Origin: Nitrosomonas sp.
GTDB lineage: Bacteria > Pseudomonadota > Gammaproteobacteria > Burkholderiales > Nitrosomonadaceae
Direction: 5' to 3'
DNA length: 34,980 nt
Assembly: GCA_021774265.1 (NCBI GenBank)
Contig: JAJFJG010000115.1
Coordinates: 1 to 34,980, forward strand
In this document: positions 1-34,980 of the stretch, in pieces
Position numbering within the stretch: position 1 is the stretch's first letter
Layout of the letters: every line of letters starts with the position of its first letter
Program-made: the position numbers and the translations under genes
The notes under the pieces: model-generated
What the model saw: only the letters and a program-made list of their open reading frames with translations
Database searches by the model: none
Told to the model about the DNA's origin: nothing

Positions 1-114
1 GGTCACACGAAACTTGAAGCGCTTCGCTGTGTTAAACGCTATATTGCAAGAGAGGTATATTACACTTTGAAAGAACGAAATAATTATATTAATAGTGTTC
101 AAATTATCGCTTGA
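1..114 (+). pseudogene. C-terminal fragment of an IS110-like transposase (truncated by window edge)
   Basis: Frame 1 reads GHTKLEALRCVKRYIAREVYYTLKERNNYINSVQIIA*, resembling the C-terminal '(G)K(T/S)..EA(L/I)RCLKR..(A/S)..V(Y/F)' end of IS110-family transposases; recognised from memory, no search. Confidence 0.45.
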
Positions 115-136
115 CATTTAGAAGGGCATCCGCGGT

Positions 137-382
137 AGTCAATATACCAGCCATGAATACCGTGGACACTTATCTATCATGAAAATGGAAAAGAGCATAA
201 GTCGAATAAGAAATTGTTGGGATGACTCTCCGACTGAACAATTCTTTCATAGTCTTAAATATGAATAATTGAATTACGAAAGATTCAGAACCAAGGAACA
301 AGCAAAGCTAAGTATTATTGATTATTTGGCTTTCTACAATGGAAACGGTCACACTCAGAATTATGCTACCAGTCGACTATGA
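137..382 (+). pseudogene. Decayed 3' fragment of an IS3-family orfB (DDE transposase)
   Basis: Reads SQYTSHEYRGHLSIMKMEKSISRIRNCWDDSPTEQFFHSLKYE*LNYERFRTKEQAKLSIIDYLAFYNGNGHTQNYATSRL*; matches the 'NCWDNAPTE.FF.SLK.E' and 'I.DYI.FYN..R.H' blocks of IS3 orfB, with an internal TAA at 266-268. Confidence 0.75.
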
Positions 383-445
383 AATTTAAGCATATATTTT
401 ATAGAAAAACTGCTTAAAAAAGTGTCCGGTTTTTGTTGACTATTA

Positions 446-2854
446 TTATTTAGACTGTTGCGCTTTTAAACAGGCATGGCGATAAGACTTTAATGTCTTC
501 TGTGCATGTCCCAATATACTACCTGAAGCATATTTCACATTTTTAAAATCTCGGTCTACAGGAAAGCCTGAAGGAACACTGGTGATTAACTCCATACCTT
601 CCATTACATTTTTCATAGTATAAATATGAAATAACCCTTTGCTAACCGCTTCGACAACTTGATAGTCTAGCATTAAATATCGATCATTTTGGTGTGGTAT
701 CAAAACGCCTTGATTCCCATCCAAGCCCGCTTTTTTACAGACATAAAAATAACCTTCTATTTTTTCATTGATACCACCAACAGGTATGACTTCACCGTAC
801 TGATTGACAGCCCCTGTTACCGCAATACCTTGGTTGATCGCCAGCCCGGACAAGGATGAAAGCAGCGCATATAATTCCGCGCATGATGCAGAGTCGCCTT
901 CTATAACGTTATATTCTTGTTCGAAGACTATGGATGCATTCAATGCAATAGGCGCTATATGGGCAAATAAGGCTGCTAAATAATTTTGTAGTATAAAAAC
1001 ACCTTTGTCATGAATTGGGCCTGACATCTCAACTTCACGCTCGATATTGAGCAAACCTTCTTCACCAGCATACGTACGTGCAGTAATTCGCGTCGGAATA
1101 CCAAAGCTGTGGTCACCTAAATCGACGACCGTTAAACCATTAAGCTGTCCCACTTTTTCACCCTGAGATGTAACGACTACATCACCGTCTGCAATGGACT
1201 CTAACATCCGTTGATGTGGATAATTGTGCCGCATGGTGCATGCTTGAAGCGCCGCTTCAATATCAACTGCACCAACTAAATTACACCCATCCACATTACA
1301 CAAAGCAGCACTCTCAATAACCAGCATCTCAGTCCGTGCAAAAATAGCGCTCTGGCGTACTTGATCGTTCACTTCGCGATGAGATTCTTCAATTAGGCGT
1401 GCAACTGCGGCAGCAGAAAAATGGGGCAAATGCATTTTCTGACATACTTGTGCAACAAATATGGAAGAAGCACGATAGGTTTCAGCATTGGCAGAAAAAC
1501 GATCAGAAAAGTCGACTTTTACACGAAAACGTCGTGCAAATTCGGGATCTTGCTCTTGTATCGCATAATATTGCTCACGTGAGCCAATCAAGATAATTTT
1601 TACATCGACATTGATTGCTTCCGGTTCTAGTGAATCGGCAATATTGGCAGCAAAAGCGGAACCAGGCTCTTCAATCTGTAACCGCATACTTCGCAAGAAA
1701 CGCCGTAGTTTATCCCATATCAAGCCATCCGCCAGTAAGTCATTAAGATGCAACATGAGGAACCCACCATGCGCCTTGAGTAGACTACCTGCACGAATAC
1801 GCGTAAAGTCAGTATTTAATATGCCATTTTTAAATTGATAATCAATGCAACCAAACAAAGTACGAAATAGTGGATTATCTTCAATAATCACCGGTGCGGC
1901 ATTCAAATCATGATTATCAACAATCAGATTAACTTGATAACGACAAAATAATTGCTCTAAAGCTGCCCGCTGTTTTTCCTCATTCTCATGAGGATCAAAT
2001 AACGTTAAGTTATGAAGTATATCTTTCGCAATCAAATCCAGATAATGATCTAACCGAGCATAATCTTCGCATTGTTTGGGTAAATCATGACGGATAATTT
2101 TAAATACCTTGTTTAAGAAAGGCTGGATAATTTGGCGTTGCAAACTAGCCAATTCAGTATTTTTAATTCTTTCAAATCGGTCAACTTTCTCAAAATACAG
2201 TACAATTGCTTCACGCACCGCTATCTCAGCTTGATCAATCTCAGTCCTACGTGTTTTCGGCAATAAAATGATTTTATCTTCGGTAAGAATCTCACCATTA
2301 TCATCAAGCAAGGTATAGGAGATTTGCACCGTTTCACGACGAATAGCACAGTGTCGTTTTTCAGAAAAACTATCTAACGCTGCATAAGCTTTTGCTTCTT
2401 CATTCTTAAATTTAGCCTCGATTTTCGCTCTTTTTATTTTAAAATCATGACTATCAAGACGCTGCGATATGTCTGTCAATAATGACTTGGTTAATTGCAA
2501 TAAATGTCGACGCAACACACGACCTTTGCCCGCAGGCAAACGAATGGCTATTGGCGACTCTGGCGCTTCAAAATTATTGAGATAACACAAATCTGGCGGG
2601 ACAACCCTGCACTTGGCAGTTTTAGTCATCGCTTGTGCTAACAAGGACGAACGACCACTACCCACCTCACCAATCACGAACAAATGGTAATCTGGTTGCG
2701 TCATTTCAAGACCAAACTGCGCGGCAATTTCAGCACGCTCTTGACCTATCCATGATAATGGATGATGCAGCAATTCAGAGGTATCAGAAAATCCGAGCGT
2801 ATCAGGATCAATCGTAACGCGAAGAACGGATGAGTCTAAATGTGAAATTGGCAT
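446..2854 (-). CDS. Lon-like ATP-dependent protease (AAA ATPase + Lon C-terminal Ser-Lys protease domain)
   Basis: 802 aa; P-loop-like GEVGSGRSSLL, catalytic EGDSASCAEL, and INEKIEGYF carrying the catalytic Lys; AAA_32/Lon_C architecture. Confidence 0.9.
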   Translation of the reverse strand: MPISHLDSSVLRVTIDPDTLGFSDTSELLHHPLSWIGQERAEIAAQFGLEMTQPDYHLFVIGEVGSGRSSLLAQAMTKTAKCRVVPPDLCYLNNFEAPESPIAIRLPAGKGRVLRRHLLQLTKSLLTDISQRLDSHDFKIKRAKIEAKFKNEEAKAYAALDSFSEKRHCAIRRETVQISYTLLDDNGEILTEDKIILLPKTRRTEIDQAEIAVREAIVLYFEKVDRFERIKNTELASLQRQIIQPFLNKVFKIIRHDLPKQCEDYARLDHYLDLIAKDILHNLTLFDPHENEEKQRAALEQLFCRYQVNLIVDNHDLNAAPVIIEDNPLFRTLFGCIDYQFKNGILNTDFTRIRAGSLLKAHGGFLMLHLNDLLADGLIWDKLRRFLRSMRLQIEEPGSAFAANIADSLEPEAINVDVKIILIGSREQYYAIQEQDPEFARRFRVKVDFSDRFSANAETYRASSIFVAQVCQKMHLPHFSAAAVARLIEESHREVNDQVRQSAIFARTEMLVIESAALCNVDGCNLVGAVDIEAALQACTMRHNYPHQRMLESIADGDVVVTSQGEKVGQLNGLTVVDLGDHSFGIPTRITARTYAGEEGLLNIEREVEMSGPIHDKGVFILQNYLAALFAHIAPIALNASIVFEQEYNVIEGDSASCAELYALLSSLSGLAINQGIAVTGAVNQYGEVIPVGGINEKIEGYFYVCKKAGLDGNQGVLIPHQNDRYLMLDYQVVEAVSKGLFHIYTMKNVMEGMELITSVPSGFPVDRDFKNVKYASGSILGHAQKTLKSYRHACLKAQQSK

Positions 2855-2931
2855 ATTTAAAGCAACTGAAAATCAGAGAAGTTAGTTGGCTCACATTGTA
2901 CTGTCTTCAGTAAATAATTAGAGACAAGTCC

Positions 2932-3672
2932 CTAAACCATGCCACCGTTTGCACCAATATTTTGTCCAGTTACCCAGCGTGATTCTTCACTCACTAGAAA
3001 CAAGACAATCTGCGCAATGTCGTCGACTTCACCAATTCTACCCAGCGCAGCCATTGCAGCCATACGCTGAATGTCTTCTTTGGTTTTCCCAGCCCGAAAA
3101 AGTTCCGTATCAACAGGGCCAGGTGAAACTATGTTCGCAGTGATGCCTTTCTTACCTACCTCTTTTGCAAACACACGGGTGAGTTGTTCGACAGCACCCT
3201 TAGTAGCGGCATAAACGCCATATTTAGGCAACATTAATCGCGTGACTGCACTAGATATATTAACAACACGCCCATTATCTGAGAGGCGTGTGGCGGCTTC
3301 ACGCAAGGTATAAAAAACACCATCAACATTGGTATCGAAAATACGCTTGAACTCATCATCACTGATATCAGCGATAGGTTTGAAAATAAGAATGCCGGCA
3401 TTATTTATTAGAATATCTGCCTGGTGAAAATGCGTGATTGTCTGATTAAAAAGCATTTTTACCTCAGTAGGATTACTGACATCTGCTTTGATAGCAAGAC
3501 ATTCGCCGCCGGCCTGGGTAATCCTTCGGCAGATTTGATCCGCAGTTTGTTGATTCTTTAAATAATTAACCACGACCTTCGCGCCTGCTGCCGCTAAGCA
3601 AAGTGAGATCTCTGCTCCAATACCTCGCGAACCACCAGTAACAATGGCAACTTTATTCTGTAATGTTTTCAT
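2932..3672 (-). CDS. SDR family oxidoreductase (FabG-like)
   Basis: TGGSRGIG cofactor motif, NNAG, NISSAV and YxxxK (YAATK) motifs. Confidence 0.9.
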   Translation of the reverse strand: MKTLQNKVAIVTGGSRGIGAEISLCLAAAGAKVVVNYLKNQQTADQICRRITQAGGECLAIKADVSNPTEVKMLFNQTITHFHQADILINNAGILIFKPIADISDDEFKRIFDTNVDGVFYTLREAATRLSDNGRVVNISSAVTRLMLPKYGVYAATKGAVEQLTRVFAKEVGKKGITANIVSPGPVDTELFRAGKTKEDIQRMAAMAALGRIGEVDDIAQIVLFLVSEESRWVTGQNIGANGGMV

Positions 3673-3678
3673 AGGCTA

Positions 3679-4320
3679 TTAATGCTTACTGTATTTCTTT
3701 AATAATTTAACGAGAGCCTGATGATTTCTTTTTAAGGCCCAATCCAGCGCCGTATCACCCATATCATTTTGTGCATCAAGTTTCGCCCCTTGATCCAAAA
3801 GTAACTGAACTGTCTCGGGGTAATGCCCTCTCACGGCCATCATTATGGCGGTAGTCCCATTGTCTGCAGTTGCGTTAACATCAGCGCCCATGGATAGAAG
3901 TAAGGCGACAGTTTCATGATGACCATTTGTTGCAGCATAAAGCAACGGATTCCACCCCGCATGATCTATGGCTGCACCATGCACATAGAGTTGCTTCACA
4001 ATTTCAGTCTGACCATGGTAACTGGCAAGCATGATCGCTGTCTCATCGTATTTGTTGCGTATTTTTGCATCAGCACCCGCTTCTAGAAACAATTTAGCCA
4101 TTGGCAAACTTTCATTTCTAATCGCCATCATGAGTGGCGTATAGCCATGTCGATTAAAGGTATTGGGACTGATGCCTTGTTCAAGGTATTTCGTCACCGC
4201 TGAACGGTTATTATTCTCAATCGCTCTGAATAGCTGATCATTATCTCCTGCGTAAATATTGAACGAGAAACAGAGACCCAAAATGAGCAGTAACTTCTGT
4301 GAAAACGATTGTATATTCAT
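3679..4320 (-). CDS. Exported ankyrin-repeat protein
   Basis: N-terminal signal peptide (LLLILGLCFSFNIYAGD) followed by ankyrin repeats (HGYTPLMMAIRNESLPMAKLFLEAGADAK, GTTAIMMAVRGHYPETVQLLLDQGAKLD). Confidence 0.88.
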   Translation of the reverse strand: MNIQSFSQKLLLILGLCFSFNIYAGDNDQLFRAIENNNRSAVTKYLEQGISPNTFNRHGYTPLMMAIRNESLPMAKLFLEAGADAKIRNKYDETAIMLASYHGQTEIVKQLYVHGAAIDHAGWNPLLYAATNGHHETVALLLSMGADVNATADNGTTAIMMAVRGHYPETVQLLLDQGAKLDAQNDMGDTALDWALKRNHQALVKLLKKYSKH

Positions 4321-5085
4321 TTAGGCAGCCTTAAACAAATTGAAAAAATTATGGCTAGTTGCCGCAGCCACCTCATCAACTGAAATATCACGTAACTTGG
4401 CGATTTCTTCCGCCACATGACGAACATAAGCGGGTTGATTCATTTTGCCACGATGAGGAACTGGCGCGAGATAAGGCGAATCGGTTTCAATTAGCATTCG
4501 GTCGAGCTGGACTTTCTGCGCAACATCTTTTAATGCCGCCGCATTTTTAAAAGTAACAATACCGGAAAAAGAGATATAAAAGTTCATCTCAATTGCCTTT
4601 TGTGCCACTTCCCAGCTTTCCGTAAAACAGTGCATCACGCCACCCACCTGATCAGCCCCCTCTTCCGCCATAATACGTAAGGTATCTTCAGCAGCTGATC
4701 GCGTATGTATGATTAATGGCTTGTTACTTTGCCTAGAAGCCCGGATGTGTTGACGAAAACGTTCACGCTGCCATTCTAAATCACCAGTCAAGCGAAAATA
4801 ATCCAAACCAGTCTCGCCAATTGCAATGACTTTAGGGTGCTCAGCAAACTTAGCCAATGCTTCGGCTTGCGGCTCTTCTATATTTTCATAATCTGGGTGC
4901 ACACCAACAGAGGCATAAAGATTGTCATGCGCCTCAGCTAAAGCCAAAACGCGGGGAAAATCTTCTAACTTAACACTGACACAAAGAGCATTTTTTACTT
5001 TATTCTCTTGCATATTAAGCAGTAACTCATCAAGGTTATTGGCAAGATCTGGGAAATCAAGATGACAGTGGGAATCGATAAACAT
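4321..5085 (-). CDS. TatD family hydrolase / DNase
   Basis: MFIDSHCHLDFPDL, GETGLDYF, IHTRSA, GVMHCF, ETDSPYLAP motifs; start placed at internal Met (5085) rather than ORF start 5130. Confidence 0.9.
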   Translation of the reverse strand: MFIDSHCHLDFPDLANNLDELLLNMQENKVKNALCVSVKLEDFPRVLALAEAHDNLYASVGVHPDYENIEEPQAEALAKFAEHPKVIAIGETGLDYFRLTGDLEWQRERFRQHIRASRQSNKPLIIHTRSAAEDTLRIMAEEGADQVGGVMHCFTESWEVAQKAIEMNFYISFSGIVTFKNAAALKDVAQKVQLDRMLIETDSPYLAPVPHRGKMNQPAYVRHVAEEIAKLRDISVDEVAAATSHNFFNLFKAA

Positions 5086-5107
5086 GATAAAAAAGTGATT
5101 GTGAAAT

Positions 5108-5557
5108 TTAATATTTGTTTCGGATGGCATCAGCCCAACAGTTGGGTGTTTCGAATAAGCGCACTTGTTCTAACTTTAATTGGTTGCCATAAATATCTTG
5201 ATAAGCTGCATCTAGAATACGAAAGGCAGTAATAGCCAAGTTCTCAGCGGTAGGCTGTGATTTAAACACCACGGTTTTATGGTCTTGAATTGTTTGCAAA
5301 AAACTTAATACCTGTGTATCGCCCGAATAAACCAAAAAAGCATGATCCCATTGATCAACTAATTCCTTTTTAGCAATTCGCTTAACTTCGGAAAAATCCA
5401 TCACCATGCCTTGCTCAGCGACACCTTCATCAGCGATAATGTCACCCGACAAGGTGATTTCAATCACATAACGATGGCCATGTAAGTGGCGACATTGGCT
5501 ATTATGCGTAGAAATACGATGGCCAGCATCGAATTCTAATCTGCGAGTAATTAACAT
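5108..5557 (-). CDS. queD: 6-carboxytetrahydropterin synthase (QueD)
   Basis: LEFDAGHRI...CRHLHGHRY, QGMVMDFSEVK, DHAFLV, PTAENLA motifs; start placed at MLITRRLEFDAGHR. Confidence 0.9.
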   Translation of the reverse strand: MLITRRLEFDAGHRISTHNSQCRHLHGHRYVIEITLSGDIIADEGVAEQGMVMDFSEVKRIAKKELVDQWDHAFLVYSGDTQVLSFLQTIQDHKTVVFKSQPTAENLAITAFRILDAAYQDIYGNQLKLEQVRLFETPNCWADAIRNKY

Positions 5558-5573
5558 AGGTGAGATTATAACA

Positions 5574-6437
5574 TTGCCTTCAACCACGAAACGATTGAAA
5601 ATCACAGACCACAGTCGTGATCACGCAGGTATGACGTATGTCTACCCAGTTGTATCGCGCCGTGCCGGAGGCGTTTCTATCGGCATAAATCTTAACCCTA
5701 ATAATGCTTGCAACTGGCGTTGTATTTATTGCCAAGTGCCAGAACTCAAACGTGGTGCCGCACCTAAAATTGACTTAGCGCAACTTGAAACCGAGCTACG
5801 TCGTTTCCTACTTGAATTAGTTAATGGTGATTTTATGCAGCAACAAGTCCCACCAGAAGCCAGACGCATCAACGACATTGCTTTATCTGGCAACGGCGAA
5901 CCCACCAGCGCAAAAGAATTTGAACAGGTGATTACTTTAATCAAGCAAGTTAAACAAGACTTCACAACGCTTCCCAGCGATCTAAAACTGGTATTAATTA
6001 CCAATGGCAGCCTAATCAACCGACCTTATGTGCAGGCTGGACTATCGCAGATGGCGAGCATGAACGGTGAAGTTTGGTTTAAGCTAGATAGCGCTACCCG
6101 TGAAGGAAGACTACGTATGAATAATACGCGAATGAGTATAAAACAAGTCCGTGAAAATTTAGCAATAGCTACATCACTGTGCCCTACTTGGATACAAACC
6201 TGCGTACTGCAGGTAGATGACAAGCCGGCAACTGACAAAGAAACCGATGCTTATCTAAAATTTATTGACGGCCTAATAAACGAAGGTGTGCCCTTAAAGG
6301 GCGTCCTTTTATATGGCATTTCCCGCCCTTCATTACAACCTGAAGCCACCCGGTTATCAAAAGTCACTCAAGTGTGGATAACATCACTTAGTGAAAGAAT
6401 TAATGCATTAGGACTTACGGTAAAGCTCACGCCTTAA
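5574..6437 (+). CDS. Radical SAM protein of uncharacterised subfamily
   Basis: CNWRCIYC (CxxxCxxC cluster motif), GNGEPT SAM-binding motif, conserved SIGINLNPNNACNWRCIYCQVPEL. Confidence 0.88.
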   Translation: MPSTTKRLKITDHSRDHAGMTYVYPVVSRRAGGVSIGINLNPNNACNWRCIYCQVPELKRGAAPKIDLAQLETELRRFLLELVNGDFMQQQVPPEARRINDIALSGNGEPTSAKEFEQVITLIKQVKQDFTTLPSDLKLVLITNGSLINRPYVQAGLSQMASMNGEVWFKLDSATREGRLRMNNTRMSIKQVRENLAIATSLCPTWIQTCVLQVDDKPATDKETDAYLKFIDGLINEGVPLKGVLLYGISRPSLQPEATRLSKVTQVWITSLSERINALGLTVKLTP

Positions 6438-6458
6438 GGCAGCATAAGTTTTGTAAAT

Positions 6459-6482
6459 ACAAGCCAAAAAAGGCTTGTTTAT
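6459..6482 (+). terminator. Candidate rho-independent terminator after radical SAM gene
   Basis: ACAAGCC-AAAAAA-GGCTTGT followed by TTTATT, about 20 bp after the stop codon; 7-bp stem, modest. Confidence 0.45.
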
Positions 6483-6747
6483 TGCATTTCAACACTATTG
6501 AAGTGACGACCTGCCAGCGCATGTTACAATTAAACAACACTACTAATTGCTTAATTTCGCTTACTGAGTTTTACTTAATTAATATATTACAGAGACTTAA
6601 ATTAACATCTTGCTTGAGAAATAACAGCTTTATTACTGATTTTATTATTAGAGTAAAAAATATAGCTACTTTAAAAGCTTGATAAAATCTTAATCGGGTA
6701 AAATTACTACATTTTTAACTAACATAATTCTTTGTTTTGATGCATTA

Positions 6748-6775
6748 TTGACTACGCTTTACGTATCAATATAGC
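6748..6775 (+). promoter_or_regulatory. Candidate sigma70 promoter for the porin-like gene
   Basis: TTGACT-N16-TATAGC shortly upstream of the CDS. Confidence 0.4.
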
Positions 6776-6790
6776 GTCCAATCAATTTTC

Positions 6791-8104
6791 ATGCGAAAAA
6801 CAACACTTCCCCTTATGAATAAAACATTTTCTTGCTGCATAACATTATTATTAACAACTGGGTTTCTAGTGCTGCTGTTAGCACCAAACGCATTTGCTAG
6901 TAGCGACCCTCATGACATTATACGAAATGGTAAGTTTTACGCGGATCTACGCCATCGTTACGAGCACGTAGATCAAAGTGGTTTTTCGAAAGATGCGACA
7001 GCTTCTACCTTTCGATCACGCTTTGGCCTACTCTCAGGTGAATACCAAGGCTTCCAAGCATCGATTGAGCTCGATTCAGTCGGCACCATTGGAACCAGCC
7101 GTTACAACAGTACCATTAACGGTAAAACTCAGTTTCCTACTGTTGCTGACCCTATCGTCAACGAATTAAATGCACTATGGGTCTCATGGAAAGGACTTCC
7201 GGACACAGGCATTAAAGTGGGCCGACAACCTATTAACCTTGATAACCAGCGTTTTATCGGAACAGTCGGGTTTAGACAAAACGACCAAACCTATGATGCA
7301 GCGGCTATTACTAACACCAGCATTGAAAACTTACATCTTTACTATAGCTATACAGATAAGGTCAATCGCGTAACAGGTCATCAAAATCCTGCAGGAAAAT
7401 TAAACTCACAAATCCACATGGGTCGTGCTGAGTATGAGTTTTTGCCTAACCAAAAAATCATCGCCTACACTTATTGGCTTGACTTTAGTAATATTCAAGG
7501 ATTTACCGCAGCTTCATCAGGACTATCCTCTAAAACCTATGGCTTAAGATTAGCTGGTAAAGTACCTGTAACCAATGATTTTGATTTGTTGTATGTTGTT
7601 GAAGGCGCGCGCCAGCATGACAATGGCAAGAACTCAAGCGATTACAGTGCCTCTTATTATCACGTCGTACCTGGAATCGGCTGGAGTGGCTTCACTATAG
7701 AAGCGGGCATTGAATCCTTATCAGGTGACGGACAAAATGCTTTTGGAACCCCATTAGCAACGTTACATGCGCACAATGGTTGGGCTGATAAATTCTTGGT
7801 AACGCCTGTTGATGGTTTACAAGATAGATATCTAAGAGCCACATACAAAGCAAATGGTATTAATCGTTGGATTGATAACACGGTTGTTCAACTCGTTTAT
7901 CATGACTTTAATGCGGTAAAAGGAAATGCCAACTACGGTTCAGAATGGAACTTTGATATCACTCGCGTCTTTACCGAAAGAGAGATGATGCCGATCTCAT
8001 ACATGAAGTCATGGTCATTCGGCGTAAGATACGCAGACTATGACGCACAAGACTTTGATCAAGATACTAGAAAAGGTTGGATTACTTTAGGCGCGTTATT
8101 CTAA
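6791..8104 (+). CDS. Outer-membrane beta-barrel protein, alginate-export/porin-like
   Basis: Signal peptide (LLLLAPNAFASSDP), repeated beta-strand pattern, FYADLRHRYEHVDQ, GRQPINLDNQRFIG, C-terminal ITLGALF ending in Phe. Start could instead be Met at 6818. Confidence 0.7.
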   Translation: MRKTTLPLMNKTFSCCITLLLTTGFLVLLLAPNAFASSDPHDIIRNGKFYADLRHRYEHVDQSGFSKDATASTFRSRFGLLSGEYQGFQASIELDSVGTIGTSRYNSTINGKTQFPTVADPIVNELNALWVSWKGLPDTGIKVGRQPINLDNQRFIGTVGFRQNDQTYDAAAITNTSIENLHLYYSYTDKVNRVTGHQNPAGKLNSQIHMGRAEYEFLPNQKIIAYTYWLDFSNIQGFTAASSGLSSKTYGLRLAGKVPVTNDFDLLYVVEGARQHDNGKNSSDYSASYYHVVPGIGWSGFTIEAGIESLSGDGQNAFGTPLATLHAHNGWADKFLVTPVDGLQDRYLRATYKANGINRWIDNTVVQLVYHDFNAVKGNANYGSEWNFDITRVFTEREMMPISYMKSWSFGVRYADYDAQDFDQDTRKGWITLGALF

Positions 8105-8124
8105 ATGAATCAACCACTAGCTTC

Positions 8125-8159
8125 AATAAAAAGGCCAGTATTTAACTGGCCTTTTTATT
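8125..8159. terminator. Bidirectional intrinsic terminator between convergent genes
   Basis: Perfect stem AATAAAAAGGCCAG-TATTTAA-CTGGCCTTTTTATT with A tract and T tract on either side. Confidence 0.85.
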
Positions 8160-8176
8160 CGTTAAATTTGCTTATG

Positions 8177-9073
8177 CTAAGCCTTCAATAAGAAATCCTT
8201 AACAATACCAATTTGTTCTTCATCAAGCAGAATTGGTGCATGACCAACCCCCGGCAATTCAATCACTTCTGTTTTGGGACCACGTTTTTGCATTTCTTTA
8301 GCAATCTCTGAATTTAACACATCCGACTCAACCCCTCGCACAACTAATGTAGGCACCTGCAACTGATCCCAGTATTCCCATAAAACAATGTCTTCTTTTA
8401 TACTATTTTGTTTCAAACTGCCTGAAATTTTCGGGTCATAACAAAATCCGTAAGTACCATCACTGTTCTTTTTGGCACTATGTATTGTCAAATGTCGCCA
8501 CTGTTCATCAGTTAACGAACCAAATGATGCAGAAATTTCTCTGATGTACGCTTCAAAAGCTTCTATACTTTCATAGCTTTGATCCTTACCCACGTAATCC
8601 GACATCCTCCTCAGTGCCATCGCCGGTATTACTGGGCCAATATCACTAAGTATCAATTTATGTATTGGAATAGGAATCTGTGGTTGAATAGCGGCCAACA
8701 TGCCAATTAAACCACCCATCGAAATACCTACCCAATCAAGCGTAATATCATCTTGATATTGCGCCCTAACATATGCCAGCAATGCCATCGCATCGGACAA
8801 ATAAACATGGTAATTACCATAATCTTCGGCGCGATCTAACCAATCGCTTTTACCCCGACCAATAACATCTACACAAAAAATGCGGCAGTCTGATTCTAGC
8901 GCTTTAGCCAAATAATCGTAATCACGACAATTACGCGTCAAACCATGCACACATATAACAACATGTGGGTTCACAGGATCGCCCCATTCCGTATAGGCTA
9001 TTCGGTGATTACCCACCGTTTTATCGCCACCTAAGTTTGTTGGAACCAATAATTTATTAGTCTTCATCGTCAT
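8177..9073 (-). CDS. Alpha/beta hydrolase
   Basis: CVHGLTRN oxyanion region, nucleophile elbow GISMGG, GRGKSDW, C-terminal GVGHAP histidine. Confidence 0.88.
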   Translation of the reverse strand: MTMKTNKLLVPTNLGGDKTVGNHRIAYTEWGDPVNPHVVICVHGLTRNCRDYDYLAKALESDCRIFCVDVIGRGKSDWLDRAEDYGNYHVYLSDAMALLAYVRAQYQDDITLDWVGISMGGLIGMLAAIQPQIPIPIHKLILSDIGPVIPAMALRRMSDYVGKDQSYESIEAFEAYIREISASFGSLTDEQWRHLTIHSAKKNSDGTYGFCYDPKISGSLKQNSIKEDIVLWEYWDQLQVPTLVVRGVESDVLNSEIAKEMQKRGPKTEVIELPGVGHAPILLDEEQIGIVKDFLLKA

Positions 9074-9183
9074 AATTTCACCTAATTAAGTATGACAAAT
9101 AACAGATTACATTTAATATCTTGCATGTAAATTACTGATAAAGTGTCCTTCTTTACGTTATTTCAGCTATAAATTGCCGATTA

Positions 9184-9759
9184 TTAATCCTTATAGCCTT
9201 CTGCTTCAATTGTCAGTTTCAGTTCATCACCCACACCCGGCAGCGCATAAGTCATTCCAAAATCAGAGCGTTTCATCGAACCAACCGCATCCATGCCACA
9301 CATGGCGCGTTTATTCATTGGATTAACTCCACACTTAAAGGCTGTAATCGTTAATGTAACAGGCTTAGTCACACCCAATAACGTTAGGTTCCCCTCAATA
9401 ACAGAAGGATATTCCCCCTTAAATGTTACAGCTGTTGAGTGATAAGTAACCACAGGAAACTCCACTGCATTCATAAAATCTGGCGAGCGTAAATGATCAT
9501 CACGTTTTTCCAAACCTGTGTTTATCGACGCCGCCTCAATAGTCACTTTAACCGATGCCGTCTTAGCCACACTATCAATCAAAAAACGACCGCTAGATTG
9601 ATCAAATCGACCATACATCGTTGAAAATCCGAGATGACTAATTCCAAAGTGTAAATACGTATGAGTTGGATCAAGCGTATAGTTCTCCGGCTCAGCTAAC
9701 ACCTGATGACTATTCACAATGAAAAAAACAGCAGAAAGTAAAAGAGCAAAACGAGACAT
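9184..9759 (-). CDS. YceI family periplasmic protein
   Basis: Signal peptide then YTLDPTHTYLHFGISHLGFSTMYGRF, KRDDHLRSPDFMNAVEFPVVTYHS, GNLTLLGVTKPVTL. Confidence 0.92.
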   Translation of the reverse strand: MSRFALLLSAVFFIVNSHQVLAEPENYTLDPTHTYLHFGISHLGFSTMYGRFDQSSGRFLIDSVAKTASVKVTIEAASINTGLEKRDDHLRSPDFMNAVEFPVVTYHSTAVTFKGEYPSVIEGNLTLLGVTKPVTLTITAFKCGVNPMNKRAMCGMDAVGSMKRSDFGMTYALPGVGDELKLTIEAEGYKD

Positions 9760-9774
9760 AATACTTCTCCTAAT

Positions 9775-10617
9775 TTAAATAGAATAAACACCGGATTCAT
9801 GCATGATCAACAACACTGGAATAGCGCTACTAATCAACGTCAGTATGAAAAACATAACAGTTTGCCAGCGCAAAGACCAGTTTTCAGGTAACGGTATCTG
9901 CGCGACCAGGGGAATAAGCAAAAATAAGGGTAAACAATACCATGGTAGCTTAGCGAGAATCATGGCTGCTGGAGCTATCAAGCCACACAAAACAGATAAT
10001 GGCAACGTGAACGTTCGGCCACTTGGTAGCAATCGGTTACTAACAAACTGCAGTAATAGATAAGCGGCACCCGCCATAGCGATAGCTATCCCAAATTGAC
10101 CGAGTAGCGCCGAGGCACTGAGCAATGCTGACACACCAATACTCGCCCCTAAGCCCATCGCTGAAGAAGCGGCATGAACTGACGTAGACGTGAGACGATC
10201 AAGCAACAAAGACAGACACGCAATGTATGCCACTAGGCCTGAACCATAGACAACAATATCGCTCCAATCTTTTCTCTCAAGAACTGACCAAAAAACCCAA
10301 AGTACGACACTCGCACATGCAATAGCAATGAAACAACGCATCAAGCGAACATGGCTTGACACAAGATCGAACAGTGGCGCTAAAATAGCCGCAACTAAAC
10401 CAGCTAAAATAATTTTCTTGATTATCGTTAATGAATCAAAATTAAAATCAGAAATTAAATATACCGTCGCACAAAATGCGGCGATTACTGCAAGTCCCGA
10501 CAACCACATATAACTCAGTAATTTTGCAACAATCAGCGCAGCAAGAAAAGACGCGGCACCAGCCTGTATTATTGGATTATCCATCCATTCGAGAACAACA
10601 TTTAACCATTCTTGCAA
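9775..10617 (-). CDS. Polytopic membrane protein of unknown function
   Basis: 280 aa, many hydrophobic segments; directly upstream of the yceI-like gene; no family recognised. Confidence 0.7.
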   Translation of the reverse strand: MQEWLNVVLEWMDNPIIQAGAASFLAALIVAKLLSYMWLSGLAVIAAFCATVYLISDFNFDSLTIIKKIILAGLVAAILAPLFDLVSSHVRLMRCFIAIACASVVLWVFWSVLERKDWSDIVVYGSGLVAYIACLSLLLDRLTSTSVHAASSAMGLGASIGVSALLSASALLGQFGIAIAMAGAAYLLLQFVSNRLLPSGRTFTLPLSVLCGLIAPAAMILAKLPWYCLPLFLLIPLVAQIPLPENWSLRWQTVMFFILTLISSAIPVLLIMHESGVYSI

Positions 10618-10844
10618 AACTCAACTCCTCGACGTTTTTATAAGAAATTTGAGAAAACCATACTTTACGCTTGTTACGCGACAATGACCTCAATATGCGT
10701 TATCCCGACTAATTGATAATGCTATACTCTACTCTTAAATTGTATAGCTTATGATTTATAGAAAATATAACATTGTTGAAATTTATCAATTCATCAAGAT
10801 AGTCTATAAAATATTAAGAATCACTTCTGACTTTATCAAAACTC

Positions 10845-11432
10845 ATGTTGACAACCATTGCTATTGCACCGATCAATCACGTTATCCAGGGAGAGAGCTG
10901 GGCGTGTAGACGTTTACAGAATTACGCGGGCATAATCGTACGCATTTACGTGCTTCCATTGATAGATTTCACCTTTATGATTCAAAATGATGGAAAAATC
11001 ACGACAATGCCAAATGGCACAACAACAGATGTTTCTATTTCACTGTCAGCGAGTACGCTGCCATTTTTATTATCTTCTAATAGTGATGCCGTTTACAACA
11101 ATATAAAAACTTCAGGTAATGATGCTGTTGCAAAGGAATTGATAAATATTGGTAAACATTTACACTGGGATATCGCGCAAGATCTCAGTAAAATCATAGG
11201 AGACATTCCTGCAAACCGTATTGTCCACGCAGGCAATACACTACTCGAATGGCATACAAAGAACATTCAAAATTTTTCAGAAACATTGGCTGAATATTAC
11301 CTAGAAGAGCAACCTGTATTAACAAAAAAATTAACTATAAACCATTTTGTAGCAGAAGTAGATCAACTGCTTAAAGATACAAATAGATTAGAACAACGAA
11401 CCAACAATCTCGCAAGTCACATGCCTCGATAA
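10845..11432 (+). CDS. ubiJ: SCP2-domain ubiquinone biosynthesis accessory factor, UbiJ-like
   Basis: N-terminal NHVIQGESWACRRLQNYAG / small-domain pattern and C-terminal coiled region as in UbiJ; immediately upstream of ubiB. Confidence 0.75.
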   Translation: MLTTIAIAPINHVIQGESWACRRLQNYAGIIVRIYVLPLIDFTFMIQNDGKITTMPNGTTTDVSISLSASTLPFLLSSNSDAVYNNIKTSGNDAVAKELINIGKHLHWDIAQDLSKIIGDIPANRIVHAGNTLLEWHTKNIQNFSETLAEYYLEEQPVLTKKLTINHFVAEVDQLLKDTNRLEQRTNNLASHMPR

Positions 11433-11563
11433 ATGTGTAAAACACAGATTCACTATACAATTAGTTAACAAAACGCCTTGCGATGATGAACGATAGATCT
11501 TCATTTACAAACAAATTCATCTACAATACTCACTTCATTTCCAAGCTATCATTCACATAATAC

Positions 11564-13078
11564 ATGCGTTTTTTTCGTCTTCTAAAAATAATTTCAATTG
11601 CTTTCCGTTTTGGGCTGGATGATTTTGTCCTGAGTCACAGCAGGTTACGCATGTTACGTACGTTAGTAAAATCACTAACATTTTGGCGCAAACTCCATCA
11701 ACCACGTGGCGAACGTTTACGTTTAGCACTAGAAGCATTAGGTCCAATTTTTGTTAAATTTGGTCAGATGCTTTCAACACGGCGCGACCTTTTGCCAATG
11801 GATGTTGCAGACGAACTGGCAAAATTACAAGATCAAGTTCCACCGTTTGCCTCTAATCTGGCTATTGCTGAGTTAGAAAAAGTCTACGGTAAGCCAGTTA
11901 ATGAAGTATTCTTTGAATTTGATATACAGCCCACTGCCAGTGCTTCTGTTGCCCAAGTACATTTTGCTATATTACAAGACGGAAAAGAAGTTGCTGTTAA
12001 GATACTTCGTCCTGGCATTGCCCCCGTTATCACCCATGACATTGCATTAATGGATACAGGCGCATGGCTTGCTGAAGCATTATGGTCAGATGGTAAGCGC
12101 CTAAAACTTCGAGAAGTGGTCTGTGAGTTTGCTCGAAACCTTGATGACGAACTTGATCTCATACGGGAAGCATCTAACTGTAGCCAGCTACGGCGCAACT
12201 TTCTCGATTCAACATTGCTCTTTGTCCCTGAAGTCTACTGGGATTATTGTCATTCTAGTGTGATGGTCATGGAGCGTGTTCATGGCATACCCATTAGTCA
12301 CACCGAAGAATTACGTGAACAAGGTGTTGATATCCCTCTCTTAGCACGTATGGGCGTTGAAATCTTCTTTACTCAAGTATTTCGTGATGGTTATTTTCAT
12401 GCGGACATGCACCCTGGCAATATTTTTGTTGGCGAAGATAGCCAATATATTGCGGTTGATTTTGGCATCATGGGTACACTTAGCGATGAAGATAAAAACT
12501 ATTTAGCACAAAATTTTCTAGCGTTCTTTCGGCGTGATTATCGCGGTGTCGCACAAGCACACGTAGAAGCAGGTTGGGCGCCAATAGACACTCGTGTTGA
12601 TGATTTTGAAGCGGCCATTCGTGCCGTATGCGAGCCTATTTTTGATAAGCCGCTCAAAGAAATTTCTTTTGGACGCGTTTTATTGCGTTTATTTCAGGCG
12701 TCGCGCCAATTTAATGTAGAGATTCAGCCGCAATTGGTCTTACTGCAAAAAACCTTGTTGAATATTGAAGGACTAGGCCGTGACCTTAATCCTGATCTTG
12801 ACCTATGGAAAACTGCCAAACCATTCTTAGAAACATGGATGTCAGAGCAAATTGGTTTTCGTGGCTTCACCAGCCGCATGGAAAAAGAAGTCCCCAATTG
12901 GGCGATGATTTTTCCACAATTCCCCCGTTTAATTCATCAGTCACTCGCTAATAATCGTGCACATGAATTAGAAAAACGCATGATTGATTTGCTGGCGGAA
13001 GAAAAACGACAAAGTCGTTGGTTGACTATGATCGCTATTTTACTGGCCGCATTTCTGCTCTGGCAAGTTTTACAATAA
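11564..13078 (+). CDS. ubiB: Atypical kinase/ATPase UbiB (ubiquinone biosynthesis)
   Basis: KxGQ motif ([16 protein letters not shown]), [34 protein letters not shown]-terminal TM segment. Confidence 0.95.
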
Positions 13079-13106
13079 TCCTACAAATACTGCGACTAGG
13101 GTTGGG

Positions 13107-14621
13107 CTAGTTTCCATCAGTCCTATCTGTTACCATATGCGCCCTTTCAAGGGGCAATGTTTCGCCCTGAAAAAACCTTTTGTCATGCATGTTCCATAAA
13201 ATCATTAATGGAATACCAAATAATAACGTCACGACACCAATAAAAAAAACAGCGCCCATACCTGCGATCGATCCACTTGAGCCATAATCTGGGTCTAACA
13301 TATTCCATGCTTGCAGGATACAAACCCCAACCAAAATGACAGCAGCGATAGCAGGAAAAATCACTTGCGATAACGCTGTCTGCCAATGATTAAATGCGGT
13401 TCGATGAAAATAAAAAACACAAGATAACGACGCAACAATGTAATAAGTACAAACCGCAATACTAACACCATGGATGGTATCTTCAATAATTGATTCACTC
13501 AACAAACTCAATGTTGTATAGATTATCATCGTCATGAGGCCGATTGTCCATGTAGTGAACTTTGGCGTCTGTGTTACTTCATTAACTGAAGCAAATCGCT
13601 GCGGAATCGCCCGGTAAGTTGCCATTGCTAAGGCAACACGTGCCGAGGGCATAATCGTCGACATTGTTGACGAGAAAGCAGAGACACAGATAACCAATGC
13701 CGCAACTAACGCACCTTTAGTTCCGATTATTCCGGTAGCTAGCACGGTAATGCTGGAATCAATATTGCCCTCATGCGTTAAACTTGACTCATGATCTACG
13801 TCAATACCAGCATATGCCAATGCTAATGTGGAAAAACTCACATATGTGATTACAGTGATCATCATCGCGATGACACCACTACAGCCTGCCTGCTCTGAAT
13901 TACCGTCTACCTCTTCAGACATTGTCAATGACGCATCAAATCCCCAAAAAATGAACAATGCAATAAGAAAGCCGCTGAGAAATGTGTCAAAAGAAGAAAT
14001 AGCAAACGGATTAAACCATTCCCATGAAAATGGCTCAGCAGTACTGACTGTATTTCCTTGTATAATATAAGCAAACAGCATCAAGGCGAATAGGATAAGC
14101 ACGCTAAATTGCGCAGCGGTCAAAATTAAAGTTGTGCGTGAAGATTCTTTAGCGCCGAGTGCTGTAAGATAGGTTGTGGTAATGATAAAAATAACCGCTA
14201 CCCCAACTTGGAACCAAGCAGACACTTCATACAAACCAAACACAATTGCCGCTGAATTAACGGTAATTTGAGTAGCCGCTACACCGGCCAATACACATGC
14301 CAATAAAAATGCCCAACCACCAAACCAACCTACACGCGGTCCTATCGCTTTACTTCCCCAAGTAAAAATAGTACCTGCATCAGGTGCTGAAGTTGTAAGG
14401 TGCTTATAAGACAATGCAACAAAATACATCGGAATAACAGAAAGAATAAATATAACCGGCAATTGATAACCACTCCCAGAAGCACCATAACCCAACGCGC
14501 CAGCTAAAGAATAAGCCGGAGCAGTCGCCGCCAAACTAATGGTAATCGCTGCCCACTTTGAAACGGACCCTTTTCTTAGACCTTTTTCTTTTAATCCGTG
14601 CATGATTGTTTCTTCGTGCAT
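13107..14621 (-). CDS. APC superfamily amino acid permease
   Basis: About 12 TM segments; SLAATAPAYSLAGALG, FWGFDASLTMSEEV; APC family pattern. Confidence 0.85.
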   Translation of the reverse strand: MHEETIMHGLKEKGLRKGSVSKWAAITISLAATAPAYSLAGALGYGASGSGYQLPVIFILSVIPMYFVALSYKHLTTSAPDAGTIFTWGSKAIGPRVGWFGGWAFLLACVLAGVAATQITVNSAAIVFGLYEVSAWFQVGVAVIFIITTTYLTALGAKESSRTTLILTAAQFSVLILFALMLFAYIIQGNTVSTAEPFSWEWFNPFAISSFDTFLSGFLIALFIFWGFDASLTMSEEVDGNSEQAGCSGVIAMMITVITYVSFSTLALAYAGIDVDHESSLTHEGNIDSSITVLATGIIGTKGALVAALVICVSAFSSTMSTIMPSARVALAMATYRAIPQRFASVNEVTQTPKFTTWTIGLMTMIIYTTLSLLSESIIEDTIHGVSIAVCTYYIVASLSCVFYFHRTAFNHWQTALSQVIFPAIAAVILVGVCILQAWNMLDPDYGSSGSIAGMGAVFFIGVVTLLFGIPLMILWNMHDKRFFQGETLPLERAHMVTDRTDGN

Positions 14622-14636
14622 TTTTCTCCTTGCCTC

Positions 14637-14861
14637 CTAAACAGTAAAATCACAAGATATTAGTCCAAAGTGCAATACATCTAATTTGCACGTTAGCAAG
14701 ACATTTTCAACCAGATGACGCCATTTGTAGAGTTCCTCACCATATTTACCTTGTGTCTTTCGATTTTTCTTTAGCAGAAACATCGCCTTCATGTCATTAT
14801 CTGCAGCCTGCTCAAAGATGTAATGATCAATTAAAACCGAACATTTTTTTAAGCAATCTTC
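14637..14861 (-). pseudogene. Decayed fragment of an IS5-family transposase
   Basis: 75-codon open frame without a start reads ...VLIDHYIFEQAADNDMKAMFLLKKNRKTQGKYGEELYKWRHLVENVLLT...; the KKNRKTQ..Y..ELYK.RHLVENV block matches the C-terminal DDE region of IS5-family transposases. Missing from the ORF track. Confidence 0.65.
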
Positions 14862-15418
14862 CTAAAAGAGAACGTTCAACTTCCAAAGATTATTGGTAAC
14901 CTAGTTTTTAATCTGCACACAAATGTATCAGCTTCATTTCTTCTTAATTCTATATAAACATTAAAACGACAGCCGATCGACTTTGCTTTGGCATAACCTC
15001 AAGCATTCCAGTTTAGTTAATAGTATCGCGATAGTAACGCACTTAATAATATTCAAAGTCACTAGTGCTCACTTCAGGGAGACTAAAAATCCAGGGAAAT
15101 TTTGTTCGACGAAATTAAATAACTTATTACTATTCACTAAAAAGCTATCGGCATATAATGTTATTAAAATTAACTGCATAAACAATCATTTAATTTCCGC
15201 AAGTTAACAAAAAATGCTCAACAAAAATGACGTCAGGCATTGTATAGGAAGCTTAACCACCTCAAACCTGTAAATTTAATTTCAGCAGTAAACAATTTGC
15301 CATTTTCAGACAGTATAATCTAGACGGTTTCTTTAGCTGACTCCTACCATTCGCTTGTTAATTAGACTCCGTTTAATTTTCTTCTTAACCCGCGACCTTA
15401 TAAAACTATCCTAGCTTG

Positions 15419-16576
15419 ATGCATTCATTACCTTATTGGCGTTTATCCGGTTTTTACTTTTTTCATTTTGCGGTACTTGGTGCCTACGCGCCTTATTGGA
15501 GTTTGTACCTCCAGTCACTTTCTTTCAGCGCTTTGCAAATTGGCATTTTAATGTCGTTGTTATTAGTAACACGTATTTTTGCGCCAGCAGCATGGGGATG
15601 GTTGGCTGATCACACCGGTCGGCGCGTAATGGTTGTGCAACTTGCCGCATTAAGCGGGCTTGTTTGTTTTTGTGGCTTTTTCTTTGGGGAATCCTTTGCC
15701 TGGATTTTCATGGTTATGTTGCTAATGAGTTTTTGTTGGAGCGCTTCATTACCCCTGATAGAAGCTATTACTTTGACTCATCTTGGTGATAACACAACTA
15801 AATATGGGCGCATCCGTTCTTGGGGTTCAGTCGGATTCATTTTAGCGGTAGTGGGAATGGGTTATCTACTGGATGTAGTGGATATTACTTGGCTACTTTG
15901 GGTGGTACTGGCCTTTAAACTGGGAATTGTGATTTTTTCCCACCATATCCCTGAAACAGAAGTTGTTGGGAATAGTATTGATCAGGACTCAATACAACAA
16001 ATTTGCAAACGCCCCGAAGTGATTGCTTTTCTTTTATCCAGTTTATTAATGATATTTGCACATGGTGCTTACTATACATTCTTCTCTATTTATCTAGTGG
16101 AGAATGGTTATGACAAAGGATTTATTGGCTGGTTATGGGCCATTGGCGTTATTTGTGAAATTGGCGTATTTTTTCTCATGCCATGGATGATGCAACGATT
16201 CAGTTTAAAAATAATTTTAATTTTTAGTTTTACTTGCGCCATTTTGCGTTTTCTGATGATTGGCTGGGGCGTTGAATGGCTATTAATTATACTACTGGCT
16301 CAAGTATTACACGCAGCAACTTATGGCACTCATCATATTGCTGCCTTGATGGTGACACACCGTTACTTTCACGGCCGTAACCAGGCAAAAGGGCAAGCAA
16401 TATATACCAGTGTAGCGTTTGGAATCGGCGGCACAATAGGCGCAATATGCAGTGGTTATACCTGGGGTAGGATGGGTGCTGAAATAACGTACACGATGAG
16501 CGCTGTATCTGCTTTACTAGGAATGATACTCGTCATCTGGAAGATGAAAGCTCTGAATAGTACCGATAAAATATAA
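15419..16576 (+). CDS. MFS transporter (MFS_1-like)
   Basis: 12-TM hydrophobic profile; AAWGWLADHTGRR loop 2-3 motif, RIRSWGSVGFI. Confidence 0.88.
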   Translation: MHSLPYWRLSGFYFFHFAVLGAYAPYWSLYLQSLSFSALQIGILMSLLLVTRIFAPAAWGWLADHTGRRVMVVQLAALSGLVCFCGFFFGESFAWIFMVMLLMSFCWSASLPLIEAITLTHLGDNTTKYGRIRSWGSVGFILAVVGMGYLLDVVDITWLLWVVLAFKLGIVIFSHHIPETEVVGNSIDQDSIQQICKRPEVIAFLLSSLLMIFAHGAYYTFFSIYLVENGYDKGFIGWLWAIGVICEIGVFFLMPWMMQRFSLKIILIFSFTCAILRFLMIGWGVEWLLIILLAQVLHAATYGTHHIAALMVTHRYFHGRNQAKGQAIYTSVAFGIGGTIGAICSGYTWGRMGAEITYTMSAVSALLGMILVIWKMKALNSTDKI

Positions 16577-16605
16577 ACGCTAGACTTTGTTGAGAAGCAC
16601 AAATA

Positions 16606-17208
16606 TTACGCAATTATTTGTTTCATGCTTTGAACCAGTTTAGCCAGTGCCTTACCGCGATGACTAATGGTATTCTTTGTCTCCGCAGAAAGTTCTGCAG
16701 CCGTTTTACCTAGCTCGGGCAGAAAAAAATATGGGTCATATCCAAAGCCCTCCTCCCCATTAGGCTGCAAAATTATTTCGCCATGCCAAACGCCATCGGC
16801 AATAATCGGTTGCGGGTCTTCAGGATGTCTTACCAATACGACAACGCAATAATAGTAAGCGCTTTTGTCAGTTTCATCTTTCAATGTTTCAATTAATTTT
16901 TGGTTATTACGCGCATCTGACCTAGGTTTCCCAGCATAACGCGCCGACTGAACGCCTGGATTACCATTCAACACATTAACGCAGATACCGGAGTCATCAG
17001 CCAGCGCAGGCAACCCTGTATGCTGGCTTGCATGTCGAGCTTTAACTAGCGCATTTTCAACAAAAGTACAGAAAGGTTCATTAACTTCAGACACATTGAA
17101 TGATGATTGTGGCAACACCTCAATTGCCATCGGCGACAACAAAGCATTGACCTCTCTTAGTTTTCCTTTATTTTCACTGGCAACAACTAATTTATTCAAT
17201 ATAATCAT
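16606..17208 (-). CDS. rdgB: XTP/dITP diphosphatase (RdgB/HAM1)
   Basis: ASENKGKLREVNALL, ADDSGICV, GVQSARYAG, EGFGYDPYFF, SHRGKAL motifs. Confidence 0.95.
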   Translation of the reverse strand: MIILNKLVVASENKGKLREVNALLSPMAIEVLPQSSFNVSEVNEPFCTFVENALVKARHASQHTGLPALADDSGICVNVLNGNPGVQSARYAGKPRSDARNNQKLIETLKDETDKSAYYYCVVVLVRHPEDPQPIIADGVWHGEIILQPNGEEGFGYDPYFFLPELGKTAAELSAETKNTISHRGKALAKLVQSMKQIIA

Positions 17209-17930
17209 TATGATGCTAATGCATATTTTTGCTTTTCAATTAATGTTTGTATTCCTTGTTGGGCAAAATCCAACAGCTTATCGAGTTCCTGGCGACTAAA
17301 TGTTTCACCTTCTGCTGTACCTTGCACTTCCACCACCCCCATCTTTCCGGTCATCACAACATTCATATCAGTATCGCAAGAAGAGTCTTCGACATAATCT
17401 AGATCAAGTAATGGCTTGCCGTTTGAAATGCCCACTGAAATTGCGGCAATATGATCAAGTATCGGTGACGCTTCAATTAATTGTTTATTCAGTAATTTAT
17501 CAATCGCATCATGTAATGCAACAAATGCGCCCGTAATACTGGCTGTGCGTGTTCCACCATCGGCTTGAATGACATCACAGTCTATTTGAATGGTGCGTTC
17601 GCCCAGTTTTTTCAGATCTACAATCGAACGTAATGCGCGACCAATTAAACGTTGAATCTCCATTGTGCGACCAGATTGTTTACCACGCGCTGCTTCGCGC
17701 TGCATCCTCTCGTTGGTTGAAGCAGGTAACATGCCATATTCCGCTGTCAACCAACCCTGCCCTTTTCCTTTAAGGAAATATGGTACTTTATCACTGACAC
17801 TAGCTGTGCAAATAACTTTAGTCTCGCCAAACTCGATCAATACTGCACCATCGGCATGTTTAATGTAATGTCGGGTTATTTTTACTGGCCGAATTTGGTC
17901 AGAATTACGATTATCATGCCGCATGGTCAT
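17208..17930 (-). CDS. rph: Ribonuclease PH
   Basis: [51 protein letters not shown]. Confidence 0.96.
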
Positions 17931-17970
17931 TATTTACCTTTATTGTTAATTTAAAGAAATTTACGATTAA

Positions 17971-18774
17971 TTAAGAAAACTTATAATCTGGTTTCGGTGG
18001 TGTATTAGCAGACACGGTCAGCACTTCATGACCATCTTCAGTGACCAATATCGTGTGTTCCCATTGCGCAGACAAGCTATTATCCTTGGTCGTCACTGTC
18101 CAACCATCGGGCAAGTGCCGTATAGCTGCTTTACCCGCATTAATCATAGGCTCAACCGTAAAAATCATACCAGCTTCAAGCTTTAAACCCGTACCCGCAC
18201 GGCCATAATGAACAACTTGTGGATCCTCATGGAATTTTGCCCCGATGCCATGCCCACAAAACTCTCTCACAACGCTATATCCAACTCCTTCGGCGAGTAT
18301 CTGAATCGCATGGCCAATATCACCTAAGCGTTTACCCGGCGCTATTTCATCAATGCCACGCCACATGGCTTCAAAGGTTAACTCACAAAGCCGCCTAGAT
18401 TGAATGGATGGTTCGCCAACATAAAACATTCGGCTGGTATCACCATGATAGCCATCACTAATGACGGTGATGTCTAAATTAACAATATCTCCATTTTTAA
18501 GAACCTTATCGCCCGGGATACCATGACAAATTTGCTTATTAACCGAGGTACAAATTGATTTTGGAAATGGCGAGTGTCCTGCCGGTGCATAATTAAGTGG
18601 TGCGGGGATTGTCTTCTGCACATCAACCATATAGTTATGGCATAACGAATCAAGCTCACCCGTCGTCACTCCAGCCTTAACAAAAGGCGTAATATAATCC
18701 AAGACTTCAGCTGCTAACCGGCCGGCCACACGCATTTTTATAATTTCTTCAGGTGTTTTTATTGTAACTTTCAT
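17971..18774 (-). CDS. map: Methionine aminopeptidase type I
   Basis: SICTSVNKQICHGIP, NLDITVISDGYHGDTSRMF, CGHGIGAKFHEDPQVVHYG, GMIFTVEPMIN. Confidence 0.96.
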   Translation of the reverse strand: MKVTIKTPEEIIKMRVAGRLAAEVLDYITPFVKAGVTTGELDSLCHNYMVDVQKTIPAPLNYAPAGHSPFPKSICTSVNKQICHGIPGDKVLKNGDIVNLDITVISDGYHGDTSRMFYVGEPSIQSRRLCELTFEAMWRGIDEIAPGKRLGDIGHAIQILAEGVGYSVVREFCGHGIGAKFHEDPQVVHYGRAGTGLKLEAGMIFTVEPMINAGKAAIRHLPDGWTVTTKDNSLSAQWEHTILVTEDGHEVLTVSANTPPKPDYKFS

Positions 18775-18802
18775 AATATATTTTGATTAAAACCATAAAT
18801 TC

Positions 18803-19396
18803 TTAAACACGTTCACATTTTGTTACTTTTAATTCACTGTTAGTAAACTGATGCGACAATATTTTTATTTTTTCTTCTATATGTGCTGTAGGCTCACGTA
18901 TAACATATTTCACTTGTTTCAAATTACGCTCAGCAATGATAACTGAAGCTAGTCCTTTATCTTCCAGCTTAAATAAAAGATTTTGTGCCGCACTGAGATC
19001 GCGTAATACAGCAATTGATATGGCATTAAGCCATTGACTGTCTTTTTGTACTAAAAAACTCTCAACACCCAATTCCATAAGTTGATCAATTTTCTCTTGT
19101 GCTTCAAGCATCGTTTTTAATGGTGGAATATAAACCCAATGTATCACCACATCATCCATTACAACCTCTGACAACTGATCACCCAACTCTAACTCAGCGA
19201 TCGCCGTTTCTGCCTGCAATAAATCAGTACCAACAAAACCGCCCCATTCTATACAATGCACACAGGATGGCAACAATTTGATTTTCTCTGGATTCAGTAA
19301 AGGCATCGTATCTATATTTGTATTCTCGTCAGAGGGCGATTGAATAACAAAAAAAAATAGGTTAACAATCAATAGTAAAATAAAAAATAGCTTCAT
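18803..19396 (-). CDS. Membrane-anchored protein with possible SPOR-like domain
   Basis: N-terminal TM helix (FFILLLIVNLFFFVI) then HWVYIPPLKTMLEAQEKIDQLMELGVESFLVQ..., resembling a SPOR-like fold in pattern only. Confidence 0.6.
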   Translation of the reverse strand: MKLFFILLLIVNLFFFVIQSPSDENTNIDTMPLLNPEKIKLLPSCVHCIEWGGFVGTDLLQAETAIAELELGDQLSEVVMDDVVIHWVYIPPLKTMLEAQEKIDQLMELGVESFLVQKDSQWLNAISIAVLRDLSAAQNLLFKLEDKGLASVIIAERNLKQVKYVIREPTAHIEEKIKILSHQFTNSELKVTKCERV

Positions 19397-19527
19397 AAAA
19401 AAATAAAATTTTTAAATACCATGCTTTATAGATGGTTTAATTCTTGTGAATAATCAGCTGCCTTGTTAAAATACAGCGTTCACCCTACCAACACCAAATA
19501 ATTTTTGGAAGCCTTTTATAGAATGGA

Positions 19528-20175
19528 ATGCAGAAAATGAATAAAATTATGAACATGACAATGGTGTTTGCACTTGCTTTGTCTACCCATGCCTTAGCTG
19601 AAAACACAACCGCTAATGTTGCAAATGGTCAAGAAATTGCAGCCGGGGTATGTGCAGGTTGTCATAGCGCCGATGGCAATAGCATCATCCCAGTTAACCC
19701 AATTCTAGCTGGACAACACATAGAGTATATCACTAAGCAGCTGATTGAATTCAAAATTCCTGACGAAGAAACACCTGCCATACGTAACAGCCCTGTTATG
19801 TCCGCTATGGTTGCCGCGCTTTCTTTTGACGACATGAAAGACCTTGCTGCATTCTATTCACAACAAACCCCAAATGCTGGCATTAGCACGGAAACCGATG
19901 AAGAAGTACTTAATATCGGCAAGATAATTTACCATGGTGGCAACATAGAAAATGAAGTTCCAGCGTGCGCTAGTTGTCATTCACCTGATGGCGCAGGCAT
20001 TCCGCCTCATTATCCGCGGCTTGCAGGGCAACATGCCGACTACACATTTGCTCAATTAAATGCGTTCAATGATGAAACGCGTACAAATGACAATAGAGTG
20101 ATGAAACAAGTAATACTTCGCATGAGTCCAAGGGAAAAAAAAGCGGTTTCTGAATATATTTCAGGGCTAAAATAA
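19528..20175 (+). CDS. Diheme cytochrome c (c4 type)
   Basis: Signal peptide and two CXXCH motifs: CAGCHSADGNS and CASCHSPDGAG, each followed by a PxLAGQH motif. Confidence 0.93.
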   Translation: MQKMNKIMNMTMVFALALSTHALAENTTANVANGQEIAAGVCAGCHSADGNSIIPVNPILAGQHIEYITKQLIEFKIPDEETPAIRNSPVMSAMVAALSFDDMKDLAAFYSQQTPNAGISTETDEEVLNIGKIIYHGGNIENEVPACASCHSPDGAGIPPHYPRLAGQHADYTFAQLNAFNDETRTNDNRVMKQVILRMSPREKKAVSEYISGLK

Positions 20176-20196
20176 TATCATTTTAGATTCGAAATT

Positions 20197-20226
20197 AAAA
20201 AGGCGGCTGTTAGCCGCCTTTTTTTA
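20197..20226 (+). terminator. Intrinsic terminator after cytochrome c gene
   Basis: AAAAAGGCGGCT-GTT-AGCCGCCTTTTTTT; strong GC stem with T tract; could serve convergent hemL too. Confidence 0.9.
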
Positions 20227-20243
20227 TTGTCACAACCCAATCA

Positions 20244-21524
20244 TTACCACGTTGAAAATATCTTCTCAGCAGCGGCAATGGTATTATCAATATCCTCATT
20301 CGTATGTGCAGAAGAAACAAACCCTGCCTCAAATGCTGACGGTGCAAAATAATACCCTTCATCTAACATCGCATGGAAGAAACGGTTAAAAGCATTTTTG
20401 TCACACTCCATCACTTCAGCAAAACTTGTTGGGATTTCTTGGCGAAAATAAAGACCAAACATACCACCAACGGCTTGCGCACTAAAAACAATACCATGCT
20501 TACTAGCGGCTGCCGCCAAGCCTTGTGTCAACCGTTTCGTTTTCTCTCCAAGACTCTCATAGAATCCAGCCTGCTTGATTTGTTTCAGCGTTGCCAATCC
20601 TGCGGCAACCGCCACTGGATTACCAGATAATGTCCCGGCTTGATAGACAGACCCTATGGGTGCTAAACATTGCATTATTTCTCGACGACCGCCAAATGCA
20701 GCCATTGGCATTCCACCACCGATGACTTTTCCAAGTGTTGTGAGATCAGGTTTAATATCATAAAGTTTTTGCGCACAACCTAAACCAACACGGAAACCTG
20801 TCATTACTTCATCAAGAATTAACACGGTGCCATGCTGCGTACACAACGCACGAAGCGCAGATAAAAAACCAGAGCTAGGTGTCACCAAATTCATATTTCC
20901 AGCAACTGGTTCCACAATAACGGCGGCAATATCATCACCCATTGCTTTAAAGGTTTTCTCCAAACCAGCCAAATCATTGTAATCCAGCACCATAGTATGC
21001 TCCACGGTCTCAGCAGGAACACCAGATGAACTTGGGTTACCAAAAGTTAATGCGCCTGAACCTGCTTTAACTAACAACGCATCATCATGACCATGGTAGC
21101 AACCCTCAAATTTAATAATATTGCTTCTACCAGTATAACCACGTGCCAGACGAATCGCACTCATACCTGCCTCTGTACCTGAACTCACCAGCCTAACTTG
21201 CTCAATCGACGGAACCAGCTCACAGATTAATTCAGCGATTTCTAACTCTGCTTCCGTTGGTGCTCCAAACGTTAATCCGTTTTCAGCAACGGCTTGCACA
21301 GCCTTAATCACTTCAGGATGTGCGTGGCCCAAAATTAATGGCCCCCAGGAGCCAACATAATCGATATAAGTTTTATTCTCCACATCCCATACTTTTGCGC
21401 CCTGCCCACGCTTAAAGAATACAGGGATTCCGCCTACGGATTTAAATGCACGAACTGGCGAATTAACGCCACCCGGTATATATTTTTGTGAAAGTTCAAA
21501 TAGTTGTTGATTACGTGAAGTCAT
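20244..21524 (-). CDS. hemL: Glutamate-1-semialdehyde 2,1-aminomutase
   Basis: [57 protein letters not shown]. Confidence 0.97.
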
Positions 21525-21527
21525 TTT

Positions 21528-22154
21528 TTACTCGCAAAATAATTGTGAAAACGCTCTCGCTGTCGATTGAATGTCTTGAGTATTAAACAATGCACTGCTA
21601 ACTGCAATAGCATCACAACCTTGATCAATCAACGCAGCAGCATTTGTTAATGTTATTCCACCAATAGTAACAATTGGTACAAATAATTTTTGTTTTGCTT
21701 TACATAGCAAATCTGTCGATGCAGTTACTGCATCAGGTTTGGTTGATGACGCAAAGAACGCTCCAAAAGCAACATAATCTGCGCCTTGCTGCGATGCATC
21801 AATGGCCAGATTTAATTGGTTATAACATGAAACGCCAATAATTTTTTCATCGCCAAGTTTTTTTCTCGCATCTCTGATCGAACCATCATTTTGACCGAGA
21901 TGTACACCATTTGCATCAACTGCCATCGCAACATCCACATGGTCATTAATGATAAACACCACTTGATATTTTCTGCAGAGTTGAGCCAGTAAATAAGCTT
22001 GTTCTTGAAGCAATACAGCATCAGCAATTTTATTACGATACTGAATAATCGTTGCGCCACCAACCAAGGCTTTCTCTGTCATCGTCAACAAATTTGTCGT
22101 ATCAATGCTATCCGGCGTAATAACATAAAGCCCACATATTTTAGTAGGTGGCAT
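21528..22154 (-). CDS. thiE: Thiamine phosphate synthase
   Basis: GLYVITPD, GGATIIQYRNK, INDHVDVAMAVDANGVHLGQND, IGVSCYN, ADYVAFGAFFASSTK. Confidence 0.94.
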   Translation of the reverse strand: MPPTKICGLYVITPDSIDTTNLLTMTEKALVGGATIIQYRNKIADAVLLQEQAYLLAQLCRKYQVVFIINDHVDVAMAVDANGVHLGQNDGSIRDARKKLGDEKIIGVSCYNQLNLAIDASQQGADYVAFGAFFASSTKPDAVTASTDLLCKAKQKLFVPIVTIGGITLTNAAALIDQGCDAIAVSSALFNTQDIQSTARAFSQLFCE

Positions 22155-23002
22155 TAATCTGCAACTTCTTTTTTGTCCACTTCATCGCTTGCCCAAAACA
22201 TTCGATCGGGCAAATACTGGCCCATTCCTGGGCGAAAACCGGCTTTTAGTGACTGCCACGTATATTCTTGTGCTTCTTGGACACTTTCATCAATAGACAA
22301 ACCATTAGCGATAGATGCCGCGATGGCTGAAGCTAAGGTGCAACCCGAGCCATGATAGGAGTGTTCCAATCGTTGCCACTCATCCCGGCGCAAAACACCG
22401 GCTTCGCTATATAATGTATTAACCACTTGAGTCGTATTTTCATGCGTACCTGTAATTAAGACGTATTCACAACCCAAATATAACAATCTATCCGCACACT
22501 GACCTAAATCGATAATTTGCCCATCTGCATCACCGTCGTCACCATCATAATCGTGGGACAACCGTCGAGCTTCATGACTATTCGGCGTAAGAATAGTTGT
22601 CTGGGGAATGATTAATTCTCGCAAAGCACTGATCATGTCCTCACTAGCAAGCTCATCGCCTCGTCCTGAAGCAAGCACAGGATCAAACACTAACGGAATA
22701 TCAGGGTAATCCGAAATCACCTCCGCAATGGCCGCAATAACTTCAACGCTACCCAACAAACCAATCTTAAAAGCGTGTACAGGCATATCCTCCAATACCG
22801 CGCGCGCTTGATCTGCAACCACCTCAGGATCTAGCGGCATTACTTCTTCAACGCCAGCTGTATCTTGCACAGTAATTGCGGTCACCACCGTCAAAGGATG
22901 ACAACCCAAGCTAGCAAGGGTAAGAATGTCCGCATGAATCCCGGCGCCGCCGCTCGGATCGTTTGCAGCAAAAGAAAGTACTATAGGGGGTGGCTGTATC
23001 AT
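22154..23002 (-). CDS. thiD: Hydroxymethylpyrimidine/phosphomethylpyrimidine kinase
   Basis: SFAANDPSGGAGIHADILTLASLGCHPLTVVTAITVQDT, DPVLASGRGDEL, HGSGCTLASAIAA. Confidence 0.94.
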   Translation of the reverse strand: MIQPPPIVLSFAANDPSGGAGIHADILTLASLGCHPLTVVTAITVQDTAGVEEVMPLDPEVVADQARAVLEDMPVHAFKIGLLGSVEVIAAIAEVISDYPDIPLVFDPVLASGRGDELASEDMISALRELIIPQTTILTPNSHEARRLSHDYDGDDGDADGQIIDLGQCADRLLYLGCEYVLITGTHENTTQVVNTLYSEAGVLRRDEWQRLEHSYHGSGCTLASAIAASIANGLSIDESVQEAQEYTWQSLKAGFRPGMGQYLPDRMFWASDEVDKKEVAD

Positions 23003-23054
23003 GCATAAATACCGTAAAATGACATTTTAACCTAAAAGAGAAGTCCTATCTATC

Positions 23055-23243
23055 ATGCCAACAGAAGAGAATAATATTTACAACAGTTACATGTGTTTAA
23101 TTTGTGGTTATATTTATGATGAAGCTAAAGGATCTCCAGACGAAGGCATCCCTGCTGGAACACGATGGGAAGATGTTCCCATCAATTGGACTTGCCCCGA
23201 ATGTGGTGCACGTAAAGAAGACTTTGAAATGGTGAAATTATAA
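23055..23243 (+). CDS. Rubredoxin
   Basis: CLICGYIYDEAKG...DVPINWTCPECGARKEDFEMV: two CxxCG motifs. Confidence 0.96.
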   Translation: MPTEENNIYNSYMCLICGYIYDEAKGSPDEGIPAGTRWEDVPINWTCPECGARKEDFEMVKL

Positions 23244-23657
23244 ATGCGTATCTTGCACACCATGTTACGCGTTGGCAATCTTGAGAAATCTCTGAATTTT
23301 TACACACAAGTTCTTGGGATGAAATTGTTACGCCGTAAAGATTATCCCGACGGCGAATTTACCCTTGCATTTGTAGGCTATCAAGATGAAGCTAACGGCA
23401 CCGTACTAGAATTGACCTATAATTGGGATACCGCTGAGTACGATTTAGGCGATGGGTTTGGCCATATTGCCATTGAAGTTGACGATGCTTACCGTGCTTG
23501 CGAAGACACTAAAAAACTCGGTGGCAACGTAACTCGTGAAGCAGGTCCAATGAATCATGGTGTAACAGTGATCGCTTTTGTTGAAGACCCAGACGGCTAC
23601 AAAATAGAGTTTATCCAGAAAAAAAACAGCGTAGATCATAGAACAGCTGTTTATTAG
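23244..23657 (+). CDS. gloA: Lactoylglutathione lyase (glyoxalase I)
   Basis: [83 protein letters not shown]. Confidence 0.96.
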
Positions 23658-23664
23658 TCTGGCG

Positions 23665-24384
23665 TTAACCATGCAACAGAAAAATAGCCGGGCGTTTATT
23701 AATATTCGGTAAGGCGCACTTCCACGCCTTTACTGTTTTCGTTTTAATATACTCGCTGGCTATTGTGATGTCACAGGCCACACATATATTTGTACTGTCT
23801 TCGCAAGTCTCTAGCAACAACGTCAACAGCTTTTGATTACGATAAGGCGTTTCAATAAATATTTGCGTTTGATCTTGCACGATAGACAATTTTTCTAGTG
23901 CCAATATTTTGCTAATTCTTGCATCATTCTTAATAGGCAAATAACCATTAAACACAAATTGTTGACCATTTAATCCAGAAGCCATCAATGCCAACAAGAT
24001 TGAAGATGGACCAACAAATGGCACGACTTTAATGCCTTTTTTATGCGCCATTCGCACCAAACCAGCCCCTGGATCTGCGACAGCCGGACATCCCGCCTCA
24101 GACAACAACCCCACATCATTTCCCGTCAACAGAGGCTCAAGCAATGACAAAATCTCCTGAGGTAGTGTATGTTCATTCAGCACCTGCATTTTAATTTCTT
24201 GCAGCGGCACATGACATTCTACCTGTTTTAGAAACTTCCTTGCCGTCTTGGGGTGCTCCACAACAAAATAAATAAGCCTTTTAATGCAGGCTCTAACTTG
24301 TTCAGGCATGACCCAAGCAATATCGCCGTCACCTAACGGTGCAGGCACTAGATAAAGCGTGCCCAGTGTTGTATTTTTGTTCAT
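23665..24384 (-). CDS. SAM-dependent methyltransferase, tetrapyrrole methylase fold (RsmI-related)
   Basis: GTLYLVPAPLGD, GLLSEAGCPAVADPGAGLV, VVPFVGPSSILLALMASG, FIETPYRNQKLL. Confidence 0.85.
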   Translation of the reverse strand: MNKNTTLGTLYLVPAPLGDGDIAWVMPEQVRACIKRLIYFVVEHPKTARKFLKQVECHVPLQEIKMQVLNEHTLPQEILSLLEPLLTGNDVGLLSEAGCPAVADPGAGLVRMAHKKGIKVVPFVGPSSILLALMASGLNGQQFVFNGYLPIKNDARISKILALEKLSIVQDQTQIFIETPYRNQKLLTLLLETCEDSTNICVACDITIASEYIKTKTVKAWKCALPNINKRPAIFLLHG

Positions 24385-24391
24385 GGATGAA

Positions 24392-24775
24392 TCAGTGCAA
24401 TGTTCTTGGAATACTCAGAACAAACTCAGGAATTGCCACGTCGAAATGATGACCATCTTCAGCAACCATTTGATAACTCCCCTTCATTGATCCAACAGAC
24501 GAGGAAATGGCTGTACCACTGGTATACTCAAAACTATCACCCGGTTTAAGAAACGGTTGTTCACCCACCACACCCAAACCACGCACTTCCTGGGTATCAC
24601 CATTTTCATTCGTTATGATCCAATGGCGACTAATTAATTGCGATGCAATATCGCCGGTATTAAAAATCTTAATGGTGTAAGCAAATACATAACGATCCAC
24701 CTCTAAATCCGATTGATCGGGTAGATACACCGTACTAATTGACACATCAATTCCATATTTTTTATTCTCTGTCAT
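24392..24775 (-). CDS. apaG: ApaG (Co2+/Mg2+ efflux protein family)
   Basis: FAYTIKIFNTGDIASQLISRHWIITNENGDTQEVRGLGVVGEQPFLKPGDSFEYTSGT, GSMKGSYQM. Confidence 0.95.
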   Translation of the reverse strand: MTENKKYGIDVSISTVYLPDQSDLEVDRYVFAYTIKIFNTGDIASQLISRHWIITNENGDTQEVRGLGVVGEQPFLKPGDSFEYTSGTAISSSVGSMKGSYQMVAEDGHHFDVAIPEFVLSIPRTLH

Positions 24776-24919
24776 CTACTCATTCCACACTATTTTTTCC
24801 ATGACACATCAAGGATATTCATAAAAAGTTAACGGCTTTGAGAGTTTCTTTACTAACGCGCAACCCTAATTTACGGTTAGAATAGCACATTACATATTTG
24901 AATTTCAGAAAGGACTTCC

Positions 24920-25597
24920 ATGTACCGCATAGCACCTAGCATTTTATCCGCCAACTTTGCCGAGCTCGGCAAAGAAGTTAACGCCGTTCTTGACTCAGGT
25001 GCGGATATCATTCACTTTGACGTAATGGACAACCATTATGTCCCAAACTTGACCATTGGCCCGCTCGTATGCGAAGCCATTCGCCCACTAACCGATGCAA
25101 TTATTGACGTGCATCTAATGGTTGATCCTGTCGATCGCATTATTCCTGATTTTGCCAAGGCCGGTGCAAATATTATTTCATTTCATCCAGAAGCCTCAAA
25201 CCATATAGATCGCACCATTGGACTGATTAAAGAACAAGGCTGCAAGGCCGGAATGGTCTTTAACCCAGCCACGCCATTATCCTACCTTGACCATGTTTTA
25301 GAAAAATTAGATTTAGTGTTAATCATGTCAGTTAACCCTGGCTTTGGTGGACAAGCATTTATTCCTGAAGCGCTGAATAAATTAAAGGCTGTACGCCAAC
25401 GCATTGATGTCTCAGGTAAAGACATCATGTTAGAAATTGATGGCGGTGTGAAAGTAGACAATATCGCTGAAATTGCTCGCGCTGGCGCGGACACTTTTGT
25501 TGCTGGCTCAGCTATTTATAATGCTGGCAAAGACAGCGATCCACACCGTTATGATTCAGTGTTAGCCGCTTTACGCGCTGAACTGGCCAAAGTTTAA
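24920..25597 (+). CDS. rpe: Ribulose-phosphate 3-epimerase
   Basis: [59 protein letters not shown]. Confidence 0.97.
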
Positions 25598-25603
25598 TTT
25601 ATT

Positions 25604-25631
25604 CCAGCAAATACTTAATTGTATTTGCTGG
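25604..25631 (+). promoter_or_regulatory. Perfect 11-bp inverted repeat between rpe and gph (terminator/attenuator-like hairpin)
   Basis: CCAGCAAATAC-TTAATT-GTATTTGCTGG followed by TTATTT; ends 10 bp before the gph ATG at 25642. Confidence 0.65.
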
Positions 25632-25641
25632 TTATTTATGC

Positions 25642-26370
25642 ATGAATAATAAAAAATTTCGTTACGCCAACTCGTCAATAGACAACATAGTATTTCCGCT
25701 GCCCGTCAAGGTTGTCATGATTGACCTTGACGGGACATTACTTAGCACCGCAGATGACCTTGCTTTGGCGGCCAATCTAATGTTACGAGAATTGGGCAAG
25801 CCTGAATTGTCGATTGACACTATTCAATCTTATATAGGCAAGGGTATTGAGCGGTTAGTTAAACGCTCGTTAACCGGAGATATTAATGGCGAGCCTGATC
25901 CTGATCTGCTAGCAAAAGCGCTACCTATATACAACCGCAATTATGCAGAAAATCTATGTGTTAATACGCACCCCTATCCAGGCGTTGTTGATGGTGTCAC
26001 CAACCTGAAAAAAATTGGGTTTAAATTAGCCTGCATTACCAACAAATCTAAAATATTTACGTTACCTTTATTGCGGGCCACAAATTTATTCGATTGTTTT
26101 GAAATTATATTGTCTGGCGACAGCTTACCTAAAAAGAAGCCAGATCCCATGCCATTAACCCACATTTGTAAATACTTTGATACTCAACCCCATGAAGCAT
26201 TACTTCTCGGTGACTCATTAAATGATGCGATAGCTGCTCGCGCTGCAGGCTGTCATGTATTTTGTTTGCCTTATGGATATAATGAAGGCCGTGATGTCCA
26301 CGCATTGGATTGTGATGCCATTGTTGATTCTATTTTTGACGCTTCAAATCTACTCAAGAAATTGTCATGA
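25642..26370 (+). CDS. gph: Phosphoglycolate phosphatase (HAD superfamily)
   Basis: MIDLDGTLLSTADDL (DxDGT), ITNKSK, KKPDPMPL, LLGDSLNDAIAARAAG. Confidence 0.92.
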   Translation: MNNKKFRYANSSIDNIVFPLPVKVVMIDLDGTLLSTADDLALAANLMLRELGKPELSIDTIQSYIGKGIERLVKRSLTGDINGEPDPDLLAKALPIYNRNYAENLCVNTHPYPGVVDGVTNLKKIGFKLACITNKSKIFTLPLLRATNLFDCFEIILSGDSLPKKKPDPMPLTHICKYFDTQPHEALLLGDSLNDAIAARAAGCHVFCLPYGYNEGRDVHALDCDAIVDSIFDASNLLKKLS

Positions 26371-26412
26371 TTGATATTAGAACAAAAACTACCGATAGAT
26401 TTAACGTTAATT

Positions 26413-27885
26413 ATGACTGAAAACGACTTCAATGAACTTGCAACCCAAAGCTTTAATCGTATCCCCATCGCTCTTGAAACGTTTGCTGACCTTGACACTC
26501 CATTATCGGTCTACCTCAAACTTGCAAACAAACCTTATTCTTACTTGCTTGAGTCTGTTCATGGTGGTGAACGTTTTGGGAGATATTCATTAATCGGATT
26601 GCCGGCAACCACTCGCTTAGAAGTTCGCGGCAATCAAATCAAGATCATAACGAATGATGAAACAATGGAAACTGAAGCTGAAGATGCATTGGCCTTCATT
26701 GAGTCATACCAAATGCAGTTCAATGCAGCACCTTATGTCGGGTTACCACGTTTTTGTGGTGGTCTGGTTGGCTATTTTTCCTACGACACTATTCGCTATA
26801 TAGAAAAAAAACTTGCAAACACGGCTCGTCCAGATACATTAAACACACCTGATATCTTGTTGCTCTTGTCTGAAGAACTCGTCGTTGTTGACAATCTATC
26901 GGGCAAGCTGCACCTCATTGTTTATGTCGACCCAAAAACTGACAATGCTTATCAAACCGGTCAAAATCGTTTGAAAGCATTACTCACTCAGCTACGTCAA
27001 TCAATAGAGATTCCAGAAGAAAAACCTGTATCGCCAGGAATACCAACTTCCGAATTTACTGAGGAAGGATTTATTGCCGCGGTTAAGCGTGCTAAACGCT
27101 ATATCTATGATGGCGACATCATGCAGGTTGTGTTGTCACAACGCACAAGCAAACCTTATCAAGGTTCACCATTAGCGCTATACCGAGCTTTACGCAGCCT
27201 CAATCCATCCCCTTACATGTTCTATTATCATTTTGATGATTTTCATGTCGTGGGGGCTTCCCCGGAAATACTTGTACGACTTGATAATGACACTGTAACC
27301 GTCAGGCCAATTGCTGGCACTCGCCCAAGAGGAAAAAATATTCAGGAAGACACCGAACTCGCAATTGATTTATTAGCCGACCCAAAGGAACGCGCAGAAC
27401 ACGTAATGTTAATGGATCTAGGGCGCAATGATATTGGTCGCGTCGCACAAACAGGCAGTATAAAAGTTACCGAAAATATGCAAATCGAGCATTATTCACA
27501 CGTAATGCATATTGTTTCCAACGTTGACGGAATACTCAAAAAAGACCTCAGTGCCATAGACGTATTACGCGCCACATTCCCTGCCGGAACAGTCAGTGGC
27601 GCACCTAAAATTCGCGCGATGGAAATCATTGAAGAGCTAGAACTTTCCAAACGCGGCATCTACGCCGGTGCTGTAGGCCATCTTGGATTTAATGGTGACA
27701 TGGATGTCGCCATCGCTATTCGCACTGGCATTATTAAAGATGGCATGTTACACGTGCAAGCAGGCGCAGGTATCGTTGCGGATTCTGTCCCCATTAATGA
27801 ATGGATAGAAACTAAAAATAAAGCCAAGGCGCTATTGCGTGCGGCAGAGATTGCAGAAGCAGGATTAGACAGTAAGATTAACTAG
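26413..27885 (+). CDS. trpE: Anthranilate synthase component I
   Basis: YSYLLESVHGGERFGRYSLIG, DGDIMQVVLSQR, RPIAGTRPRG, LMDLGRNDIGRVA, FPAGTVSGAPKIRAMEII; start placed at MTENDFNEL. The ORF track starts at 26371. Confidence 0.95.
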   Translation: MTENDFNELATQSFNRIPIALETFADLDTPLSVYLKLANKPYSYLLESVHGGERFGRYSLIGLPATTRLEVRGNQIKIITNDETMETEAEDALAFIESYQMQFNAAPYVGLPRFCGGLVGYFSYDTIRYIEKKLANTARPDTLNTPDILLLLSEELVVVDNLSGKLHLIVYVDPKTDNAYQTGQNRLKALLTQLRQSIEIPEEKPVSPGIPTSEFTEEGFIAAVKRAKRYIYDGDIMQVVLSQRTSKPYQGSPLALYRALRSLNPSPYMFYYHFDDFHVVGASPEILVRLDNDTVTVRPIAGTRPRGKNIQEDTELAIDLLADPKERAEHVMLMDLGRNDIGRVAQTGSIKVTENMQIEHYSHVMHIVSNVDGILKKDLSAIDVLRATFPAGTVSGAPKIRAMEIIEELELSKRGIYAGAVGHLGFNGDMDVAIAIRTGIIKDGMLHVQAGAGIVADSVPINEWIETKNKAKALLRAAEIAEAGLDSKIN

Positions 27886-28484
27886 TTAGCAATCAGCGTC
27901 GTCTCAATCTCTGCAAAAGTCTTAGCAACAGCTGTCGGCACAATTGGCTCACCCAATTGTTTCTCAATCTGAGTCAATGAGAAAATACCAAGAATAATGG
28001 GCGAATCACCCGCACGTTTCTCAGTAACAAGCGTATGTTGCCGACCACTATCGCGTAAACTCGCCACGACATTACCTACCTTGGCATGATTAACATCTTC
28101 AATTGAAATTGCTTCCAGTTTGCTTACCGGCGTCATAATGTCTGTCACCAATATATCGCAATGTTTAACACACCGTTCTTGAATAAAACGCAATGGCTTC
28201 TCACCTAAAACATCTGATGCAGTAATGATTCCTTCGAGCGTATTATTTTTATTTATAACAAATAATAGACGCACACCACGCTGCATCATATATGTATTAG
28301 CCAGTTCCATTGTTATTTCAGGGCTGATTACTGCAATATGCGTACACCGAAGATCAGTCATTACATCAATTGCCAACGACTCAGCCGTAACATGTTTAGA
28401 TGGTGTGGGTTGTAAAATTCTTACCGTACCACTAAGACACGACGCAGAAAGTGGGGAATAATTTCTCATCATAACAACCTCCAT
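27882..28484 (-). CDS. CBS-domain protein
   Basis: ANTYMMQRGVRLLFVINKNNTLEGIITASDVLGEKP and ILVTDIMTPVSKLEAISIEDV: paired CBS motifs. Confidence 0.82.
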   Translation of the reverse strand: MEVVMMRNYSPLSASCLSGTVRILQPTPSKHVTAESLAIDVMTDLRCTHIAVISPEITMELANTYMMQRGVRLLFVINKNNTLEGIITASDVLGEKPLRFIQERCVKHCDILVTDIMTPVSKLEAISIEDVNHAKVGNVVASLRDSGRQHTLVTEKRAGDSPIILGIFSLTQIEKQLGEPIVPTAVAKTFAEIETTLIAN

Positions 28485-28855
28485 CTTGATTTGAGGGAAT
28501 TAGCTGACAAATAAGGGGAATATTATTTCTATTTAGCAATTACTCTACTCTTAATAAAATAATGAGTCAATCAACAAAACTTGCTCCCATACACCAAAAA
28601 CATTAATATTCCATGCCAGCCCATTAGTAAAATGAGCATACGCTGCTATGCTAGATAATGAAAACTTATTTCGAGAAAAAATCTAGACAATAAAAAGAAC
28701 AATCAGCACTAAGAAAAAATATAACTTAATATTGATCCCATTGGCTACAAGAGATCATAATTAATTTTATTCAGATCAAAACAAAAAACTAGGATTCTAT
28801 GTATAATAGTCGGCGCAGTTAATTTGTTTTTTTTTATTAAAGAGGTTAGTAACAT

Positions 28856-29011
28856 ATGAAACTTACATCAATTTTCGCAGCAATTCTTTTATCATTAGCT
28901 TTAGTAGGATGTGGCACCCCATCAGCACCTGAAGATGCATATCAGGAAGGCTATGGCACCACCCATGAGGGACAACCTGCTGAAGGTCGTAACGCATTAC
29001 CTGAAGATTAA
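28856..29011 (+). CDS. Small lipoprotein (51 aa), absent from supplied ORF track
   Basis: ATG...TAA reads MKLTSIFAAILLSLALVGCGTPSAPEDAYQEGYGTTHEGQPAEGRNALPED; lipobox LVGC, TATAAT at 28802-28807 upstream, AGAGG RBS-like element, strong terminator downstream. Confidence 0.8.
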   Translation: MKLTSIFAAILLSLALVGCGTPSAPEDAYQEGYGTTHEGQPAEGRNALPED

Positions 29012-29024
29012 TCTCTTTAGATAA

Positions 29025-29067
29025 AAAATAACTTGTAGGGTGAGATATTGAACCTACAAGTTATTTT
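29025..29067. terminator. Intrinsic terminator after the small lipoprotein gene
   Basis: 15-bp stem AAAATAACTTGTAGG ... CCTACAAGTTATTTT with A- and T-rich flanks. Confidence 0.85.
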
Positions 29068-29094
29068 ACTATTAACGGACAGACCAATTTTTAT

Positions 29095-30453
29095 TTAAGT
29101 TTGCTTGAAAATTGAAAAATCTAATTGATGTCGCTGAAGTAGCTTGTAAAACTCTGTTCGATTTCTTTTAGCAATACGCGCAGCCTGAGTTACATTTCCC
29201 GCTGTAATCTTCAGCAAACGCACCAAGTAATCTCTCTCAAAACTTTTTCTCGCATCCTCAAATGACGTTAGCTGTATTTCTTCTTGATGCATTGCATCAT
29301 AGATTAGCGTTGGCGAAACTAGTGGCGCGGTACTTAGCACAACGCATTGCTCAACCGCATTCATAAGCTGTCGTACATTTCCAGGCCAAGTAGCACTAAG
29401 CAAAACCTGCATTGCTTCAGGTGAGAACCCATTAATATCTTTCTCATATTTTTCAGAAAAAAACTGCAAAAAATGATTAGCCAATAATGGAATATCCTCG
29501 CGTCTTTCTGTCAAGGTAGGAATAGTCAAAGCCACAACATGCAATCGATAATATAGATCTTCTCGGAAATTCCCTGCGTCGATCTCTATCTTGAGGTTTC
29601 GATGAGTAGCTGAAATAATTTTAACATTAATCGGAATTGTTTGTGCTGACCCAACAGGGCGTATTTGTCTTTCTTGAAGTGCGCGCAATAATTTCACTTG
29701 CAGCAATAATGGCATATCGCCAATTTCATCAAGAAATAATGTGCCTCCTTCAGCCAACTGAAAAAGCCCATTGTGGCTTTTAACTGCACCGGTAAATGCG
29801 CCTTTCACATGACCAAAAAGTTCAGATTCTAGTAACTGCTCGGGAATAGCTCCGCAATTAAGGCCAACAAAGGGGTTGTCAACTCGACTAGACGCGTTAT
29901 GAATTGCACGAGCAAATAACTCCTTGCCAACACCACTCTCACCATACAACAATACACTCGCATCTCCCTTAGCCACAAGCTCGGCTTTGGTCAGTAAATC
30001 TTCCATCGCCGCACTTTGCGTAATAATGCCTTCCCGCCACCAAGGCGTTTTGGTTTTTTTAGTTTCTGGAGTTGCTGCTGAAGCAAGATTCAATGCTAAA
30101 CTGACTTGTGTTAACAAGTTTTTACTATCGTATGGCTTGGTAAGATAGCCAAACACACCGCGCTGAACAGCTGCAACAGCATCTGGGATAGACCCGTATG
30201 CTGTCAAAATAATCACTGGCAACGTTGGGATGATTCGATGAATGTATTCAAATAACGCAATACCGTCCATGCCACTCATTTGAACATCACTAATGACGAG
30301 TTGGGGTCGCGTTAAATCCAAATAATTAATGGCTTCTTCCGCACTTTTTGCAATTGTGGTTTCATAACCCGCAGCAATTAAACGTATTGAGAGTAATTCA
30401 AGAAGGTTAGTATCATCATCAACCAGGAGTATTTTATACTTTAATTTATTCAT
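29095..30453 (-). CDS. glrR: Sigma54-dependent NtrC-type response regulator (GlrR/QseF-like)
   Basis: Receiver domain (LLVDDDTN, SDVQMSGMDG, LTAYG, KPYD), AAA+ (GESGVGKELFARAIH, GAFTGA, LFLDEIGD), C-terminal HTH; adjacent to kinase and lipoprotein in the same order as glr/qse. Confidence 0.85.
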   Translation of the reverse strand: MNKLKYKILLVDDDTNLLELLSIRLIAAGYETTIAKSAEEAINYLDLTRPQLVISDVQMSGMDGIALFEYIHRIIPTLPVIILTAYGSIPDAVAAVQRGVFGYLTKPYDSKNLLTQVSLALNLASAATPETKKTKTPWWREGIITQSAAMEDLLTKAELVAKGDASVLLYGESGVGKELFARAIHNASSRVDNPFVGLNCGAIPEQLLESELFGHVKGAFTGAVKSHNGLFQLAEGGTLFLDEIGDMPLLLQVKLLRALQERQIRPVGSAQTIPINVKIISATHRNLKIEIDAGNFREDLYYRLHVVALTIPTLTERREDIPLLANHFLQFFSEKYEKDINGFSPEAMQVLLSATWPGNVRQLMNAVEQCVVLSTAPLVSPTLIYDAMHQEEIQLTSFEDARKSFERDYLVRLLKITAGNVTQAARIAKRNRTEFYKLLQRHQLDFSIFKQT

Positions 30454-30465
30454 TTTGCCTTACGC

Positions 30466-30999
30466 TTAACTCGGGTTCCTTCTAAGGAGCCTCTTTTCCA
30501 TATCTTTAATATCATCAACTTGCTTTTGTAATGATTCAGAACGCGCCTCCTCATCTTTTAATTTTTGGGATAAATTGCGCTTTTGAATCATTAAATATTG
30601 CTGTTCTTTGAGTAGCAACACGAGTAAAACCCTAAAACTATCAGAATCAGCAGATAAGTTTGTTTTCTGCGGCCATTCATTAAGTAAATGCAATGCATCT
30701 GTCAGATTATGGAAACTTGTATTAGGTAAAGAGAGAAGTAATGTATACCTGGCTCTATTTTTATCGTTTCGTTTATACAAAAAACGCTTTCTTACTTCAC
30801 TATACTCCTTGCTGAGTTCCTGTTCCGTTTTTTTCTGCAACTGTCTATGGTATTTCATTAAACTACTCAGTTGAGTACGCTGTGGTGGCTGCAACGGCGA
30901 TACCTCTGGAACCTGCGACTGTTCTGTTGGAAAATATGCACAACTAGCCAGTACTACGACCACAAATAACACAATTAAACATCTGCATACATATGTCAT
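30466..30999 (-). CDS. QseG/GlrL-like outer membrane lipoprotein
   Basis: Lipobox VVLASC, coiled-coil C-terminus; located between kinase and sigma54 regulator. Confidence 0.7.
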   Translation of the reverse strand: MTYVCRCLIVLFVVVVLASCAYFPTEQSQVPEVSPLQPPQRTQLSSLMKYHRQLQKKTEQELSKEYSEVRKRFLYKRNDKNRARYTLLLSLPNTSFHNLTDALHLLNEWPQKTNLSADSDSFRVLLVLLLKEQQYLMIQKRNLSQKLKDEEARSESLQKQVDDIKDMEKRLLRRNPS

Positions 31000-32489
31000 A
31001 CAACTCTCTCAAGATCATGGGCCGGCAAAGTAAGGCGAAAGTGCGCGCCATTCGGCCGCTCTATCGTCTCAATTTTTCCGCCATGTGCAAGTGCATATCC
31101 GAGAGCAATTGATAATCCTAAGCCGGTTCCTTTAATTGGCGAGTCAGGAACACTTTGCCCTTGATAGAAAGGCTCAAATATTCGCTCTTGATCAACTTCA
31201 TTAATCCCAACACCACTATCAATCACATCCAGTTGTATTAACTGGTCTGTTTGTATTGCATTAAATCGAATGCAGCTACCCTGCGGGGAAAATTTAATGG
31301 CATTCGACAAGAGGTTATCTAGCATAATTTTTGTTTTTTCTTCGTCACACTCTAATAATAACGTTGGACAGTTCTTTTCTATATGCAACTCCTTACTCAT
31401 TATAGAAAGATTCTGATTCTCTAGTACAACATCCAAAACCTCTGAGAGATCTACTTGATGTTTTACCAGCGCAGACTTATCCGTTTGCAACGCACTGAAA
31501 CTCAATAAATTCTCAATGTGTTTGTGTAATTGTATACTGCTACTGTGTAAGATATTAGCAATTTGTTGCTGTTTGTCCGTTAATTTTCCTGTTACTCCCT
31601 CCGCAAGTAAATCAGCCCCTTCAAGTATCGCCGTCAACGGCGTTTTGAGTTCATGAGAAACATGTCTAAAGAATTGAATCTTCTGCTCCTCTAATTTAAG
31701 AAGCCGGCGCCGCATCCAGTCCAAACGCTCTCCTAGATACTTTAAATTCTGCGGACCTTTAACAAGGATGGGCTTAGACAACTCACCTTGACCTAAACTA
31801 TAAATAGCATTATCAATTTGGCGTATGGGTCTTGTAATAAAAAATGAAAAAACAATCGCAAGCAAAATAACAAAAGGTATCAGCGCTATAAGCTGCCACT
31901 GAACACTAACACGTGCCTGTTCAGCAAAACCCAGCATTTTCTTAACATCCAGATCAATAAAATTATGGCCGATACTAGAAAAAACATAAGCCGCATCTAA
32001 TAGCACTGAAAAACTATCAACCAAACCATTCAATCGCTCGAAACCTCCATCCAGCTCGAGCACCTCCCGGTATATTGATAATTCTAATAAACGCAATTTC
32101 TCCAATGCTAGCTTTTGCTCAACGCGTGAGGACAAATCAAATAGCTTCACAGTCGCCATTTCAAACTCATCATGTGCCTGAAAATACCCTTCAAGCAACG
32201 AAATATCTCCCAGAATAAGCGCCTGACGCACACTACGCTCCATCAACACGATTTCATCGATGATCACGCGATTCTCATGGGTAATTTCTGTTGCCTGATA
32301 GACCGTCTTGCGACTTTGCTCGGCCAAATTATCAATGGACATTGCACTATTGATCAAAGCACCAATCAGCGGTAACCCAACCAACGAAAATCCAAATAAA
32401 ATTAACTTTAAAAAAGACTTTGAATAGCGTTTCGATTGCGCTGGAAACACTGAACTTGATTCGACATCATGGTTAATACTACTACTCAT
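30996..32489 (-). CDS. glrK: Membrane sensor histidine kinase (GlrK/QseE-like)
   Basis: Two TM helices, HAMP-like RPIRQIDNAI, FFRHVSHELKTPLTAILEGADLL, DNLLSNAIKFSPQG, DSGVGI, GTGLGLSIA. Confidence 0.88.
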   Translation of the reverse strand: MSSSINHDVESSSVFPAQSKRYSKSFLKLILFGFSLVGLPLIGALINSAMSIDNLAEQSRKTVYQATEITHENRVIIDEIVLMERSVRQALILGDISLLEGYFQAHDEFEMATVKLFDLSSRVEQKLALEKLRLLELSIYREVLELDGGFERLNGLVDSFSVLLDAAYVFSSIGHNFIDLDVKKMLGFAEQARVSVQWQLIALIPFVILLAIVFSFFITRPIRQIDNAIYSLGQGELSKPILVKGPQNLKYLGERLDWMRRRLLKLEEQKIQFFRHVSHELKTPLTAILEGADLLAEGVTGKLTDKQQQIANILHSSSIQLHKHIENLLSFSALQTDKSALVKHQVDLSEVLDVVLENQNLSIMSKELHIEKNCPTLLLECDEEKTKIMLDNLLSNAIKFSPQGSCIRFNAIQTDQLIQLDVIDSGVGINEVDQERIFEPFYQGQSVPDSPIKGTGLGLSIALGYALAHGGKIETIERPNGAHFRLTLPAHDLERVV

Positions 32490-32521
32490 TACATTTATCC
32501 TTTCAGTCTAGCAAACTATCA

Positions 32522-32537
32522 AGGTTAAGATTAACCT
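32522..32537. promoter_or_regulatory. Inverted repeat AGGTTAA-GA-TTAACCT upstream of the histidine kinase gene
   Basis: Perfect 7+2+7 inverted repeat about 33 bp upstream of the kinase start codon; candidate operator. Confidence 0.4.
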
Positions 32538-32813
32538 ACATGAGAATGGTAGAAAAATTACTTTAGTCCAACAACCTACTAAATCTATTATGTAATCACC
32601 TACTGACTCAACACCGTTTGATGATACCTTTATTCAATGTGTTAGCTACCCAAGTATCATACGCTGAACACTTAGTTTTTGGGAAATCGCTATGACTAAC
32701 ATCATATAAAATAAACAAAACCACGTCATACCATGACAAGAGTCTATGACTACCCCCAAGTAGACTTAATACGATAAAATATTTCTGACTAAGCTACAAA
32801 AAAACAAAACTAC

Positions 32814-33128
32814 GTGAATAGTTGGAAGATAATAATAAAATCTCACACACGACAAACGAGGGCCGCCGTGAAGAAACTGAAGAATGAAGGTGCATTATTT
32901 AAAGAAGCCATGATCGCAGGTGTAAAATACGCAGAAGATCGCGGCGTCGTCGAATTTGAAGCAACCGACTCTGCCAGCGAGAAAATGCTCTACATCTATC
33001 GACTACTCGTTCACGACAAGATTATTCAACCTTTGCCAGAAGACCAAGTTGCGGAAAAATCCATCAGACACAAACTCGCCATCTGGCATTCCAAACAACT
33101 ACCTAAGGATCATCCATTGCTGAAGTAA
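32814..33128 (+). CDS. Small hypothetical protein (104 aa, GTG start)
   Basis: Open frame with balanced charged composition; GTG at 32814, alternative GTG at 32868; no family recognised. Confidence 0.65.
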   Translation: MNSWKIIIKSHTRQTRAAVKKLKNEGALFKEAMIAGVKYAEDRGVVEFEATDSASEKMLYIYRLLVHDKIIQPLPEDQVAEKSIRHKLAIWHSKQLPKDHPLLK

Positions 33129-33297
33129 ACAGCTTATTAGCTTTAACTCCTACACAGCAAATCATAGATTTCTAAAAACAAGCCAATATTAACAGTTATT
33201 GTTCTACAGGATTATCAGAGGGATTTATATTAATATACTCACATACATCTGAAAGCACTCAGACAAACCTATCATTTATTTTTTAACGGAGATTTCC

Positions 33298-33945
33298 ATG
33301 AATTATGTGCAACGTATGCTTCTGATCCCTTTAATTTTTGCCTTCACCGCCTGCTCAACGATGTATTACGATGGACTTGAGAAGATAGGCTTACCTAAAC
33401 GTGACGTCATGGTTTATCGTGTTGAAAAAGCACGCGACACACAAGAAGAAACCAAAGAACAATTCAAATCGGCACTGCATCAATTTACAGCCGTCACCAA
33501 CTTCAAAGGCGGCGACCTTGAAGCGATTTATAACAAATTAAACGATGAGTATGAAGCAAGTGTGAGTATGGCCGAAGAAGTCAACGAACGTATTGCAGAT
33601 ATTGAAGATGTATCAGAAGCGCTATTCTCTGAATGGGAACAGGAAATCACCCAATACAGTAGCGCCTCACTTAAGCGCAATAGTCAAAAGAAGTTAAATG
33701 ACACCAAAGCACACTACCGTCAGCTTATTTCATCAATGAAGACTGCCGAAGCAAAAATAGCGCCTATACTTCGCGTATTCAACGACCAAGTCATGTATCT
33801 GAAGCACAACCTCAATGCTCGTGCAATCACCTCGCTGAAAGGCGAGTTAGGTGCCATCAAGTCTGATGTGTCTTCGTTAATCCAATCCATGGAAAAATCG
33901 ATTAATGAAGCGAATGCATTTATTAATACCATGGAACAACAATAG
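33298..33945 (+). CDS. DUF2959-like lipoprotein
   Basis: Lipobox FTACS then MYYDGLEKIGLPKRDVMVYRVEKARDTQEETKEQFKSALHQF; GGAG RBS shortly upstream; pattern recalled as DUF2959. Confidence 0.85.
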   Translation: MNYVQRMLLIPLIFAFTACSTMYYDGLEKIGLPKRDVMVYRVEKARDTQEETKEQFKSALHQFTAVTNFKGGDLEAIYNKLNDEYEASVSMAEEVNERIADIEDVSEALFSEWEQEITQYSSASLKRNSQKKLNDTKAHYRQLISSMKTAEAKIAPILRVFNDQVMYLKHNLNARAITSLKGELGAIKSDVSSLIQSMEKSINEANAFINTMEQQ

Positions 33946-33965
33946 CTTAAATAAAGCATTTTCAC

Positions 33966-33981
33966 CCCCGCGAAAGCGGGG
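33966..33981. repeat. GC hairpin CCCCGC-GAAA-GCGGGG
   Basis: Perfect 6-bp stem with a GNRA-type tetraloop between convergent genes; no T tract. Confidence 0.6.
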
Positions 33982-34008
33982 AATTAGACATAAAATTGGA
34001 GCAGCCAA

Positions 34009-34821
34009 TTAAATCTTCTGTGGTATAAGAATGGTCGTGAAATCGATTCCCGTGTTGCCAGTTCTTTCCTGAAAAGCATTGATCGTAATCTGATAAATTT
34101 CTAGTTCTTTCGTATTATTAACTGGCACCAACCACTGAGCAGTAAATTGGCTAGGCGCATCCATAGGCGCCTTTTTATCAAAAGCCAACTGAATTGTTTC
34201 TTCGTAGATATCACCGCCCACTTTTTCTATTTTTGCGACAACTTCAAACTCTTTAGGGTCCCAAGCCGTGCTTTCGCCAATTGGGCAGCCACACATCATC
34301 GTTACATTCGCTCTGATATCAACGTAAGTTGGCGCACATTTTGGCATAAAATGTGCGGGTGGATTTAAAGCCTGCACCGCCAGCCCATGAATTTCAAGGA
34401 ATAAGCCACCACCCTCCTTACCACCCGTGATATCTTTTCCAGGATAGACCCATTGGCAGGCTGTCGCAGTATTCGCCGCCTGTGGTGCGGCCAATGGGCC
34501 ATAAGCACTGATCTTTAATAACCTTGGCTTGTCCAAATCAAGCACAGCGGTATATACCGACGCGCCATCTACAGGCCAAACATTACTCCGATTAATGCAA
34601 ACATCCATCAACTGACTTTCACCCGAATCGCCACGGGTATTCCCCTCAGCCAAAAACTCGCCCGTTCTTGCATCGGTGATAGTCACCAATGCGCCGCCAA
34701 TATCATCACCCAGAAACTTGCCACCGACAGCCATCACCCGCACATCAATCTTTGTTGGTATACCCATGAAAGTCCCTTCATATTTAGGAGTTAACAGCAT
34801 TATTCTATCAACTATTTTCAC
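34009..34821 (-). CDS. Hypothetical protein (270 aa)
   Basis: Long ORF with no signal peptide; beta-rich, GGALVTITDARTGEFLAEGNT resembling a carboxypeptidase-regulatory/Ig-like strand pattern; start may be one of several Mets (e.g. MLLTPKYEG). Confidence 0.75.
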   Translation of the reverse strand: MKIVDRIMLLTPKYEGTFMGIPTKIDVRVMAVGGKFLGDDIGGALVTITDARTGEFLAEGNTRGDSGESQLMDVCINRSNVWPVDGASVYTAVLDLDKPRLLKISAYGPLAAPQAANTATACQWVYPGKDITGGKEGGGLFLEIHGLAVQALNPPAHFMPKCAPTYVDIRANVTMMCGCPIGESTAWDPKEFEVVAKIEKVGGDIYEETIQLAFDKKAPMDAPSQFTAQWLVPVNNTKELEIYQITINAFQERTGNTGIDFTTILIPQKI

Positions 34822-34913
34822 CTCTAGAATTCTAATTCCCTTTCAGCATTCATTTCATATCTTCATACAGATAAAGATATAATCCAAGCATAAACAACAC
34901 ATAACACAACAAT

Positions 34914-34980
34914 ATGTCGCCACCTGCAACGACACCAAACAGACAAATCTTTATCAGCTACAGCCGCACAGATCGTGATG
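34914..34980 (+). CDS. TIR-domain protein (5' end only, truncated by window)
   Basis: ATG at 34914 reads MSPPATTPNRQIFISYSRTDRD; 'IFISYSRTDRD' is the canonical first strand/box 1 of TIR domains. Confidence 0.75.
   Translation, partial: MSPPATTPNRQIFISYSRTDRD

Follow-up and report, generated by a model that had tools for sequence, protein, structure and literature searches.

The right-hand end of the window, which here means the whole 34,980-nucleotide stretch of Nitrosomonas DNA that was analysed, carries two divergent genes, one for a 252-residue protein and one for a TIR-domain protein that runs off the edge. More likely than not, these are two unrelated, separately acquired genes that point away from each other at a variable site next to a core gene of the DUF2959 family. 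From sequence comparison, they probably do not form a new defence system and just adjoin, and we infer that they function independently. What is new is the family of the 252-residue protein, for which the searches of family libraries and solved structures gave no entry. The site is mostly ordinary as a defence locus, since the TIR gene is probably another TIR–nSTAND1–FGE gene of a genus for which retroelement-diversified systems have been reported before.

The divergent gene pair and its surroundings

Comparison of positions with the assembly (3.4 Mb, 220 contigs) shows that the window is the entire contig G000:C19. Hence, it is the end of the contig, and not the choice of window, that truncates the TIR gene. 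A search of the assembly contigs with the last 101 nt returned no other significant match, so the gene is not extendable and its remainder is absent from the assembly. The far side of the contig was also sought through synteny and the join was not established. In the closest relative, the genes next to DUF2959 on that side are a hybrid response regulator and nadC; in the window's genome nadC lies about 0.4 kb from the end of contig C183, where a transposase-like fragment begins, and the junction therefore probably falls within a repeat. In a sister genome (G025, L142 5141-9304), the DUF5062 gene likewise has a TIR gene (TIR–AAA–TPR) after it within about 1.5 kb, hinting that this neighbourhood may be a hotspot for TIR-type genes.

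The left-hand border of the acquired stretch is the lipoprotein-like DUF2959 gene (33298..33945, forward strand; Pfam PF11172, E 7e-84), which is core to the genus (56 of 61 genomes). None of the genus genomes compared has a homologue of the 252-residue protein beside it. The same-genus relatives are ammonia oxidisers, as AMO is carried by 14 of the 26 genomes sampled, with three copies in some. The AMO family was searched for in the window's own genome and not found, an absence that may mislead because multi-copy genes are easily lost in assembly.

The open reading frame on the reverse strand (34009–34821, 270 codons) exists exactly as the original prediction described it, and the likely product is shorter. 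The family alignment and an upstream ribosome-binding-like GAAGGGA favour the ATG at 34767, making a 252-residue protein (34009..34767) the more likely product. It begins MGIPTKIDV, and its same-genus homologue, L008, begins MGTLTKIDV. The 18-codon upstream extension with a GTG start (34768..34821, reverse strand) is missing from the homologues and is probably untranslated. Similarly, the 92-bp gap first given between the divergent genes holds for the frame as called, while the likely start gives a spacing of about 146 bp. This intergenic region (34768..34913) is AT-rich (30% GC) and has promoter-like sites on both strands, five against 2.4 expected, all of them consensus matches only.

Against L008, the gene shows a dN of 0.18 and a dS of 1.4–1.7, the latter near saturation. 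The resulting dN/dS of about 0.11-0.13 means that the gene is maintained under purifying selection, and it rules out a pseudogene. Its GC content is 0.47 compared to 0.41 for the window. With 40 relatives, purifying selection and raised GC, the frame is more than a chance one.

The 252-residue protein and its family

The 252-residue protein has no significant match in Pfam, NCBIfam, PHROG or the PDB sequences, in agreement with the first reading of the DNA, which could not assign it. Relatives were found by a search of genome contigs at 40 loci in other genomes belonging to the Acidobacteriota, Chloroflexota, Pseudomonadota, Thermodesulfobacteriota, Nitrospinota, Bacteroidota, Verrucomicrobiota and others. 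The alignment of 35 members has 19 invariant columns, which include NVTMMCGC, a Trp, S-x-F and N-x-G. The signature NVTMMCGCP occupies residues 154-162 (34282..34308, reverse strand). More distant members, from sphingomonads and at the order level, retain MCGCPI, the core MCGCP being common to all these. A literature search for the MCGCP motif gave no match. Judged by sequence, this appears to be an undescribed, widely distributed family, mostly exported according to predicted signals, with an invariant MCGCP loop.

AlphaFold, which the original prediction had proposed for this protein, returned a confident all-beta model (mean pLDDT 94.2, pTM 0.87) with two tandem Ig-like beta-sandwich domains predicted. 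Foldseek places the model among Ig/FnIII/MG arrays. From strand order and secondary structure, the CGC loop, S-x-F and N-x-G are expected to come together at the same end of domain two. A hydrophobic N-terminus is present in 25 of the 35 members and in none of the window's clade. The window's protein would thus be a cytosolic member of a family that is mostly exported elsewhere. For example, one of the order-level members begins with a leader, RRNFF, of twin-arginine-like type, which would fit a folded, cofactor-bearing protein.

In the phylogeny, the window's protein and L008 nest with Acidobacteriota in the signal-less clade (support 98/91). The gene is present in 2 of 125 genomes of the bacterial family and 2 of 399 of the order. 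This nesting, together with the sporadic presence and the higher GC, implies horizontal acquisition, probably from an acidobacterial lineage. A phage origin was considered and rejected, as no relative occurs in phages or viral contigs.

No conserved operon was found across the family, and the neighbours vary by locus. A minority of members lie near redox or sulfur genes, with DsrE-like genes near some and cytochromes c near others. On two sphingomonad plasmids (L143, L144), the relatives are surrounded by a conserved redox island of FAD/NAD(P) oxidoreductase, rhodanese, ArsR, RND efflux, Tll0287-like (DUF3365), DUF2202, TlpA and CydAB genes. The sphingomonad plasmid neighbours also include DsbB or TauE.

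Conservation and these scattered redox neighbours suggest a chemistry for the CGC site. The invariant Met-Cys-Gly-Cys-Pro loop could be a thiol or soft-metal site (copper-like or sulfur-carrier), a prediction that is the leading mechanism and is put forward tentatively. It is also possible, if rather doubtful, that these are plain structural or ligand-binding Ig-like proteins of an adhesin-like or carbohydrate-binding sort, with the CGC serving for folding only. In favour of this, the Foldseek matches are generic Ig/FnIII/MG-like sandwiches of low TM, including pilins and the structure 4iyk, a putative carbohydrate-binding protein, and there are weak sub-threshold Pfam matches to Ig-like domains. 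However, the MCGCP loop is invariant in exported and cytosolic members alike, which would be uncommon if its role were purely structural. A function for the family would annotate a 'hypothetical protein' found on plasmids and chromosomes, sometimes in sulfide or redox neighbourhoods.

The cut TIR gene and the TIR genes of the genus

On the forward strand, an ATG at 34914 opens 67 nt to the edge (34914..34980) and encodes MSPPATTPNRQIFISYSRTDRD, exactly as originally read. TIR box 1, consisting of the first strand and the following [FY]-rich motif, is present as QIFISYSRTDRD. The 22-residue fragment scores 9.6 bits on a TIR profile compared to a maximum of 7.0 among 6,428 random peptides of the same length. 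It exceeds every one of them, so the TIR label given to this gene at the outset is reasonable.

When the 22 residues were searched against 125 genomes of the bacterial family, the best matches after the window itself were mostly N-termini of frames of about 940-956 residues (in G078, G041, G045, G020 and G054), with a best E of 0.004 per genome for a query of 22 residues only. The proteins from these five genomes and from G064 and G074 align mutually over most of their length, and those of them that were scanned with Pfam give TIR_2, nSTAND1 and FGE-sulfatase. Judging from these 22 residues, the window most likely ends inside a TIR–nSTAND1–FGE gene of about 940 codons. Another architecture is less likely, although stand-alone TIR, TIR–FGE, SIR2–TIR and TIR–TPR genes all occur in a genus with many architectures, and the same genome has a TIR–FGE gene on C23 and a SIR2-like–TIR gene on C200. 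Against these stand the length of the best-matching frames and the string FISYSRTDR, which among the TIR N-termini collected is common to the window and the TIR–nSTAND1–FGE proteins and missing from the others.

A TIR–nSTAND1–FGE protein is an NLR-like putative antigen sensor, encoded by a known kind of conflict gene. Its FGE/C-type-lectin sensor would detect an invader, the STAND NTPase would switch after detection, and the TIR domain would act as effector. The variable region of the sensor appears to be retroelement-diversified in some sister genomes. The original prediction of a defence-type TIR gene is thus borne out to the extent that the closest N-termini in the bacterial family are mostly of this defence or conflict type; the rest of its claim to a defence locus is not.

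TIR genes are found in 66 of 85 genus genomes, with up to 15 per genome. Among the sister TIR–nSTAND1–FGE loci, three have a reverse transcriptase (RVT_1), one of which also has bAvd (L170 4395-10998, with bAvd; L173 3861-8657; L171 1201-5949). In two of them (L170, L173), VR/TR copies of about 130 nt differ mainly where the template has adenine, the signature of a diversity-generating retroelement (DGR). The TIR–nSTAND1–FGE proteins would therefore be DGR targets in at least two sister genomes. STAND–FGE targets of DGRs have been described as putative antigen sensors, and Nitrosomonas species have been named among organisms with multiple related DGRs (PMC10907252). FGS domains have likewise been linked to diversity-generating systems (PMC7159879).

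The window's genome has other TIR genes. On contig C200 (L048 1664-6600), a SIR2-like–TIR protein is followed after 32 bp by a 1,181-residue protein that has WD40 repeats and whose N-terminus is STAND-like; the two genes are a probable defence pair and are flanked by transposase-like frames. On contig C150 (L049 8708-9238), a stand-alone TIR gene near the contig end adjoins, on the same strand, a gene of 261 codons with no Pfam match, and a transposase-like gene lies beyond.

Neighbours or partners, and comparison with known systems

The original prediction held that the unassigned protein could be the partner of the TIR protein in a two-gene or larger defence locus, with the divergent promoter region shared between them. 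The Ig-like protein could then be a regulator, decoy or sensor. Such a partnership is improbable on the evidence of the relatives. Profiles for TIR, nSTAND1, FGE and the DGR reverse transcriptase were run on 44 homologue loci (673 kb, up to 10 kb on each side), and no such gene was found. The profiles were built from genus sequences, which a very divergent TIR could escape, and some of the loci span less than 20 kb. The profile of the 252-residue protein recovered all 44 loci. Conversely, six same-genus TIR–nSTAND1–FGE loci have no homologue of the 252-residue protein. The homologue L008, which is 71% identical, has rpoH on one side and a putative lactonase gene on the other (names read from the sequence), on the same contig as G060:C329, and the TIR and FGE genes of its genome are on another contig. 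A TIR neighbour is in itself weak evidence, since such genes occur in most genomes of the genus.

The partnership does draw something from the divergent, start-to-start arrangement across a 92-146 bp AT-rich gap, from the missing export signal in the window's clade, which would put both proteins in the cytosol, and from the only other copy of the gene in this genome. That copy is a remnant, truncated and frameshifted, at C23:687-1059, and a TIR–FGE gene lies about 350 bp away. The locus (L003, G000:C23, 687-3210) comprises orf159, the intact TIR–FGE gene, a C-terminal fragment of a reverse transcriptase and then the decayed copy. The TIR–FGE gene carries the remnants of a DGR cassette; the reverse transcriptase fragment is 61-72% identical to the intact enzymes of the sister loci, and in two sister genomes orf159 also precedes TIR–nSTAND1–FGE genes. 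By a simple count of about 5 known TIR genes among some 3,400 genes, a second adjacency would arise by chance at about 0.3% and so be rare, or more often if genes of both classes cluster in islands. Against the partnership, the copy is decayed and lies on the same strand as the TIR–FGE gene, not divergent from it. A segmental duplication as the source of the C23 paralogue was rejected, as only about 350 nt align (86%) and the orientation to TIR differs.

Hence, outside the window's own genome the homologue loci scanned show no association with TIR genes, while within it the decayed copy does lie beside such a gene, and for this reason the partnership is not called fully refuted. It is very improbable that retroelement-diversified TIR–FGE sensors have in this lineage gained a regulator or partner by recruiting an adjacent gene for an Ig-like MCGCP protein lacking an export signal, with the decayed copy as a trace of an earlier recruitment. 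Two separately acquired neighbours remain the preferred reading, and the case shows that two genes may look like partners when the contig is truncated and one of the gene classes is common, although the homologues elsewhere give no support for it.

The pair resembles Thoeris and other two-gene TIR systems in having a TIR gene with a second gene nearby. It differs in being divergent rather than an operon and in its second gene: when a ThsA-type partner (a SIR2-like NADase) was sought on the left side of the TIR gene, the side that the contig covers, the neighbour there was the 252-residue gene, for which neither Pfam nor NCBIfam gives a SIR2, a ThsA-like or another defence family. The 252-residue protein shares two predicted tandem beta-sandwich domains with Ig-like, FnIII and macroglobulin-type proteins, from which its family differs by the invariant MCGCP loop, the many exported members and the absence of sequence matches in Pfam, NCBIfam, PHROG and the PDB. 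Like the Ig-like carriers of copper or sulfur in the periplasm (P19/FtrA and SoxYZ type), it combines a beta-sandwich with conserved Cys and Met, some family members lie in redox or sulfur neighbourhoods, and Foldseek gives a weak match to FtrA-P19 (7r5e, TMt 0.41); no sequence similarity was found and the site arrangement differs, which makes the likeness a lead only. The nearest comparison for the cut gene is with the TIR–nSTAND1–FGE targets of DGRs (PMC10907252) and the related FGE/FGS conflict domains (PMC7159879). Although the window shows just 22 residues of it, with any nSTAND1, FGE, VR or reverse transcriptase lying beyond the contig end, and the sister loci are without the 252-residue gene, its TIR N-terminus reads most like those of sister proteins of about 940 residues, some of them accompanied by a reverse transcriptase, bAvd and TR/VR copies.
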